Shown here: positions 1-64,000 of the stretch, one piece after another | How positions within the stretch are numbered: the stretch's first letter is position 1 | Layout of the letters: the number at the start of each line of letters is the position of its first letter | Assembly (NCBI GenBank): GCA_020851035.1 | Contig: JADZDM010000001.1 | Span: 124,001 to 188,000 of the forward strand | Direction of reading: 5' to 3' | Length of the DNA: 64,000 nucleotides | From: Gemmatimonadaceae bacterium | GTDB taxonomy: Bacteria; Gemmatimonadota; Gemmatimonadetes; Gemmatimonadales; Gemmatimonadaceae | Translations under genes and position numbers: made by a program | The notes under the pieces: model-generated | The model's input: the letters and a program-made list of their open reading frames with translations, nothing else | The model's database searches: none | Told to the model about the DNA's origin: nothing

Positions 1-883
1 GCGCGGGTTGATCACGGTGAAGGACATCCACAAGCGCCGCCAGTTCCCGAATGCGAACAAGGATGCCGAGGGCAGCCTGCGGGTGGCGGCGGCAATCGGC
101 GCAGGTGGCGACTATCTCGAGCGGGCCCGCGCGCTGATCGATGCCGGCGCCGACGTGCTCTGCATCGACACCGCGCATGGGCACAGCGATGCGGTGCTGC
201 AGGCCACCTCGCGGGTGCGCAACGCCTTCCCCGGCACGCAGCTGGTGGTGGGCAACATCGCCACCCGCGAGGGGGCGGCGGCGCTGGTGGAGCGCGGCGT
301 GAATGCGGTGAAGGTGGGGGTCGGCCCGGGGTCGATCTGCACCACGCGCGTGGTGACGGGCGTGGGCGTGCCGCAGCTCACCGCCATCTTCGACGCGATC
401 GAGGGGGCGGGTGACGTGCCCGTGATCGCCGACGGCGGCATCAAGTACTCGGGGGACATCGTGAAGGCGCTGGCGGCGGGTGCGTCGAGCGTGATGATGG
501 GCTCCATGCTGGCCGGCACCGAGGAGAGCCCGGGGGAGACGATCCTGCTGGAGGGGCGCCGCTTCAAGACCATCCGCGGGATGGGATCGCTCTCGGCGAT
601 GCAGGACGGCAGTGCCGACCGGTACTTCCAGGACGGCGAGATGAGCGCCCGGAAGCTGGTGCCGGAGGGGATCGAGGGCCGGGTGCCGTACAAGGGCCCG
701 GTGGCGGACGTGCTGTTCCAGATGGTGGGCGGGCTGCGCAGCGGCATGGGCTACGTGGGGTGCGCGAGCATCGACGCCCTGCGGACGGAGAGCCAGTTCG
801 TCCGGATCACGTCGGCCGGTCTCCGCGAGAGCCACCCGCACGACGTGACCATCACCCGCGAGTCCCCGAACTACACCAAGTGA
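1..883 (+). CDS. guaB: IMP dehydrogenase, C-terminal part (5' end outside window)
   Basis: IMP dehydrogenase oxidises IMP to XMP with NAD, the committed step to GMP, in the cytosol. The window opens inside the gene. The frame is open from base 2 and gives about 293 residues of the catalytic barrel. Roughly 200 N-terminal residues, including the start and the usual CBS pair, lie upstream. The catalytic loop GPGSICTTR has its Cys codon at 338-340, followed by DGGI and [13 protein letters not shown]. The TTG at 8 resembles a start, but [12 protein letters not shown] matches the family interior, so it is internal. A GC-rich hairpin lies 70 bases beyond the stop. Confidence 0.95.
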
Positions 884-952
884 AGCGTTGATGAGGGTTC
901 ACCGGCGCGATTGACATACCGGTTACTCGCGTGTGACCTTGCGGCGTCTTTG

Positions 953-978
953 TGCCCCCCGCCCCCCGGCGGGGGGCA
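953..978 (+). terminator. GC-rich hairpin after guaB
   Basis: TGCCCCCCG (953-961) pairs with CGGGGGGCA (970-978) around an 8-base C/G loop. It lies between the guaB stop and the permease start. There is no T-tract, so it is only a possible terminator. A TTGACA box at 911-916 could be a -35 element for the permease, but I see no convincing -10. Confidence 0.4.
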
Positions 979-1005
979 TCCCTCACACCCTGACGTGCAG
1001 GCCTC

Positions 1006-2589
1006 ATGGGACTCTGGTCCAAGAAGAGCATCACCGCGCTCCAGGCCGAAGCAGGCAATGAAGCCGATGGCCTCAAGCGCACGCTGGGGGCCCTGAACCT
1101 CACGCTGCTCGGCATCGGGGCGATCATCGGCGCCGGCATCTTCGTGCTGACGGGCAATGCGGCGGCGAACTATGCCGGCCCGGCCGTCACCATCTCGTTC
1201 GTGCTGGCCGGCCTGGGCTGCCTGTTCGCGGGCCTCTGCTACGCCGAGTTCGCGAGCATGATCCCGATCGCCGGCTCGGCGTACACGTACAGCTACGCCA
1301 CGATGGGTGAGGGGGTCGCCTGGTTCATCGGCTGGAACCTGATCCTCGAGTACCTGTTCGCGGCATCGACCGTGGCGGTGGGCTGGTCGGGCTACTTCAG
1401 CGCCTTCCTGTCCGAGCTCGGCCTGCACATCCCGGCCTCCCTGGCGGCGGCGCCGCTGACGGTGCAGGGCAGCCACAACGTCGTGCGTGCCTTCACCTGT
1501 GTCGACCCGGTGACGGGGTCCACGGTGATCGACCCCGCGACGAAGGTCGCCCAGGTGTTCGCCGATCGCGCCGCCTGCGTGTCCGGCGGGTACAACGCCA
1601 TCGACGGCCTGATCAACCTGCCGGCCGTGCTGCTCATCGTGGCCATCACGCTGCTGCTGGTGCGCGGCGTGCAGGAGTCGGCGTCGTTCAACAACCTGAT
1701 GGTGATGATCAAGACCACCATCGTGGTGCTGGTCATCGGCTTCGGCTTCTTCTACGTGAAGAAGGAGAACTGGACGCCGTTCATCCCCGACAACACCGGT
1801 GAGTGGGGCAAGTTCGGCTGGTCGGGCGTGCTGCGCGGCGCCTCGGCGGTGTTCTTCGCCTACATCGGCTTCGATGCCGTGAGCACCGCGGCGCAGGAGG
1901 CCAAGAACCCGCAGCGTGACCTGCCCATCGGCATGATCGCCTCGCTGCTGATCTGCACCGTGCTCTACATCCTGATGGCACTGGTCATGACCGGGCTGGC
2001 CCCGTACACGGCCCTCAGCGTGCCGCACCCGGTGTCGGTGGCCATCAGCGCCGTGCCGTCGCTCCGCTGGCTCGAGTACCTCGTGAACATCGGCGCCATC
2101 GCCGGCCTCTCGAGCGTGGTGCTCGTGATGCTCATGGGCCAGCCGCGCATCTTCTTCACGATGTCGCGCGACGGCCTGCTGCCGCCGCTGTTCGGCCGCG
2201 TGCACCCGAAGTACCGCACCCCCGCCACCTCGACGGTGATCGTCGGCGTGGTGGCGATGCTGATCGCCGCCTTCTTCCCGGTCGGCCTGCTCGGCGACCT
2301 GGTCTCGGGCGGCACCCTGGCCGCCTTCGCGACGGTCTGCATCGGCGTGCTGGTCCTGCGGAAGCGCTCGCCGGAGCTCCCGCGCCCGTTCAAGACGCCG
2401 CTGGTGCCGCTGGTGCCGCTGCTCGGTGCCGGCGCCACCCTCGGCATGATGGCCACGCTGCCGGGCCTCACCTGGGCGCTCCTCACGGCGTGGACCACCG
2501 TCGGCGTGACCGTGTACCTCGTCTACGGCCGCAAGAACTCGACGCTGGGCAAGGCGGAAGATCGCGCCGCCATGGCAAGAGGCGACTGA
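1006..2589 (+). CDS. APC-superfamily amino-acid permease
   Basis: This is a 527-residue inner-membrane transporter of the amino acid-polyamine-organocation superfamily, of the cationic-amino-acid-transporter (YfnA/CAT-like) type. The first segment carries the family GIGAIIGAGIFVLTG motif (about residues 38-52). About 12 hydrophobic segments follow, including FAYIGFDAVSTAAQEAKNPQ, the conserved region after the central helices. A hydrophilic loop of about 45 residues (near 155-200) with two Cys probably faces the periplasm. The ATG at 1006 puts a short hydrophilic tail before helix 1. The gene stands alone, with an intrinsic terminator right behind it. The substrate cannot be read from sequence. 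Confidence 0.88.
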   Translation: MGLWSKKSITALQAEAGNEADGLKRTLGALNLTLLGIGAIIGAGIFVLTGNAAANYAGPAVTISFVLAGLGCLFAGLCYAEFASMIPIAGSAYTYSYATMGEGVAWFIGWNLILEYLFAASTVAVGWSGYFSAFLSELGLHIPASLAAAPLTVQGSHNVVRAFTCVDPVTGSTVIDPATKVAQVFADRAACVSGGYNAIDGLINLPAVLLIVAITLLLVRGVQESASFNNLMVMIKTTIVVLVIGFGFFYVKKENWTPFIPDNTGEWGKFGWSGVLRGASAVFFAYIGFDAVSTAAQEAKNPQRDLPIGMIASLLICTVLYILMALVMTGLAPYTALSVPHPVSVAISAVPSLRWLEYLVNIGAIAGLSSVVLVMLMGQPRIFFTMSRDGLLPPLFGRVHPKYRTPATSTVIVGVVAMLIAAFFPVGLLGDLVSGGTLAAFATVCIGVLVLRKRSPELPRPFKTPLVPLVPLLGAGATLGMMATLPGLTWALLTAWTTVGVTVYLVYGRKNSTLGKAEDRAAMARGD

Positions 2590-2618
2590 CCGCCCGGATT
2601 CCCACGCTGTCCCAGATC

Positions 2619-2650
2619 GGCGCCCGGGCTTCCGGGCGCCGCTCTCTTTT
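2619..2650 (+). terminator. Intrinsic terminator between permease and nrnA
   Basis: A perfect 9-bp stem, GGCGCCCGG (2619-2627) with CCGGGCGCC (2632-2640), has a 4-base loop and is followed by GCTCTCTTTT (2641-2650). This is the clearest rho-independent terminator in the window. It ends only 10 bases before the nrnA ATG. Confidence 0.8.
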
Positions 2651-2660
2651 CACTCACGAC

Positions 2661-3743
2661 ATGCCGCACACCCACGACCTCCTCGCTGTCCCCGCTGATC
2701 GCGTCACTGCGATCCGCGAGCTTGCCGCCGGCCTGCACGAGGGCATGACGATCGCGCTCTCCACGCACGTCAATGCCGATGGGGACGGCTGCGGGTCGGA
2801 GGCGGCGCTCTCGCGCCTGCTGGCGCTGCGCGGCATCGCCACCCGCATCGTGAACCCCACGCCGTGGCCGACGATGTACCGGTTCCTGCTGGGCGGGCCG
2901 GTGCAGGACTGCTCGCCCCTTGGCGCGGCCGCGCTCCGCGACCCCGCCATCACCGGCCTCGGCGTGCTGGACATCAGCGACCTGCGCCGGCTCGGCAACC
3001 TCGCCGAGGCCGTGCGCGAGATGACGGTGCCGAAGTTCTGCATCGATCACCACATCCCCGGCGACGAACCGCCAGCGCCGGTGCTCGTGGCCGACACCCG
3101 CGCCTCGGCCACCGGGGAGCTGGTCTACGACGTGGCACAGGTGCTCGGGCTGCCGATCGACATGGAGACCGCCACCGCGCTCTACATCGCCATCCTCACC
3201 GACACCGGCGGGTTCCGCTTCAGCAACACCACCCCGCGGGTGCACGCGATCGCCGCCGAGCTGCTGGCCCGCGGCGTCGACCCGGAGCTGATGTATCGCC
3301 GCGTGTATGCCTCGCAGAGCCCGGGCCGCGTGCGGCTGCTGGCCGAGGCGCTGCAGTCGCTCGGGGTGGAGGAGAACATCGGGCTGAGCTGGCTCTCGCT
3401 CCCGGTGGGCGCCAAGGAGCGCTACCACGTGAGCAGCGAGGAGATGGACGGGATCGTCGAGCATCCCCGCTCCATCGCCGGCACGCGGCTGGCGATCTTC
3501 TTCCGCGACCTCGGGCATGGCCGCGTGAAGATCTCGTTCCGCAGCTCGGGGAACGTGGACGTGAACGCGCTCGCGAAGCAGTTCGACGGGGGCGGTCATG
3601 CCAAGGCGAGCGGGGCGCTGGTGCTCGGGTCGCTGAAGGAGGTCGAGGCGCGCGTGCTGCAGGCCGCGCGCGCCGTCCTGGCCGACACGCCGCACGACTT
3701 CACGCCCCCCGTGCCGCACGCCAGCGGCGCGGTGACGGAATAG
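2661..3743 (+). CDS. nrnA: DHH/DHHA1 phosphoesterase (NrnA-type oligoribonuclease / PAP phosphatase)
   Basis: This 360-residue cytosolic metal-dependent phosphoesterase probably degrades nanoRNAs and/or 3'-phosphoadenosine 5'-phosphate. An N-terminal DHH domain shows HVNADGDGCGSE, LDISDLR, the signature IDHHIPGDE and TDTGGFRFSN. The C-terminal DHHA1 domain ends with GGGHAKASGA. Family members are 310-350 residues long. The ATG at 2661 is chosen because upstream in-frame sequence overlaps the permease gene and the terminator and is not family-like. There is no clear Shine-Dalgarno, and the start sits 10 bases after the terminator T-run. Exact substrate preference cannot be told from sequence. 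Confidence 0.88.
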   Translation: MPHTHDLLAVPADRVTAIRELAAGLHEGMTIALSTHVNADGDGCGSEAALSRLLALRGIATRIVNPTPWPTMYRFLLGGPVQDCSPLGAAALRDPAITGLGVLDISDLRRLGNLAEAVREMTVPKFCIDHHIPGDEPPAPVLVADTRASATGELVYDVAQVLGLPIDMETATALYIAILTDTGGFRFSNTTPRVHAIAAELLARGVDPELMYRRVYASQSPGRVRLLAEALQSLGVEENIGLSWLSLPVGAKERYHVSSEEMDGIVEHPRSIAGTRLAIFFRDLGHGRVKISFRSSGNVDVNALAKQFDGGGHAKASGALVLGSLKEVEARVLQAARAVLADTPHDFTPPVPHASGAVTE

Positions 3744-3759
3744 CCCGCCGGCCCTGCCG

Positions 3760-5502
3760 ATGACGGAGTTCGCCGCCGCGCTGCTGCTTGCCCTCATCGC
3801 GCTCGGCGGCGCGGGCTACTGCTCGTGGCTGTACTCGCGCTTCCGCAAGCCGTACTACGCCTGGTGGTGCGCGAGCTGGCTGCTGTACGCGGTGCGCGTG
3901 GGCGTGATCATCGGCTTCCTGCGCACGGAGCAGAGCGGGTGGCTGTTCTGGCACCAGGTGCTCACCGGCTGGACCGCGCTCGGCTTCCTGGCTGCCGGCC
4001 TGAGTTTCTCGCGCGGCCTCAAGGTCACGCCCTGGCTCGGGGTGCTCGCCCTGTTCCCGGTGGTCTGGAGCTACGTCGCGATCTTCGTGCTGGACAGCTT
4101 CACGCTGGCCGTGGTGCCGGCCATCGCGTTCCTCAGTGCGGCCACGCTGACGACCGGCGTGAGCTTCGCGCGACATGCGCGACGCACGGGATCCCCGGGG
4201 GCCTGGACTCTGGCGGTGGCCTTCACGCTCTGGGCGGTGCACCACCTCGACTACCCGATGCTGCGCGCGCGGGGGGCGTGGGTACCGTGGGGCTACTACC
4301 TGGACATCCTCTTCATCCTGGCGGTGGTGGCCGGGATCGGCCTGCTGGTGATCGACGACCTGCGACGCGGCCTGGAGGCGCTGTCACGGCTCTCGGCCGA
4401 CGTGCAGGCCAGCGCCCGCGGTGATGCGGTGGTGGCCGCGCTGCTGGAGCGGCCGCTCCGGCTGCGCGGGGTGAGCGGCACGGCACTGTTCGAGGTGGCC
4501 ACCGCGGCGGTGCTCGACGGCGCCGGTCGCGCGCAGGCGTGGCGTGGTGCGGCGCTGCCCGAGGCGGTGGGGCGCGTGGTGCAGCAGGCGGTGCGTGACG
4601 GCCGGAGCGTGAGCGCCGCGATCCTCCCGCGCCGTGGCACCGAGCGGTTCATCGCCGCGCTGCCGATCTACAACGACACCGGCGTGACCCACGTGCTGGT
4701 GCTCACCGGCGACGTGCGTGACCCGTTCAGCGCCCTCGACGAGGACTTCCTCCGCGCACTCGGCCAGCAGGTGGGATCGGCGCTGCAGCAGGCCGAGCTC
4801 ACCTCGCAGCTCGAGGAACGCACCGGCGAGCTGGCGCGCTTGTCGACACGCCTGGTGGAGCAGCACGAGGGGGAACGGAAACGGCTGGCGCGGGAGCTCC
4901 ACGACGAGACGGGACAGCTCTTCAGTGCGATGCGCATGGAAGTGGATGCGCTGCGCACCGTGCCGGCGGCGGAGGTGACGGCGCAGCGCCTGGATGCGCT
5001 GGTGACCGCCGGGTTGACCAGCCTGCGGCGCGTGACCGCTGCGCTCCGACCCTCGCTGCTGGACGATCTCGGCCTGCTCAGCGCCGTGCGGTCGCTGGTG
5101 GCGCAGGTCTCGCGGGAGGGGCAGGTGTTGGCCTCACTGCAGGCGCCGGCGGCGATGGTGCCGTTGCCGCGTGCCCACGAGCTGGTGCTGTTCCGTGCGG
5201 CGCAGGAGGGCATCACCAACGTGCTCCGCCACGCCGGTGCCAGCCGGCTGGAGGTGACGGTGGCGGTGGACGGGGACCTGGTGCGCCTGACGGTGGATGA
5301 CGACGGCGTCGGGCCGCCATCGCGGGCACAACTCACGGAACGCGAGCGGGGAGGGCATGTGGGACTGGTGGGCATGCGCGAGCGGCTGGTGGCGCTGGGG
5401 GGACGGGTGCACCTCGAACCCTCGCCGCTGGCGGGCACGCGATTGGCGGTGGAACTGCCGCACGCGGCGGTGGGCGACGCGGCGCAGCCGGTGCCGGCGT
5501 GA
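3760..5502 (+). CDS. Membrane sensor histidine kinase, NarL/HisKA_3 class, with GAF-like domain
   Basis: This 580-residue kinase starts with about seven hydrophobic segments (residues 1-200). A GAF-like domain follows (about 215-345), then a short coiled coil, a HisKA_3 dimerisation domain with the phosphoacceptor in LARELHDETGQ (His near residue 381), and an HATPase_c domain with the N box AAQEGITNVLRHA and G box DDDGVG. It should autophosphorylate and pass phosphate to the regulator whose GTG start overlaps its stop by 4 bases. The signal is unknown. The membrane part resembles general multi-pass sensor regions, and I see no ligand motif. Confidence 0.9.
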   Translation: MTEFAAALLLALIALGGAGYCSWLYSRFRKPYYAWWCASWLLYAVRVGVIIGFLRTEQSGWLFWHQVLTGWTALGFLAAGLSFSRGLKVTPWLGVLALFPVVWSYVAIFVLDSFTLAVVPAIAFLSAATLTTGVSFARHARRTGSPGAWTLAVAFTLWAVHHLDYPMLRARGAWVPWGYYLDILFILAVVAGIGLLVIDDLRRGLEALSRLSADVQASARGDAVVAALLERPLRLRGVSGTALFEVATAAVLDGAGRAQAWRGAALPEAVGRVVQQAVRDGRSVSAAILPRRGTERFIAALPIYNDTGVTHVLVLTGDVRDPFSALDEDFLRALGQQVGSALQQAELTSQLEERTGELARLSTRLVEQHEGERKRLARELHDETGQLFSAMRMEVDALRTVPAAEVTAQRLDALVTAGLTSLRRVTAALRPSLLDDLGLLSAVRSLVAQVSREGQVLASLQAPAAMVPLPRAHELVLFRAAQEGITNVLRHAGASRLEVTVAVDGDLVRLTVDDDGVGPPSRAQLTERERGGHVGLVGMRERLVALGGRVHLEPSPLAGTRLAVELPHAAVGDAAQPVPA

Positions 5503-6134
5503 ACGCGCCGCCGCTGCGGGTGCTGGTGGTGGACGACCACCCGATCGTGCGGGAGGGGGTGCGTCGCATCCTGGAGGCCGCGCCCGACATGCAGGTGGTG
5601 GGTGAGGCGAGTGACGGGGCCAGCGCGCTGGCGCTCGCGGCCCGGCTGCAGCCCGATGCCGCGGTGGTGGACGTGGGGCTGCCCGACATGTCGGGCCTGG
5701 CGCTGGTGCGGCTGCTCAAGGCGCAGCGCGCGGAGCTCACGGTGGTGATGCTCAGCATGTACGACGATGCCGAGTATGCGCGCGAGAGTCGCGTGGCGGG
5801 TGCGGCCGCCTATGTCGTGAAGGACAGTGCGGCGACGATGCTCGCGACGGAGCTGCGGCTGGCGGCCGGCGCGCGGGTGGGGCCGGCGGACGTGGAGCCG
5901 GCGAGCCCGACGCCGTGGGAGCGCATTGCGCAGCTCACGCCGCGCGAGTGCGACGTGCTGCGCGGCATCGCGTCGGGGCAGACCAACAAGGCGATCGCGG
6001 CGGGGCTCGGGATCAGCCCGCGCACGGTCGAGACGCATCGCGAACGGCTGATGCGGAAGCTGGGTGTGGGCACGGTCGCGGGGCTGACGGCGCTGGCCCT
6101 CGAGACCGGCATGCTGACGACGCCGGACCGGTAG
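5499..6134 (+). CDS. LuxR/NarL-type response regulator
   Basis: This is a 211-residue two-domain regulator. The receiver domain (about 1-125) has the acidic pair VVDDH, the phospho-accepting Asp in VVDVGLPDMSG (near residue 54) and the conserved Lys in YVVKDS. The C-terminal LuxR-type helix-turn-helix reads LTPRECDVLRGIASGQTNK, then ISPRTVETHRERLMRKLGV. Its GTG start overlaps the kinase stop, so the two are translationally coupled and almost certainly partners. Targets are unknown. A 10-bp stem overlaps its stop codon. Confidence 0.93.
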   Translation: MNAPPLRVLVVDDHPIVREGVRRILEAAPDMQVVGEASDGASALALAARLQPDAAVVDVGLPDMSGLALVRLLKAQRAELTVVMLSMYDDAEYARESRVAGAAAYVVKDSAATMLATELRLAAGARVGPADVEPASPTPWERIAQLTPRECDVLRGIASGQTNKAIAAGLGISPRTVETHRERLMRKLGVGTVAGLTALALETGMLTTPDR

Positions 6135-6149
6135 TCTCCCGGTCCGGCG
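6121..6149. terminator. Bidirectional hairpin overlapping the regulator stop codon
   Basis: CGCCGGACCG (6121-6130) pairs perfectly with CGGTCCGGCG (6140-6149). The 9-base loop holds the TAG stop of the response regulator. It separates two convergent genes, with the leftward neighbour ending at 6162. It has no T-tract, so termination is inferred from position and symmetry. Confidence 0.5.
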
Positions 6150-6161
6150 TCGCGCACCGAC

Positions 6162-6761
6162 TCACATGTCGATCGTGAGCCCGGTGGTGCCTTCCTTCGC
6201 GGCCTTCGCATCGGCGGTGTCGATCGCGCGCAGCGGCGTCCGTGCCGGCTCGCGGGTGCCGACCATCAGCATCTCGTCGCGGGCGCCGGCGCCGGTGCGG
6301 GTGGTGCCCTGGCTCTTCAGCACCTTGCCCATCGTGATGCTCACCCAGACGAAGAGCGTGGCGAGCAGCGTGCCGATGAGTGCGGCGCGGAGCGCCACCT
6401 TCATGAAGTTGCCCTTCACGTTCTGCGGCAGTGCGGCGCGGATCTGGACCGAGTCGAGCGCGAAGGCGAGCAGCAGCGCCGCGGTCACGAGGCCGACGAT
6501 CATGCAGAGCCAGCGCAGCGCGCCGATCATCTTGCGGTCGTTGTTCATGAACGCCGCGAAGTACACCACCATCAGCGGCACCACGGTGGCCAGGAGGGCG
6601 TCCATGAACAGCCCCGCCGCACCGACCCGCCAGTTGAGCTCACTGACCTTGATCGGCCAGACCTGGATCGTGAGTTGCGCGAAGTAGTTGATAATCAGCG
6701 CCACAGCCGCGAAGTACATCACGCTGCCGAGCATGCGGAGCTGAGTGGTCGAAAGGTTCAT
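6162..6761 (-). CDS. Four-helix membrane protein of unknown function
   Basis: I do not recognise this 199-residue protein. It has four strong hydrophobic segments, near residues 10-30, 45-70, 80-105 and 125-145. A soluble 55-residue tail rich in Thr/Arg/Ala follows and would face the cytoplasm. The ATG at 6761 is chosen because the upstream in-frame extension is Arg/Pro-rich and not gene-like, while MNLSTTQLRMLGSVMYF leads straight into helix 1. It is divergent from mrp across 313 bases and convergent with the two-component pair. It may be a small integral-membrane regulator, but nothing in it supports a specific role. Confidence 0.75.
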   Translation of the reverse strand: MNLSTTQLRMLGSVMYFAAVALIINYFAQLTIQVWPIKVSELNWRVGAAGLFMDALLATVVPLMVVYFAAFMNNDRKMIGALRWLCMIVGLVTAALLLAFALDSVQIRAALPQNVKGNFMKVALRAALIGTLLATLFVWVSITMGKVLKSQGTTRTGAGARDEMLMVGTREPARTPLRAIDTADAKAAKEGTTGLTIDM

Positions 6762-7074
6762 GCAGGCCTCGAGATGGTGCCGGGCGCCAGACCCCAGCGG
6801 CGGGGAAAGACGGATATCGGCGGGCGGGAGTAGAATCGCGTACGCGGAGGGGTGGCGCAAGCGAGAGCCGATTTCCGGACGCCGACGCCCGCCGTCAAGC
6901 GCCCGACCTGCAACGGGTTGGCCCTGCGGCGGACTGCCGGATCCATGGGCAGGACGATGCCGCCGCGAACCTGCAACACTGGCCGTCGCGGCTAGATTCC
7001 GCCCATTCGGCAGGGCCGGCGCGGGACGCCTGGCCGCCCTCGCCCGCACTTCCCGCCCTTTCCCGGCTCGCCCC
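6762..7074. other. Divergent intergenic region (no gene seen)
   Basis: These 313 bases separate divergent starts and must hold both promoters. TAGAAT (6831-6836) and TAGATT (6994-6999) are -10-like, but neither has a convincing -35. Reading frames through the region are Arg/Pro-rich and look non-coding. Confidence 0.5.
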
Positions 7075-8187
7075 GTGTCGTTGACGCAGCAGATCACCAC
7101 CGCCCTCGCCCGCGTCCGGAACGCGCGCCTCGACGCCGACGTGATGTCGGCCGAGATGGTTCAGGACATCGCCACCACCGTGGATGGCAAGGTCCAGCTC
7201 ACCCTCCTGCTGGACAGCCGGGACGACGCCGCGCTGGTCCGCGACGTCCGGGAGGCGGTGGCCGGGGTGGCCGGCGTGACCGACGTGAAAATCAACGTGC
7301 GGGACCCCCGCCAGCAGGCCCCGACCCCGGCCCGGCCCGGCCGCCCGCTGCCGATGGCGCCGGAGGCCGCGCCGGCGCCCGCAGCACGGGTCGCGGCACC
7401 GACCCCGGTCACCCTGCCGAACCTGGGGCGGATCATCGCCGTCAGCTCCGGCAAGGGTGGGGTGGGCAAGAGCACGGTCAGCGTGAACCTCGCCATCGCG
7501 CTGGCGAAGCTCGGCCACCGGGTCGGACTGATGGACGCCGACATCTACGGCCCGAACATCCCGCGCATGATGGGCGTGGACCAGCAGCCCGAGGTGAACA
7601 AGCAGGCGAAGATCATCCCCCTCGAGGCCTGGGGCGTGAAGCTGATCTCCCTGGGGTTCCTGATCGAGAAGGACCAGCCGGCGATCTGGCGCGGCCCGAT
7701 CGTGATGAAGCTGATCGGGCAGTTCCTGAAGGACGTGGACTGGGGGCAGCTCGACTACTTCATCGTGGACATGCCCCCGGGCACCGGTGACGCGCAGCTC
7801 TCGCTGGTCCAGACCACGCTGGTGAACGCCGCACTGATCGTGACCACGCCGCAGCTGGTCTCCACCGGCGATGCCCTGCGCGGCGTGAAGATGTTCGAGC
7901 GGGTGGCGGTGCCGGTGCTGGGCATCGTGGAGAACATGAGCTGGTTCGAGAACCCGGAGACGGGCAAGCCGATCGCGATGTTCGGCAGCGGCGGGGGCCA
8001 GCTCCTGGCCACCGAAGTGGGGCTCGACCTGCTGGCGCAGGTGCCGATCGACCCGCGGATCGCCGAGGGGGGTGACTCGGGCCGTCCGCTGGTGGCGGTG
8101 GAGCCCGATGCGCCGGCGTCCCGCGTGCTCTCGGCACTGGCGCAGCGCGTGGTGGACGGCATGGACGCGCTCTCGACCCGGAGTTGA
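7075..8187 (+). CDS. mrp: Mrp/ApbC-family iron-sulfur carrier P-loop ATPase
   Basis: This 370-residue cytosolic ATPase belongs to the family thought to carry and transfer Fe-S clusters. An N-terminal DUF59/MIP18-like domain (about 1-80) is followed by a Pro/Ala linker. The ParA/MinD-like domain has the deviant Walker A SSGKGGVGKST (about 122-133), MDADIYGPN and DYFIVDMPPGTGDA. The usual CxxC after the ENMS motif is replaced by WFENPETGKPIAMFG (about 288-302), so the classical cluster-binding cysteines are missing. The start is the GTG at 7075, whose translation VSLTQQITTALA begins the first domain. The frame upstream is not protein-like. Confidence 0.9.
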   Translation: MSLTQQITTALARVRNARLDADVMSAEMVQDIATTVDGKVQLTLLLDSRDDAALVRDVREAVAGVAGVTDVKINVRDPRQQAPTPARPGRPLPMAPEAAPAPAARVAAPTPVTLPNLGRIIAVSSGKGGVGKSTVSVNLAIALAKLGHRVGLMDADIYGPNIPRMMGVDQQPEVNKQAKIIPLEAWGVKLISLGFLIEKDQPAIWRGPIVMKLIGQFLKDVDWGQLDYFIVDMPPGTGDAQLSLVQTTLVNAALIVTTPQLVSTGDALRGVKMFERVAVPVLGIVENMSWFENPETGKPIAMFGSGGGQLLATEVGLDLLAQVPIDPRIAEGGDSGRPLVAVEPDAPASRVLSALAQRVVDGMDALSTRS

Positions 8188-9530
8188 CCTCCGCGGTGCC
8201 GCGCACCGGCGACGTGACGCTCACGAGCGGTGCGCTGCTGCCGGTGGTGATCCGCGTGGGGGTGCCGGCGGTGGCCAGTGCGCTCCTGCTCACCGCCTTC
8301 GTCTCCCTCGACTCGGCCTGGGTGGGCCACTTCGTCGGTGGGGCAGGGCTCGCAGCGGTGAGCACCTCGATCTTCTGGATCTGGATGCTCGTCTCGATCG
8401 CCGAGATGGTCAGCGTGGGACTGACCGCCGTCGCGGCGCGCCGCCACGGGGAGCAGCGTGACGCCGAAGCCGCGCGGGCCGTGGGCGATGCGCTGGTCTT
8501 CGCGCTCGGTCTGGGCCTCGTGGCCGCGCTGCTGGGCCTCTGGATGCTGCCGCGCCTGTTCGCGCTGATGGAGACACCGCCGGAGGTCACGGCGCTCGGC
8601 ATGCGGTACCTCGGCACCTACCTCGCGGGTTCACCGCTGATCTTCGGCTATTTCGTGGTGGATGCCGCGTTCCGCGCCGCCGGCAACACCAAGCTGCCGT
8701 TCGTGATGCTGCTCGGTGCCACGCTGGTCGCCGGCGTGCTCGACCCGCTGCTCATCACCGGGTGGGGCCCGTTCCCGGAACTCGGCATTCGCGGCGCGGC
8801 GCTGGCCACGGTCTCGGTGCGTGGCTCGCTGTGCGTGGTGGGGGTGGCGCTGCTCCGGCACCGCGGGCTGGTGTCCTTCGGCGTGCCGGTGTGGCGGCGG
8901 ATCGGCACGATCGTGCGCGTGGGCCTGCCGACGGCCGCCACCGGCGTGGTGTTCTCGCTGATCTACGTGGTGATGACGCGCACGACGCAGCAGTTCGGCA
9001 CACCGGCGCTGGCGGCGCTGGGGCTCGGCCATCGCATCGAGAGCTGGATGTTCAGGGTGGGGGTGGGATTCGGTGCAGCGGCGGCGGCGATCGTGGGGCA
9101 GAACCTCGGCGCACGCCAGCCCGACCGCGCCGCGCGCGCCGGCTGGCTCACGCTGGCGATGACGGGAGTGCCGGGGGTGATCGCGTGCGTGGCGCTGCTG
9201 CTGTTTCCGGCGGCGCTCGCCGGGCTCTTCTCCACCGATGCGGCGGTGGTGGCCGAGGCCACGCGCTACCTGCGCACGGCGGCGTTCGCGCAGCTCGTCG
9301 TCAGCGGCGAGACGGTGCTGGAAGGCGCCCTCGGTGGCGCCGGCTGGACGCTGCCACCCATGGTCACGTCCACCGCGATCACGCTGGCACGGGTACCGCT
9401 GGCGGCGTGGGCGGCGGCACGCTGGGGCACGACGGGGATCTGGTGGGTGATCTCGCTCACGGCCATCGCGCGGGCGCTGGCCATGATGGGGTTGTGGGCG
9501 TCCGGCGGGTGGCGGCGCTCGCGCGTCTGA
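8184..9530 (+). CDS. MATE-family multidrug/toxin exporter
   Basis: This 448-residue inner-membrane protein has about 12 hydrophobic segments in two homologous halves, as in MatE (NorM/DinF) cation-coupled exporters. The first half has SLDSAWVGHFVGGAGLAAVS, and the second half shows AALGLGHRIESWMF and VGQNLGARQPDRA. The TTG at 8184 overlaps the mrp stop by 4 bases. A GTG 12 bases later is the alternative. The overlap suggests co-transcription with mrp. The substrate is unknown. A second, more distant MATE gene lies at 17834-19210. Confidence 0.88.
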   Translation: MTSAVPRTGDVTLTSGALLPVVIRVGVPAVASALLLTAFVSLDSAWVGHFVGGAGLAAVSTSIFWIWMLVSIAEMVSVGLTAVAARRHGEQRDAEAARAVGDALVFALGLGLVAALLGLWMLPRLFALMETPPEVTALGMRYLGTYLAGSPLIFGYFVVDAAFRAAGNTKLPFVMLLGATLVAGVLDPLLITGWGPFPELGIRGAALATVSVRGSLCVVGVALLRHRGLVSFGVPVWRRIGTIVRVGLPTAATGVVFSLIYVVMTRTTQQFGTPALAALGLGHRIESWMFRVGVGFGAAAAAIVGQNLGARQPDRAARAGWLTLAMTGVPGVIACVALLLFPAALAGLFSTDAAVVAEATRYLRTAAFAQLVVSGETVLEGALGGAGWTLPPMVTSTAITLARVPLAAWAAARWGTTGIWWVISLTAIARALAMMGLWASGGWRRSRV

Positions 9531-9555
9531 GTGGAGGTCGCGCCGCGCGGCCGCA

Positions 9556-10419
9556 TCACCGCTGGATGAGCGTCACCCGGCCGAGCAGGGACTTCACCAG
9601 GATGCGCACCTTCACGCCGGCGGTGTCGAAGCCGCTGCTGCGCCAGGTGTCGCCACGGCGCGTGAACGCGCCGTCCACGCTCTCGCGCGCGAACATGCCG
9701 CTGGAGGTGAGCTCGATGCCGATGGTGGGCGGGGCGGTGATGCTGATGCCCCCGATGGCGCTGCTCACCTGCACCTGCAGGTCGCGCTGCCAGCGGCCGC
9801 TGAGGTCCAGCGCCAGGTCGCCGACGTCCCCGTGGATGCGCAGCTCACTGGCGCCGGCGTTGCCAAGCCCGATGAGCTTCAGCCCGCCCGCACCGACGTC
9901 GGCGTCGAACACCGACATCGGTTCCGGGTTCGGTGCGTCGAAGCGCACGGTGGCCTCGGTGGCCCCGGTGTTGAGGGCGAAGCGCCGGAGTGGCAGGCCG
10001 GTGAGGTCGAGCATGGCGTCGGCCGTGGCGGCATCGATCGTCAGCTGCAGCGGCGCCTGCCGCGTGAGCTGCACCCGCCAGTCCTGCGCGACATCGTCGG
10101 GCTGGTCGCCATCGGTGCGCGCCGCACGCGTGGCGCCGCGGCGGCCGGCCGTGAGGTGGAGTGTGCGCTGGGCGGGATTCCAGGCGCTGGTGGGGGCCGT
10201 GTACGCATCGCCGAAGCGCGTGATGCTGCGGTAGAGGTACGGCGCATCCGACGCGCCCACGCTGAGCGTGCCGGTGCCGAGTTCGAGGCGCACGTTCACC
10301 GGTGCCGAGTCGCGCAGGAGCCGGGACGATTCCAGCGTGCGTACATGCTGCGCCTGCAGGCCGCTGGCCGCGGCAACGGCGAGTGCGGCGTGCAGCAGTG
10401 CGACGGTGCGGCGGGTCAT
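9556..10419 (-). CDS. Exported beta-rich protein (DUF2154/toast-rack-like)
   Basis: This 287-residue protein has a signal peptide (MTRRTVALLHAALAVAAASG, cleavage near LQAQ). A largely beta-strand body of short repeated stretches alternates polar and hydrophobic residues, such as LRIHGDVGDLALDLSGRW. This is typical of putative auto-transporter adhesin/toast-rack domains of the LiaF-like group. It overlaps the upstream gene by 4 bases and is the last of four genes behind an ECF sigma factor, so it is probably part of an envelope-stress regulon. The family call rests on pattern only, and no catalytic motif is visible. Confidence 0.65.
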   Translation of the reverse strand: MTRRTVALLHAALAVAAASGLQAQHVRTLESSRLLRDSAPVNVRLELGTGTLSVGASDAPYLYRSITRFGDAYTAPTSAWNPAQRTLHLTAGRRGATRAARTDGDQPDDVAQDWRVQLTRQAPLQLTIDAATADAMLDLTGLPLRRFALNTGATEATVRFDAPNPEPMSVFDADVGAGGLKLIGLGNAGASELRIHGDVGDLALDLSGRWQRDLQVQVSSAIGGISITAPPTIGIELTSSGMFARESVDGAFTRRGDTWRSSGFDTAGVKVRILVKSLLGRVTLIQR

Positions 10420-11573
10420 CGCGCGCTCCCGGCGCCGGTGCCGCTGGTGGGGCGCTTCACGGCGACGACGCCGGTGAGCGGCGTGGGCGTGAGCCACTCG
10501 GCCTGCGGCGGCTCGATGGGGAGCGGCGTGCCGCTGGGCGCGGGACGCCGGATGCCCCAGGGGTCGGTGTGGGCCCGCGTGCCGGCGCGGGTGCGGAGTG
10601 CCGCCCCCAGTCCCGCCGTGACCGCCACCCAGGTGAGTCCGAGGGCGAAGGTGCGCACCCACGCCGACGCGATCGGTGACGCAGCCAGTGATGCGGCGGC
10701 GAGCCAGGGGAGGGAAAGCAGCAACATGCCGGTGACGAGCGCCTGCAGGCGTGCCGCGCGATCCGAGAGCCCCGGTCGGCGGCGCGCGATGCCCGTGCCG
10801 ACCATCTGCACCGCACTCAGCCCCCCCAGCACCAGCAGGCCGAGCACCGCGATCACGTACGCGACGATCGCGAAGGGAATGAGCAGGATGCCAAGCAGGG
10901 TGAGGCCGAGCAGCAGGCAGATCACCAGCAGCACCGGCAGCAGTGCGAGCTGCGCCAGCCCGCCCACCATGACATTGCGCGCAAAGCCGGCCTGCAGCGT
11001 GGTCGTGATGCGCTGCATGGCGTCGCCGGCGTTCGTGAGCACGCCCACCGCGAGCAGGATCAGGATGCCGAACCAGGCGGCGGTCTGCTTCAGGCTCGAG
11101 AGGGTGCCGCCCACGGCTGACTGCGTCACGAGCACCTCCGCCGGCTGGACGCTGTCCAGCGTGCGCAACTCGCCGTCCACGCGTCCGAGCGCGGCGATGG
11201 CGGCGCCATGTTCGGCGGCGATGACGTCGCCGAGCACGTGGCCCGAGGTGTCGATGAGCACGGCGCCGTTGAGCGCGATGGCACTGCCGGTGACGGTGCC
11301 GGTGACGCGCAGGGTGCCGTCGAGCACCACGAGGTTGCCGCGGATGGTGTCGGCACGGCCGACGACGACGTCGCCGGTGCGATGGGTGGCGTCGAGTGCG
11401 GCGCAGCCGACGATGGGGTCGCGGGCGGCGCGGGTGAGGAGCGCGCGTGCCTGGCCGGTGAGCGACGCGGTGTCACGCGCGACACAGGGCGCGGTGGCCG
11501 CCTGGGCCTGGGCCGCCGCCGGCACCAGCATGAGGGCGGCGGTGAGGGTGAGGCCGCGGAGATGAGGGGTCAC
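10416..11573 (-). CDS. Bactofilin-like / polymer-forming exported region fused to membrane domain
   Basis: This 385-residue protein has a signal peptide ending near AAAQAQA. A beta-helical stretch follows (about 65-145) of repeated short motifs such as VVVGRADTIRGNLVVLDG and TVTGSAIALNG, as in bactofilins (DUF583). Then come about six hydrophobic segments (160-310) and a Pro-rich tail. Bactofilins are normally soluble; here the beta region should lie outside the membrane, anchored by the C-terminal helices. It sits 3 bases after the anti-sigma stop and overlaps the following gene, placing it inside the sigma operon. Function is inferred as an envelope-associated scaffold or sensor. Confidence 0.65.
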   Translation of the reverse strand: MTPHLRGLTLTAALMLVPAAAQAQAATAPCVARDTASLTGQARALLTRAARDPIVGCAALDATHRTGDVVVGRADTIRGNLVVLDGTLRVTGTVTGSAIALNGAVLIDTSGHVLGDVIAAEHGAAIAALGRVDGELRTLDSVQPAEVLVTQSAVGGTLSSLKQTAAWFGILILLAVGVLTNAGDAMQRITTTLQAGFARNVMVGGLAQLALLPVLLVICLLLGLTLLGILLIPFAIVAYVIAVLGLLVLGGLSAVQMVGTGIARRRPGLSDRAARLQALVTGMLLLSLPWLAAASLAASPIASAWVRTFALGLTWVAVTAGLGAALRTRAGTRAHTDPWGIRRPAPSGTPLPIEPPQAEWLTPTPLTGVVAVKRPTSGTGAGSAR

Positions 11574-11576
11574 GGG

Positions 11577-12164
11577 CTACGCCTCCAGACGCCGGGCCCG
11601 CGCAGCAACGGCGCGGAGCCCGAGGAAGCCAAGACCGGCGCCGGTGAGCAGCGTCGCCCCGGCCACGCCGAGGAGCGGCAGGCCGCTCCCGAACGTGGCA
11701 CCGAGCGGGCCCACCAGTGCCTGAGCCGTCGCCGTCAGCGACTCGAAGAGGCCCACCCGGGCCCGCTCCGTCACCAGGCTCCCCACGAAGATCGTGGTGT
11801 CCCGGTGTGCCCAGCCCCACGCCGCCGCGCCCGTGACCAGCGTCGCGGCGCTGGTGAAGGCGGTGCCGGCGGCGATACGCGCCACCGGACTCGACGGCAC
11901 CCAGCCAGCCACGCTGGTCCGGATGGCCACATGCCAGGGCTCGAAGACGTGCACCTCGTGCATGACCCGGTCGGCGAAGCCGAGGGAGGGGGTCATCTCG
12001 GGGAGCGTCTCCAGTCCCAGGACGAACGCGCGAAGCGCAGCGAGCTCATCGCGGCACTGCGCACAATCGCGCAGGTGGGCGGAGAGCTGCTGCACCCCGA
12101 ACCCTGTCTCCCCATCGAGGAGCAGGTCGAGTTCGTCCGGCAGGAGGTGGCGAGTGAGTGTCAT
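11577..12164 (-). CDS. Zinc-finger anti-sigma factor (ZAS type), membrane-anchored
   Basis: This 195-residue protein has the anti-sigma zinc-binding signature near residues 29-37 (HLRDCAQC, His-x3-Cys-x2-Cys). Two or three hydrophobic stretches follow (near 95-115 and 155-185) and should place the rest in the membrane. It should bind the ECF sigma factor encoded 106 bases upstream in the same direction and release it on a signal. The two C-terminal genes abut it within 3 bases. The signal is unknown. Confidence 0.82.
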   Translation of the reverse strand: MTLTRHLLPDELDLLLDGETGFGVQQLSAHLRDCAQCRDELAALRAFVLGLETLPEMTPSLGFADRVMHEVHVFEPWHVAIRTSVAGWVPSSPVARIAAGTAFTSAATLVTGAAAWGWAHRDTTIFVGSLVTERARVGLFESLTATAQALVGPLGATFGSGLPLLGVAGATLLTGAGLGFLGLRAVAARARRLEA

Positions 12165-12270
12165 TGGATTCCCTCCAGCGCCTACGGGCGGTGTGCGCGG
12201 GTGGTTTCAGGACGGGCGGGCGGGAGCCGGCGCGGGGCCGGGTGGGACGGCTGGGGCAGACGGCTGGCGG

Positions 12271-12870
12271 TCATCGGATGTCCTCGAGGGCCTCGCGCAG
12301 CTCGTGGCGGGCGCGATGGATGTAGGTCTTGACGGTGCCGAGGGGCAGGTCGAGGAGCTGGGCGATCTCCTCGTAGGACCGGCCGTCGACGTGCCGGAGC
12401 AGGATGCAGCTCCGGTAGAGCGGCCTGAGGCTCGAGATCGCGACCTCGATGGCGGCGCCGAGCTCCTTGTTGGCCAGCTCGTCGAGGGCGTTCTCGCTGC
12501 GGTCGCCGATCTCGAAGCTGGTGGCCTCGATCTCGGCCTGGGTGGCGGCCCCGGCGGCGCCGTCGATGCTGACGGTGTCCAGGCGGCGGCGGCGGAGCGA
12601 GTCGATCGCGAGGTTGTTGGCGATCTTGAACAGCCAGCTCGAGAATTTGAACTCCGGGGAGTACTTCTCGATGTTGTTCAGGACCTTGATGAAGGTCTCC
12701 TGCGCGAGGTCCTCGGCCGCCTCGCGGTCGCGCACCATGCGGTAGACGAGCGAGAAGACCGGGCGCTCGTAGCGACGGATCAGCTCCCGGTAGGCCTCGT
12801 CGCGGCCTTCCTGGGCCAGTGCGACCAGATCTGCGTCAGGGAGGTTGGAAGCGTCGAGGAGACGGGTCAT
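12271..12870 (-). CDS. ECF RNA polymerase sigma factor
   Basis: This 199-residue sigma-70 family protein of the extracytoplasmic-function type would direct RNA polymerase to a small regulon. Region 2 (about 25-95) includes YRMVRDREAAEDLAQETFIK and WLFKIANNLAIDSLRRRR. Region 4 (about 140-195) includes LRPLYRSCILLRHVDGRSYE and LPLGTVKTYIHRARHELRE. The ATG at 12870 gives the family length. On its own strand upstream, GAACTT (12955-12950) and TAGCTT (12935-12930) weakly resemble an ECF -35/-10 pair, which would mean self-activation, but the 14-base spacing is short. It heads the operon with the anti-sigma factor. Confidence 0.93.
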   Translation of the reverse strand: MTRLLDASNLPDADLVALAQEGRDEAYRELIRRYERPVFSLVYRMVRDREAAEDLAQETFIKVLNNIEKYSPEFKFSSWLFKIANNLAIDSLRRRRLDTVSIDGAAGAATQAEIEATSFEIGDRSENALDELANKELGAAIEVAISSLRPLYRSCILLRHVDGRSYEEIAQLLDLPLGTVKTYIHRARHELREALEDIR

Positions 12871-13040
12871 GCGTCGGGGAGGCACTTGCGGGCGGCAGCC
12901 GATGTGCGGCGTCCGCAGTGCAGAGGCCGAAGCTAGTGGCAAGGCGCCGAAGTTCGGAGAGCACCGCGCCGGACGGGGCGCCCCCCGCGGCCGCGGCTGC
13001 CTTGTGGCACCCGCCGGTGTTCGACGAGCTTTGTATCCTG

Positions 13041-13790
13041 ATGACCACGACCCTCGACGCCGACCGCCGGCGCGCGGCTGCGGCCGCCGCAGGTGGCGCC
13101 GAGAAGCGCGACTACGTGCAGCAGATCTTCTCGGAGATCGCGCCCCGCTACGACCTGCTGAACCATGTCCTGTCCATGAACGTGGACAAGGGCTGGCGCC
13201 GGCGGGCGCTCGAGGCGCTGGCGTGGACGGCCGCACCCGCCGGTCGCTATCTCGACCTCTGCGCCGGCACCCTGGACGTGGGGGCCCAACTGGTGCGGCA
13301 GGCGGGGTTCGCCGGCTACGTGATGGCGGCCGACTTCGCCGAGCCGATGCTGCGCATGGGGGCGGGGAAGGCGCCGCGCACCGCCCTCGGCCCGGTGGCC
13401 GCCGATGCGCTCCAGCTCCCGGTGGCCGACGGGGTGTTCGACGGGGCGATCGTGGCCTTCGGCATCCGCAACGTCGCGTCACTGGACGCGGGGCTGCGTG
13501 AGGTGCGCCGCGCGCTACGCCCCGGGGCGAAGTTCGTGATCCTCGAGTTCAGCACCCCGCGCAACGCGCTGGTGCGCGCAGGCTACCAGTTCTACTTCCA
13601 CAGCGTGCTCCCCGCGATCGGCCGGCTCGTCAGCGGGCACAGGACGGCCTACACCTACCTCCCGAAGAGTGTCGCGCACTTCCCGGTCGAGGAGGAGCTG
13701 GCGTCGCGCATGACCGCCGCGGGGTTCCGCAACGTCACCTGGACGCCGCTCTCCTTCGGCATCGCGGCGATTCACTCGGGCGTCGCATGA
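13041..13790 (+). CDS. menG: UbiE/MenG-type quinone methyltransferase
   Basis: This 249-residue cytosolic SAM-dependent methyltransferase would methylate demethylmenaquinone (or the ubiquinone analogue) in the last step. The N-terminal family signature reads VQQIFSEIAPRYDLLNHVLS, then GWRR. The SAM-binding motif is LDLCAGTLDVG, where most members have GTGD at this point. FGIRNV and LRPGAKFVILEFSTP follow. Upstream in-frame residues are Pro/Arg-rich, so the ATG at 13041 is used. It is divergent from the sigma operon. The ubiD, ubiA and ubiX homologues behind it argue for menaquinone in a bacterium of this kind. Confidence 0.92.
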   Translation: MTTTLDADRRRAAAAAAGGAEKRDYVQQIFSEIAPRYDLLNHVLSMNVDKGWRRRALEALAWTAAPAGRYLDLCAGTLDVGAQLVRQAGFAGYVMAADFAEPMLRMGAGKAPRTALGPVAADALQLPVADGVFDGAIVAFGIRNVASLDAGLREVRRALRPGAKFVILEFSTPRNALVRAGYQFYFHSVLPAIGRLVSGHRTAYTYLPKSVAHFPVEEELASRMTAAGFRNVTWTPLSFGIAAIHSGVA

Positions 13791-13811
13791 TGTTCGCGAG
13801 AGTCTTTCACA

Positions 13812-14028
13812 GCATGACGCAAAGGCGCAAGGGACGCAAAGGACGCAAAGGGGCACTAGACCAATGCGAACGTCGACCTGGATGGAAGGTGGAATCTGAG
13901 GGGAACTGCGGTGGCTGTTGCAGTTCCCAGAGCAATCCGATGCATCGTGTGACGCAGAAGCAGACGAAGGGCGGCATGGCGCGGCCGTTCTTTGCGTCCT
14001 TCGCGCCCTTTGCGTCTTTGCGTCATGC
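13812..14028. repeat. Nested-palindrome element, copy A
   Basis: The outer arms are imperfect inverted repeats at 13812-13850 and 13991-14028, built from the 9-base unit GACGCAAAG. Midway lies a perfect 9-bp hairpin, GGGAACTGC (13901-13909) with GCAGTTCCC (13920-13928), loop GGTGGCTGTT. CCGATGC follows at 13937-13943. The element fills the gap between menG and ubiD, and its right arm ends inside a possible ubiD start region. Copies B, C and D lie at about 17.6, 19.3 and 52.0 kb. Both arms read inwards as Met-Thr-Gln-Arg-Arg-Lys, a frequent source of false genes. Confidence 0.85.
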
Positions 14029-14057
14029 AGTTCAAACGATTTGTGAGATACACTGAC

Positions 14058-15548
14058 GTGGCAATCGACTCGTTGCAGGACTTCATCGCAGAGATCGACC
14101 GGATCGGCGAGCTGGTTCGGATCTCGACGCCGGTGAAGGCGAAGCTGGAGCTGTGCGAGATCGCCGACCGCACCAGCAAGCTGCCGGGTGGCGGGCCGGC
14201 GCTGCTGTTCGAGCACGTGATCCTCGACACCGGTGCGCGGTCGCAGTTCCCGGTGGCGATCAACCTGTTCGGCTCGATGACGCGCATGGCGCTGGCGCTC
14301 GGGGTGACGGACCTCGACGAGCATGGCGCGCGCATCACGGCGCTGATGAACCTGAAGGTGCCCGATGGCTTCATGGGGAAGCTCGGGCTGCTGCCGCGGC
14401 TGCTGGAGGTGTCGAAATTCCCGCCGCGGGTGAAGGGTGGGTCGCCGGCGTGCCAGGAGGTGGTGTGGCGCGGCGACGAGGTCGATCTCGACAGGATTCC
14501 GGTCATCACCTGCTGGCCCGAGGATGGCGGGCCGTTCATCACGCTGTCGGCGGTGGTGAGCAAGGATCCGGCGCGCGGCATCCGCAACGTGGGCATGTAC
14601 CGCGTGCAGAAGCTCGACAGGCGATCGGTCGCGATGCACTGGCAGCGGCACAAGACCGGTGCCGAGCACTTCCGCGAGATGGCCGAGCGTGGCGAGACGA
14701 TGCCGGTGTGCATCGTGGTCGGCGCCGATCCGGCGAGTGTCTACAGCGCCAGCGCGCCGCTGCCGCCGGCGGTGGACGAGTTCATCTTCGCGGGCTTCCT
14801 GCGCCGCGAGCCGGTGACGCTGACGAAGGCGGTGACATGTGACCTGGAGGTGCCGGCCAACGCCGAGCTGGTGATCGAGGGCTACATCGACCCGCGCGAG
14901 GAACTGGTGGTGGAGGGGCCGTTCGGCGACCACACGGGCTTCTACTCCGAAGCAGACCTCTATCCGCGCGTCCACGTCACCGCGGTGACGATGCGGAAGA
15001 ACATGGTCTACGGCACCACCATCGTGGGCAAGCCGCCGATGGAGGACTTCTACCTCGGCCACGCCACCGAACGCATCTTCCTGCCGCTGCTCAAGCTCAC
15101 CACGCCGGAGATCGTCGACTACCACATGCCGGCCGAGGGAGTGTTCCACAACCTCGTGTTCGTGAGCATTGACAAGAAGTATCCCGGGCACGCCTACAAG
15201 GTCATGAACGCGCTCTGGGGCGCGGGACTGATGTCGCTGGCGAAGGTGCTGGTGGTGGTGGACAAGGAGGTCGACGTGCGCAACGTCTCCGAGACCTGGT
15301 GGGCGACGCTCAACAACATCGATCCCGAGCGCGACGTCCGCTTCACGATGGGACCGGTGGACGTGCTCGACCACTCGAGTCGCGCCTTCAGCTACGGGAG
15401 CAAGATGGGCATCGACGCGACACGGAAGCTCCCCGAGGAGGGGTTCACGCGGCAGTGGCCGCGCGTGATCGAGATGGATGCCGAAACGCGCCGCCGCGTG
15501 GATGCGGTCTTCCCGTCGCTCGGCATCGCCGAGGCGTGGAAGCGATGA
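14058..15548 (+). CDS. ubiD: UbiD-family prenylated-FMN decarboxylase (MqnL-like candidate)
   Basis: This 496-residue decarboxylase uses prenylated FMN to remove an aromatic carboxylate during quinone synthesis. Family regions include GGGPALLFEHV near the N-terminus, NVGMYRVQ, HWQRHKTGAEHF, EDFYLGHATERIFLP and the C-terminal WPRVIEMD. The GTG at 14058 is preferred. The in-frame ATG at 14025 lies in the right arm of repeat A and adds 11 residues unlike the family. ubiA and ubiX homologues follow with 4-base overlaps. UbiX makes the cofactor this enzyme needs, so the cluster is functionally complete. Cluster content suggests the futalosine-type menaquinone route. Confidence 0.92.
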   Translation: MAIDSLQDFIAEIDRIGELVRISTPVKAKLELCEIADRTSKLPGGGPALLFEHVILDTGARSQFPVAINLFGSMTRMALALGVTDLDEHGARITALMNLKVPDGFMGKLGLLPRLLEVSKFPPRVKGGSPACQEVVWRGDEVDLDRIPVITCWPEDGGPFITLSAVVSKDPARGIRNVGMYRVQKLDRRSVAMHWQRHKTGAEHFREMAERGETMPVCIVVGADPASVYSASAPLPPAVDEFIFAGFLRREPVTLTKAVTCDLEVPANAELVIEGYIDPREELVVEGPFGDHTGFYSEADLYPRVHVTAVTMRKNMVYGTTIVGKPPMEDFYLGHATERIFLPLLKLTTPEIVDYHMPAEGVFHNLVFVSIDKKYPGHAYKVMNALWGAGLMSLAKVLVVVDKEVDVRNVSETWWATLNNIDPERDVRFTMGPVDVLDHSSRAFSYGSKMGIDATRKLPEEGFTRQWPRVIEMDAETRRRVDAVFPSLGIAEAWKR

Positions 15549-16480
15549 ACGCGCCGCGCGAGGGGCAGACGTTCGCCGGGGCGTCACCGGTCGCGAAGTG
15601 GGCCAGCTTCGTCAAGCTGCCGCACACGGTGTTCGCGCTGCCCTTCGCGCTGACGGGGGTCGTGCTGGCCAGCCGCGTCGTGACGCCGACGGTGGGGCAG
15701 GTGGGCTGGGTGGTGCTCGCGTTCACGGCAGCGCGGTTCGCGGCGATGGCGTTCAACCGCATCGTGGACCGCGACGTGGATGCCATCAACCCGCGGACGA
15801 AGGCGCGCGAGATCCCGAGTGGCGCGCTGCCGCTGGGGCAGGCGAAGCTGAGTGTCGTGCTGGCGGGCGTGCTGTTCATCGCCGCGAGCTGGATGCTCAA
15901 CCCCCTCTGCGGGATGCTGTCGCCGGTGGCGCTGGCCTGGGTGCTGTTCTACAGCTACTGCAAGCGGTTCACGCGCTGGAGCCACCTCGTGCTCGGCCTC
16001 GGGCTCGGCATCGCCCCGGTCGGCGGCTACCTCGCCGTCACCGGCACGTGGGCGTCGCCGGCGTGGATGCTGCCGGTGCTGGCGTGTGCGGTGATGACGT
16101 GGTCGGGCGGGTTCGACATCCTGTACGCGCTGCAGGACGTGGCCTTCGACCGCGCCAACCGCCTGTTCTCGCTGCCGGCCGCGCTGGGGGCGCCTCGTGC
16201 CCTCACCGTGGCGCGGGTGCTGCACACCGGTACCGTGCTGCTGCTGGCCCTGGTGGGGTGGGCGACCGGCGGGGGCGTGCTGTACGCGGCCGGCGTGGCG
16301 GTGGTGGCGATCCTGCTCCTGTACGAGCACTCGCTGGTGAAGCCGGACGACCTCTCCAACCTGAACGCGGCGTTCTTCACCATGAATGGCGTGATCAGCA
16401 TCTCGTTCTTCGTGTTCGTGCTGCTGGAGCGGCTGCTGCAGCTGCCCAGCCTGGCCACCCTCCTGGCGCGCGCGGCATGA
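15545..16480 (+). CDS. ubiA: UbiA-family aromatic prenyltransferase (MqnP-like candidate)
   Basis: This 311-residue inner-membrane enzyme attaches a polyprenyl chain to an aromatic quinone precursor. The first Asp-rich motif is NRIVDRDVDAINPRTKAREI (near residue 76) and the second is DILYALQDVAFDRAN (near 195). Eight or nine hydrophobic segments surround them. The ATG at 15545 overlaps the ubiD stop (ATGA). It sits between ubiD and ubiX homologues. In futalosine-pathway bacteria the equivalent genes are called mqnP, mqnL and mqnM, with dihydroxynaphthoate as acceptor. That assignment here is an inference from context. Confidence 0.92.
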   Translation: MNAPREGQTFAGASPVAKWASFVKLPHTVFALPFALTGVVLASRVVTPTVGQVGWVVLAFTAARFAAMAFNRIVDRDVDAINPRTKAREIPSGALPLGQAKLSVVLAGVLFIAASWMLNPLCGMLSPVALAWVLFYSYCKRFTRWSHLVLGLGLGIAPVGGYLAVTGTWASPAWMLPVLACAVMTWSGGFDILYALQDVAFDRANRLFSLPAALGAPRALTVARVLHTGTVLLLALVGWATGGGVLYAAGVAVVAILLLYEHSLVKPDDLSNLNAAFFTMNGVISISFFVFVLLERLLQLPSLATLLARAA

Positions 16481-17079
16481 GCGCGCGGCTGCCGATCGTG
16501 ATGGCGATCACCGGTGCCTCGGGCGCGCCGTATGCGGTGCGCCTGCTGCAGGTGCTGGCGTCGGCGGGCCAGCCGGTCTGGGTGATCGTGTCGTCACACG
16601 GGTGGCGCCTGCTGCATTCCGAGTCCGGCATCAGTGACCTGCACGGGCTGCGCGAGCACGTGGGTGGCGACGCCTGGGATGCCAGCGTGACGGTGTTCGA
16701 TGACAACGACCGCGGTGCCACGCCGGCCAGCGGATCGGCCCGCATGCAGGGCATGGTGATCGTGCCGTGCAGCATGGGCACGATCGCGGCCGTGGCCGCC
16801 GGCACCAGCCGCTCGCTGGTGGAGCGTGCCGCCGACGTGATGCTCAAGGAGCGGCGCCCGCTGCTGGTGGTGCCGCGCGAGACGCCGCTCTCGCGCATCC
16901 ACCTGGAGAACATGCTGCGCATCACCGACGCCGGTGCGGTGGTGATGCCCGCCGCGCCCGGCTTCTACCATCAGCCGGAACGCATCGCCGAGCTGGTGGA
17001 CTTCATCGTGCAGCGCATCCTCGACCACCTGCGGGTGGACATCGACATCGCACCGCGCTGGGGCGACCCCACGACGTGA
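16477..17079 (+). CDS. ubiX: UbiX-family flavin prenyltransferase
   Basis: This 200-residue enzyme joins dimethylallyl phosphate to FMN, producing the prenylated FMN cofactor of UbiD. The N-terminal flavin-binding motif is AITGASGAPYAVRLL. MVIVPCSMGTIAAVAAGTS and the RPLLVVPRETPLSRIHLENM region are typical. The length matches the family (about 190-210). The ATG overlaps the ubiA stop by 4 bases, and its own stop overlaps the next gene by 4 bases, so the run is one transcript. Its position supports cofactor supply to the ubiD homologue two genes upstream. Confidence 0.94.
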   Translation: MSARLPIVMAITGASGAPYAVRLLQVLASAGQPVWVIVSSHGWRLLHSESGISDLHGLREHVGGDAWDASVTVFDDNDRGATPASGSARMQGMVIVPCSMGTIAAVAAGTSRSLVERAADVMLKERRPLLVVPRETPLSRIHLENMLRITDAGAVVMPAAPGFYHQPERIAELVDFIVQRILDHLRVDIDIAPRWGDPTT

Positions 17080-17555
17080 CCACCGGCACCCACGTGATCG
17101 GCCTGGTGTCGGACACGCACGGCATGGTGCGCGCCTCGCTGTTCACCGCGCTCGCCGGCGTGGACCGCATCCTGCACGCCGGCGACGTGGGCCCCGACGG
17201 CGTGCTGGCGGAGCTGGAGACCATCGCGCCGGTGCAGGCCGTGTACGGCAACACCGACCGCCCCGGCAACCCGCGACACTCGGCCGAGCTGGTGCTCGAC
17301 ATCGGCGGCGTGAGCGTCCACGTGAGCCACGGGCACGAACTCGGCAGCCCCACGCCCGAAAAGCTGCTCGCCGCCTATCCGCAGCAGGTGCTCGTCTACG
17401 GCCACACGCACCGGCAGCTGATCGTGGAATCGGGCGGGCGCCTGGTCGTGAACCCCGGCGCCGCCGGTGCCCGCCGCTTCGACCTGCTGCCGTCCGTTGC
17501 CGTGCTCACGATACAAGCGGGCGTGCCCTCCGTCGAGATCGTCGCGCTGGACTGA
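17076..17555 (+). CDS. YfcE/MJ0936-type metallophosphoesterase
   Basis: This 159-residue calcineurin-like phosphoesterase carries the ordered metal ligands SDTHG, HAGDVG, GNTD, SHGHE and GHTHR. The family hydrolyses phosphodiesters with Mn or Ni, and the physiological substrate is uncertain. The GTG at 17076 overlaps the ubiX stop by 4 bases and is the only start that keeps the first motif. It is the last gene of the quinone cluster. No direct role in quinone synthesis is known. Repeat element B begins 17 bases after its stop. Confidence 0.85.
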   Translation: MTTGTHVIGLVSDTHGMVRASLFTALAGVDRILHAGDVGPDGVLAELETIAPVQAVYGNTDRPGNPRHSAELVLDIGGVSVHVSHGHELGSPTPEKLLAAYPQQVLVYGHTHRQLIVESGGRLVVNPGAAGARRFDLLPSVAVLTIQAGVPSVEIVALD

Positions 17556-17571
17556 GATCGTTGGAACTGCA

Positions 17572-17806
17572 CCGACGCAAGGGCGCAAGGCGGCCTTCAG
17601 CCGGCGCAAAACAGCACAGAAACTCTGCTTCACGCCTTGGCGTCGGTGTCGCGCCGAGATCATGCGCTGATGTAACTGCTCTGGCAGTTGCAGTTCGCCA
17701 AGCACCTACGATGCAACGCTCGTCGCAGGCAGCCGTGATGCGAGCCGACGACTGGCGGTCTTGCGGCGGCCGAAGGCCGCACTGCGTCCTTGCGTCCTGC
17801 TGTTTC
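17572..17806. repeat. Nested-palindrome element, copy B
   Basis: The left arm (about 17572-17612) and right arm (about 17759-17806) are inverted copies. Both contain GACGCAAGG-type units and a GCGGCCTTC-GCCG block. The central hairpin is AACTGC (17674-17679) with GCAGTT (17690-17695), loop TCTGGCAGTT. CCAAGC and then CGATGC follow with the same spacing as in copy C. It fills the gap between the phosphoesterase gene and the end of a convergent MATE gene. It is more diverged than copies A and C. Confidence 0.75.
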
Positions 17807-17833
17807 TGAGCGAAACGGCACTGAACCGTCGCG

Positions 17834-19210
17834 TTATGCCGCGAGCGGTGGCGCGTCGCCGGGAGACAGGGCAGGCCCGAAGCGGCGATCGAGTTCCCGG
17901 CGGAGGAGCCAGACGCTGAAGAACATCTGGAGCGTGACGGTCACCACGCCCAGCCACCAGACGACCGTGGGCGAGAAGTTCGGCTGGCGCGAGAGCCAGA
18001 GCGCCGGGAGCACGAAGGTCACGAGGCGCGTGGCGCCGCTGATGAGTGACGGGATCGTGTTGCCGAGCGCCTGGAACATCCCGGAGCAGGTGAAGATCAG
18101 TCCCTGCGCGATGAAGTTGAAGCTGGCGATGTGCAGGAACGTCGCGCCCATCGCGATCACCGGCGCTTCCCTGGTGAACAGGGCCAGCACCCGGTCGGCC
18201 TGCCACTGGGCGAGGATCGTCGCGACCAGCATCACCGCGCTGCCGAGCAGCGCCGACTTGTGGAACGTCTCTCGCACGCGCTCGGGGTGGTGTGCGCCGA
18301 CGTTCTGGCCTGCCACCGGTGAGGCGGCGAAGGCGACGGCCATGGCGGGGAGGAAGATCGACTGCATCACGCGCGCCCCCAGGCCGTACCCCGCCTGTGC
18401 GGTGGCCCCGAACTGGCGGATCATGAAGTACATGAGCCCCGTCAGCACGAACAGCAGCAGGAACTCCGCCCCCGCCGGCAGGCCGATGCGGAGGATGCGC
18501 AGGATGGTCTCGCGCCGCGGCGCGATCTGCGCCATGGCGAGCGTGGCGAAGCGATCACCGCGCAGGAAGTAGATCCACCCCGCCACCACGCCGGCGGCGA
18601 TGCTGATGGCCGACGAGAGGCCCGCGCCAAGGGTGCCCAGCGGATGCCCCGTGCCCCAGCCGGCGATGAGCACCGGCGCCAGCAGCGCGTTCAGGATCAC
18701 GGTGCCGATCTGGATCACCATGCCCGGCTTGGCGACACCGGTGCCACGCAGCGCCGAGCCGAGGGTGAGCATCGCGAACTGCAGCGCGAGCGCCGGGATG
18801 AAGGCGAGCAGGTAGCGGCGGCCCTGTTCCACCGTCGCGGCGTCGGCCGCCATCGCCTGCATGTACGGGCGCATGAGTGCAAAGCCGAGGACCAGCGTGA
18901 CCACGCCGCCGATGCCGGACAGGAACAGGCTCTGGTTGAACACGAGCGTGGCATCGTCGCGGTCCTTCCGTCCGCTGGCCTGCGCGATCAGCGCCACCGT
19001 CCCCACGCCCAGCACCTGCGTGGCCGCCATCACGATGTACTGCAGCGTCCCCGCCGCGCTCACGCCAGCCAGCGCCGCATCGCCCAGCCCCGCCACGAAG
19101 TACAGGTCGATCAGCAGATAGGCCGTCTGGAACAGCATCCCGAACATCATCGGGATCGCCATCCTGATGATGTGCCGGAGGATGGGGCCCTGCGTCAGGT
19201 CGTTCATCAT
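17834..19210 (-). CDS. MATE-family exporter (second copy type)
   Basis: This 458-residue inner-membrane exporter has about 12 helices. MNDLTQGPILRHIIRMAIPM is a typical MATE opening, followed by FQTAYLLIDLYFVAGLGDAA and, in the second half, AASPVAGQNVGAHHPERV. The ATG at 19210 is chosen over a longer frame whose extra 31 residues are Arg-rich and overlap the spacer before repeat C. The gene is bracketed by repeat elements B and C, a few tens of bases from each end. It is distinct in sequence from the MATE gene at 8184-9530. The substrate is unknown. Confidence 0.87.
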   Translation of the reverse strand: MMNDLTQGPILRHIIRMAIPMMFGMLFQTAYLLIDLYFVAGLGDAALAGVSAAGTLQYIVMAATQVLGVGTVALIAQASGRKDRDDATLVFNQSLFLSGIGGVVTLVLGFALMRPYMQAMAADAATVEQGRRYLLAFIPALALQFAMLTLGSALRGTGVAKPGMVIQIGTVILNALLAPVLIAGWGTGHPLGTLGAGLSSAISIAAGVVAGWIYFLRGDRFATLAMAQIAPRRETILRILRIGLPAGAEFLLLFVLTGLMYFMIRQFGATAQAGYGLGARVMQSIFLPAMAVAFAASPVAGQNVGAHHPERVRETFHKSALLGSAVMLVATILAQWQADRVLALFTREAPVIAMGATFLHIASFNFIAQGLIFTCSGMFQALGNTIPSLISGATRLVTFVLPALWLSRQPNFSPTVVWWLGVVTVTLQMFFSVWLLRRELDRRFGPALSPGDAPPLAA

Positions 19211-19293
19211 CGCTCCGGCGTCGGGACGTCGCAATCTATCCTTCGCTGGCACGCCGCTCCAGACCGTCCAGTGACGTGAGCGGGCGGGAACGG

Positions 19294-19500
19294 CATGACG
19301 CAAAGGCGCAAAGGGCGCGAGGGACGCAAAGGAGTTCGCTCGCAGGGCAACGGTCTTGTGCGTGACAAGAGAAGGAATTGAGGGGAACAGCGATGGCAGT
19401 TGCAGTTCTCCAAGCCGTCCCGATGCCCCGAGCTATGCCGACGTCCGCCGTACGCACCGACCTCTTTGCGTCCTTCACGCCCTTTGCGCCTTTGCGTCAA
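19294..19500. repeat. Nested-palindrome element, copy C
   Basis: The left arm (19294-19333) and right arm (19462-19500) form a close inverted repeat of GACGCAAAG/GCGCAAAGG units. The central hairpin pairs 19382-19391 with 19402-19411 (one wobble, one mismatch), loop GATGGCAGTT. CCAAGC and CGATGC follow. The loop and flank match copies A and B, so conservation goes beyond arm symmetry. It fills the 304-base gap between the MATE start and the cardiolipin synthase stop and must overlap any promoter of the MATE gene. Confidence 0.85.
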
Positions 19501-19514
19501 AGCTGTTCACGATC

Positions 19515-20936
19515 TCAGAGCATCGGCGAAAACAGCCGCGCGAGCCCTTCGAAGAGCCGTCGCGGCAGTGTCTCGCGCCTGAGCGTTGCGGGCGTGACCT
19601 CGGTGGACTGGCGCAGGTCGGCCTGAAACATCGCCGCGAGACGCGAGACGGCTGCCTCGCCGTAGCAGATCGCGACCACCTCGAAGTTCAGCCGCAGGCT
19701 GCGGTTGTCGAGGTTGGCCGAGCCGACGATCGCGGCGTCGCCGTCCACCACCATCGTCTTGGCGTGCAGTGCCGGCGGGCCGTAGGCGAAGATGCGCACG
19801 CCGGCACCGAGCAGTTCCGGGAAGTAGCTGCGCGCCGCGGCGTCCACCAGCTTCTGGTCGCTCTTCGCCGGCACCAGCACCCGCACGTCCACACCGCGCA
19901 GCGCGGCCCCGGTCAGCGCAGACTGCATCGACTCGTCGGGCACGAAGTACGGGGTCGAGATCCAGACGCGCTGCCGGGCGGTGGTGATCGCGGCGAAGTA
20001 GACGGCATGGATGCTCTGCGGGTGTGCATCCGGCCCCGACGCACAGACCTGCACGAGGTGGTCACCGTCGCCGGTCAGCGGTGGCAGGTACTCGGCACCG
20101 TCGATCGCGATGTCGGTGGCGTACTGCCAGTCCTCGAGGAAGGCGAGTGCCAGCGGCGCGACGGCGTCGCCCTCCAGCCGCAGGTGGGTGTCACGCCAGG
20201 CCTCGGCGCCCGTCACCGTCGCATCGTGGCAGTCATCGATGTTCATGCCGCCGGTGAAGCCGAGCCGCCCGTCGCAGACGACGATCTTGCGGTGCGTCCG
20301 GAAGTTGACGAAGCCGGGACGCATGCGGGGCCCGAACCGCGCGACCTCGATGCCCGCGTCGCGCATCGGCTGCAGGTAGTCCCCGAGTCGCGACGTGCCG
20401 AGTCCGTCGAGCAGCAGGCGCACCTGCACGCCGGCCGCCGCCCGCTCGATGAGGGCCGCGCGCAGGCGTCTCGCCACCACCCCGTCGGTGAGGATATAGT
20501 ACTCGAGGTGCACGTGGTGCCGCGCCGACGCGATCGCGTCCATCATCGCGTCGTACGTGGTGGCACCGTCGTCGAAGATCGTGACGTCCACGCAGGGCAG
20601 CGGCGGCGCCTGCTCGGTGCCGGCCGCAATCGCCGCCAGCCGTGCCCCGGTGATGCCGAGCGTGTCGACCGCGCGGGCGCGGTCCGGGCGTGTGCCATGG
20701 GCGCGTTCCCGCGGCGCGGCGCGGGCGATCCCGCGCCGCCGCCGCTTGCGATCGAGCCGGCGGGGCCCGAGGAAGTAGTAGACCAGGAAGCCCAGGATCG
20801 GCAGCCACGCCATGCCCACGATCCACGCCAGCGTCGCCAGCGGGGGGCGCCGCTCGAGCAGGATGTACATCGACATCCCGATCACCCACACCACCTCGAG
20901 CGCGATGGCCCAGTTCGGCAACTCGACGAAGTTCAT
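19515..20936 (-). CDS. cls: Cardiolipin synthase (phospholipase D family)
   Basis: This 473-residue membrane enzyme makes cardiolipin from phosphatidylglycerol. Two N-terminal transmembrane segments (PLDc_N, about 10-60) precede two PLD catalytic halves. The HxK motifs are RTHRKIVVCDGRLGFTGGMN and LHAKTMVVDGDAAIVGSANL. The ATG at 20936 puts the first helix directly after the start. The longer frame upstream overlaps the UvrC-like gene antisense-free but reads as Arg-rich linker. Only 10 bases separate it from the preceding leftward gene, so it may be its co-transcribed neighbour. Confidence 0.92.
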   Translation of the reverse strand: MNFVELPNWAIALEVVWVIGMSMYILLERRPPLATLAWIVGMAWLPILGFLVYYFLGPRRLDRKRRRRGIARAAPRERAHGTRPDRARAVDTLGITGARLAAIAAGTEQAPPLPCVDVTIFDDGATTYDAMMDAIASARHHVHLEYYILTDGVVARRLRAALIERAAAGVQVRLLLDGLGTSRLGDYLQPMRDAGIEVARFGPRMRPGFVNFRTHRKIVVCDGRLGFTGGMNIDDCHDATVTGAEAWRDTHLRLEGDAVAPLALAFLEDWQYATDIAIDGAEYLPPLTGDGDHLVQVCASGPDAHPQSIHAVYFAAITTARQRVWISTPYFVPDESMQSALTGAALRGVDVRVLVPAKSDQKLVDAAARSYFPELLGAGVRIFAYGPPALHAKTMVVDGDAAIVGSANLDNRSLRLNFEVVAICYGEAAVSRLAAMFQADLRQSTEVTPATLRRETLPRRLFEGLARLFSPML

Positions 20937-20946
20937 GCCGTGTGGC

Positions 20947-22281
20947 TCATGCGCCAAACTGCGCCATCGCCATCGCCGGGGGCAGGGTGCGCGCGAACTC
21001 GTCCGCATTCCGCTGGAACCAGCCCGAGAGCAGCAGCAGCTCGTCGATCTCGTGCGTGGGCACCTGGCGCGTGGGGCGCTCCGCGCCGTGGAACACGCGC
21101 CGGCACCATTCCGCGAACTCCAGCTGCTCGCGCCGGGTGACGGGCAGCTTCAGGTCGGCGCGCACCGTGCCGCGCTTCACCAGGTAGATGCGCGTCTCGT
21201 TGCCATGCCCCGTGACCGGATACGCGAACGTGAGCGTCTCGACGGCAAAGCGCAGCTTCTCGAGCTGGATGCGGAGGATCTCGAGGCGATGCAGCTTGTC
21301 GCGGGCCTGCGCCGCCCGCTCGAACTCGAGCGCATCGCTGTGCCGCTGCATGCGCGACGCCAGCGCCAGCAGCGGCCCGTCGCTGGAGCCATCGAGGAAG
21401 GCGCGCGCGAGGTCGAGCTGTGTCGCGTACTCGCGTTCCGTGACGGCGCCGACACAGGGGCCGACGCACTTCCCGATCTCGTGCCGGATGCACCCCGGGG
21501 TGCGCGGCGTGGCGATCACCGGCAGCTCCGCCTGGTCGCGGAAGTGCATCGGCACGTCGCTGGCGCAGTCGCGCAGGCCCAGCACGTCACTCAGCTCGCG
21601 CAGCGCCTCACCCACGCGGCCGGCGCTCAGGTACGGGCCGAAGTAGATGCCCCGCTCGTCGCCCGACGCGTCGCGCGTGACGGTGAACTTCGGCGCCTTG
21701 CCGGTGGTGAGCTTCACGAAGCAGTAGTGCCGCGCGTCGCGCTTCATCATCCAGTTGTAGCGCGGCCGGAGCTGCTTGATCAGCCGCAGCTCGCGCAGCA
21801 GCGACGCGAACTCGCTCGGCTGGTACTCCCACTCGATGCGCGCGGCACGCCACAGGATGCGGGCGCCCTTGTCGTGCGGCCATTCGGCGCGGAAGTAGCT
21901 CAGCAGCCGGGTGCGCAGCTGCTTCGACTTGCCCACGTACAGCACCTCGCCCTCGGCGCCGATGAAGCGGTAGGTGCCGGGACGGTCCTGCGTGCCGGCC
22001 TTCACCAGCTCGCGCAGCGCGTCGAGGTCGGTGACAGGCTTGCGCTTCCCCTTCCGCTTGCGCGTGGTGGCGGCGCCATCGGTGGTGTCGTCGAGCAGGA
22101 GGTCGACGCTCACGCCCATGTCGGCGGGCGGGAGGCTGGAGCCGGCGGCGGCCTTCGCGGCCTCGAGCTCGGCCAGCGTCACCGCCCGTTCCACGCTCAG
22201 CCGCTCGTCACTCCGGCCGCGCGCCGGTGCCACGCCGAAGAGCGCGAACAGGTCTCGCTGCCCGGCGATGGTCCCCTTCAC
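20947..22281 (-). CDS. GIY-YIG nuclease with UvrC N-terminal architecture (Cho-like)
   Basis: This 444-residue protein carries the first half of UvrC. A GIY-YIG nuclease domain (about 100-190) begins with GTYRFIGAEGEVLYVGKSKQ. A Cys-containing segment, CIRHEIGKCVGPC, and a UVR-like helical region follow (about 290-340). The RNase H-like second nuclease and helix-hairpin-helix domains of UvrC are absent. This is the layout of Cho endonucleases, which cut 3' of lesions in nucleotide excision repair. An extra N-terminal 95 residues with a Lys/Arg patch precede the nuclease. The GTG at 22281 overlaps the mutM stop, so both repair genes are coupled. Confidence 0.82.
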   Translation of the reverse strand: MKGTIAGQRDLFALFGVAPARGRSDERLSVERAVTLAELEAAKAAAGSSLPPADMGVSVDLLLDDTTDGAATTRKRKGKRKPVTDLDALRELVKAGTQDRPGTYRFIGAEGEVLYVGKSKQLRTRLLSYFRAEWPHDKGARILWRAARIEWEYQPSEFASLLRELRLIKQLRPRYNWMMKRDARHYCFVKLTTGKAPKFTVTRDASGDERGIYFGPYLSAGRVGEALRELSDVLGLRDCASDVPMHFRDQAELPVIATPRTPGCIRHEIGKCVGPCVGAVTEREYATQLDLARAFLDGSSDGPLLALASRMQRHSDALEFERAAQARDKLHRLEILRIQLEKLRFAVETLTFAYPVTGHGNETRIYLVKRGTVRADLKLPVTRREQLEFAEWCRRVFHGAERPTRQVPTHEIDELLLLSGWFQRNADEFARTLPPAMAMAQFGA

Positions 22282-23111
22282 GACTGGCACCGCCAGCAGA
22301 ACACGGTGGTGCGGCCGTCGATGGCCGCGCTGTCCACCAGCAGCGTGCCGCAGCGGCGGCAGGGCAGGCTCCCGCGCCCGTAGGCCTGCAGGTGGGGCAC
22401 GAACCCGCCGCGCCCGCCGGTGGCGTCCACGTAGTCGCGGAAGCTGGTGCCGCGCACCGCGATCGACGCCTCGAGCACCTCGCGCAGCGACGACAGCAGC
22501 GCGGCCCCCTCGCGATCGGTGAGCGAGGCGGCGGCACGCGACGGGTCGATCCCCGCCATCCAGCACGCCTCGTTCGCGTAGATGTTGCCGACCCCCGCCA
22601 GCACCCGCTGATCCATGAGCACCTTCTTGACGGCCTGGCGTGAGTTCCGAAGAGAAGCCGAAAATCGCCCGGCCGTCAGCGCCGGGTCAAGCGGCTCCGG
22701 GCCGAGCGGCCGGAGATGGGCGGCCAGTGCGTCCGGGGTGAAGAGCGACACCGTGCCCAGCCGACGGATGTCGCGGTAGTGGAGCCGGCGGCCGTCGGCG
22801 AGGCTCAGCGAGAGGGTGATGTACTCCCGGTCGCGGTCGCTGATGTCGGTGGGGACCGTCTCCACCAGCAGCGCGCCGGTGAAACGCGGCTGGACGACGA
22901 TGGCGTCGCCGCTGGCGAGGTCGAGGATCACCAGCTTGGCCCGCCGGCGGGCGCCGGTGATCGTGGTGCCGGTGAGGCGTGCCCCGAACCCGGCGGCATC
23001 GACCCCGCGCAGCACGTCGGCCTTCCGCACCGCGACGCCGGTGATGCGCGCCCCCGTCACCATCGCGTGCAGGTCGCGCGCGATGGTCTCCGTCTCGGGG
23101 AGCTCAGGCAC
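22278..23111 (-). CDS. mutM: Formamidopyrimidine-DNA glycosylase
   Basis: This 277-residue bifunctional glycosylase/AP lyase removes 8-oxoguanine and formamidopyrimidines. The N-terminal catalytic PELPETETIARDL follows directly on a GTG start at 23111; the Pro after the start residue is the nucleophile. The helix-two-turn-helix region has KKVLMDQRVLAGVGNIYANE, and the C-terminal zinc finger reads CRRCG then CWRC. The gene overlaps purD by 8 bases upstream and the Cho-like nuclease by 4 bases downstream, so three genes form one leftward unit. Confidence 0.95.
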   Translation of the reverse strand: MPELPETETIARDLHAMVTGARITGVAVRKADVLRGVDAAGFGARLTGTTITGARRRAKLVILDLASGDAIVVQPRFTGALLVETVPTDISDRDREYITLSLSLADGRRLHYRDIRRLGTVSLFTPDALAAHLRPLGPEPLDPALTAGRFSASLRNSRQAVKKVLMDQRVLAGVGNIYANEACWMAGIDPSRAAASLTDREGAALLSSLREVLEASIAVRGTSFRDYVDATGGRGGFVPHLQAYGRGSLPCRRCGTLLVDSAAIDGRTTVFCWRCQS

Positions 23112-24411
23112 CGCGGGCGAGCGCGCGCCAGCCGATGTCGCGGCGGAAGAAGGCGCCGGTGAACTGCACGCCGGCGGCGAGCGCGCCGGAGCGCTGCTGC
23201 GCGCCGGCCAGCGTGGTGCCGGTGGCGGTGGCCGCGAGCACGCGACCGCCGCTGGTGACCAGTGTGCCGTCGCGGAGCGTGGTGCCGGCGTGGAAGAGCC
23301 AGGTGCCATCGCCCGCGACGGGGAGCGTGATGGCATCGCCGGATCGCGGCGTGCCCGGATAGCCGGCTGCGGCGAGCACCGTGGTGACCACCGCGCGCGC
23401 CGGCGCGAACACCGGCACCGGGTGGATCCGCTCACCGCGCGCCACCTGGAGCATCACGTCGATCATCCGGGCATCGTCGGCCAGGGCGGTCAGCACCGCC
23501 TGCGTCTCGGGATCGCCGAATCGGCAGTTGAACTCCACCACGCGCGGGCCGGTGGGCGTCAGCATCACGCCGCAGTAGAGCAGGCCGCGGAACGGCGTGC
23601 CGCGCTCGCGCATCGCGCGCAGCGTCGGCGTCACGATCGCGTCGAGCACGCGGCGGATGCCGTCCGGCAGGGTGCCGTCACGCCAGGTGTACGCGGCGTC
23701 CCCGGCATCGGCGGGACAGTACGCCCCCATGCCACCCGTGTTCGGCCCGGTGTCACCCTCCCCCACGCGCTTGTGATCCTGCGCGGCCGGCAACGGCACC
23801 GCCGTCTCGCCGTCGGTGATCACGAACAGCGAGAGTTCCTCGCCGGTCATGAACTCCTCCACCAGCACCTCGGCACCGGCGTCACCGAAGGCGTTGTCCT
23901 CGAGCATCGAACCGATGGCGGCGTCTGCCTCGGCGAGCGTCATCGCCACCACCACGCCCTTGCCGGCGGCGAGGCCGCTGGCCTTGATCACCACCGGTGC
24001 GCCGAACTGGCGTGCGGCCGCCTTCGCCGAGTCGACGCTGGTGTGCATCGAGGCGCGCGCGGTGGGCACGCCGGCATCTGCCATGATGGCCTTCGCGAAG
24101 ACCTTCGAGGTCTCGAGCTGTGCCGCCTCACGCGTGGGCCCGAACACGGCGATGCCGTGCGCGACCAGCGCATCGGCGAGTCCGGCCGCCAGCGGCGCCT
24201 CGGGGCCGACGATCACGGCATCGACGCGTTCCTGCCAGGCGAGCGTCACCAGGCCCGTGACGTCGGCGGCCGCGGTGGGCACGCAGCGGGCGAGTGCGGC
24301 GATCCCGGGGTTGCCCGGTGCGGCCAGCAGGGTGGCGTCGGGATGTTCGTGCCGGATGCGCCAGGCGAGGGCATGTTCGCGGCCTCCGCCGCCGACGAGC
24401 AGGAGTTTCAT
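23104..24411 (-). CDS. purD: Phosphoribosylamine-glycine ligase (GAR synthetase)
   Basis: This 435-residue ATP-grasp enzyme joins glycine to phosphoribosylamine in purine synthesis. It opens with MKLLLVGGGGREHALAWRI. It also shows VGPEAPLAAGLAD, KASGLAAGKGVVVA in the ATP-grasp domain, QDHKRVGEGDTGPNTGGMGA and FNCRFGDPETQ. Length and domain order are standard. It is the first gene of a leftward unit with mutM and the Cho-like gene. A strong hairpin 58 bases upstream of its start separates it from the M48 protease gene. Confidence 0.96.
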   Translation of the reverse strand: MKLLLVGGGGREHALAWRIRHEHPDATLLAAPGNPGIAALARCVPTAAADVTGLVTLAWQERVDAVIVGPEAPLAAGLADALVAHGIAVFGPTREAAQLETSKVFAKAIMADAGVPTARASMHTSVDSAKAAARQFGAPVVIKASGLAAGKGVVVAMTLAEADAAIGSMLEDNAFGDAGAEVLVEEFMTGEELSLFVITDGETAVPLPAAQDHKRVGEGDTGPNTGGMGAYCPADAGDAAYTWRDGTLPDGIRRVLDAIVTPTLRAMRERGTPFRGLLYCGVMLTPTGPRVVEFNCRFGDPETQAVLTALADDARMIDVMLQVARGERIHPVPVFAPARAVVTTVLAAAGYPGTPRSGDAITLPVAGDGTWLFHAGTTLRDGTLVTSGGRVLAATATGTTLAGAQQRSGALAAGVQFTGAFFRRDIGWRALARGA

Positions 24412-24468
24412 GCGGCCAATCTACCCGGACCCCGCGTGGCGCGGCCGGTGCGGGCGACCGGTACACGA

Positions 24469-24504
24469 ACGCCGGCCCGTCCCGTGGCGGGGACGGACCG
24501 GCGT
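24469..24504 (-). terminator. Strong hairpin between M48 protease gene and purD
   Basis: ACGCCGG (24469-24475) pairs with CCGGCGT (24498-24504), and CCGTCCC (24477-24483) with GGGACGG (24490-24496), with one unpaired base on each side. It lies just after the leftward protease stop and before purD. There is no T-tract on the leftward strand, so terminator function is inferred. Confidence 0.5.
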
Positions 24505-24527
24505 GGCCTGCACCGCGCCGGCAGCCG

Positions 24528-25496
24528 TCAGCCGCCGGCCTTCCGGCGGAACGCGTCGGCCGCGCGGGCGAAGGAATCTCCGACCTTGCCGAAGGTTTCC
24601 CGCGCCTGCTGGCCGTAGTAGTCGGCGGCACCGCGCACGTCATCGGCGTACGTCTGCTGCGGGCCGGCACCGTCACGCCGCGGGTACTCACCACCCACGA
24701 TCCGTGCATAGGTGCCACTCGCCACCCAGCGCTGCAGCTCGGCCGCACGCACGGTGTTGAACGGGTGCTCGCGGAGGGCCGTGTTGATCGCCTTGAGCAG
24801 CGCGTCCCAGGCGCTCCCCTCGCTTTCGTACTCCGCGGCCTGGCGCAGGAACGCGTCGAGGTCGCCCTCACCGGGCGTGATCGAGCCGCCGGCCAGCCGG
24901 AAGAAGGTGCGCATGGCCACCGTGGTGTCCTGCACCCCCAGCAGCGCGGCGCGGTCGCAGCTCAGCTCCGCCTTGCGGCTCCACTCCAGCAGCGCGAGCT
25001 GGAACGGCATCAGCGCCAGGCCGGCCAGGAACGGGAGTGCGCTGAAGCCGATGGTGCTCACGATCACCGCCAGCGTGCGGTAGGTCATGTGCCCGCTCGC
25101 GATGTGGCCCACCTCGTGGGCGATCACGAAGCGCACCTCGTCGTCGCTTAGCGCCGCGATGGTGCCGGTGTTGATCACGATGAATGGCCGCTCGAAGCCG
25201 ATCGCGCCGGCGTTGACGAGCGGGGTCTGGGTGACGTAGAGGTCCGGGACGCTGGTGACGTCGAGCACCGCGCAGACCTCGCGCAGCATGTGGTAGAGCT
25301 TCGGGTGCTGCGTGGGGCCGGTGCGGACCGCGTTGGCCAGGAAGAGGTGGCGCAGGCCGCGCTCACCGAAGAAGCCGGCCACCTTCCGCACGACCTCGTC
25401 GAAGCCGGGGAGCTGGCGCAGCGTGTTGAGTGCCGCACGGTCGGCGGGATGCTCCCACGCGGTGGAGGCGATCTGGGGCAGGGGCGTCACGGACAT
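24528..25496 (-). CDS. M48-family zinc metalloprotease (HtpX-like)
   Basis: This 322-residue protein has the zinc-protease motif HEVGH in RFVIAHEVGHIASGHMTYRT (about 125-145). The third ligand glutamate is in SRKAELSCDRAAL. A hydrophobic stretch between them (about 148-175) may be membrane-associated. M48 enzymes degrade misfolded or membrane proteins. The ATG at 25496 begins MSVTPLPQIAS, and the upstream extension is basic and unlike a signal peptide. The C-terminal 70 residues are polar with Tyr/Gln-rich helices. Substrates are unknown. Hairpins flank the gene on both sides, so it is probably transcribed alone. Confidence 0.88.
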   Translation of the reverse strand: MSVTPLPQIASTAWEHPADRAALNTLRQLPGFDEVVRKVAGFFGERGLRHLFLANAVRTGPTQHPKLYHMLREVCAVLDVTSVPDLYVTQTPLVNAGAIGFERPFIVINTGTIAALSDDEVRFVIAHEVGHIASGHMTYRTLAVIVSTIGFSALPFLAGLALMPFQLALLEWSRKAELSCDRAALLGVQDTTVAMRTFFRLAGGSITPGEGDLDAFLRQAAEYESEGSAWDALLKAINTALREHPFNTVRAAELQRWVASGTYARIVGGEYPRRDGAGPQQTYADDVRGAADYYGQQARETFGKVGDSFARAADAFRRKAGG

Positions 25497-25621
25497 GGCG
25501 ATCCTCGTCGCTCGGGGAAGACGGTCGGCAGGAGACTCGTGCATGCGAATCGGACAGTGAAGCCGGGCCCCGGTCCCTCCGACACTCAGTCGGGCAAGGA
25601 ACGGTCCGGCGCCACCCCGTG

Positions 25622-25643
25622 CCGCAGGGTAGGGACCCTACGG
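25622..25643 (-). terminator. Small hairpin in the 185-base gap after the PLP enzyme gene
   Basis: CCG and AGGGT pair with ACCCT and CGG around an AGGG loop, with one unpaired base each side. It follows the leftward stop at 25682. The stem is short and has no T-run, so this is weak. Confidence 0.3.
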
Positions 25644-25681
25644 CGGGAGGCGCTGCCCGGTGTCAGCCGCGACGAGGCGGC

Positions 25682-26851
25682 CTACAGCCCATGGAGCGCC
25701 TGCTCCAGGTCACCCAGCAGGTCGTCGGCATCCTCCACGCCGCACGACAGGCGAACCAGCCCTTCCGTGATACCCAACCTCGCGCGCCGTTCCGGCTCCA
25801 CCGACGCATGCGTCATGCTGGCCGGATGACTGACCAGACTCTCGACCCCACCGAGCGACTCGGCCAGGCTGAAGAGGCGCACGCGGTCCAGCATGGTCTT
25901 GACCCGCTCCCGCGTCCCGAGCTCGATCGAGATCATCCCGCCGAAGCCCGACATCTGTCGCGCCGCGAGCGCATGCTGTGGGTGCGATTCCAGTCCCGCG
26001 TAGAGCACCCGCTCGTGGCCCAGCCGCCCCGCCAGCCAGGCGGCGATGCGCCGGCCATTCGCGTCATGCGCCTGCATGCGGATCGCGAGCGTCTTGGTGC
26101 CGCGCAGGCAGAGCCAGGCGTCGAACGGCCCGGGCACCGCACCGGCCGCATTGAGGATGAACTGGAGCCGCGTCGCCAGCTCCTCGTCGGACGTGACGGC
26201 GATGCCGCCGATCATGTCGCTGTGCCCGTTGAGGTACTTGGTGCTGGAGTGCCAGACGACATCCGCGCCCAGTTCCAGCGGACGCTGGAAGATCGGTGTC
26301 GCGAAGGTGTTGTCCACGATGGTGAGCGCGCCCGCCCGCTTCGCGATGGCCGCGGCGGCCGCGAGGTCCGTCAGCCGCATCAGGGGATTCGTCGGCGTTT
26401 CCAGCATCAGCGCGCGGGTGGCCGGCGTGACGGCGTCGGCGATGCGCGCCGGATCACGCGTGTCGACATAGCTGAATGTGAGGCCAAACTGCTGCAGCAG
26501 CTTGTCGAACAGCCGGTACGTGCCGCCATACACGTTCTCGCCGACGACGATGTGGTCGCCCGACCTGAACAGCATCATCAGGCTGGTGAGGCACCCCATC
26601 CCGCTGCCGAAGGCAAAGCCGTGCGTCGCCCCTTCCAGCGCCGCGACGTTGCGCTCGAGCGCCTCACGGGTCGGGTTCTTGCCCCGGGCGTACTCGTAGC
26701 CGCGATGCACGCCGAACTCTTCATGCACGTACGTGCTGGTCAGGTAGAGGGGCGTCATGATCGCACCACAGGTGGGATCGGGACGCTGGCCGGCATGGAT
26801 CGCGCGCGTGGACGGACCGTCGCGCAGGTCGGTGTCGAGGATGCGGGTCAT
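25682..26851 (-). CDS. Cys/Met-metabolism PLP enzyme (cystathionine gamma-synthase/lyase family)
   Basis: This 389-residue cytosolic pyridoxal-phosphate enzyme shows the family patterns TRAIHAGQRPDPTCGAIMTP, YEYARGKNPTREALERNVAA and the PLP-lysine segment SSTKYLNGHSD. VSHPASMTHASV and LVRLSCGVEDADDLLGDLEQ follow near the end. The family includes cystathionine gamma-synthase, beta/gamma-lyases and methionine gamma-lyase, and sequence alone does not separate them here. The ATG at 26851 is used because upstream in-frame residues are Arg/Pro-rich. It is divergent from the HD-GYP regulator across 74 bases. Confidence 0.9.
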   Translation of the reverse strand: MTRILDTDLRDGPSTRAIHAGQRPDPTCGAIMTPLYLTSTYVHEEFGVHRGYEYARGKNPTREALERNVAALEGATHGFAFGSGMGCLTSLMMLFRSGDHIVVGENVYGGTYRLFDKLLQQFGLTFSYVDTRDPARIADAVTPATRALMLETPTNPLMRLTDLAAAAAIAKRAGALTIVDNTFATPIFQRPLELGADVVWHSSTKYLNGHSDMIGGIAVTSDEELATRLQFILNAAGAVPGPFDAWLCLRGTKTLAIRMQAHDANGRRIAAWLAGRLGHERVLYAGLESHPQHALAARQMSGFGGMISIELGTRERVKTMLDRVRLFSLAESLGGVESLVSHPASMTHASVEPERRARLGITEGLVRLSCGVEDADDLLGDLEQALHGL

Positions 26852-26925
26852 CGGGATCGGAATGGGGTTGGGGCGAATCGTAACCCCGCGTCTGGCCCCT
26901 CGCACGGCGGCCCGCAGGACGCCGC

Positions 26926-28029
26926 GTGACCGGCGTCCTGGCCCTCGACCTGGCCTCCACCGCCGGCCTCGATCCGTTCGCCACCGCCACCGTGCCCCGC
27001 TGCCTGGTGGTGGATGACGAGCCGCGCCTCCGCCAGATCCTCGTGCGCGTGATGCGCGCCGACGGCTTCATCGTCGACGAGGCCAGCAATGGCGAGGAGG
27101 CGGTGCGCCGCATGGAGGAGTGCCCCTCCACCCTCATCCTCACCGACATCGAGATGCCGAAGATGGACGGCTTCTCACTGCTGCGTGAGCTGCGCCAGCG
27201 CTGGCCCGACGCCGCCGTCATGATGATCAGCGGCAACGGCGACGTGCAGACGGCCGTGAGCTGCCTCTCCGTCGGCGCCCTCGATTACCTCACCAAGCCC
27301 TTCCACCTGGAGGAGGTGCGCGCGCGCATCACCTCCGTGCTCGAACGGCGGCGCCTGGTGCTGGAGAACCGTGAGTACCAGACGCGGCTGGAGCAGAAGG
27401 TCCAGGCCCAGGCCCGCCGCATCGAGCAGCAGTTCCTGGGCGGCGTGCAGGCCCTCGCCGAGGCGCTCGAAGCCAAGGACCCGTACACCCATGGCCACAG
27501 CGTGCGCGTGAGCCAGTACGCCACCGCCATCGCCCGCCGGCTCGACCTGCCCCCCGCCGTGGTGCGCGCCGTCACCCTCGGCGGCCGCCTGCATGACATC
27601 GGCAAGATCGGCGTCCGCGAGGAGATCCTCACCAAGCCCGCCCGCCTCACACCGGAGGAGTACGCGCACGTCATGACGCACCCGATCGTGGGGTGGCGCA
27701 TCCTCTCGGCCATGGTCGTGGACCAGCCGGAGCTGCTGAACATCGTGCGCTGGCACCACGAGCGCATGGACGGCGCCGGCCTCCCCGACGGGCTCACCGG
27801 CACCGAGATCCCGCTCGAGGCGCGCATCGTGTCGGTCGCCGACAGCTTCGATGCGATGACCAGTGGCCGCCGCTACCGCGACGACGGGGGCAAGGTGCTG
27901 CCCGATGCCCTCATGGAGCTGCGCCGCTGCGCCGGATCGCAGTTCGATGCGGATTGCGTCGGCGCCTTCATCGACGCCATCGACTCGGGCGAGATCGCGC
28001 TGCTGCCGCGCACCGACCTGCCGCAGTAG
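26926..28029 (+). CDS. Response regulator with HD-GYP phosphodiesterase domain
   Basis: This 367-residue protein pairs a receiver domain (about 22-145; VVDDEPRLRQ, phospho-Asp in LILTDIEMPKMDG, Lys in YLTKPF) with a coiled-coil linker and an HD-GYP domain (about 170-345). It shows HSVRVSQYA, the metal pair in GRLHDIGKIGV, and HHERMDGAGLPDG. HD-GYP enzymes degrade cyclic-di-GMP. In the family signature HHExxDGxGYP the Tyr is replaced by Leu here, although the metal ligands are kept. The GTG at 26926 is used; its first 20 residues are not family-like. No kinase gene is adjacent. Confidence 0.9.
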   Translation: MTGVLALDLASTAGLDPFATATVPRCLVVDDEPRLRQILVRVMRADGFIVDEASNGEEAVRRMEECPSTLILTDIEMPKMDGFSLLRELRQRWPDAAVMMISGNGDVQTAVSCLSVGALDYLTKPFHLEEVRARITSVLERRRLVLENREYQTRLEQKVQAQARRIEQQFLGGVQALAEALEAKDPYTHGHSVRVSQYATAIARRLDLPPAVVRAVTLGGRLHDIGKIGVREEILTKPARLTPEEYAHVMTHPIVGWRILSAMVVDQPELLNIVRWHHERMDGAGLPDGLTGTEIPLEARIVSVADSFDAMTSGRRYRDDGGKVLPDALMELRRCAGSQFDADCVGAFIDAIDSGEIALLPRTDLPQ

Positions 28030-28050
28030 CGCCGCGACAGGCGCGGCTAC
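28026..28050. terminator. Hairpin spanning both stop codons of convergent genes
   Basis: GTAG (28026-28029) pairs with CTAC (28047-28050), and CCGCG (32-36) with CGCGG (42-46), with a 2-base bulge. The two convergent TAG stops lie in the outer stem. There are no T-tracts. A bidirectional terminator is plausible. Confidence 0.4.
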
Positions 28051-29477
28051 GCCACGATCGTGATCCGCGTCGGCTGCTTGTACGACGCGAGGTGCGACTC
28101 GCACCAGTGGCGCACGGCCTCCGCCGTCACCGCCCCGTGCACGGTGACGTCGATCTCGTTCTCGCGGGTCGATTCCGGCGTGGCGGTGACCTCGACGCGC
28201 GTCACCCCAGGCAGCGCCCCGATCACGCCTTCCAGCTCGGTCGGGAAGATGTTGAACCCGTTGCGGGTGAACATCCGCTTGATCACGCCCTCGAAGGTGA
28301 CGACGCCCTCGGCATCCATGCTGCCCAGGTCCCCGGTCTGCAGCCAGCCGTCGGTGCGTTGCAGGCCCTCCTCACCGCCGGAGACGTAGCCGGGCCCGAC
28401 CAGCGGGCCGCGCACGCAGATCTCCCCGCTGCTGCCGACCGGCAGCTCGGCGGCGCTGACCGGCGCCCGCACGCTCACCTCAGCCCCCGGGTAAGGGATG
28501 CCGAGGGTGCCGATGCGGTTGGGGCGGTCCACGCGGTTGAACAGGCAGACCGGTCCGGCCTCGGTCAGCCCGTAGCCCTGGCGCAGTGGCGAACCGGTGG
28601 CCGTCTCCCACTTCCGCTGCACCCACACCGGCAGCGGGGCGCCGCCGCAGATGCAGAGACGGAGGGCGGGGACGTCGATGGTCCCGCCGCGACGCTCGAT
28701 CGCCGAGAGCATCGCGATGAACACCGCAGGCACCCCCACCAGCATGGTGATCGACTGGTCGACCAGCAGCTCCACCGCCTTCAGGGGATTGAAGCGCGGC
28801 ATCGTCGTCACGCGCGCGCCGGCCAGGAGTGGCGCGGTGAGGGTGACGGTCATGCCGAAGAGGTGGCTCCACGGCAGGAGCGCCAGCACGTGGTCCGCCA
28901 AACCGAGCTCGGCGGCATCGACCGTGGCGATGGCGTTGGCGAGGAGGTTCCGGTGCGTGAGGATCGCGCCCAGCGGCCGGCCGGCCATGGCCGAGGTGTA
29001 GACGACGGCAGCCTCCTCGTCGCTGCCCTCGGTTTCGGTGTCGCCTTCGAGCGACAGCCCGATGTGTGCCCCCAGGTCCACCACCGAGGCGTGGCCGTCG
29101 AGGATCACGGTCGCATGGCGCGGCGCGTCGTCGAGCAGCACCACCGGCAGGGTGTCGGGGAGACGGTCGGCGAACGGGGCGATGGTGAACACGGCGCCGA
29201 CATCGGCGTCATGGCACTGGGCGGCGAGCTCGGCCCTGGAGCAGAGCGGGTTGAGCAGCACCGCACCCCGCCCCTCACTGGCGGCGAGGCCCACCAGGAA
29301 CTGCGGCGAGGTGGGGAGGAGCAGGGCTGCGCGACGGCCGTACAGCCGCCTGGCGAGCGGGGCGCTGCGTTGCAGCAGCGTCAGTCCCGCCCCGACCAGC
29401 TGGGCCGCCGGATGCCCATCGATCGTCCCGCCGTGAGCGCCTGCGGCAAGGGGAAGCAGCGCTAATGGATTGCTCAT
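28047..29477 (-). CDS. AMP-dependent synthetase/ligase (acyl-CoA-ligase-like), short C-terminus
   Basis: This 476-residue adenylate-forming protein has the core family motifs GYGLTEAGP, LQTGDLGSMDAEG and IKRMFTRNGFNIFPTELE. The phosphate-binding loop reads YTSAMAGRPLGAILTHRN instead of the usual YTSGTTGxPKG, so it lacks the loop lysine. The protein ends at YKQPTRITIVA, just where the A10 segment with the catalytic lysine (PxxxxGK) normally follows. Whether it adenylates its substrate normally is therefore unclear. The start is ATG 29477. It is divergent from glmM across 206 bases that hold a perfect 12-bp palindrome. Confidence 0.85.
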   Translation of the reverse strand: MSNPLALLPLAAGAHGGTIDGHPAAQLVGAGLTLLQRSAPLARRLYGRRAALLLPTSPQFLVGLAASEGRGAVLLNPLCSRAELAAQCHDADVGAVFTIAPFADRLPDTLPVVLLDDAPRHATVILDGHASVVDLGAHIGLSLEGDTETEGSDEEAAVVYTSAMAGRPLGAILTHRNLLANAIATVDAAELGLADHVLALLPWSHLFGMTVTLTAPLLAGARVTTMPRFNPLKAVELLVDQSITMLVGVPAVFIAMLSAIERRGGTIDVPALRLCICGGAPLPVWVQRKWETATGSPLRQGYGLTEAGPVCLFNRVDRPNRIGTLGIPYPGAEVSVRAPVSAAELPVGSSGEICVRGPLVGPGYVSGGEEGLQRTDGWLQTGDLGSMDAEGVVTFEGVIKRMFTRNGFNIFPTELEGVIGALPGVTRVEVTATPESTRENEIDVTVHGAVTAEAVRHWCESHLASYKQPTRITIVA

Positions 29478-29541
29478 GGTTCCGGATTGGGCGAAATTTC
29501 GCGGCAGGCTGCAGGTCGGGCGCGGAACGTAGCAGTCCATC

Positions 29542-29553
29542 GTGACGCGTCAC
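29542..29553. promoter_or_regulatory. Perfect 12-bp palindrome in divergent ligase/glmM region
   Basis: GTGACGCGTCAC is a perfect dyad lying 65 bases upstream of the leftward ligase start and 131 bases upstream of glmM. Its size and position suit a dimeric regulator site. The binding protein is unknown, and a chance CG-rich palindrome cannot be excluded. Confidence 0.35.
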
Positions 29554-29683
29554 AGCACACGGGCGTCCTTGCACGCATCCTCCCGGCCCGGGAGGGGCCT
29601 TGTCGCAGGCGTCCGGTATTGCAGCCGGTGGCACCGGGGACGACGGTCCCCGCCACTCGATCCACCCACCCAGAACGTGTTCA

Positions 29684-31069
29684 ATGTCATCATTTGAAGG
29701 GTTGATGGTCTCGGTGTCTGGCATCCGCGGCCGCGTCGGAGCGGGGCTGACCCCGGAAGTGGTCGCCACCTACGCTGCCGGCTTCGGAGCCTGGGCGACC
29801 GGCAGGACGCCGGGCCGCCCCATCGTGGTCGGCCGTGACAGCCGCGTCTCGGGTCCGATGTTCCATCGCGTGGTGCTGTCCGCGCTGGAGTCGGTGGGGT
29901 GCCAGGTGATCGACATCGGCGTGGTGCCCACTCCAACGGTCCAGCTCGCCGTGGAGCACCATCATGCCGCCGGCGGCCTCGCGATCACCGCCAGCCACAA
30001 CCCGGTGGAATGGAATGCGCTCAAGTTCATCGGACCCTCGGGGCTGTTCCTCGACCAGGCCGACAGCCTGAGCTTCCGCGCCGCAACCGACGCCGGCTTC
30101 GCCCGGGCAACCTGGGACAGGCTTGGCGCCACCACCCTGGACACCGGGGCCGTACAGCGGCACCTCGACCTGATCCTGGCGCTGGACTACCTCGACGTGC
30201 CGGCGTTGCGGGCCCGGAAGCTGAAGGTCGCGCTCGATTGCGTCCGCGGTGCCGGCTACCCGATCATGAGTGCGCTGCTGCACGCCCTCGGGTGCGAGGT
30301 GACGGCCATCCACACCGAGGCCGACGGTCGCTTCCCGCACGCCCCCGAGCCGATCGCCGAGAACCTCGGCGACCTCTCGGCGTTGGTCCGGCAGAGCGGA
30401 GCCGACATCGGCCTGGCGGTGGACCCGGATGTCGACCGCCTCGCCATCGTTGATGAGCTCGGTTCGCCGATCGGGGAGGACTACACGCTGGCCTTCGCCA
30501 CCGCCCTCGTGCTCCGCAAGCGGCCGGGTGTGGTCGTGACGAATCTCTCGACCTCTCGTGTGGTCGAGGACGCCGCGATCGCCGCCGGCCAGCGCTGCGT
30601 GCTCTCGCCGGTGGGCGAGGCCAATGTCGCGGCCTGCATGAAGGCGGAACGGGCGGCCATCGGCGGGGAAGGGAACGGCGGCGTGATCCTGCCGGACCTC
30701 CATCTCGGCCGGGATGCCCCGGCCGGCGCCGCGCTGGTGCTGCAATTGCTGTGTAGTTCCGGCATGACGCCGTCGCAACTCAAGGCGGCGTCCCCGCGCT
30801 ACGAGATCGTGAAGGACAAGCTGGACCGTCCGGATGCACCGCTGGGCGAGGTGTACGCCGCCCTGCGGGCCGCCTTCCCGGACGCGACGGTGGATGTGCA
30901 GGATGGGCTGCGGCTGTCGTGGCCGGACCGGTGGGTGCACGTGCGCCCGTCCGGCACGGAGCCGATCGTGCGGGTGATCGCCGAGGCGCCCACGCGGGCG
31001 GAGGCGGAAGCCCTGGTGTCGCAGTCGCGGGAACCGCTGGATGAACTCGTGCGCGCTCCTGCGCGCTGA
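29684..31069 (+). CDS. glmM: Phosphohexomutase, probably phosphoglucosamine mutase
   Basis: This 461-residue alpha-D-phosphohexomutase has the phospho-serine loop ITASHNPVEWNALKF, the Mg loop VDPDVDRLAIVDE, the sugar-specificity loop GGEGNGGVILP and the phosphate-binding RPSGTEPIVRV. The glmS gene follows 37 bases later in the same direction. That suggests it converts glucosamine-6-P to glucosamine-1-P for UDP-GlcNAc, although GEGNGG loops also occur in phosphomannomutases. The ATG at 29684 gives MSSFEGLMVSVSGIRGRVG; the next Met is also possible. Upstream codons are non-homologous. Confidence 0.85.
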   Translation: MSSFEGLMVSVSGIRGRVGAGLTPEVVATYAAGFGAWATGRTPGRPIVVGRDSRVSGPMFHRVVLSALESVGCQVIDIGVVPTPTVQLAVEHHHAAGGLAITASHNPVEWNALKFIGPSGLFLDQADSLSFRAATDAGFARATWDRLGATTLDTGAVQRHLDLILALDYLDVPALRARKLKVALDCVRGAGYPIMSALLHALGCEVTAIHTEADGRFPHAPEPIAENLGDLSALVRQSGADIGLAVDPDVDRLAIVDELGSPIGEDYTLAFATALVLRKRPGVVVTNLSTSRVVEDAAIAAGQRCVLSPVGEANVAACMKAERAAIGGEGNGGVILPDLHLGRDAPAGAALVLQLLCSSGMTPSQLKAASPRYEIVKDKLDRPDAPLGEVYAALRAAFPDATVDVQDGLRLSWPDRWVHVRPSGTEPIVRVIAEAPTRAEAEALVSQSREPLDELVRAPAR

Positions 31070-31106
31070 GCGCCGGACTCAATAGTCACCTCGAAGGGCA
31101 ACCAAC

Positions 31107-32933
31107 ATGTGTGGAATCGTCGGATACGTCGGGACCAGGGAATCGACCCCGCTGCTGCTGGAAGGGCTGCGTCGCCTCGAGTACCGCGGCTATGACTCGG
31201 CGGGTGTCGCGACCATGAACGGCAGTGGCGTGGAGATGCGCCGTGCCGCCGGCAAGATCGCGAAGCTCGAGAAGGCCATCCTCGACGAGCCGACGCACGG
31301 CTCGGTCGGCATCGCGCACACGCGCTGGGCCACCCACGGCCCGCCGACCGAGAAGAACGCCCATCCCCACATGGACGAGGACAAGACGATCGCCGTGGTC
31401 CACAACGGCATCATCGAGAACTCCTCCTCGCTCAAGCGCTCGCTCGAGGCCCGGGGCCACGTCTTCTCCTCCGACACCGACACCGAGGTGCTGTCACACC
31501 TGATCGAGGAGCTCTTCGACGGGAGCCTGGAGGATGCGGTGGTGCAGGCGCTCAAGCGCGTCGAGGGCACCTACGGCATCGCCGTGATCTCCAGCCGTGA
31601 CAAGGACAAGATCGTGGCCGCCCGCAAGGGCAGCCCGCTGCTGATCGGCGTGGGCAAGGACGAGTGGTTCGTGGCCAGCGACGTCTCGGCCATCCTCTCG
31701 CACACCCGCGACGTGGTGTACCTCGAGGACGGCGACGTGGCGGTGCTCACCCGCACCGGGTTCCGCGTCATCGACCACTCGCAGAGCACCGTCACGAAGG
31801 TGATCAGCAAGATCGACTGGGACATCGACCAGATCGAGCGCGGCGGATACGCGCACTTCATGCTGAAGGAGATCTTCGAGCAGCCGGTGACGATCGAGAA
31901 CACCATGCGCGGCCGCATGCTGCAGGAGGAGGGGACGGCCAAGCTGGGCGGCCTGAACCTGACCGACGAGCAGCTGCTGAAGATCGACAACATCGTCATC
32001 ACGGCCTGCGGCACCTCGTGGCACTCGGCGCTGATCGGCGAGCAGCTCCTCGAGGAGTTCGCCCGCATCCCGGTGGAGGTCGAGTACGCCTCGGAATTCC
32101 GCTACAAGAACCCGATCATCACCGACCGCACGCTCTGCGTGGTGATCTCGCAGTCGGGTGAGACGGCCGACACGCTGGCGGCGCTGCGCGAGGCGAAGGC
32201 CCGCGGCGCCAAGACGCTCGGCCTGGTGAACGTGGTGGGCTCGACGATCGCCCGCGAGGCCGACGGCGGCATCTACCTGCACGCCGGCCCCGAGATCGGC
32301 GTCGCGAGCACGAAGGCGTTCACCAGCCAGGTGATCGCGCTCACGCTGCTGGCGCTCAAGCTCGGCCGCCTGCGCACCATGAGCATCCTGCAGGGCCGCC
32401 AGGTCATCGCCGCGCTGTCGGCACTGCCGGGCCAGATCAAGGAGATCCTCGAGCGCGCCAGCGACGTGGAGGCGGTGGCCGAGGAGTTCAAGCGGGCGCA
32501 GAACTTCCTGTACCTGGGCCGCGGCTACAACTTCCCGAGTGCGCTGGAAGGCGCGCTGAAGCTCAAGGAAATCAGCTACATCCACGCCGAGGGCTACCCC
32601 GCGGCCGAGATGAAGCACGGGCCGATCGCGCTCATCGACGAGATGATGCCGGTGGTGTTCATCGCCCCGCACGACGCCGTGTTCGACAAGGTCGTGAGCA
32701 ACGTGCAGGAGGTGAAGGCACGCAAGGGCACCGTGGTCGCCATCACCACCCGCGAGGAGGAGTCGCTCGAGGGGCTGCTGGACTACGAGTTCCGCGTGCC
32801 GGAGACGATGGACATGCTGACGCCGATCCTGGCGTCGGTGCCGCTCCAGCTGCTCGCCTACTACATCGCGGTCAAGCGAGGCTGCAACGTCGACCAGCCG
32901 CGCAACCTGGCCAAGTCGGTGACGGTGGAGTAA
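31107..32933 (+). CDS. glmS: Glutamine-fructose-6-phosphate aminotransferase
   Basis: This 608-residue cytosolic enzyme makes glucosamine-6-phosphate from fructose-6-P and glutamine, the entry to UDP-GlcNAc. The class-II glutaminase domain starts with the nucleophile Cys2 in MCGIVGYVGTRES. THGPPTEKNAHPH and VHNGIIEN follow. Two SIS domains include CGTSWHSALIGEQ and the isomerase C-terminus, ending NLAKSVTVE. Length and order are standard. It follows glmM within 37 bases. A long hairpin follows the gene. I see no glmS ribozyme-like sequence upstream. Confidence 0.97.
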   Translation: MCGIVGYVGTRESTPLLLEGLRRLEYRGYDSAGVATMNGSGVEMRRAAGKIAKLEKAILDEPTHGSVGIAHTRWATHGPPTEKNAHPHMDEDKTIAVVHNGIIENSSSLKRSLEARGHVFSSDTDTEVLSHLIEELFDGSLEDAVVQALKRVEGTYGIAVISSRDKDKIVAARKGSPLLIGVGKDEWFVASDVSAILSHTRDVVYLEDGDVAVLTRTGFRVIDHSQSTVTKVISKIDWDIDQIERGGYAHFMLKEIFEQPVTIENTMRGRMLQEEGTAKLGGLNLTDEQLLKIDNIVITACGTSWHSALIGEQLLEEFARIPVEVEYASEFRYKNPIITDRTLCVVISQSGETADTLAALREAKARGAKTLGLVNVVGSTIAREADGGIYLHAGPEIGVASTKAFTSQVIALTLLALKLGRLRTMSILQGRQVIAALSALPGQIKEILERASDVEAVAEEFKRAQNFLYLGRGYNFPSALEGALKLKEISYIHAEGYPAAEMKHGPIALIDEMMPVVFIAPHDAVFDKVVSNVQEVKARKGTVVAITTREEESLEGLLDYEFRVPETMDMLTPILASVPLQLLAYYIAVKRGCNVDQPRNLAKSVTVE

Positions 32934-32952
32934 CGCACCGCTCCTGGTTCCT

Positions 32953-32991
32953 CACGAACGCACGCCCCGGTCACCGGGACGTGCGTTCGTG
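32953..32991 (+). terminator. Long hairpin downstream of glmS
   Basis: CACGAACGCACG (32953-32964) pairs perfectly with CGTGCGTTCGTG (32980-32991). Inside it CCCGGT pairs with ACCGGG. This is a very stable 12+6 bp structure without a T-run. It is the likely end of the glmM-glmS transcript and is followed by 190 bases without a gene. Confidence 0.55.
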
Positions 32992-33179
32992 CGTTGCGGG
33001 CATCGGGACGGCGGCAGGCGCTGCCACGGCCGGCGCCGCCCGCGGCGCGAACACACCCGTTCACCACCGGGTACGCGCGCTTCGTCTCACCGCGATTGCC
33101 GCGCCCGCCACCGCGGCGTACCCTCGGTGCACGGGAACGGCACGCCGGCGAACGCCCCCCTCACCACAGCCCCGATCTC

Positions 33180-33935
33180 ATGCCGGAGCCCCTCGTCCGG
33201 ACGCGACACCTCTCGAAGCGCCACGTCACCGACGCCGCACCGGTGTTCGCACTGCGCGACGTCGACCTCGAGGTCCAGCCCGGTGAGCTGCTCGTGCTCA
33301 TGGGCAGCTCCGGTTCAGGCAAGTCGACACTGCTCTACCTGATCTCGGGACTCGAACAGGCCAGCGCAGGCGAGATCCACTTCGCCGGCCAGCGCATCGA
33401 CCAGATGGACGAGACCGCACTCTCGGTGCTCCGCCGCGAGGGAATCGGCTTCGTGTTCCAGGCCATCAACCTGATTCCGCATCTCACGCTGTTCGAGAAC
33501 GTCGTGCTGCCCGGATACCTGGTGAACGGTGACCGCGACGCGGTGGATCGGCGAGCCACGGCGCTCTTCGACATGCTCGGCATCGGGGCGCTCGTGCAGC
33601 GCCTGCCGGCGCAGGTGTCCGGCGGCGAGCAGCAGCGTGCCGCGATCGCCCGGGCAATGATCAACGGGCCGCGCGCCCTGCTCGCGGATGAACCGACCGG
33701 CGCCCTCAACTCCGCAGCCGGCCGCGCGGTGCTCGACGGGTTCCGCGAGATCAACGCCCGTGGCCAGACGATCGTGATGGCCACGCACGACGTCAAGTCC
33801 GCCTGCATCGCCGATCGCGTGCTGTTCCTGCGCGACGGGCAGGTGCACGGCGAGTTCCAGTTCGCCGACCGGGGCGCGGCGATCGAGGATCGCGAGTCGC
33901 TGCTGGTGGCGTGGCTCGGCGCGCAGGGCTGGTGA
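33180..33935 (+). CDS. ABC transporter ATP-binding protein (MacB/LolD family)
   Basis: This 251-residue ATPase has Walker A GSSGSGKSTL, the Q-loop FVFQAINLIP, signature VSGGEQQRAAIARA, Walker B ALLADEPTGAL and the H-loop MATHD. It belongs to the group that works with FtsX/MacB-type permeases rather than classical importers. The ATG at 33180 is used. The longer upstream frame is Arg/Pro-rich. The permease GTG start overlaps its stop by 4 bases and a serine hydrolase follows, so three genes form one unit. The substrate is unknown; lipoprotein or peptide extrusion is typical of the group. Confidence 0.93.
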   Translation: MPEPLVRTRHLSKRHVTDAAPVFALRDVDLEVQPGELLVLMGSSGSGKSTLLYLISGLEQASAGEIHFAGQRIDQMDETALSVLRREGIGFVFQAINLIPHLTLFENVVLPGYLVNGDRDAVDRRATALFDMLGIGALVQRLPAQVSGGEQQRAAIARAMINGPRALLADEPTGALNSAAGRAVLDGFREINARGQTIVMATHDVKSACIADRVLFLRDGQVHGEFQFADRGAAIEDRESLLVAWLGAQGW

Positions 33936-36307
33936 CCGGCATGCGCAGCCTGGCGCTGGTCGCGGCCGCGAACCTGCGGCGCCGCCGGGGGCAGGGTGTG
34001 CTGATCGGCACCATCCTGACACTCGCGGCGCTGATGCTCTGCACCGGCATCGGGCTGCTGCGGGAGATCCACACCCCGGTGCGGGCCATGCTCGATGCCC
34101 AGCGGGCGTCGCAGGTCACGATGTACCTCGACGCGCGCATTCACGAGCCGGACTCGGTGCGGGCGTGGTGGCGCGCACAGCCCGGCGTGCGCGCCGTCAG
34201 CGAGGCGATGGCGACCATGGACCTCTCCGAGAGCGCGTTCTTCCGCGGGCGTCAGCTGAGCCGGTTCCTGCAACTCGTCGAGCGGCCGGTGCACCGGTCG
34301 GACCAGGACTCGATCCGGATCATCGAGGGGCGCGCGGCCGCCGGCCCGGGGCCGGGCGAGATCTGGCTGCCGACCGGGCTTGCCGAGGAGATCGGCGCGC
34401 ACGCGGGCGATACCCTGCAGCTCCCCGCCACCGACGGTCTCGTGCCCCTCGTCGTCGGCGCCGTCGTGGTCGATCCGCTCGCGAGCAGCGCGTTCGCGAA
34501 TCCGGCGCGCGTCTGGGTGGGGGCCGGCGAACTGCCGATGCACTTCGCCAGCCCGCTGCTCACGCGCGTGATCGTCGCGGTCCGCCTGTCGCGTGGCGCC
34601 GACGTCGACGCGGCGTGGGACCGGTACATGCGCGCGCTCGGCGGCACCTACAGCGGCGGCCTGATGTCGGAGCGCGATGTGGTGTCGTCGTACACGGCGC
34701 CATACGAGTTGCTTGGCGCGGTGGTGGTCGCCTTCTCGGCGCTCGGCTTCCTGGTGGCGCTGCTGGCCGTGCAGGGGACGATCACCAGCGCCGTGATGAC
34801 CGACTACCGGATCATCGGCATCCTGCGTGCCCAGGGGTTCCGGCCCGTCGACGTGGCGCGCGCCTACCTGCTGCAGTACCTGGTCCTCGCGCTGGTGGCG
34901 ATTCCCATCGGCGTCCTGGCGGGCGTGGTGCTCGTGCGCCAGGCGGTGGCAATGCTCACCCGCACCGTGGCAACGCCGGTGCCGTTCGCCCCGGTGCTGG
35001 GGATGGCGATCGTGCTCGCGGTGGTGCTCCTCGCGATCGTGACGCTCGTGGTGGCGCGCGCCACGCGTGTTGCGGCGCGCGTGCGGCCGGTGGACGCCAT
35101 CCGCTTCGGCGCGTCGGCAGGGCAGGCGGCGCCGTCGCCCGGGGTGCCGCTGCACCGGCTGCGCTGGGCCTCGGTGCCGCTGATCGTCGCCATCCGGAGC
35201 CTCGGGCAGCAGAAGCGGCGCGCGGCGGTGCTCGCGCTCGCCGTCGTGTTCGCCACGCTGGCCTCCGCGCTGGCGATCAACCTCGACTACACCTTCGGAC
35301 GCATGACGCTGCATCTCGCGGCGTTCGGCTTCGATGCCGCCGACGTGCGCGTGACGCGTGCCGGCCGGCGCTTCGGCATGCGCCACGAGGCGATGATGGA
35401 GGTGCTGACGACGCGGGCCGGCGTGAAGGCCGTGGCGACCTGGAACTTCATGGACGGGAACTTCCCCGCCGGAACGCGCGGTGCGACACGCAACGTGAAC
35501 GGACTGGTCATCGACGGTGACATGGCGGGCCTGGGCTACACCAACGTGCGCGGCCGCAATCCGGCCGGCGCGAGTGAGATGTCGATCGGCATCCGCACAG
35601 CGGAGGAGATGGGGCTCGACGTCGGCAGCACCCTCACGGTGCAGATGCTCGGTGCGCCGCTCACGCTGCGGGTGGTGGGGGTGTTCCAGTCGATGAACAA
35701 CACCGGCCACGGCTTCCGTGTCCGCGCGGACGCGGTCCGGCGGGCCGACCCGCTCTGGACACCGAGTGAGTACGCGCTGGCGCTGGTCGCGGGCACCGAC
35801 GTGGACCGCTTCATCGCGGCCCTCGAGCGCGAGTACGGCGAGGCCGTCGACGCGAAGCGCGGTGACTTCTTCATCCGGGACCAGCTGGCGCAGATCATGA
35901 CGGGATTGCGCATGACGAACGGGTTCCTCGCGCTCGTGTTCCTCATCGCCGCAGCGGTGTTCATCGTGAACACGACGCTGCTCACGATCGCGGAGCACCG
36001 ACGGGTCTTCGGGATCCTCAAGACCACCGGCATGACCCCCGGGCAGCTGCGATCCTCGATCATGGCCGCGGTGGGTGTGCAGGCGGTGGCGGGCGTCCTG
36101 GCCGCGCTGGTGCTCTGGTTCCTGCTGGCGCGCACCGTGCTGTCCGGCGTGTTCGGGACGGTGGGGCTGGTGACGTTCCCGCTCGAAAACTGGGCCCTCG
36201 GCATGGCCGTGATGGCGCCGGTGATCGTGTGCTGCTGCCTTGCCAGCGCCTGGTGGCCATCGCGACAGGTGCTCGCGATCGACCCGCGCACGCTGATCGT
36301 CGAATGA
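33932..36307 (+). CDS. FtsX/MacB-type ABC transporter permease
   Basis: This 791-residue permease has an N-terminal helix (about 15-40), a large external domain and a first FtsX block of three helices (about 265-385). A second single helix, a second external region and a second FtsX block (about 660-785) complete the two-unit layout used by LolCE/MacB-like mechanotransmission transporters. The C-terminus reads LENWALGMAVMAPV with VLAIDPRTLIVE at the end. The GTG at 33932 overlaps the ATPase stop; an ATG at 33941 is the alternative. It is followed without gap by a serine hydrolase. Confidence 0.9.
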   Translation: MTGMRSLALVAAANLRRRRGQGVLIGTILTLAALMLCTGIGLLREIHTPVRAMLDAQRASQVTMYLDARIHEPDSVRAWWRAQPGVRAVSEAMATMDLSESAFFRGRQLSRFLQLVERPVHRSDQDSIRIIEGRAAAGPGPGEIWLPTGLAEEIGAHAGDTLQLPATDGLVPLVVGAVVVDPLASSAFANPARVWVGAGELPMHFASPLLTRVIVAVRLSRGADVDAAWDRYMRALGGTYSGGLMSERDVVSSYTAPYELLGAVVVAFSALGFLVALLAVQGTITSAVMTDYRIIGILRAQGFRPVDVARAYLLQYLVLALVAIPIGVLAGVVLVRQAVAMLTRTVATPVPFAPVLGMAIVLAVVLLAIVTLVVARATRVAARVRPVDAIRFGASAGQAAPSPGVPLHRLRWASVPLIVAIRSLGQQKRRAAVLALAVVFATLASALAINLDYTFGRMTLHLAAFGFDAADVRVTRAGRRFGMRHEAMMEVLTTRAGVKAVATWNFMDGNFPAGTRGATRNVNGLVIDGDMAGLGYTNVRGRNPAGASEMSIGIRTAEEMGLDVGSTLTVQMLGAPLTLRVVGVFQSMNNTGHGFRVRADAVRRADPLWTPSEYALALVAGTDVDRFIAALEREYGEAVDAKRGDFFIRDQLAQIMTGLRMTNGFLALVFLIAAAVFIVNTTLLTIAEHRRVFGILKTTGMTPGQLRSSIMAAVGVQAVAGVLAALVLWFLLARTVLSGVFGTVGLVTFPLENWALGMAVMAPVIVCCCLASAWWPSRQVLAIDPRTLIVE

Positions 36308-38181
36308 GGCCGACCCTCACGCTGCTGGCGGCCGCCCAGCTGCTGCTCTCGATGCCGATGTCGGCGCAGCCGCTGCCGCGTGGCGTCCGCGACTCGCTCG
36401 ATCGCTTCCTCGTGCGCCATCTCCGCGAGATCCCCGTGCCCGGGTTCTCCGTCGTCGTGGTCAGGGGCGGCACCGTCGCCTACAGCAGGGGATTCGGGGT
36501 CGAGGTCGCCGGCGGCACGCGCCCGATGACCACACGGTCGCCGGTCGCGATCGGATCGCAGACCAAGTCCATCACCGCGATCGCGATGATGCGACTCGTC
36601 GAGCGCGGACTGGTCCGGCTCGATGCGCCGGTCGTCCGGTACCTGCCGTGGTTCCGGACCGCGGATCGCCGCGGCGGCGAGATCACGGTGCGCATGCTGC
36701 TGCACAACACGTCGGGGATTCCGAGCGCCGACAAGTGGCTGTACAGCCAGGACTCGGACGAAGGGGCGATGGAGCGCGAGGTGCGCGGCCTGTCGTCGGT
36801 GATACTCACGCGGACACCGGGAACATCGTTCGAGTACGCGAACGAGAACTGGAGCGTCGCCGGTGCGATCATCGAGGCCGTCTCGGGCATGCGCTATAGC
36901 GCCTTCCTCGAACAGGAGTTCTTCCACCCGCTCGGCATGACCCGGTCCAGCACCTCGCGGGCGCGGTTCGCGGACATCGGTGCGCTGTGGGGCCATCATG
37001 CGGAGCCCGACGGTGTCAGCCCCGCCGGCCCGCGGTTCATCTCCGGCGCCCTCGCGGCCGGAAGCGAGCTTCGCATGTCGGCGGACGACATGGGGAAGTA
37101 CCTCGGGATGCTGCTCCGGAAAGGTGCCACGGGCGGCACGCGCTACCTGCGCGAGGAATCGGTGGCGCAACTCTTCGTGCCGGGGAGCATCACCACCGTC
37201 ACCATGCCGGAGATGGGGGTGCGCGGGGGAAAGTCCGGCTATGGGATGGGGTGGGTGGTCGTGAGCGCGGACGGGCGCACGGTGATCAACCACGGCGGCA
37301 GCACCGTCGTGATGAGCTCATGGACGATCATCGACACCCTCACGAAGACCGCCGCAAGCGTGCTGTATGGCGGCCCGACGCTCGATGCGTATCGCTATCC
37401 CGGTCAGCTCTGGCTCGTGAACAACCTCCTCCACATCACGAACGGCGAGCCCCTCAGCACGCTCGGACGGCCCACCGAGGCCGATCCGACGCGCAACGCC
37501 TACGAGCTGCCGGGTGCACTGCGCGATCGCTACCTCGGCACCTACCTCTCGCCGGACGGCTTTCGCGCCGAAGTCGTGGGTGCGCCGCGGGGCGATCGCC
37601 TGCAGTTCCGCATGGATGCCGGCGCCTCTCGCTACCGCGCCGATCTCGACTTCGTGAGTCCGTCGAGTGCGGTGCTGCGCAACATCGCCGGTGCCGCGCC
37701 GATCACCTTCACGATCACACCCGCTGGTGTGGTCACCGGCCTCGCCGGCAGTGTGCCCGGGGGCGTGTTCCGCAGGCGCAGCGCCGCCGACGTTGCGCGC
37801 GTGCAGGAGCGGGAATCGCCGGGCGGCCGCGTCCGCATCCAGGTGCCGCGTGACTGGACGGTGTCGTTCGACGGGAACGCGTTCACTGCGGTGCGCACAG
37901 CCGACCCCACGACACGCCTCAGCGGTGTGCTCGCGCCCAGCCGGGGCGGCATGCCCGTCGCCCTCCGCCTGTCGACACGGTCGGAATCGATCGGACGCCA
38001 CGAGTGGACGCGCCGGACCTGGATGGAGCGCACACCTGCGGGCGCGCGTCAGCGGACGCAGCTCGAGACGCAGGTGGGCACCGACTGGTTCCGCCTCGAC
38101 GCCGACGTGGCGCCGGGGCGGCTGACGGCTGCGCTGCGCGATGTCATCGTGCCGCTGCTGTCGACGATCGAACTCCGCTAG
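36304..38181 (+). CDS. Exported serine hydrolase, class C beta-lactamase/PBP-like
   Basis: This 625-residue protein starts with a signal peptide ending near MSAQ. It continues with a beta-lactamase-fold domain (about 35-400): SxxK as SQTKS, YxN as YANENW, and a late GG(S/T) box near NHGGSTV. The C-terminal 220 residues look beta-rich, like a lipocalin-type extra domain seen in such hydrolases. It may be a D-amino-acid peptidase or esterase rather than a resistance enzyme. The ATG overlaps the permease stop (ATGA), linking it to the ABC transporter. A hairpin follows at 38223. Confidence 0.88.
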   Translation: MRPTLTLLAAAQLLLSMPMSAQPLPRGVRDSLDRFLVRHLREIPVPGFSVVVVRGGTVAYSRGFGVEVAGGTRPMTTRSPVAIGSQTKSITAIAMMRLVERGLVRLDAPVVRYLPWFRTADRRGGEITVRMLLHNTSGIPSADKWLYSQDSDEGAMEREVRGLSSVILTRTPGTSFEYANENWSVAGAIIEAVSGMRYSAFLEQEFFHPLGMTRSSTSRARFADIGALWGHHAEPDGVSPAGPRFISGALAAGSELRMSADDMGKYLGMLLRKGATGGTRYLREESVAQLFVPGSITTVTMPEMGVRGGKSGYGMGWVVVSADGRTVINHGGSTVVMSSWTIIDTLTKTAASVLYGGPTLDAYRYPGQLWLVNNLLHITNGEPLSTLGRPTEADPTRNAYELPGALRDRYLGTYLSPDGFRAEVVGAPRGDRLQFRMDAGASRYRADLDFVSPSSAVLRNIAGAAPITFTITPAGVVTGLAGSVPGGVFRRRSAADVARVQERESPGGRVRIQVPRDWTVSFDGNAFTAVRTADPTTRLSGVLAPSRGGMPVALRLSTRSESIGRHEWTRRTWMERTPAGARQRTQLETQVGTDWFRLDADVAPGRLTAALRDVIVPLLSTIELR

Positions 38182-38222
38182 GCGTCTGGCACGTGTCCCC
38201 AGGCCGTTGACACCCCGCACGA

Positions 38223-38244
38223 ACGCCGGCCGATCTCCCGGCGT
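38223..38244 (+). terminator. Hairpin after the ABC/hydrolase operon
   Basis: ACGCCGG (38223-38229) pairs with CCGGCGT (38238-38244) with an 8-base loop, 41 bases after the hydrolase stop. No T-tract follows. It lies in a convergent gap of 251 bases. Confidence 0.4.
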
Positions 38245-38357
38245 CGGTGGATGATGTGGCGGGGCGACTCCACCGTGTGGTGGCTGCCCGAAGCCGTCAC
38301 GGTGCTCATCGCGGACGACGAGTCACCGTTCGCGGGGGAGTGCGTGCGGACACGGCC

Positions 38358-38402
38358 CACCGGCCGCCGGCTCACCGGCCGCCGGCTCACCGGCCGCCGG
38401 CT
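38358..38402. repeat. Three exact tandem copies of a 15-bp unit
   Basis: CACCGGCCGCCGGCT is repeated exactly three times, with partial similarity on both sides. It lies between two convergent genes. Each unit is itself partly self-complementary (CCGGC/GCCGG), so it can fold into hairpins. A multiple of three would allow in-frame growth, but no gene is supported here. Confidence 0.85.
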
Positions 38403-38432
38403 CACCAGCGGACGCACCTGTCGCGCCGCCAT

Positions 38433-38921
38433 TCAGTCGGCACTGGGCCACTGAGTGCGTGACGCCGCTCCGGGCGGCGTGTCGGCGGCCGCCAGCACGA
38501 GCAGTGCCAGGATGAGCGCGACGCTGTACTCGCTGCCGCCGCTGCCATGCTCCCCGACGAACCAGCCGAGGTGCCGGTGGATGATCACGATGCCGGCCAG
38601 CAGCAGCAGCGTGAAGCCGGCCGCCATCACACGCGTGCGGATCCCGAGCAGCAGCAGCGTGCCGCCGATCAGTTCGAAGGCCGTCACGAGCCAGACCAGC
38701 AGCACGCCGAGCGGAAGGCCCGTGCGCTCGAGATAGGCGCCGAAGCTGGCCACCGAGCCATCGCGAAGGACGCGCACGACCGCATGCGCGAGAAAGAGGC
38801 CGGCGGTACCGATGCGCAGCAGGCGGATCGCGTGCGGGAGTGCGATGAAGGGGAACGGCGTGGACAGCGCTCCGGTGCGCCGGAGTGACGAAACGTGCCG
38901 GTCGTGCTCGGGCAGTGACAT
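38433..38921 (-). CDS. DoxX-family membrane protein
   Basis: This 162-residue inner-membrane protein has four hydrophobic segments (near residues 28-48, 65-90, 95-115 and 125-150). ALPHAIRLLRIGTAGLFLAH and TAFELIGGTLLLLGIRTRVM are typical of DoxX/SURF4-like proteins, whose function is poorly known (redox or quinone links in some). The ATG at 38921 follows a basic, non-family stretch. It ends 31 bases from the tandem 15-mers. No operon partner is seen. Confidence 0.82.
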   Translation of the reverse strand: MSLPEHDRHVSSLRRTGALSTPFPFIALPHAIRLLRIGTAGLFLAHAVVRVLRDGSVASFGAYLERTGLPLGVLLVWLVTAFELIGGTLLLLGIRTRVMAAGFTLLLLAGIVIIHRHLGWFVGEHGSGGSEYSVALILALLVLAAADTPPGAASRTQWPSAD

Positions 38922-39336
38922 GAGCGGGCCCTCTGCAGGTGGGTGCGGTCGCGGGAGTGTTCCCCGCACGTTCCTCCACAATGCCGCGCGCACGCCGTCG
39001 GCGACATGTCGCTCATGGCACGAAATCCGCCGTTCGTCACGCGGGGCGCGAGTGAGGCCGTGATGGTACCCAGTTCCGCTCACGCGTCGGGGCGAGCTGG
39101 CGCAGGCGCGGCCGCCGTTCGTGCCGCCCGCGAGTCTGGCGTCCGCCGTGGCGCGCTGCCTGGCTCGTCATCGCGGATCTGCCGTTGGTCACCGCGAGTC
39201 CACGGCAGGTACCAGTCGCCGTGCGCAGGCCGGCCCGGTCACGTTCCGTGTGCGGTGTGACGCGAGGTGCGTCGCCGCCGATGCGTCGCGGTGCTGACGC
39301 GACAGCACGGAACCAACTGTCTCTCCCGATCCTGCC
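38922..39336. other. 415-base intergenic region without a supported gene
   Basis: It separates divergent genes (DoxX leftward, an exported protein rightward) and should hold their promoters. Reading frames here are short, Arg/Ser-rich and not protein-like. I see no repeat element or strong hairpin. Confidence 0.5.
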
Positions 39337-40215
39337 ATGCGATCATCCACTTCCGTGACACACTGCAGCCGGCTCGGCCGGCCTGCGTGGACCTCCGCAC
39401 TGCTCGTGCTGCTGGTGGGCGCCGCTCCGGCGGCGGCCCAGACCTGTGAGGCGACCTTCGCGAAGAGCGGGAACCCGATCACCGGCCTGCGCTACACGGC
39501 CATCCAGAGCGTGCCGGACCTGTCCACGCCGGACGCCGTGAACCAGTTGCGCGGGATCGTGCTCGCCCGCGGCTACGATGTGCTGGCGGCCGAGCCGGCA
39601 GCCGGCAACATGCTGCTCGAGGTGCCGCAGACCGCCGATCGGCGGTCGTTCCAGATCGTGGCGCAGGCGACGACCGAGGGGCAGCTGACCACGATGCAGC
39701 TGCGCGTCACGTTGCGCGGGGGGGTCTTCGCGAAGCAGGAGGCCGTGCGTGGCGAGGTGTGCGCCGTGCTGGCCGAGCTCAAGGGCGGCAGCGCCGGCGT
39801 CGCCGCTGCCGCGCGCGGGCGGACGGCCACGGCGGCGGCCGGCCCGCCCACCGCGCTGACGGCGCAGACACTGGCGGACCGGGTGTCGAAGGAGGCGGAA
39901 CGGAACGTGAGCGAGATTCCCCTGCGCTACGCTGGTCGTTCGTTCACGCTGAGCGGGACGGTCGCGAGCGTCACGCGCGATGGCGAGTCGTACCGGGTGC
40001 GGTTCGCCATCCTCTCGTGGGAAGAGAAGGCCGTCAGGCTCCCCGGCTACCCGCAGTTCAAGACCGAGATCATGTGCGTGCTGGCACCCGGGCAGTCGGT
40101 GTATGCGCTCACGCTGCGCCCGAAGTCCTCTGTCCGACTGACCGGTACGTTCGCCGAGTACCGCGAGGTGCTGCCGTCGGCGATGTGGCTGTCGGACTGC
40201 CGGCCGGCGCAGTAG
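39337..40215 (+). CDS. Exported protein of unknown function with possible OB-fold C-terminus
   Basis: This is a 292-residue protein with a signal peptide (hydrophobic LLVLLVGAAPAAAQ near residues 22-36). After a Cys-containing region, an alpha/beta N-half (about 40-150) is followed by an Ala/Thr/Gly linker. The C-terminal half (about 185-290) resembles tRNA_anti-like/OB modules in outline, with FTLSGTVASVTRDGESYRVR then SSVRLTGTFAEYR. I do not recognise the whole protein. The N-half duplicates no neighbour. It is convergent with the DUF1996 lipoprotein gene. Location is probably periplasmic. Confidence 0.65.
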   Translation: MRSSTSVTHCSRLGRPAWTSALLVLLVGAAPAAAQTCEATFAKSGNPITGLRYTAIQSVPDLSTPDAVNQLRGIVLARGYDVLAAEPAAGNMLLEVPQTADRRSFQIVAQATTEGQLTTMQLRVTLRGGVFAKQEAVRGEVCAVLAELKGGSAGVAAAARGRTATAAAGPPTALTAQTLADRVSKEAERNVSEIPLRYAGRSFTLSGTVASVTRDGESYRVRFAILSWEEKAVRLPGYPQFKTEIMCVLAPGQSVYALTLRPKSSVRLTGTFAEYREVLPSAMWLSDCRPAQ

Positions 40216-40250
40216 CCGCGCGGACGCCGACGGCATGACCGGTGCTGGCG

Positions 40251-41864
40251 CTAGTACAGCTCGCGGCCGTCGCCGAGGAGGCCGACGAGGCAGTCGCGAC
40301 CGGGCTGGAGGCAGTTGGTGACGATCAGCCGGAAGAACTCCGGCGTCCACCCGTTCATCCAGTCGGCGTGCGCGGAATAGCCGCCGCGGGTCGCGGCGGG
40401 ATACATGTCCGACGTCAGCCGCCAGTAGGCCGGGGTCATGCCGGTGGTGACCGGCCAGCGGAAAATCTCGGTGATGATCGGCAGCATCACCGGGTGCGAC
40501 GGCGGGCAGGTCGAGCGCGCCGGCGGGTTGCGGTAGTCCGGGTACGCCATGTGGCCCTTGTGGTCGGGCGAGTCGAGGCGCACCCCGTCCCAGCACTGCG
40601 GGAAGTTGATGCTGAGCGTCACCATGTCGCCGACGGGACAGTCCGGAATCGCCCCGGTCACCGGCCGCGACGTCTTCAGGCAGCCCCACGTGGCCACGTC
40701 GAGCGCGTTGATCACCTGCGTCTTCCCCACGTTGCCGCGGTCGCCGGCGATCATCTGCAGGCCGGCCGGGATCTCGCGGATCGTGGCGGGATCGACATTG
40801 TAGCCGGTCTTGTAGTAGATGGTCGCGACATCGGGCGGGATCACCCGGCTGGTGCGCACGTCGAACACCGCCGGCACCCAGTAGCCGGTGCGGTTCACCG
40901 TCCCACCCTGGCAGGTACCCGCGCCGCTGGTGGTGAGGCTCGGCGACGTGGATCCGGGCGTGATGTCGGCGTTGCCGAAGAACATGTGCAGGTGCGACAG
41001 GTTCGCCCCGCCGGGATACACGATCGGGTCGAAGAAGTCCATCTTCGCGAGCGTGCAGGTCATGCGGAAACTGCCCTCGCCCTGCGGCGCCGAGGGCGCG
41101 ACGCTGCCGGCTCGCACCAGCGGGCCCGGCACGCCGGCATCCCCGAGTGGCACCTGCAGCACCGCGGCATCGAGGCCGGCCATGCCGGGCATGGCGTTCG
41201 GCATCTCGACGGTCTGCTCCTCGCCGATGCGGCACTCCGTGTAGGCGGCCGGCGGCGCACCGCTGAACCCGCGGGCGTAGCCGCTCGCGGCGCACGGGAC
41301 GCTGCCGTAGAACGCCTGCGTGTGCGTCACGCCGCTGGCCGCCACCAGCATCACGTCGCGGCGGCCGATGAACTCGCAGACCGCGCCGGTGGTGGAGCAG
41401 AAGGTGAACTGCTGCACGGGGGCCGGCTGCACCGCCAGCGTGCGCGTGGTGGTGAGCGGCGTGCCGCCGATCGTCGCGCGGACCGTGGCGGCCGTGCCGA
41501 CGCCGGTGCCGGTGTACACGGCCCGGTAGCTCGAGTCGAAGGTGAAGAACGTCACGTCACCCACCCGGCCGGTGCTGGTGCCTCCGCTGACGGCGATCTC
41601 CACCGTCAGGCCGGGTCCGATCCGCGCGCCGGCGGCATCCCGCGGCACGACGCTGATCGTGGTCGTGCGGCCGAGGGGCACGCTCGCGGTCGCCACGCTG
41701 ATGGTCGTCGTGCTGGTCGAGACCTCCCCGGGCGAGCCGCCCGGGCCGGGGGGCAGCGCTGCGTCGGACCTGCACGCGAACAGGGCCAGCGAAAGCGTCG
41801 CGCCGAGGACAACGCGGATCCTGTGCGTGGCGAGCCCGGCGTCGGGCACGGAACGAAGGGACAT
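40251..41864 (-). CDS. Lipoprotein with Ig-like domain and DUF1996
   Basis: This 537-residue protein begins with a lipoprotein signal (ATLSLALFAC, lipobox Cys near residue 32). An Ig-like/Big-type beta domain (about 45-130) precedes a DUF1996 region (about 270-500). Its hallmark DPIVYPGGANLSHLHMFFGN and late DSPDHKGHMAYP are clear. DUF1996 is best known from fungi and actinobacteria and has no established activity. It would be anchored at the cell surface or in the periplasm. The start is ATG 41864. The 170-base upstream gap holds nothing I recognise. Confidence 0.78.
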   Translation of the reverse strand: MSLRSVPDAGLATHRIRVVLGATLSLALFACRSDAALPPGPGGSPGEVSTSTTTISVATASVPLGRTTTISVVPRDAAGARIGPGLTVEIAVSGGTSTGRVGDVTFFTFDSSYRAVYTGTGVGTAATVRATIGGTPLTTTRTLAVQPAPVQQFTFCSTTGAVCEFIGRRDVMLVAASGVTHTQAFYGSVPCAASGYARGFSGAPPAAYTECRIGEEQTVEMPNAMPGMAGLDAAVLQVPLGDAGVPGPLVRAGSVAPSAPQGEGSFRMTCTLAKMDFFDPIVYPGGANLSHLHMFFGNADITPGSTSPSLTTSGAGTCQGGTVNRTGYWVPAVFDVRTSRVIPPDVATIYYKTGYNVDPATIREIPAGLQMIAGDRGNVGKTQVINALDVATWGCLKTSRPVTGAIPDCPVGDMVTLSINFPQCWDGVRLDSPDHKGHMAYPDYRNPPARSTCPPSHPVMLPIITEIFRWPVTTGMTPAYWRLTSDMYPAATRGGYSAHADWMNGWTPEFFRLIVTNCLQPGRDCLVGLLGDGRELY

Positions 41865-42034
41865 CTCGGAACGGTCCGCGGGCGAGGGGGGCCACGGGGG
41901 CGCGGACGCAGCCCCCGGAACCAGACCGCCGCTGCATGCGTCGCGTCACGACGCCGGGGTCTGCCCCCTCCAGTGCAAGCCCTGCGCCGTCTCCGCCCCG
42001 CCTGGCGCCGGGCCGTCGGCGGGGGCCGTTGCGC

Positions 42035-43456
42035 TCAGGGCAGAGGAGCCGGTGCCGCCGCCATGCGCTGCACGAGCTGCTCCCAGAAGGCCACCGAGAC
42101 GTGGAACGCCTCGACGCCGATCCGCTCGTCGCGACCGTGGGCCCGCGACGGCTCACCCTGCTCGGAGGCCAGTCCCGAGACGCCGTAGGTCGGGATGCCG
42201 GCGTTCCGCGTGAAGAGGCCGTCGGTGGCCCCGGTGCTCATTTCGGGCACGACCGGTGCGCCGCCGAAGAATGCGGCCGACAGCGCCCGCATCGTGCCCA
42301 TCACGTCAGGGCGCAGCGCCGACGGCGGGGATGGCACGACCTCGCGGGTGCGACTGACCTTCACCTTCGGCCCCACCACGCGCTGCAGCACGGCCATCAC
42401 CGAGTCCACCGGCTCATCGGGCAGCATGCGGCAGTTCACGAGTGCGGTGGCACGCTGCGGCAGCGCGTTGTCCGCGTGGCCACCCGACAGGCGCGTGGCC
42501 ACACACGTGGTCCGCAGCACGGAATTGAACCACGGGTTGCCTGCGGACAGTGCGGCCACGCTGGCAGAGTCGGTCGCACCCGCCGCCACACGGCGCATCA
42601 GCGCCGCCAGCTCGGGCGCCTGTGACGCCGCCGATTCACGGAAGTAGCCTGCCGAGATCTCCGTCAGTCGCGCCGGAAAGCTGAAGGCGCCCAGGCGCGA
42701 AAGGCCGGCGGCGAGTTCGTAGATCGCGTTGTCGGCGCGGGGCACCGAGCTGTGCCCGCCCGGGTTCGTCGACTCGAGGTGGAAGTCCGCATACACCTTC
42801 TCGGCGGCCTGCATCCCCACACCGACGGCCTTCCCCTGTTCGGTGGCGACACCGCCGGCATCGGTGTTCAGCGCCAGCTCCGCCTCGCGCAGCGGTGCAT
42901 GGTGCTCCAGCAGCCACCGGATCGAGCGACCATCCGTTTCCTCGTCGGCACTGAGCACGGCGATGATGTCACGGTCGGGCACCCAGCCCGCGCGCTTCCA
43001 GCGCACGAAGGTCGCGACGATCGCGGCCAGGCCGGCCTTGTTGTCGTCCACGCCGCGGCCGTAGTACCAGCCGTCGGTCTCGCCGAAGGTGAACGGCGGC
43101 CGCGACCAGTCGCTCGCCAGCGCCGGCACCACGTCCATGTGCGCCATGACCAGGATCGGCTTCCGCCCCGACGCGCGGCCGCGGTACCGCACCACCAGCG
43201 AAGTGAGCTCGGCGCTTGGCCCCATGAGCTGCACGTCGGCCGCCGCGAAGCCGGCCGCGCGCAGGCGTCGTGCGACCAACCCGGCCAGCCGCGGCACCCC
43301 CGCCGTGTTGCTCGACGAATTCACGTTCACGAGTTCCGCGAGGATCGCACGTTCCTCGGCGCGATGGCGGGCAGCGGGCGTGGCGGACTGCGCGCAGAGC
43401 AGCGCCGTCGAGCACGCGAGCAGGGCGAGCGTGCGGGACGCGGCGGTGAGTGTCAT
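42035..43456 (-). CDS. Exported M20-family metallopeptidase
   Basis: This 473-residue zinc peptidase has a signal peptide (ALLACSTALLCAQS). The two-metal ligands appear in order: AHMDVVP, GRGVDDNKAG, ADEETDG, NTDAGG, and a C-terminal His region near EPSRAHGRDERI. The dimerisation domain is inserted at about 215-335. M20 members are aminoacylases, carboxypeptidases or dipeptidases, and substrate is not predictable here. Its ATG overlaps the stop of the polyphosphate-glucokinase-like gene by 4 bases (43453-43456), so the two are coupled. Confidence 0.88.
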   Translation of the reverse strand: MTLTAASRTLALLACSTALLCAQSATPAARHRAEERAILAELVNVNSSSNTAGVPRLAGLVARRLRAAGFAAADVQLMGPSAELTSLVVRYRGRASGRKPILVMAHMDVVPALASDWSRPPFTFGETDGWYYGRGVDDNKAGLAAIVATFVRWKRAGWVPDRDIIAVLSADEETDGRSIRWLLEHHAPLREAELALNTDAGGVATEQGKAVGVGMQAAEKVYADFHLESTNPGGHSSVPRADNAIYELAAGLSRLGAFSFPARLTEISAGYFRESAASQAPELAALMRRVAAGATDSASVAALSAGNPWFNSVLRTTCVATRLSGGHADNALPQRATALVNCRMLPDEPVDSVMAVLQRVVGPKVKVSRTREVVPSPPSALRPDVMGTMRALSAAFFGGAPVVPEMSTGATDGLFTRNAGIPTYGVSGLASEQGEPSRAHGRDERIGVEAFHVSVAFWEQLVQRMAAAPAPLP

Positions 43457-44478
43457 GAGGATCGTCGCTTGGGTGACCCGGGGACCTTCCGCCGGGTGGC
43501 CTGCTTCACTGCCGTGGCCGGTGCCTGCTTCGCCGGTGCCTTCTTTTCAGCGCCTCTCTTCGTGGGCGCCTTCCTCACCGTCTTCCTCACTGCTTTCTTC
43601 GCCGCTGTCTTCGCCGCTGTCTTCGCCGCTTTCTTCGCTGCTTTCCTTGCCGCTTTCTTCGCCACTTTCTTCACCGCCTTCCTCGGTGACTGCGTCGATG
43701 CCGGCCGGGTGCGTGGCGACTTCGCGCGCCGCGCCGCCGCGGACTGCGCGGGTCCGGCCACACTCGCCGGCGCGCCGGCAATGGCGGCCGTGCCGGCATC
43801 GGTGAATTCCACCGGCGTCGATTCGGCGGTGCGCTCCCAGAGTCGCACGCCACCCTGGATGGCGTTCTCGTTCGAGCCGCGGGTGGCGGCATCGGGCAGG
43901 TGCACGAGCTTGCGTGCATTGCCGCCGCCCAGCACGATGCCATCGCAGAGCAGTGCGGCGCGGAACAGGTCGCAGATCTTGTGGACGTGCCGCTCCCACT
44001 TCTCGTCGCCGAGGCGCGCCAGGCCGGCATCACCGATGTACTCCTCGTAGCTCTTGCCCTTGCGGTACGGCAGGTGTGCCAGCTCCAGCGGCTCCACGTG
44101 CCAGTCCTCGACGATCGCATTCCCGAGTCCGGTGCCCAGCCCCAGGAAGAGCATGCGGCCGCCGGCGTAGCTGCCGAGTGCCTGCATGGCGGCGTCGTTG
44201 ATGATCCGCACCGGCTTGCCGAAGGCCTTCTGGAAGTCGAAGGTGATCCAGCCACCGGCGATGTTGATCGGCTCGCGGTACGGGCGGTTGTCCTTCACCG
44301 GGCCGGGATAGCCGAGGGAGATGGCCTCGAAATCCCAGTCCTTCGTGAGCTGCAGGACCCCGCGCACCATGTCGGCCGCGGTCATGGTGGGGCCGGACGG
44401 GATGCGATGGGTGACGCGGTCCCACGATCCGGCAACCTTGATGTGGGTACCGCCGACATCGATGACGAGGATTCTCAC
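43453..44478 (-). CDS. ppgK: Polyphosphate-glucokinase-like ROK protein with Lys/Ala-rich tail
   Basis: This 341-residue protein has a ROK/PPGK catalytic part (about 1-240). It opens [15 protein letters not shown] and has [32 protein letters not shown] and an [12 protein letters not shown] segment, as in polyphosphate- or ATP-dependent glucokinases. The last 95 residues are a Lys/Ala/Arg-rich tail of KKA/KAA repeats, like histone H1 or HU tails. GTG 44478 is preferred: GGAG sits 9 bases ahead. ATG 44508 is an alternative with no ribosome site. It is upstream of, and overlaps, the M20 gene. Confidence 0.82.
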
Positions 44479-44606
44479 AGCGGAAGTCTCCGGGCAGCGC
44501 AGCGACATCACCGTGCGACGAGCCGGGCTCACCACCTGCAGCGATGTGGGGGTTCTGGATGCGGGAGTCTGGTGCCTCGGGCGCGGCACGTCAACTTTGC
44601 AGGCAG

Positions 44607-45044
44607 ATGCGAGTCCTCCTCCAGCGAGTCAGCCGCGCCGAAGTCCGGGTGGACGATCGGGTCACGGGTCGGATCGGGCGCGGCTACCTGCTGCTGCTCG
44701 GGCTGACCCATGCCGACGACGAGGGGCGGCTGGCCTGGATGGCCGAGAAGGTGGCTGGCCTGCGGCTCTTCGCCGATGCCGAGGGGAAGATGAACCTCGC
44801 GCTGGGCGACGTGGGGGGGGCCGTGCTCGTGGTGAGCCAGTTCACGCTGTACGGCGACGCCACCCGGGGCCGCCGGCCCAGCTTCATCGAGGCGGCACGG
44901 CCCGAGGTCGCCATCCCGCTCTACGAACGCTTCATCACGCTGCTCCGCGCGCAGGGCCTGACGGTGGAAACCGGCGAGTTCGGCGCAATGATGGACGTGG
45001 ACCTCGTCAACGACGGTCCCGTCACCCTCTGGCTCGAACGCTGA
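44607..45044 (+). CDS. dtd: D-aminoacyl-tRNA deacylase
   Basis: This 145-residue cytosolic enzyme hydrolyses D-amino acids mischarged on tRNA. It starts [13 protein letters not shown]. The two active-site motifs SQFTLYGD (about residues 76-83) and NDGPVT (about 134-139, Gly-cis-Pro type) are both intact. The length is standard. Translation from the ATG at 44607 is the family start. It is followed 4 bases later by maf, and the two may be co-transcribed. Confidence 0.95.
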
Positions 45045-45048
45045 CCTC

Positions 45049-45636
45049 ATGCGCGTGATCCTCGCCTCCCAGTCGCCGCGGCGGCGGGAACTGCTCTCGC
45101 TGGTCGGCATCGACCACGCCGTGCAGCCGGCCGACATCGACGAGACGCCGTGGCCCGACGAGGCGCCGGTGCCGCACACCGAGCGCCTGGCCCGCGCCAA
45201 GGCGGCGGTCGTCGCTGCCGGTGCCCCGGATGCCCTCGTCATCGCCGCCGACACCATCGTCGTCGTCGATGGCGCGATCCTCGGCAAGCCGGCCGACATC
45301 GCGGAGGCGCGGGCCATGCTGCACCGCCTCAGCGGGCGCACGCACGAGGTGTGCACCGCGATGGCCGTCGCACACGGCGGCCGCGTGGAGTCGGAGGTGG
45401 TGCGTGTGAGCGTGCGGTTCCGGCCGCTCGACGACGACACGATCGTGCGCTACGTGAACACCGGCGAACCGATGGACAAGGCCGGCGCCTACGGCATCCA
45501 GGGCTACGGCGCCACCATCGTCGAGCATATCGAGGGCGACTACTTCGCCGTCATGGGCCTCTCGCTGGTGACCGTGGTGACACTCGCCGCGCGGATGGGC
45601 GTGCACTATCGCTTCGGGCCGCTGCAGGCCGGTTGA
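45049..45636 (+). CDS. maf: Maf-family nucleotide pyrophosphatase
   Basis: This 195-residue house-cleaning pyrophosphatase acts on nucleoside triphosphates (dTTP/UTP-type YhdE or related). Motifs in order are ILASQSPRRRELL, DETPWPDEAPVPHTERLARA, AADTIVVVDG, SGRTHEVCTA and the late DKAGAYGIQGYGA. The length fits. It starts 4 bases after dtd and is convergent with the LPS glycosyltransferase gene. Septum-inhibition effects known for overproduced Maf proteins cannot be judged here. Confidence 0.95.
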   Translation: MRVILASQSPRRRELLSLVGIDHAVQPADIDETPWPDEAPVPHTERLARAKAAVVAAGAPDALVIAADTIVVVDGAILGKPADIAEARAMLHRLSGRTHEVCTAMAVAHGGRVESEVVRVSVRFRPLDDDTIVRYVNTGEPMDKAGAYGIQGYGATIVEHIEGDYFAVMGLSLVTVVTLAARMGVHYRFGPLQAG

Positions 45637-45660
45637 GCGGCCACGGCCCCGCGCGACCGG

Positions 45661-46782
45661 TCAGCCGGTGAGTGCGTCGCCCGCACCGGCGCTGCGCTCA
45701 CCGTACTGTCCGGCATACGCCACCTTCCAGCGCTGCACCCGCGACAGCACGTCCTCGACGGTGATCCGCGGCAGGCGATCGAGGCGGTTCTCCATGCTGA
45801 TCGGGTAATCCTCGCCCGGTTCGCCGTAGGCGTCGATCATCAGGTCGTGGAACTTCCGGTAGGGCCCGACGCGCTTCGGGTTCGAGTAGCCGATGAGGCT
45901 CACCACGGGGCGGTCCAGCGCGACGGTGATGTGAAGCGGACCCGTGTCCGGGCTCAGCACCAGGGCGGCGCCATCGATGAGCTGCACGAGCCCGCGCAGG
46001 CCGCTGCCGAGCGCACTCACCACCGGCACGCGTGCGGCCTGCATGATGGTGCGCTCGGCCGCCAGCTCGCGGTCGGACCGGCCACCCACGAGCACCGGTT
46101 GCAGCCCGAAGTCGCTGTGCAGCACGTTGCACACCTCGGCCCATCGTGCCGGGAGCCAGTCCTTCTGTGTCTTGCTGGTGGCCACCACGATCGGCGCGAT
46201 CGGCCGGTCGAACACGCGCAGCCGCTCGCGCTGCTGTCCCCGCTCGTGCGGCCAGGGCCCCAGGTTCCACACCGGCGCACCATGCGGCACGCCCAGCGCG
46301 TCGAGGAACTCGAGGTACTGGTCCTGCACGTGCTGCATCGGGTGCGGCGGCACCTGCGCGTTGGTGAACACCCAGTTCATGTCACGTGCCCGCGCCATGT
46401 CGAAGCCGAGCTTCACCGGCGCCTTCACCATGCGCGTGATCATGCCCGCCTTGAGGTACACCTGCAGCGCCAGTGCCACGTCGAATCGCCGGGTGGACAG
46501 CTGGCGCCGGATGTCGTTGAAGGCGCGCAGCCCGTTGCCACGCTCGAACAGCAGGATGTCGCTGATGTCGGGATGGCCGCGCACGAGCGTCGCCGGGCCG
46601 GGCTGCAGGATCCACGTGACACGCGCATCGGGCCGGTGGCGCCGGAGTGCCGTGAGCACGGGCAGGACATGCACCGCATCACCCACGGCACTCATCATCA
46701 CGATGCAGATCCGGTCCAGCGACGCACGCACGGTGGCGGGCCGCGCGGCGGGGGCGACGGTGGTCGCCGCGCCGTCAGCCAC
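45661..46782 (-). CDS. GT9 heptosyltransferase-type LPS glycosyltransferase
   Basis: This 373-residue glycosyltransferase of family 9 has the N-terminal Rossmann signature RICIVMMSAVGDAVHVLPVL, then LALQVYLKAG. The C-terminal domain shows VVATSKTQKDWLPARW, SALGSGLRGLVQLIDGA and LSPDTGPLHITVALDRP. These enzymes add heptose or similar sugars to the lipid A core at the inner membrane's cytosolic face. It overlaps the upstream kinase gene by 8 bases and is the last of three overlapping genes that begin with trpE. The donor sugar is not predictable. Confidence 0.88.
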   Translation of the reverse strand: MADGAATTVAPAARPATVRASLDRICIVMMSAVGDAVHVLPVLTALRRHRPDARVTWILQPGPATLVRGHPDISDILLFERGNGLRAFNDIRRQLSTRRFDVALALQVYLKAGMITRMVKAPVKLGFDMARARDMNWVFTNAQVPPHPMQHVQDQYLEFLDALGVPHGAPVWNLGPWPHERGQQRERLRVFDRPIAPIVVATSKTQKDWLPARWAEVCNVLHSDFGLQPVLVGGRSDRELAAERTIMQAARVPVVSALGSGLRGLVQLIDGAALVLSPDTGPLHITVALDRPVVSLIGYSNPKRVGPYRKFHDLMIDAYGEPGEDYPISMENRLDRLPRITVEDVLSRVQRWKVAYAGQYGERSAGAGDALTG

Positions 46783-47818
46783 CGAGGCGCTCGATGAGCC
46801 TGGCGAAGCCGGGACCGGGCGTCTTCTCCTGCCACTTGCGCGCCGAGCGCACCAGGCGCGCCACGTTCATCCACTCGGCCTTCTTCTCGGCGAACCTCAG
46901 CGTGTCCACGTCGAGCACGTAGGCCAGCTGCCGTCCCGATGGCATGGCCACCGCCGGTGCCACCGACGGCTCCGGCGTGACGGCCGTGGACTCGGTCACC
47001 TCGCCGTCCGGGGGCGGCGGCGGCGCATCGGCGTCGCCGGGCGCGCCGTCGGCACGCTCGCCCGCGTCCTCCCGCACCGCCTCCAGCGCTGCCGGAGTCG
47101 ATCGCTGCGGTATCACATCCGCGGGAGGCGCATCGCCGGGCCCGTCGTCCGCGTCCGTCTCCGCCGCGTCGTCATCGGTCGCGATCAGGATGTTCTTGAC
47201 GTTCAGGTCGGGGTGATACGCCCACGTGCGCGCCAGCTTCCGCAGCAGCACGATGGTGGTGTCGATCGCGCGCTCGTGCTCCGCCGGCGCGTCTTCCACC
47301 GAGAGGATCGTGGCCAGGTCTTTGGCGTTGGTGATCTCGCGCGTCACCACGTCGGCCCGCCAGAGCTGGCCGTACATCACCGGATAGAGCACGAAGCCGA
47401 GCACACGCGGGGTGGGGATGCCCACATGCCGCAGCGTCCAGCTGATGCGCAGCTCGTCGGCGGCGCGCGGGTCTCGGAAGACATCGGACGTCACCGAGGC
47501 CAGCAGCCCGCCGTGATGGCTGTGGCGCACCACCACGCTCACCTCCTCGTTCCCCGGCAGCGGCACGCTGTACGCCGTCTGGCGTCCCATCAACGCGCGG
47601 CGCTCGGGGTGCGCTGCCGCCCACTCGTACACACTCGCGTGGCCGAGCAGCATCAGCTCGAAGTACTCCATCGTGCTGCCGTGCGCGACCACCGTGGCAT
47701 CGCGCACCAGCTTCATGGTGTACCCCGAGGGATACATGCCGTCGGGAATCAGGCCCCCGGGAGAGGCGATGGGCGAGCCGGCGAAGGGCGAGACGGCATC
47801 GTGCAGGCTCGACGTCAT
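46775..47818 (-). CDS. LPS core (Kdo/heptose) kinase-like protein with acidic insert in the active site
   Basis: This 347-residue protein resembles the KdkA/WaaP-type lipopolysaccharide kinases. It shows SVVVRHSHHGGLLASV, then a catalytic loop YHPDLNVKNILIA (about residues 200-212) and a metal-binding segment YVLDVDTLRF (about 298-307). Between these two, which are normally within about 15 residues of each other, lies an insert of roughly 88 residues rich in Asp/Ala/Pro/Glu. The ATG at 47818 overlaps the trpE stop (ATGA); the 3' end overlaps the GT9 gene by 8 bases. A phosphotransfer to the inner core is inferred from the family. Confidence 0.75.
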   Translation of the reverse strand: MTSSLHDAVSPFAGSPIASPGGLIPDGMYPSGYTMKLVRDATVVAHGSTMEYFELMLLGHASVYEWAAAHPERRALMGRQTAYSVPLPGNEEVSVVVRHSHHGGLLASVTSDVFRDPRAADELRISWTLRHVGIPTPRVLGFVLYPVMYGQLWRADVVTREITNAKDLATILSVEDAPAEHERAIDTTIVLLRKLARTWAYHPDLNVKNILIATDDDAAETDADDGPGDAPPADVIPQRSTPAALEAVREDAGERADGAPGDADAPPPPPDGEVTESTAVTPEPSVAPAVAMPSGRQLAYVLDVDTLRFAEKKAEWMNVARLVRSARKWQEKTPGPGFARLIERLGG

Positions 47819-49308
47819 GCGCGCACCCGGCCGATCGCGGTGAGCAGCGCGCGGGACTTGTTCTCCGTCTCCAGCCACTCGTGCGCCGGCACCGAGTCGT
47901 AGACGATGCCCGCGCCGACCTGCACGCTGGCCTCGCCACCGGCGATCACGCAGGTGCGGATGGTGATGGCCAGGTCCATGCGCCGGTCGCCGGCGGCGAG
48001 GTAACCCACGGCGCCGGCATACGGGCCGCGGCGCTCGGGCTCGAGCTCGTCGATGATCTGCATCGCCCGCACCTTCGGCGCGCCCGTCATCGTGCCGGCC
48101 GGGAAGGTCGCACGCACGACGTCGAGGGCCGACATGCCGGCCCCCACCTCACCCGTCACCTCGCTCACGAGGTGCAGCACATGCGAGTATCGCTCCACGG
48201 TCATGAACTCCGTCACGCGCACCGTCCCGAAGCGCGCCAGTCGTCCCACGTCGTTACGTCCCAGGTCCACCAGCATCACGTGCTCCGCCCGCTCCTTCTC
48301 GTCCGACGCCAGCTCCGCCGCCAGCCGTGCGTCATCCGCCGCCGTCGTGCCGCGGCGGCGCGTGCCGGCGATCGGGCGGACGGTGACCGTGCCGCCCGCC
48401 AGCCGCACCAGCACCTCCGGCGAACTCCCCACCAGCTCCATGCCGTCGAGCACCAGGTGGTACATGTACGGCGAGGGGTTGAGCGCCCGCAGGGCCCGGT
48501 AGAGCGTGAGCCCGTCGAAGTCGTGCGGCACGGTGATCCGCCGCGCCAGCAGGCACTGGAAACAGTCGCCGGCCACGATGTACTCGCGGATCCGCTCCAC
48601 CGCCGCGCTGAACGCCTCGCGCGTGAAATTACTGCGCCCCTCGGAAATTGGCGCGGTCTCATCCAGCACCAGCGGCGGGAGCGTCGCCGGCCCCTGCAGC
48701 CGTGCGATGGTGTCCTGCACCTCGCCCACGGCCGCCTCCCAGGCGGTCCGGAGCGAGGCGTCGTCCACCGAGTCCACCGGCACCGAGGTCACCACCCGCG
48801 CCTGCGACTTGAGGTTGTCCATGACCACCACCGTGCGGGTGGTGATCCAGAGTGCATCCGGGGTGTCGGTGCCACGCGGCGAGCGCACCGGCAGGTGCTC
48901 GATGTGGCGCACCATGTCGTAGGCGAAGAACCCCACGGCGCCCGCCCAGAAGTCGCCCAGCTCCGGCACCACCACCGGCTCGTAGCGTGAGACCTCCGCG
49001 CGCAGCGACTCGAAGGGGTCCGCCACCGGTTCCGCGCCATGCCAGCCGGCGTCCGGCGTCCAGCGATCCACGGTGTCGTCCCGCAGGCGCCAGGCGGCCC
49101 GCGGCTCGGTGCCGAGGAAGGTGTAGCGGGCCCAGGTCTCGCTCCCGGCCGGTGCGGACTCGAGGAGGAACGCGAACGGCCCGCGCCGGAGCTTCGCGAA
49201 GGCCGAGACGGGCGTGTCGAGATCCAGCAGGCAGTCATGCCAGACCGGCACCAGGCGGCCGGGGGCGGCCATCGCCCGGAAGGCGTCGAACGATGTGACC
49301 AGGGACAC
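47815..49308 (-). CDS. trpE: Anthranilate synthase component I
   Basis: This 497-residue chorismate-using enzyme yields anthranilate for tryptophan. It carries the tryptophan-feedback LLES motif in FAFLLESAPAGSETWARYTF near the N-terminus. The catalytic region has PIAGTRRRG, VDLGRNDVGR, FPAGTMTGAPKVRAM and GAGIVYDS. The LLES motif favours TrpE over PabB. The start used is GTG 49308; no clear ribosome site is seen. No trpG glutaminase gene is nearby. It is first in an overlapping unit with the LPS kinase and a glycosyltransferase, an unusual pairing. A 57-base divergent gap separates it from the outer-membrane protein gene. Confidence 0.9.
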   Translation of the reverse strand: MSLVTSFDAFRAMAAPGRLVPVWHDCLLDLDTPVSAFAKLRRGPFAFLLESAPAGSETWARYTFLGTEPRAAWRLRDDTVDRWTPDAGWHGAEPVADPFESLRAEVSRYEPVVVPELGDFWAGAVGFFAYDMVRHIEHLPVRSPRGTDTPDALWITTRTVVVMDNLKSQARVVTSVPVDSVDDASLRTAWEAAVGEVQDTIARLQGPATLPPLVLDETAPISEGRSNFTREAFSAAVERIREYIVAGDCFQCLLARRITVPHDFDGLTLYRALRALNPSPYMYHLVLDGMELVGSSPEVLVRLAGGTVTVRPIAGTRRRGTTAADDARLAAELASDEKERAEHVMLVDLGRNDVGRLARFGTVRVTEFMTVERYSHVLHLVSEVTGEVGAGMSALDVVRATFPAGTMTGAPKVRAMQIIDELEPERRGPYAGAVGYLAAGDRRMDLAITIRTCVIAGGEASVQVGAGIVYDSVPAHEWLETENKSRALLTAIGRVRA

Positions 49309-49365
49309 GCGGGACGGGCGGAGGGCGTGGGTGCCGTCGGCGGCACGTGAGGGAGAGATTGCGGG

Positions 49366-51447
49366 ATGCGACGACAGCTGATCCGGGTCGGTGCCGCCGT
49401 GCTGGCGCTCCTCGTGGCGCACCCCAACACCGTACACGGCCAGGTCGCCGAATGGAATGATGCACGGGCGGTCTCGCTGGCGCAGCGGGCGACGGCCCGC
49501 CGGACGGCGGAACTCGCCGACACCACCCTCCACGACTACAGCGCACGGGCGCGGGGCTACGTCACCTTCCTGGCCCAGTCGGGCGAGGGGCTGAGCGAGC
49601 CGCCGAAGGTGGTCAAGGCCGACGAGCTGGGGCTCGAGGTCTTCTGGCGCGCACCCGGCCAGAGCAAGCAGCGCATCCTCGGCCGCCGCGACACGCTGCT
49701 GCTCCCGACCGATATCGAGTACCACCGCGACCATCTCGGCATCGTCCAGAACAACTTCCCCGAGATCATCCGGCTCGGCGACGGCGACGAGGTGCTGGAC
49801 GTGCCGCACCCCCTCTCGGCCCGTGGCATGGCGGCCTACGACTTCCGTGTGGCCGACTCGCTGGTGATCCGCCTCGCCGACCGCACCATCGAGGTGCTGC
49901 AGCTCAGCATCCGGCCCAAAGATGACCGCCAGCCCCGGGCGGTGGGTGCGCTGTTCGTGGAGCGCAGCACGGCGCAGGTGGTGCGGATGGCGTTCTCGTT
50001 CACCCGCGTCGCGCTGCGTGACAAGTCGCTGGAGGATGTGTCGGTGATCCTCGAGAACGGGTTGATCGAGGACCGGTACTGGCTGCCGCGCCGCCAGCAG
50101 ATCGAGATCCGCCGCAGCGGCACCTGGCTGGACTTCCCGTTCCGCGGCATCATCCGCGGCCGCTGGGAGATCCGCGACTACGACGTGAACACCGGCCTGC
50201 CCGGCATCAGCTTCGGGGGGCCGGAGATCGAGCCGGCGCCACCTGACCGGCGGGCCGCGTTCGCGTTCACGGGGGCGCTGCTCGACGGCCTGCCCCCCGA
50301 CGTGCGCACGGTCACCGACTCGGACGTGCGCGCCGTGCAGGATGCCGCCCGTGAGCTGGTGCGCGCGCAGGCGCTGCAGCGCACCCGTGCCACGGCGCTG
50401 CAGGCGCGCAGCCTGTCCGACTTCGCACGCGTGAACCGCGTGGAGGGGCTGGCGCTCGGCGCAGGCATCACGCAGCGACTCGGCGGCGGGCTGCGCATCG
50501 GTGGCACGGCGCGCATCAGCACCACGACCGGCGCGGTGCGTGGCGGTGCGGCGATCGTCTACGAGCGCGCCTCGGGCGCGGGCGTCTCGCTGCGCGCCGA
50601 GCGGCAGCTTGGTGAGATCGGCGTCGTGCCGGAAGGGTCGATCACGAAGAACTCGATCGCGGCGCAGGAGTTCGGCAGCGACTGGACCAGCCCCTTCGAG
50701 CGGCGCCAGGTGGCGCTGCGCGTGGACCTGCCGCCGCTGCGCGAGCGCCGCTGGCGCACCGCGCTGGAAGTGGCCGTCGAGCGGCACGCGCGGTCGGCGG
50801 TGTACGCCACGCCGTCCAGCGGCCGGTACGAACCGGTGCCGCTGGTGGTGGACGGTGAGTTCCGGCGTGTGTCGTTGCTGGTGCGCCGTCCCACCGCGCT
50901 GGGCTGGCTGGGCACCGAGATCGCGCTCAATGGCGCGCTCGACGCGATCCGGCTGGTTGGGCGTGGCGGCGCCGACTATGGCCGCGCCACGCTCGACCTG
51001 GACGTGCAGCGGCCGATCGGGCGCGACCGGCTGGTGCTGCGGACGATCGCGGCCGGTCTCACCGGTGGGCTGCAGCCGCCGCAGTACGAGACCTGGCTGG
51101 GCGGGCCGATCACGGCGCCGGGCATGGGCTTCCATCGGCTGCGCGGCCGCGCGGGTGTGTCGCAGCGCATCGAGTGGCAGCACGGGGTGCCCGGCCCGTC
51201 GATCCCGCTCGGCCGCTACGGCAGGGTGCCGGCCCAGGTGGTGCTCGCGCCGTACGTCGCCGCGGCATGGACCGACGGCAAGTCGCGCGGGGCGCGGACG
51301 GATGGCCCGCTCGGCTGGTACCCGTCGGTCGGCCTCGGTGGCATCGGCCTATTCAACCTGCTGCGCGCCGACGTCGCGCGCGGCCTGCGCGATGGGCGGT
51401 GGATGTTCAGCCTCGACGTGTCCCGCGACTTCTGGCGGATCCTGTGA
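49366..51447 (+). CDS. Predicted outer-membrane protein (DUF5686-/barrel-like), function unknown
   Basis: This 693-residue protein begins with a signal peptide (VGAAVLALLVAHPN, cleavage near VHG). An N-terminal soluble region (about 30-310) is followed by a C-terminal region (about 360-693) of alternating amphipathic strands separated by Gly-rich turns, such as RIGGTARISTTTG and LRTIAAGLTGG. It ends in the aromatic FSLDVSRDFWRIL, as transmembrane barrels often do. The 5' part has pattern similarity to DUF5686-type proteins. GGGAG ahead of the ATG at 49366 supports the start. The stop overlaps the NUDIX gene by 4 bases. Confidence 0.72.
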   Translation: MRRQLIRVGAAVLALLVAHPNTVHGQVAEWNDARAVSLAQRATARRTAELADTTLHDYSARARGYVTFLAQSGEGLSEPPKVVKADELGLEVFWRAPGQSKQRILGRRDTLLLPTDIEYHRDHLGIVQNNFPEIIRLGDGDEVLDVPHPLSARGMAAYDFRVADSLVIRLADRTIEVLQLSIRPKDDRQPRAVGALFVERSTAQVVRMAFSFTRVALRDKSLEDVSVILENGLIEDRYWLPRRQQIEIRRSGTWLDFPFRGIIRGRWEIRDYDVNTGLPGISFGGPEIEPAPPDRRAAFAFTGALLDGLPPDVRTVTDSDVRAVQDAARELVRAQALQRTRATALQARSLSDFARVNRVEGLALGAGITQRLGGGLRIGGTARISTTTGAVRGGAAIVYERASGAGVSLRAERQLGEIGVVPEGSITKNSIAAQEFGSDWTSPFERRQVALRVDLPPLRERRWRTALEVAVERHARSAVYATPSSGRYEPVPLVVDGEFRRVSLLVRRPTALGWLGTEIALNGALDAIRLVGRGGADYGRATLDLDVQRPIGRDRLVLRTIAAGLTGGLQPPQYETWLGGPITAPGMGFHRLRGRAGVSQRIEWQHGVPGPSIPLGRYGRVPAQVVLAPYVAAAWTDGKSRGARTDGPLGWYPSVGLGGIGLFNLLRADVARGLRDGRWMFSLDVSRDFWRIL

Positions 51448-51929
51448 CGGGTGGTGAGACGGTGCCGGTGCGGGTGTCGATCGTGGACGTGGTGGTGCTG
51501 CGATTCGGTGCCGCCGGCCCCGAGGCGCTGCTGATGCGACGCGCGGCGGGGATGCGGTGCACCGGCGCATGGGAGACCGTGCATGGCAAGATCGAGCCCG
51601 GCGAGACGCCCGAGGCGGCGGCGCTGCGTGAGGTGCACGAGGAGACGGGGCTCACCGTCGAGCGGCTCTACAACATCACGCTCGGCGGCTTCTACCTGCA
51701 CAAGCAGGGCGTGCTGAGCCTGACGGTGGTGTTCTGCGCCATCGTCGCTCGCGACTCGGCGCCGGTGCGTATCGGCGAGGAGCACGACGCGGTGGAGTGG
51801 CTGCCGCTGGCCGTTGCGATGGAGCGGTGTGCCTGGCCGCGCGAGCGCGAGGCGATGCAGCACGTTCAGCACCTGTTCCGCAACGGCAAGGACGGTGGGG
51901 CGGTGGAGGATGTGCTCAGGGTCCTTTGA
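51444..51929 (+). CDS. NUDIX hydrolase
   Basis: This is a 161-residue pyrophosphohydrolase. The Nudix box is clear and complete: GKIEPGETPEAAALREVHEE then TGL (about residues 47-69), matching Gx5Ex7REUxEExGU. The protein is cytosolic, hydrolyses X-linked nucleoside diphosphates, and its substrate is not predictable. The GTG at 51444 overlaps the outer-membrane gene stop by 4 bases, giving coupled translation. Repeat element D begins 48 bases after the stop. Confidence 0.9.
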   Translation: MTGGETVPVRVSIVDVVVLRFGAAGPEALLMRRAAGMRCTGAWETVHGKIEPGETPEAAALREVHEETGLTVERLYNITLGGFYLHKQGVLSLTVVFCAIVARDSAPVRIGEEHDAVEWLPLAVAMERCAWPREREAMQHVQHLFRNGKDGGAVEDVLRVL

Positions 51930-51976
51930 GTTCTCAGGTGTTCGGAGCGGGCTGCTGTGTGGCTCGGGGGATCGTC

Positions 51977-52180
51977 AACAGTGTTCACGCGGAAAACGCG
52001 GAAAACGCGGAAAGGGTCACGACGCTGGTCCGTCCTTGCACACCGTGCAGGTGATGGTTTGTAGGAACTGCGTGTTCGGTCTCGCAGTTTCTACCAATCC
52101 TTCACCCCGAGGGCGAGGGGGCGTTGCACAGCGTCGTGACCCTTTCCGCGTTTTTCCGCGTTTTCCGCGTGAACCCTGTT
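51977..52180. repeat. Nested-palindrome element, copy D (51-bp arms)
   Basis: The left arm (51977-52027) and right arm (52129-52180) are inverted copies over 51 bases, with one mismatch and one single-base indel. Each holds three tandem ACGCGGAAA units. In the 101-base centre lies a 12-bp hairpin, GTAGGAACTGCG (52061-52072) with CGCAGTTTCTAC (52083-52094), with one G-T wobble and loop TGTTCGGTCT. The layout equals copies A, B and C, although the arm sequence differs. It lies between the NUDIX gene and the GH43 gene. Confidence 0.9.
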
Positions 52181-52212
52181 ACTCCCCCGCACACCGATGC
52201 AAGCCTCGCGAA

Positions 52213-54084
52213 CTAAGGAACGTGCCTGACGTCACTGAGTCGTGACACGCCATTCTCGTCGAAGCTTTCGATGGCGAACCAGTAGCCCTGGCCGAGGTTC
52301 AGCGCGCGGATCTCCTTCGCGGTGGGTGCATCACCCCAGACCTGGTACGTCAGGAACAGACGGTCGGGTGCAATGCCCCAGCGGATGTTGTAGCCCACTG
52401 CACCGCGCACGGCCTGCCACCTGACGATCGCATTGCGGCCATCGGCCTGCCGTGTCACCTCGAGGGCGCGTGGCACCGCTGGGGGGCGCCCGCCGGCAGT
52501 GCCGAACACCCGCAGGTCGGAGATGGCGAGATTGGCGCCACCAATGTGTCCGTGCACATAGCGGATGAATCGCGCCGGGGTTGGCGTCGTCTCGAAATAG
52601 GCGTTCGGGCGATCGCGTTTCTCATCCGAACAGTCGGCGAGCGTGAACCACGCTTTGCCATCGAGCGAGCCTTCAAGCGTGAAGGACGTGTAGATATCCG
52701 CCGCGTCAGCAAAACGATTCGAATTGTATTCAGCGAAGTTCACCTGAATCGCGCGAACGGCCCTGACGCCGCCCAGATCCATCGTCAGGGTCTGGCCCGC
52801 GTCCGTGCTGGCGGCAACCCAGAATGTGCGCGGGTTCTCATCGTTGACGTTGTCGGGACCATAGCTGCGACCCGCAACATCGACTGCGAGGTTGGGCGCG
52901 CTCGGCTGCCCCTGGTTGCGCAGGTAGGCCGCGTCGATCGGAACGACGTTGGCCATCGTCGAGGATGCCACGACCGGCTTCCGGTAACTCAGCAGCATCC
53001 AGCCGGTGAACAGCTCGAACGGGTCCTGGTTGGCGCGCTGCGGCACATGGTGGGGAAAATCGCCGAAGCGGGTATCCACCCACATCTGCCCGTCGGACTC
53101 GAACTTCGCGGGCCAGAGGCCGATGCGCCGTTCGAACGGCCAGATGTTGCCAAGCCACGGCGTGCCACTGTTCCAGAAGTTGCCATGCTTGTCGGCGAAT
53201 GTGCTGCCATGCCCCGCACCCTGCACGAAGCCGCCCGGCTTGTACGCCACGGGGTTGTAGCGCGCATAGGTGAACGGCCCCATGGGATTGTCGGCCACAT
53301 AGGTCCCATTGGCATACGCGTTGTACTCGGTGCCCGGTGCGCCATACTGCAGGTAGTAGCGACCGTTCACCTTGTTCATCCACGCCCCCTCCATGAAGGG
53401 GTCGATGGTGCCGGCGTGGTCCTGGCCGAACCGTTCCCAGCCATGCTGCGCCGGGTCGAGCGTGAAGAGGCGTGTCGGTGCGCCGAGGAACTTGATGTCT
53501 GCGGTGACTTCGCTGGCAAAGAGCGGATGGACGTTCGACGAACCCCAGTACAGGTAGTACCGGCCGTCATCATCCTTGAACAACCCCGGATCCCACGGGC
53601 CGGGTGGCAGCTTGCCCGCGGGCAGCGGGGCCCCCCAGCCGGGCTCGAAGGCGTTCGGCGGCATCGGCGCCTGGCGGTTCAGCCATTCCACCTTGCCGTG
53701 TTCAGGATCCGTGATGTTGTAGATCGGCCCGGGGCGCGATTGCGATGGCATCAGGATCAGGCGCTCGCCATCGGACAGCGTCGCCGGCGCCACCACCCCT
53801 TCGTGTGACCACAGGCTGGGCGTGATGAAGCGCCACCTCAGCAGGTCGTCGGACGACCAGTACCCATCGGCCAGGGTCTGGAACAGGTAGTACTTCCCCT
53901 TGTGCAGCACGAAGGCGGGGTCGGCCCCGGTGCGGTATGACAGGCCGTCATGCTGCTGCTCGAAGTTGTAGCGATAGTCGATGTCGAGCGGATTGGCGTA
54001 CGTGGTGCGTGCACCCTGCGCCAATACCGGTCCGGCAAGGAGACTCGCAACAACCGCGGTGAGACCAGGAAGTGTGCTGTTCAT
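52213..54084 (-). CDS. Exported GH43-type glycoside hydrolase with discoidin and Fn3-like domains
   Basis: This 623-residue protein has a signal peptide (MNSTLPGLTAVVASLLAG, cleavage near VLA). A five-bladed-propeller GH43-like domain follows (about 30-370), with candidate catalytic acids in GADPAFVLHKGKYYLF, PWDPGLFKDDDGRYYL and IDPFMEGAWMNKVNGRYYL. A discoidin/F5-8 type C domain (about 400-530) and a short Fn3-like module (about 540-623) follow. GH43 enzymes attack xylan or arabinan side chains. The exact substrate is not predictable. Codon use looks less G/C-biased than neighbours, which may indicate transfer. Confidence 0.8.
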   Translation of the reverse strand: MNSTLPGLTAVVASLLAGPVLAQGARTTYANPLDIDYRYNFEQQHDGLSYRTGADPAFVLHKGKYYLFQTLADGYWSSDDLLRWRFITPSLWSHEGVVAPATLSDGERLILMPSQSRPGPIYNITDPEHGKVEWLNRQAPMPPNAFEPGWGAPLPAGKLPPGPWDPGLFKDDDGRYYLYWGSSNVHPLFASEVTADIKFLGAPTRLFTLDPAQHGWERFGQDHAGTIDPFMEGAWMNKVNGRYYLQYGAPGTEYNAYANGTYVADNPMGPFTYARYNPVAYKPGGFVQGAGHGSTFADKHGNFWNSGTPWLGNIWPFERRIGLWPAKFESDGQMWVDTRFGDFPHHVPQRANQDPFELFTGWMLLSYRKPVVASSTMANVVPIDAAYLRNQGQPSAPNLAVDVAGRSYGPDNVNDENPRTFWVAASTDAGQTLTMDLGGVRAVRAIQVNFAEYNSNRFADAADIYTSFTLEGSLDGKAWFTLADCSDEKRDRPNAYFETTPTPARFIRYVHGHIGGANLAISDLRVFGTAGGRPPAVPRALEVTRQADGRNAIVRWQAVRGAVGYNIRWGIAPDRLFLTYQVWGDAPTAKEIRALNLGQGYWFAIESFDENGVSRLSDVRHVP

Positions 54085-54223
54085 CTGACTTCCGTTTCGT
54101 GGACTGGACCCCTTACAACGACGCACCGGAGTGTATCCGCTGTCGCAGTCGTCGGCCAGCGCACGGAATTGTCCTGCCCCGCGGTGTCGCGCGTCCCGCG
54201 TGAACGCGGTTGACGATGCCTGG

Positions 54224-55918
54224 TCAGGGCTGCCGCGTGAAGACCAGCTGGCGCGTGCGCGGCAGGGAGAGGTCGAACGCGCTGATGACCCCGGCACCGT
54301 CACGCTGGAACGTGAGCACCCACGACTGCGACGGCACCCGGAACCCGTCGCGGAAGTATGGCACGACATCGTCGCGCAGCGTGGCCCCGCGCTGCGCCAC
54401 CAGCCGGCCTCCGGCAAGCGCGATCGTGATCGCCGCATCGGTGTCGGCGTTGTGGTAGCGGCCGGCGAATGATGCCAGCTGTCCCGCGGTCGCCGTGTCC
54501 CCGGCGAGGCGCACGTAGCGCACCGAGTCACCATCGGTGGATCGCAGCCGGAATGCGGGCACTGCCCCCGATGAGTCACGCTCGGCGATGAGTTCGCGTG
54601 CGCCATCGTTGCTCCGATAGCGGTCCGGTCCCGCGGGAGTGTACCCCACCCACGTGTTGAGCGTGATGCCGCGCGCGAAGGCGCGCACCGTCACGATCGC
54701 GCGAGTCCGCTGGTTGCGGAACAGCCCAGCGATCTGCGCCTGAGGGCCGGTGGTGAGCGTGTCGCCAAGCGACGGCCGCACCTCCGGTGGCGGACCGGCC
54801 ACCCGCGCCGCGCGCGCGAGCAGGATCGGGCCCAGGTCGTCGGTGTTCACCGCGCTGCCGTTGCACAGGATCACCAGCGAGAGCGCGCGTGACGGCATGC
54901 GGCCGGCGTACGCCACGTACCCGCCAGTCCAGCCGGCGTGGCTCACCGCGCGCAGACCGCCCAGCGTGCTCACCTCCAGCCCCATCGCGTAGCCCGTGGG
55001 ACGGCCCGACGTCAGCACGCCGACGCGCTCCATGTCGTCGCGGAATCCCGGCCCACCGACCGCTTCGGTGTCGAGGTTGTGCAGCCAGCGCTGCAGGTCG
55101 CCGGCCGTCGTCAACAGCCCGCTCGGCCCCACCACACTCTCGATCGGCGTGTCGTTGCGGAACGTGCCGTCATCGCGCGGCGAGTAACCGGCCGCGCGTC
55201 GCGGAAACAGCGCGCCGGGTTCGTCGCGCCAGGTGGTGGCACGCATGCCGAGTGGCACGAAGAGCGCCGCCGTGGTGAAGGCACGCAGTGACTGCCCGCT
55301 GACGCGCTCCACCAGGATCGCTGCGAGCACGTAGTTCGTGTTGCTGTACGCGTACTGCGAGCCTGGCTCGAAGTTGAGCGCACGCTGGCGGGTGAGCAGC
55401 GCCAGTACGTCGCCGTTGGTCCAGGTGGCGTCCTCGCTGGTCCACCGCGTCATCTCGGTCAGGTTGCGCCAGTCGCGCCAGCCGCTCTGATGGGTGAGCA
55501 GCATTCGCACCGTCACGCGCCCCAGGTCGGGCAGCTCGGGAATCCAGCGGCGCACGTCGTCATCCAGCGACAGGCGGCCCTGGCGCGCCAGCAGCACCAC
55601 CGCCGCCGCCGTCACCTGCTTCGAGACGCTGCCGGCCTCGAAGCGGGTGGTGCTGTCGTTCCGGCCGCCGCGCTCGAGGTCGCGCTGGCCCCAGACGGTG
55701 GTCCAGCGCCGCCGTCCCGCCGAGTCGAGGGCGATCACGCATCCGGGCCCGGTGGGACGGCGCATGTCGGCGAACAGGCTGTCGACGAACCGGGGCGCCT
55801 GCGCGGCGACCGGCGCTGCCATCGTGGCAGGCAGCAGTGCACACGCGAACAACGCATGGTGCGCCGCAGCGTGAGGGAAACGAACGGGGCGGGCAGGTCT
55901 GGTCGAACAGTCGGACAT
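54224..55918 (-). CDS. Exported serine hydrolase, class C beta-lactamase/PBP-like (second copy)
   Basis: This 564-residue protein has a signal peptide with cleavage near AAPVAAQ. The beta-lactamase-fold domain (about 45-370) has SxxK as SVSKQ, YxN as YSNTNY, and a late HAGWTGG box. A C-terminal beta-rich tail of about 170 residues follows. It differs from the hydrolase at 36304-38181 in sequence. The AraC-type membrane regulator gene ends 77 bases upstream in the same direction and may control it. Peptidase or esterase activity is more likely than drug resistance. Confidence 0.87.
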   Translation of the reverse strand: MSDCSTRPARPVRFPHAAAHHALFACALLPATMAAPVAAQAPRFVDSLFADMRRPTGPGCVIALDSAGRRRWTTVWGQRDLERGGRNDSTTRFEAGSVSKQVTAAAVVLLARQGRLSLDDDVRRWIPELPDLGRVTVRMLLTHQSGWRDWRNLTEMTRWTSEDATWTNGDVLALLTRQRALNFEPGSQYAYSNTNYVLAAILVERVSGQSLRAFTTAALFVPLGMRATTWRDEPGALFPRRAAGYSPRDDGTFRNDTPIESVVGPSGLLTTAGDLQRWLHNLDTEAVGGPGFRDDMERVGVLTSGRPTGYAMGLEVSTLGGLRAVSHAGWTGGYVAYAGRMPSRALSLVILCNGSAVNTDDLGPILLARAARVAGPPPEVRPSLGDTLTTGPQAQIAGLFRNQRTRAIVTVRAFARGITLNTWVGYTPAGPDRYRSNDGARELIAERDSSGAVPAFRLRSTDGDSVRYVRLAGDTATAGQLASFAGRYHNADTDAAITIALAGGRLVAQRGATLRDDVVPYFRDGFRVPSQSWVLTFQRDGAGVISAFDLSLPRTRQLVFTRQP

Positions 55919-55995
55919 CTTGTGCCTCGGGCAGCGGGTGTCCGGACACAGTGGACTCCGCTCCGCGGAATTGCGTCGCGCGATGCGCCAGCCCG

Positions 55996-57186
55996 TCAGG
56001 TTGGCGGAAGCTGAGACGCCGGTGAGGGCTGTCCGTCGCGAATGGCCGTCGGTGTGGCGCCCGCGTGCCGCCGGAACGCCCGGTTGAACGACGCCTTGCT
56101 TGCGAAGCCCACGTCGAACGCCACCCGCAGCACATCCGGCGCGCCCGGCCGGGCCAGGATCGCCACCGCCTCCTCCACCCGGATGCGGTTGATGAAGTCG
56201 TTGAATGACTCGCCGAGTCCCTCGTTCAGCGTGCGCGAGAGCGATCGCGTGGACACCTGCAGCAGCTCGGCCAGCCTCGTGGCCGTGAGCGCGGGGTCAC
56301 GGTGCCACCCGGCCGTCCGGACGCGGGTACGCCAGGCGGCGGCCTCGCCGGCGTAGTCCTTGGTCGCTGCACGCGCGGTCCCGGCGGCGAGATCGGGAGC
56401 TGCCGGCGCGGCCTCTGGCGGTTCGGGCGCATCGGCGACGGCGGCCGGCGCGCTCGCGGCCGCCACCGCGGTCATCGCGATCGCCTGACCTCCGAACCGG
56501 TACCCCAGCAGCGCGATCAGGTAGGCCAGCAGGGCGAGGGCCGCGACCACCGGCATTCGTGCGAAGTAGTCCAGCGGCGTGATCGCGAGGTGCACGACCA
56601 TCAGCAGGACGCCGATGCCACCGGTGACGCCGAACCCGGCCAGGATCAGCCGCAGCCAGCCCAGCCGGCTCTCCTCGCGGTTGCTCAGGTTCGCGTCCAG
56701 CCACGCCTGCCACCGTTCGTACTGCCGCCACGCCGCGAAGCCATACAGGCCCAATGACGCCAGCACCAGCACGGCGCCGACCGGCTCGATGACCTGCAGG
56801 TGGGCCCCACCGTACCAGTCCCACTTCATCGCCGGCGGCAACGCGAACGCGACGCATTGATAGAGCAGCTGTACCAGGAACGGCACGACGTGCCAGCGCC
56901 AGCGTTCCGGCAGTGCGCCGGTCGAGAGCACGACCACGTACACCCACAGCAGGGGGCCCCACGCCAGCGTGGTGTCGAACGGCGCGAAGGTCAGCGCGGG
57001 ATGCAGGTCGTACGCACCGGCAAAGCCGAGGATGTATGGCAAGAGCCGCAGGGCGAGTCCTGCGGTCAGCGCGGCCAGCCACGGGGAGCCGCGGTGGCGG
57101 CCGCTCGAGTGGAGCAGCAGCAGCGACAGCAAGACGCCGTTGGCGGCGGCGATGCCCAGTGCCAAGGAGTAGGCGCCGAAAGTCAT
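55996..57186 (-). CDS. AraC-family regulator with multi-pass membrane N-terminus
   Basis: This 396-residue protein starts with about seven hydrophobic segments (residues 5-235). After an Ala/Pro linker comes an AraC/XylS-type DNA-binding region (about 290-390) with two helix-turn-helix units: RLAELLQVSTRSLSRTLNE and DVGFASKASFNRAFRRH. Membrane-anchored AraC regulators sense an external cue directly. The ATG at 57186 gives the first helix right after the start. An AT-rich TATATAAG stretch (about 57245-57252) lies upstream and could belong to this gene or to msrA. Its neighbour downstream is a serine hydrolase gene. Confidence 0.85.
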   Translation of the reverse strand: MTFGAYSLALGIAAANGVLLSLLLLHSSGRHRGSPWLAALTAGLALRLLPYILGFAGAYDLHPALTFAPFDTTLAWGPLLWVYVVVLSTGALPERWRWHVVPFLVQLLYQCVAFALPPAMKWDWYGGAHLQVIEPVGAVLVLASLGLYGFAAWRQYERWQAWLDANLSNREESRLGWLRLILAGFGVTGGIGVLLMVVHLAITPLDYFARMPVVAALALLAYLIALLGYRFGGQAIAMTAVAAASAPAAVADAPEPPEAAPAAPDLAAGTARAATKDYAGEAAAWRTRVRTAGWHRDPALTATRLAELLQVSTRSLSRTLNEGLGESFNDFINRIRVEEAVAILARPGAPDVLRVAFDVGFASKASFNRAFRRHAGATPTAIRDGQPSPASQLPPT

Positions 57187-57317
57187 GGGGGGAAGCGGTG
57201 GCGTGCCACGAGGTGCGGAGGGAACTTGCAGCGGCACTCCTGGACATATAAGGGGAACCCTCGACACCTGCCGGCGCGTCACGCTCCGGCAGTCACCCAC
57301 GACCTGGAGCATGAGTG

Positions 57318-57833
57318 ATGGCAGACGGACAGGATGACGGCGGGACGCTGGAGGTCGCGGTGCTCGCCGGTGGCTGCTTCTGGGGCGTCGAGGAGATCCT
57401 GCGTGACGTGCCCGGCATCCGCGAGACGGACGTCGGCTACACCGGAGGCTGGCTGGAGAACCCGACGTACCACGACACGCACGACAGCAAGTCCGGCCAT
57501 GCCGAGGCCATCCGCGTGACGTTCGATCCGTCGGTGCTCAGCTTCGAGACGCTGCTGGAGCAGTGGTTCTTCCGGTTGCATGATCCGACCACGCTGAACC
57601 GGCAGGGCAATGACGTCGGCACGCAGTATCGCTCGGCCATCTTCCCGCAGTCCGACGCGCAGAAGGCAACGGCCGAAGCCGTGATCGCGCGGGTGAACGC
57701 GTCGGCCAGGTGGCCACGTCCGGTCACGACGAGCATCGAGCCGGCGTCCACATGGTACTCGGCCGAGGCGTACCACCAGGACTACCTGCGCAAGCATCCC
57801 AACGGCTACACCTGTCACTGGCTGCGTGACTGA
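57318..57833 (+). CDS. msrA: Peptide methionine sulfoxide reductase A
   Basis: This 171-residue enzyme reduces methionine-S-sulfoxide in oxidised proteins. The catalytic Cys lies in GGCFWGVEE, and VGYTGGWLENPTY and NDVGTQYRSAIF are classical. A Cys near the C-terminus (GYTCHW) may be the resolving residue. GGAG (57306-57309) is 8 bases before the ATG at 57318, which is preferred over the GTG three bases earlier. It is divergent from the AraC regulator. It is a single-domain MsrA without MsrB. Confidence 0.95.
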   Translation: MADGQDDGGTLEVAVLAGGCFWGVEEILRDVPGIRETDVGYTGGWLENPTYHDTHDSKSGHAEAIRVTFDPSVLSFETLLEQWFFRLHDPTTLNRQGNDVGTQYRSAIFPQSDAQKATAEAVIARVNASARWPRPVTTSIEPASTWYSAEAYHQDYLRKHPNGYTCHWLRD

Positions 57834-57940
57834 CGCTGTCTGGCGCCGTGGTCCGCTGACCCGATCATCGCGGCGGGCCGTGGCGCATGCCATCGTGCCG
57901 CGCGACTGAGCGACGCTCGGCACGCGGCTACATTTCCTGC

Positions 57941-59176
57941 ATGACCCAGCACACCACGCTCCCTGCCCGGCACGTTGCGCCAGCGTCCGTGGCGACCGTG
58001 GTCGGCGTGCTCCTTGCGCTCGCCGCCTGCGGGCGGCCCGCCGTCGCCCAGGTGCGGCAGCCCGCCCGGGACACGAAACCCTACGCGCTCTACATCGGCA
58101 CCTACACGCAGGGGTGGGCCTGCGCTGAGAAGAGCGACTGCACCAGCGCCGGCATCTATCGCGCGGAGTTCGACGCCACGACGGGCGCGCTCGCGGCGCC
58201 GGTGCTGGTCGCGACGGCGGTCAACCCGTCGTATGTCACCGTGCACCCGGGCGGTCGCTTCGCCTACGCGGTCAGTGAGGTGGGCGATCACATGGGCCAG
58301 GCCACGGGCGCGATCACGGCGTACCGCATCGGGGCCGGTGGCCAGCTCACGGCGATCGGCACGCTGTCGTCGTTCGGCCAGGATCCGTGCCACGTCTCGG
58401 TGGACGCGTCGGGCCGGCATCTCTTCGTCGCCAACTATTCCGGCGGCAGCATCGCCAGCTATCGGATCGCAACGAATGGGACGCTCACCGTGGCGTCCAC
58501 GATCGCGCATGCCGGCTCAGGGCCGCACGCGAACCAGCGGGGGCCGCATGCGCACTGGATTGCCGAGTCGCCCGCCAGGCGGCGCGTGTATGTCGCGGAC
58601 CTCGGCATCGACCAGGTGCGCGTGTACCGCGTGAACGCCGCGACAGGCGCGCTCACGCTGAACGCCGCGCCGCCGGGCCAGCTGCCCCCCGGCAGCGGGC
58701 CGCGCCACATCGCATTCCACCCCTCCAATCGTTACGCGTACGTCAACAACGAACTCGCGTCCACCGTGACCGTGTTCAGGCACGCCGCGGCCACCGGTGC
58801 GCTCTCGCCGGTGCAGACGCTGCGCACGGTGCCGGAGGGATTCACCGGTGAGAACAACACGGCGGAGATCCAGGCGAGCGCGGACGGCCGCTTCGTGTAC
58901 GTCGCCAACCGCGGCCACAACAGCATCGCGGTCTTCGCGGTCGACGCCACGTCCGGCCGGCTCACCCTGCTCGATGTCACCCCCTCGCTCGGTGACTGGC
59001 CACGCGACTTCAAGCTCGATCCCACCGGCGGGTTCCTGCTCGTGGAGCACCAGAAGTCGGACAACATCGTCGTCTTCCGCATCGATCGCGCGACAGGCCG
59101 GCTCACGCCCACGGGGCATGAGTTGCGCGTGTCGAAGCCGGTGAGCATCGCCTGGATGCCGGTTGCCGGGCGATGA
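57941..59176 (+). CDS. Lactonase-family beta-propeller protein (YbhE/Pgl-like), lipoprotein
   Basis: This 411-residue protein has a lipoprotein-type signal (VVGVLLALAACG). The body is a seven-bladed-propeller lactonase domain: YIGTYTQG near residue 47, RFAYAVSEVG, GRHLFVANYSGGSI, GPRHIAFHPSNRYAYVNNEL and GRFVYVANRGHNSIAVF. The family includes 6-phosphogluconolactonases (YbhE) and related exported proteins of other function. An exported location argues against the cytosolic pentose-phosphate role. A hairpin lies over the stop codon. Confidence 0.85.
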   Translation: MTQHTTLPARHVAPASVATVVGVLLALAACGRPAVAQVRQPARDTKPYALYIGTYTQGWACAEKSDCTSAGIYRAEFDATTGALAAPVLVATAVNPSYVTVHPGGRFAYAVSEVGDHMGQATGAITAYRIGAGGQLTAIGTLSSFGQDPCHVSVDASGRHLFVANYSGGSIASYRIATNGTLTVASTIAHAGSGPHANQRGPHAHWIAESPARRRVYVADLGIDQVRVYRVNAATGALTLNAAPPGQLPPGSGPRHIAFHPSNRYAYVNNELASTVTVFRHAAATGALSPVQTLRTVPEGFTGENNTAEIQASADGRFVYVANRGHNSIAVFAVDATSGRLTLLDVTPSLGDWPRDFKLDPTGGFLLVEHQKSDNIVVFRIDRATGRLTPTGHELRVSKPVSIAWMPVAGR

Positions 59177-59192
59177 CGTGATCTGTCATCGC
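59170..59192 (+). terminator. Hairpin overlapping the lactonase stop codon
   Basis: GCGATGAC (59170-59177) pairs perfectly with GTCATCGC (59185-59192) around a 7-base loop. The TGA stop lies in the left stem. A second GC-rich imperfect stem follows. There is no T-run. Confidence 0.45.
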
Positions 59193-59236
59193 GCGACGTC
59201 GCGATGCGCGAGTGACGACACACTGCTGCCCGTTGT

Positions 59237-60403
59237 TCAGGCCTGGACAGCCTCGGATCGCAGGATCCCGATCAGGCGTGGCAGCGTGACGGCCGTGATT
59301 GTGTCGTCCAGCGGGAAGTCGTGCGTGCCGGGATGGACCACGTAGAGATGGTCGAGCGTGAGGTCCGCGAGCGCCGTGCGCATGGACTTCGTGGTGCCCG
59401 GCTGGTCCGAGTACTTGAACTCGACGCCAAGCCGGCGGCCAGCGTGGTGCAGGAGCAGGTCGAGCTCTGCGCCGCCGTGGGTGCCCCAGAAATACGCATC
59501 CCGGTCACCGCACACCGCGAGAATCTGCTGCAGGCAGAAGCCTTCCCATGACGCGCCCACTTTCGGGTGCGACTGCAGCCCCGGCGCGTCGGGAATGCCG
59601 AGCAGCGCATGGAGCAATCCGGAGTCGCGCACGTAGACCTTTGGCGACCGTACCTGGCGCTTCCTGAGGTTCTCGAACCACGGTGGCAGCTGGCGCACGA
59701 CGAAGGTGCCGCAGAGGATGTCCAGATAGCGCCGCGCCGTTGGTTCCGATGATCCCAGCGCGCGCGCCAGCTCCGCCAGGTTGAGCACCTGTCCGTGGTA
59801 GTGCGCGATCATCGTCCAGAACCGGCCCAGTGTCGCGGCGGGCACCTGGATGCCGAGCTGCGGGATGTCGCGCTCCAGGAAGGTCCGGCGGAAGTCCTCG
59901 AGCCACTGGCGCGCAGCCGCGTCGGAGCTGGCGAGCGTGGAACGCGGGAACCCGCCGCGCCACCAGAGTCGTGGCAACGCGTCGGTGCCAAGTTCCGCCA
60001 GCGAGAAGCCCGTGACGTCGATGAACGACACCCGGCCGGCGAGACTCTCGCTGCTGTCCTTCATCAGCGCGGGCGAGGCGCTCCCGAGGATCAGGAAGCG
60101 CGCGGGTGTGTCGGGGCGGTCCGCGAGCACCCGCAGCAGCGGGAACAGGTCGGGCCGGCGCTGCATCTCGTCGAGGACGACCAGCCCGGTCAGCGGCCGC
60201 AGGACGAGCTCCGGGTTGGCGAGCCGGGCAACGTCCGTCGGCGACTCGAGGTCGAAGACGTGGACCTCGGTGGCGGACTCTTCCGAGAAAGTCCGGGCGA
60301 GCGTAGTCTTGCCGGCCTGGCGTGGCCCGACCAGCGACACGATCGGGTTGTCGTGGAGGCGCGCCTTTATGATTCGGAGGTAGGCTTCGCGGCGGATGCT
60401 CAT
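59237..60403 (-). CDS. AAA ATPase with DUF4143 domain
   Basis: This 388-residue protein has a P-loop ATPase with Walker A LVGPRQAGKTTLA (about residues 25-37) and Walker B LVVLDEMQRRPD, then a DUF4143 region (about 190-330) containing FWGTHGGAELDLLLHHAGRR. DUF4143 ATPases occur near mobile or defence gene sets and are poorly understood. The PD-(D/E)xK-like pattern ELDLLL...GVEFKYSD hints at a nuclease-like fold. The upstream sequence is unusually AT-rich for the window, with an inverted repeat. A toxin-antitoxin pair lies 2 kb away. Confidence 0.85.
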   Translation of the reverse strand: MSIRREAYLRIIKARLHDNPIVSLVGPRQAGKTTLARTFSEESATEVHVFDLESPTDVARLANPELVLRPLTGLVVLDEMQRRPDLFPLLRVLADRPDTPARFLILGSASPALMKDSSESLAGRVSFIDVTGFSLAELGTDALPRLWWRGGFPRSTLASSDAAARQWLEDFRRTFLERDIPQLGIQVPAATLGRFWTMIAHYHGQVLNLAELARALGSSEPTARRYLDILCGTFVVRQLPPWFENLRKRQVRSPKVYVRDSGLLHALLGIPDAPGLQSHPKVGASWEGFCLQQILAVCGDRDAYFWGTHGGAELDLLLHHAGRRLGVEFKYSDQPGTTKSMRTALADLTLDHLYVVHPGTHDFPLDDTITAVTLPRLIGILRSEAVQA

Positions 60404-60445
60404 TTCCTTGAAATACTAACTGTTATCGTTAGGTTTGCAAGAAAA
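60404..60445 (-). promoter_or_regulatory. AT-rich promoter region with an inverted repeat for the AAA ATPase gene
   Basis: On the leftward strand TTGCAA and a TATTTC/AGTATT box lie about 17-19 bases apart. Between them CTAAC (60416-60420) and GTTAG (60428-60432) form an inverted repeat that could be an operator. The base composition is far more AT-rich than the rest of the window. Confidence 0.4.
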
Positions 60446-60584
60446 ATAGCCATCCCTTTTGCGGAAAGGCACGAAACCAGCTGCGGCGTCTCACCCGGTG
60501 AGTACGGTCCGGATGAGGCCGGCGAGACAGTCACGTCCCCTCGCGGCCGTGACGCACATTCCGCTCTCCTTCACCCACCGGCTC

Positions 60585-60980
60585 ATGAAGCACGCCAAGA
60601 CGCTCATCGCCCTCGCATTCGCCCTGCTGGCGACGGTCCTTCCCGCCAGGTCCGTCGCGGCGCAGGCGGCGAATGCTCCCACGCTGATGCATGTGGTCTC
60701 GTTCAAGTTCAAGGCGTCGGCCACCAAGCCGCAGATCGACTCCGTCGTCGCGGCGTTCGGGGCGCTGCGAACGAAGATCCCCACGATCCGCGAGTTCTCG
60801 TGGGGCACGAACGTCAGTCCCGAGAAGCTCAACAAGGGCTTCACGCACGCGTTCGTGCTCCGCTTCGGCAGCGACGCGGATCGTGACGGGTACCTCGTGC
60901 ATCCGGATCACGTGGCGTTCGGCAGGCTGCTGTCGCCGATCCTCGACGACGTGTTCGTGATCGACTACTGGACGCGGTGA
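60585..60980 (+). CDS. Exported Dabb-domain (stress-responsive A/B barrel) protein
   Basis: This 131-residue protein has a signal peptide (MKHAKTLIALAFALLATVLP, cleavage near SVAAQ). A single Dabb-type dimeric alpha/beta-barrel domain follows, with LMHVVSFKFKASATKPQID, REFSWGTN and HAFVLRF, then a YLVHPDHVAFGRLL region. Dabb proteins bind small molecules or have lyase-like roles, and an exported form is unusual. The start used is ATG 60585; longer in-frame sequence is not signal-peptide-like. It is convergent with an alpha/beta hydrolase gene. Confidence 0.82.
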   Translation: MKHAKTLIALAFALLATVLPARSVAAQAANAPTLMHVVSFKFKASATKPQIDSVVAAFGALRTKIPTIREFSWGTNVSPEKLNKGFTHAFVLRFGSDADRDGYLVHPDHVAFGRLLSPILDDVFVIDYWTR

Positions 60981-60998
60981 TGCCGCAAATCGTGCGGG

Positions 60999-61901
60999 TC
61001 ACTTCGTGGCACCGTCGATGTGCAGGAACGCGAACACGGCCTCGAGAAACGCCTTCGGTTGCTGGCGCGGCGATCCGTGACCGGCATTCGGGATGACGAC
61101 GGTCTGCGCGTGCGGCAGCACCCGGGCCAGTTCGTCGGCGACGTAGATGTCCAGCGCGTGCGTCTGCGCGCCACGCACCACGAGTGCCGGGACCCTCACC
61201 CTGGCCACAGCGTCTTTCGCGACATCCGGGTACGGGTCGGTCGCGCGCGTGATGGCCTTGAAGTAGTCGGCGTTCTGCATGATCGAGACCCGCCGTTCCG
61301 GCGGCAGAGCGGCGAAGGTGCCTGGGCCGTCGAACGCGTCGAGGAATGCACGAATGGCACCCTCGTCATCGCCGGCAGCGAATGCGCGGGCGGCAGGTAC
61401 GTGCGTCGCGGCCAGGAAGTCGCGATACAGGCCCGACGCCACTGAATCGTGCGTCGCCCAGCCCAGGATGGGGGCCTCGGCCAGTACGAGCGACCTGACC
61501 ATGGTCGGGTGCGCCATCGCGAGGGCCAGGGCAGTGAAGGCCCCATACGACGTGCCGACCAGGTGCACGGGGCCGAGGCGCAGTTCCGTGATCAGCGCGG
61601 CCAGGTCCTCGGCATCGACGAGCGCGTTGTGGTCGGCCGCGATCGGGTTGTGGTTCGGATAGTGATAGCGGCGACTGTACGAGATCACGCGGAAGTGCGG
61701 CGCCAGCGCCTCCATATGCGGGCCCCACGCGCGATAGTCACCCTGGCCGCCGTGCAGCAACACCAACGGGACCCCGTTTCCGCGCTCGATGTAGTGGAGC
61801 TCGACGCCCCGCACCATGATCCGGTGTGGCGCTTCGGGTTGTGCGTCCAGCGGCGCGCTGCATGCTAGGGCGAGTCCTGCGCCGACCATCATTCGCCACA
61901 T
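60999..61901 (-). CDS. Exported alpha/beta hydrolase
   Basis: This 300-residue protein has a short signal or lipoprotein-type N-terminus (GAGLALACSAPLDA). The hydrolase core shows VPLVLLHGGQGDYRAWG with the oxyanion His-Gly, the nucleophile elbow VGTSYGAF (Ser near residue 116), a catalytic Asp candidate in the ALVVRGAQTHALD region and His in NAGHGSPRQ. Many esterases and lipases share this layout, and the substrate is unknown. Two remnant coding stretches of other genes begin about 100 bases upstream. Confidence 0.85.
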   Translation of the reverse strand: MWRMMVGAGLALACSAPLDAQPEAPHRIMVRGVELHYIERGNGVPLVLLHGGQGDYRAWGPHMEALAPHFRVISYSRRYHYPNHNPIAADHNALVDAEDLAALITELRLGPVHLVGTSYGAFTALALAMAHPTMVRSLVLAEAPILGWATHDSVASGLYRDFLAATHVPAARAFAAGDDEGAIRAFLDAFDGPGTFAALPPERRVSIMQNADYFKAITRATDPYPDVAKDAVARVRVPALVVRGAQTHALDIYVADELARVLPHAQTVVIPNAGHGSPRQQPKAFLEAVFAFLHIDGATK

Positions 61902-62003
61902 GACCGGGTCTGGTGAAGGGTCACATACACGCTCGTGACTTCCCGACGCTTCGTCAAGCGGCGTGCGGCGTCGGCGGCTGGCGAAGCCGACGGACTGGGC
62001 CGA

Positions 62004-62200
62004 TCAGCTAGCCGGCTTCAGCCATCCGTGCATCCCCATGCGCGCCACGAAGGCCTCGAACCATCCGGTGCTCGTGGTGGTCTTGGGGTACATGCCGGAG
62101 CCGTGGCCGCCCTGCTCGTACAAGTGGAACTCGACCGGCCGCTCCGCGGCACGCCACGCCTCGATCAGTGCGGGCCACGACCGCGCAGGTCCTCCCGTGC
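62004..62200 (-). pseudogene. Remnant: C-terminus of an acyl-esterase-like alpha/beta hydrolase
   Basis: Reading leftward, the frame ends at the TGA at 62006-62004 and gives about 65 residues that look like a hydrolase C-terminus. It includes WPALIEAWRAAERPVEFHLY, then the catalytic-His segment EQGGHGSGMYPK, and ends WLKPAS. Third positions are G/C rich, as in real genes. There is no start or N-terminal part; in-frame sequence upstream soon loses similarity. It overlaps the next remnant in another frame. Confidence 0.65.
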
Positions 62201-62470
62201 CACCAGGGTGATGACGATGGAATCGCCGACGGTCGTCGGAACGCGTTCCTGCGTCTCGAACCCGCAGTAGACGCCGCTGTCGCGCGGCATCTCGCCGATC
62301 ATCGCCCAGCCGTCGGAGATCTTGCCGTCCCGGAAGATCACGAGCGTCTGGTCACGCTTGTCGCGCGTGTTCAGGATGCGGAGGGTGAGCTCGCCGGACA
62401 GGAATGCGCGTCGGTCGAGGAAGGTCCAGTGGAATCGGGTCCCGGCGATCGGGAGCTTGAAGTGGTGCGC
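62165..62470 (-). pseudogene. Remnant: coding-like 99-codon frame without a start codon
   Basis: A leftward frame from just inside a TGA at 62473-62471 to a TGA at 62167-62165 has about 101 codons. It has strong third-position G/C bias and a protein-like composition, for example FHWTFLDRRAFLSGELTLRI and IFRDGKISDGWAMIGEMPRD. Its upstream end is a stop codon, so no start is possible before the first internal Met. I do not recognise the family. It is best seen as a 5'-truncated gene joined to the esterase remnant. Confidence 0.6.
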
Positions 62471-62517
62471 TCATGGATACGAACAAGCGGGTGAGACAGC
62501 GGGCGAAATCTCTGGTG

Positions 62518-62901
62518 CTAGACGCGCGGGAACGGCCGCTGGCGCACCTGCTCACCTTTCACAACCGTGATCCGCCCGCTGAGCTCGAGATCCTCACGAT
62601 CAAGCAATGCCGCCAGCTGCTCCCCGGGTGCGGTCGGTGATGACGGTGCCCCGCGAAACAGGACCAGACCGAGTGGGGGCGCGTCACTGCCGCGAACGAT
62701 CCTCTCGGCCAGATCGAGATCAAAGCCGAACGTCAGGCGAGCCTCCGCCCGCCCGAGCGCGAGCACGTCTGCGTCGCCAACACCCGGGCTGACTTCCGCG
62801 ATCCAGAGTACGTCAAAGCCCCGTGCGCGGAGGTAGTCCACCGCCGCTCGCGGGACATTCTCGTCAGCCAGCAACGGGCACGCCGCGCCCGGCGCAGTCA
62901 C
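62518..62901 (-). CDS. DUF5615 (PIN-like) putative toxin
   Basis: This 127-residue protein begins MTAPGAACPLLADENVPRA. The leading acidic LLADENVP (Asp-Glu), a mid-protein GVGDADVLALGR and a late acidic stretch TFGFDLDLAERIV match DUF5615, a PIN-like nuclease family. The usual TFDKDF motif is altered to GFDLDL. It overlaps the preceding DUF433 gene by 4 bases (62898-62901). DUF433/DUF5615 pairs are recognised as toxin-antitoxin-like modules, so this is probably the toxin. Activity is unproven because of the motif change. Confidence 0.8.
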   Translation of the reverse strand: MTAPGAACPLLADENVPRAAVDYLRARGFDVLWIAEVSPGVGDADVLALGRAEARLTFGFDLDLAERIVRGSDAPPLGLVLFRGAPSSPTAPGEQLAALLDREDLELSGRITVVKGEQVRQRPFPRV

Positions 62902-63137
62902 GCCGCGTCGAACCGCAGCGAGTACAACGCCTCGTCATGCAGGATTTCGGCGGAATAGGCAAAGACGGCGCGCAGCGCGTCAGCGCTGAGGGACGGGTAA
63001 TTCTCCAACACCTGCGCCGATGTCCAACCCGCGGCAAAGAGACCGAGGATGAACTCCACGGTCAGCCGCGTGCCCTGCACGAGCGGCTTGCCGCCGGCAA
63101 TGTCGGCCGTGGTCGTGATATAGGGCTGCCAATTCAT
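62898..63137 (-). CDS. DUF433 putative antitoxin
   Basis: This is a 79-residue small protein. The DUF433 helix-turn-helix-like body reads GKPLVQGTRLTVEFILGLFA then GWTSAQVLENYPSLSADAL. This matches the antitoxin-like partners of DUF5615 PIN proteins, which bind DNA and the toxin. It is upstream of, and overlaps, the toxin gene by 4 bases, as expected for co-translation. The ATG at 63137 gives MNWQPYITTTADI. The promoter must lie in the 147-base gap before 63285, where nothing is distinct. Confidence 0.85.
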   Translation of the reverse strand: MNWQPYITTTADIAGGKPLVQGTRLTVEFILGLFAAGWTSAQVLENYPSLSADALRAVFAYSAEILHDEALYSLRFDAA

Positions 63138-63284
63138 CGGGGGGCTCCATGGCGAGGCTCGTGGAAACATACCCCGAAGGTGCGGGCCGAGCGACGCCCT
63201 GGTGTGGAGCCCGTGGGAGGCACCTCGGACCCTACGGGTAGAGCTGCACGTCGATCGCTCGCAACCAGTCAGGAAAGGCGCCGC

Positions 63285-64000
63285 TCACCGCGACGCCCGT
63301 TGTGCCCGCCTACCCGCCCCCGCGCGCACCACCAGCTCATCAACGAACACCCACGCCGCCCCGCCCGCACCGGGATGCTCCGCCGGCAGTGTCGCGCCAC
63401 GCGCCACCACCCGGAGATGCCGGGCATCCATCGCACTCGGCGCCTGCGCCACGAACGCCCGCGTGAACGCCCCCTCCCGCGCCACCGGCACCTGATGCGT
63501 GAGCACCACCGGCTCACTCCATGTGCTGCCATCCGCCGACCACGACACCGTCACCTCGCGCGGCAGCAGGATCCAGCTGCGCACGTTCTGCAGGAACCGC
63601 GCATCCAGCGTCGCCCCACGCACCGGCTCAGGCAACGCCACCTCGAACGAGACCTCGGGCTTCTCCCACCCCTGCCAGATGCCATCCGCGTGCTCGGTGC
63701 TGCCCAGCAGGCCGTCCGTGAGGCTGCGGCCGCCGGTGCCGGGATACCGCGCATCAGCCGCCGGCACGCTGCGCACACTGGCCCCGACTGCGCGATGCTG
63801 CACCCCCTGCACGCGCCGCTCCTCGCGCACCGGTGAGCTGCCCAGGAACGCCTGCAGTCGCGTGAGCCCCGTCGGGCGCAGCAGCGCGCCGTCACGCAGC
63901 ACCGGTGACCGCGCCGATGGCGGCGAGCCATTGGTGGAGGCGCGCATCACGAGGCCGTCCGCCAGCACGGGAAGGCGCAGCTGCGCCCGTCCGCTCACGG
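63285..64000 (-). CDS. C-terminal part of a probable GH20-type hexosaminidase or similar glycosidase (partial)
   Basis: The leftward frame runs to the window edge, and the stop is at 63285-63287. It gives about 238 residues without a convincing start; a GTG at 63998 is at the edge and the frame continues. The pattern YPGTGGRSLTDGLLGS, then WQGWEKPEVSFEVALPEP and ARFLQNVRSWILLPREVTVS, is seen in the C-terminal discoidin-like domain of bacterial family-20 hexosaminidases and related enzymes. The catalytic domain lies outside the window, so the family is tentative. Confidence 0.6.
   Translation of the reverse strand, partial: VSGRAQLRLPVLADGLVMRASTNGSPPSARSPVLRDGALLRPTGLTRLQAFLGSSPVREERRVQGVQHRAVGASVRSVPAADARYPGTGGRSLTDGLLGSTEHADGIWQGWEKPEVSFEVALPEPVRGATLDARFLQNVRSWILLPREVTVSWSADGSTWSEPVVLTHQVPVAREGAFTRAFVAQAPSAMDARHLRVVARGATLPAEHPGAGGAAWVFVDELVVRAGAGRRAQRASR

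Follow-up and report, generated by a model that had tools for sequence, protein, structure and literature searches.

A minus-strand gene at 43453-44478 of the window (the whole 64,000-nucleotide stretch of Gemmatimonadaceae DNA that was analysed) encodes a short sugar kinase of the ROK family whose domain is followed by a basic Lys/Ala extension. The tail is real, in frame and unusual for the enzyme family, yet it is specific to one species; local repeat expansion would explain it, and it does not represent a new kind of system. The protein is likely to be a ROK kinase, probably one that phosphorylates glucose, carrying a repeat-expanded tail in a disordered C-terminus, and this tail would be accessory or near-neutral.

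Reading frame and gene junctions

The open reading frame spans 341 amino acids from a GTG start (44476-44478, minus strand) and is uninterrupted from the kinase domain through the tail. The ROK-family kinase domain comprises residues 1-219 (43822-44478, minus strand). Past its last conserved motif, GGVRLW, lies an extension of 127 residues (215-341; 43456-43834, minus strand) that is mostly predicted to be disordered and contains 36 Lys plus Arg and 5 Asp plus Glu, for a net charge of +31. The Lys/Ala/Arg-rich portion makes up about the last 75 of these residues. It is this part that the original prediction, which gave 43453-43745 for the tail, had delimited, while the whole extension begins at about 43834. 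The Lys-richest 50-residue stretch of the tail reaches 34% Lys and 68% Lys plus Ala, whereas the runner-up in Lys content among all six-frame open stretches of the window reaches only 14%, and a chance composition is thus ruled out.

The tail reading frame is supported by its GC pattern and by its end. GC content in the tail is highest at codon position 3 (0.76, against 0.57 and 0.66 at the others), and the TGA stop overlaps the ATG start codon of the M20 peptidase gene that follows, in an ATGA junction (43453-43456, minus strand). This M20 family metallopeptidase gene (42035-43456, minus strand) encodes a signal-like N-terminus and is syntenic in the genus; the junction is an identical ATGA overlap in one sister species and TGATG in the other. 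In the genus of the window the kinase gene sits between the M20 peptidase and a Dtd/Maf pair. This order is kept in three species, and therefore the same locus is being compared.

A frameshift or mis-assembly within the repeat could in principle have created a false tail. The sequence comes from a single draft assembly of 34 contigs, low-complexity repeats are prone to misassembly, and an alternative frame reads as an acidic Glu/Ser/Gly repeat ending at 43547. However, the acidic frame stops about 90 bases short of the gene junction, and it is the frame continuing from the domain that has the highest position-3 GC and that ends, much as in the sister species, at a stop overlapping the start of the next gene. 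An artefact of this kind is highly improbable. The continuous open reading frame, the GC pattern and the ATGA junction bear out the original claim that a Lys/Ala tail is fused in frame to a ROK domain, and the basic extension behind the short kinase domain is confirmed. On the opposite strand, an open reading frame at 42752-44050 (plus strand, 432 amino acids, FFAAF repeats) is an antisense shadow of the Lys/Ala array and not a gene.

A further lineage-specific low-complexity insertion occurs near the kinase gene. The WaaP/Kdo-kinase-like protein encoded at 46775-47878 (minus strand) of the window, in the same neighbourhood, carries an acidic proline-rich insert at about residues 234-298 that is absent in both congeneric species.

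A compact ROK kinase domain and its genomic context

The domain assignment draws on Pfam, on profile matches to 3LM2 and 1WOQ, on AlphaFold2 and on conserved alignment columns. Pfam ROK (PF00480) covers residues 5-125 with 26.6 bits, above its gathering score of 22.9. Among solved structures, the best match is 3LM2, a putative ROK kinase of Agrobacterium tumefaciens (phmmer E 2e-73; profile E=4e-98), which has the same compact ROK domain with 50% identity across the whole domain but, unlike the window protein, no C-terminal extension. The AlphaFold2 model of the kinase domain has a pLDDT of about 95 and matches 3LM2 at about 215 residues in Foldseek (E about 1e-30, TM(target) 0.90) and over 218 residues at 1.8 Å by VIA (Z 31.3). 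A literature search for 3LM2 found no paper.

In the search with a profile of 31 homologues, second place is taken by 1WOQ, the polyphosphate/ATP-glucomannokinase of Arthrobacter sp. KM (E 5e-17, residues 4-195); the remaining ROK kinases match mostly in the N-terminal half only, at E 5e-10 or weaker. By fold comparison alone, 1WOQ (Z 21.2) does not stand out from the other ROK kinases, which score Z 20.9 and below. The pocket motifs DxGGT, NDA, GTGxG, ExxH and a following E are invariant or nearly so in the 31 homologues and align to 1WOQ. Among their residues, N94, D95, E132 and E145 are the same in every homologue and H135 in nearly every one, and these correspond to the N-D, E..H and E residues in the 1WOQ sugar/catalytic pocket. 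The zinc-binding signature of classical ROK kinases, CXCGXXGCXE, is absent from the kinase sequence, as it is from polyphosphate glucokinases (PPGK) such as those of methanotrophs (PMC6406325).

The window domain has 21% identity to 1WOQ and is about 40 residues shorter. NF045942, the NCBIfam PPGK equivalog and the NCBIfam model matched by all 31 subfamily members, has a cut-off of 250 bits and gives the domain 42.8; on this score a standard PPGK was rejected. With about 215 residues, the domain is a compact ROK sugar kinase and belongs to the uncharacterised 3LM2 subfamily. The earlier assignment to a ROK/PPGK domain thus holds as regards the ROK fold and 1WOQ as the nearest characterised solved relative; 'PPGK-like' is a fair label, while strict PPGK identity goes beyond the evidence.

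The gene context of relatives points to a substrate. On plasmids of Pantoea, Allorhizobium and Shinella, the genes for glucan 1,4-alpha-glucosidase, gnd, zwf and the ROK homologue follow one another. At the other Gemmatimonadota loci scanned, the neighbours include glucose-6-phosphate dehydrogenase (G6PD) at two loci and a GH15 glucoamylase at three. Because relatives adjoin glucoamylase and G6PD genes, the most likely reaction is the conversion of glucose to glucose-6-phosphate. The glucoamylase-gnd-zwf-ROK cluster is conserved on Pantoea and Rhizobiaceae plasmids and is likely to be a module leading from glucan to pentose phosphate, its short ROK kinase being uncharacterised. A literature search for a link between 3LM2 and G6PD found nothing.

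Elsewhere, the genome of the window encodes one ordinary full-length ROK kinase, two PPK1 genes and one G6PD gene. Given the two PPK1 genes, the organism probably makes polyphosphate. The G6PD match (G000:C31:16524-17378) contains one in-frame TGA, possibly a frameshift, an assembly error or an edge effect.

Distribution and probable repeat origin of the tail

The kinase gene is found in 41 of 395 Gemmatimonadota genomes (E <= 1e-20). With one genome compared per species, C-termini were read in 39 of the 40 other in-phylum homologues, leaving out a split match in genome G226. None of the 39, congeners included, carries the Lys/Ala tail, and a KAAKKA tail is also absent from three Pseudomonadota homologues. 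The original prediction had held that such a tail is not a standard part of PPGK, which these counts confirm. It had also proposed a search of homologues for the same tail, whose absence from all close homologues was the sequence half of what would speak against a role in binding, and absent it is. Among the species compared, the tail is limited to one, and it is neither a family trait nor part of the conserved catalytic machinery.

The two congeneric species have kinase domains 89% and 85% identical to that of the window protein, with tails of 69 and 128 residues and net charges of +3 and +7. All three proteins share the first dozen or so extension residues (ERxAESTPxEFxD) and diverge beyond them. 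Both sister tails reach a maximum of 3 Lys in 20 residues and the other homologues counted at most 5, compared with 9 in the window protein. Outside the genus the extension measures 0-40 residues, and short basic ends occur in two other genera (23 residues, +8; 21 residues, +4). In all three congeneric species the extension ends in a short basic run (KKRATTRRTT, KRAAVRRPT and KRRSS). Because all three keep an extension with a basic end, selection may weakly favour a basic C-terminus in the genus.

The KAAKKA-type Lys/Ala block (residues 266-302; 43573-43683, minus strand) overlaps for the most part with a 12-bp tandem array (43592-43685, minus strand; 7.8 copies, 82% matches) that codes for most of it. 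A second short tandem repeat, 15 bp × 1.9, lies in the distal tail (43517-43545, minus strand) and encodes 10 residues. Codon use within the 12-bp array is locked to the repeat phase: of its 12 lysines, all five in the second phase are AAA and all seven others AAG (1 in 792 by simple counting), and Lys-Lys is always coded AAG-AAA. AAA is found nowhere in the gene outside the array, and all 10 lysine codons of the kinase domain are AAG. Amino-acid selection alone would not produce such phase-locked use of AAG and AAA; copying of a DNA unit would. The array is diverged yet in frame and without stop codons, and so it is not brand new.

The sister species G001 carries its own tandem repeat, 51 bp × 2.3 and 81% matched, inside its tail. 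Since this repeat is independent of the 12-bp array of the window species, the C-terminus in this genus grows repeatedly by tandem duplication, with a product that differs per species. In the AlphaFold2 model the extension is of low confidence apart from one predicted helix at residues 266-302 (pLDDT about 85-93 in its core). Helix formation is a known tendency of Ala/Lys sequences.

The likely sequence of events starts from a fast-evolving, disordered C-terminal extension carried behind the kinase domain in the genus. In the window species, a 12-bp unit within it would have expanded by tandem duplication or slippage into the present array, which encodes Lys-Lys-Ala-Ala-type tetrapeptides and yields a predicted basic Lys/Ala helix. 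The resulting tail would add at most a generic, non-specific affinity for polyanions (DNA, RNA, polyphosphate), or be close to neutral. Both the slippage origin and the near-neutral or accessory role are probable.

Known Lys/Ala tails and possible roles

The tail is of the histone-H1 type that the original prediction described: it carries Lys/Ala-rich tandem tetrapeptide repeats, the 12-bp array encoding KKAA-type units, as in histone H1-like and AlgP-type tails. In AlgP (AlgR3) of Pseudomonas aeruginosa, too, the basic C-terminal tail consists of Lys/Ala-type tandem repeats of four residues. There, however, KPAA units make up a 154-residue repeat region of net charge +55, and the helical domain that bears it is not known to be an enzyme (PMC9239181), whereas the window protein has a proline-free KKAA array on a kinase. 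No proline-containing KPAA unit occurs in this array, and prolines are confined to the more distal tail.

Low-complexity lysine-rich C-terminal tails are likewise attached to unrelated domains in Actinobacterial TopA, Ku and HupB/HupS and in PhaM/PhaF, where they bind DNA non-specifically (PMC7398561, PMC13052382). The proteins with those tails bind DNA or granules, and the tails recur in their families, in contrast to a tail on a sugar kinase of one species.

The original prediction proposed that the tail holds the substrate. As a functional polyphosphate-binding arm, it would concentrate the donor at the kinase or tether the kinase to polyphosphate granules. Several observations are in keeping with such an arm. 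1WOQ, the nearest characterised solved relative by sequence, is a polyphosphate/ATP kinase, and the two PPK1 genes suggest that the polymer is probably made. The nearest precedent is AlgP, whose Lys/Ala/Pro tail of tandem KPAA units accompanies association with polyphosphate granules and whose C-terminus is a mutational hot spot (PMC9239181). In P. aeruginosa, polyphosphate shifted two proteins that have 9 Lys per 20 residues but not two others that have 5 and 7 (PMC12077175). The tail equals the density of the shifting pair with its own maximum of 9, on a criterion for targets of lysine-polyphosphate modification (KPM) that is drawn from these four proteins (PMC12077175). The published positives contain four consecutive lysines (PMC12077175), however, whereas the tail has KK pairs only and no run of four. 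The family activity moreover does without the tail in the 39 other homologues read, close congeners included; Lys density is low in the sisters and the other homologues counted, the PPGK cut-off is missed, and similar tails in this bacterial family are found mostly on proteins that bind nucleic acid or resemble H1. A polyphosphate arm is therefore unlikely, and a substrate-holding device is unsupported for a tail that is missing from these relatives and coincides with a 12-bp array. A bolder form, in which the 12-bp expansion gave a polyphosphate-using glucose kinase an AlgP-like tail that docks on polyphosphate granules, a tether to its polymeric donor tunable by repeat length, would be very unlikely. 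Pfam finds no match for the tail alone even at E 1, in a low-complexity region where composition filters blunt such searches, and a literature search for a lysine-rich PPGK tail found nothing.

Tethering of the kinase to nucleic acid, at the nucleoid or the ribosome, as Lys/Ala tails on HU, Ku and TopA do, is quite unlikely as well. Lysine-repeat tails of Actinobacterial DNA-binding proteins do bind DNA (PMC7398561), and of the annotated proteins with KAAKKA tails that were read in the bacterial family, most are nucleic-acid binding or H1-like. However, no nucleic-acid role is known for the kinase domain, and the tail is species-specific, with no conservation suggesting selection. Weighing these analogies, any polyanion binding by the tail of the window protein is plausibly generic and incidental, and specificity for polyphosphate is disfavoured.

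Within the Gemmatimonadaceae, KAAKKA tails occur on MutM, on SWIB-domain proteins (N-terminal) and on several H1-like proteins without a Pfam match; those on MutM and SWIB proteins probably act as nucleic-acid tethers. At least one KAAKKA-coding site is present in 117 of 179 family genomes, the richest genus being g22. The genome of the window is not rich in such tails: exact KAAKKA-coding sites number only three in its 5 Mb, of which one is the kinase tail and one lies inside an ABC-type ATPase. A DNA N6/N4-methylase of the same genome (G000:C5:226426-226442) has a short, 11-residue Lys/Ala stretch near its C-terminus.

The kinase illustrates cleanly how a histone-like Lys/Ala tail can arise: a short DNA repeat expands where the C-terminus of an ordinary enzyme evolves fast, and at the same position close relatives have grown different tails. 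If polyanion binding depends on composition alone, slippage could cheaply give enzymes new binding properties. The finding also brings to attention an unassayed ROK subfamily, and this uncharacterised 3LM2 subfamily, tied to glucoamylase and G6PD, is the more useful lead.
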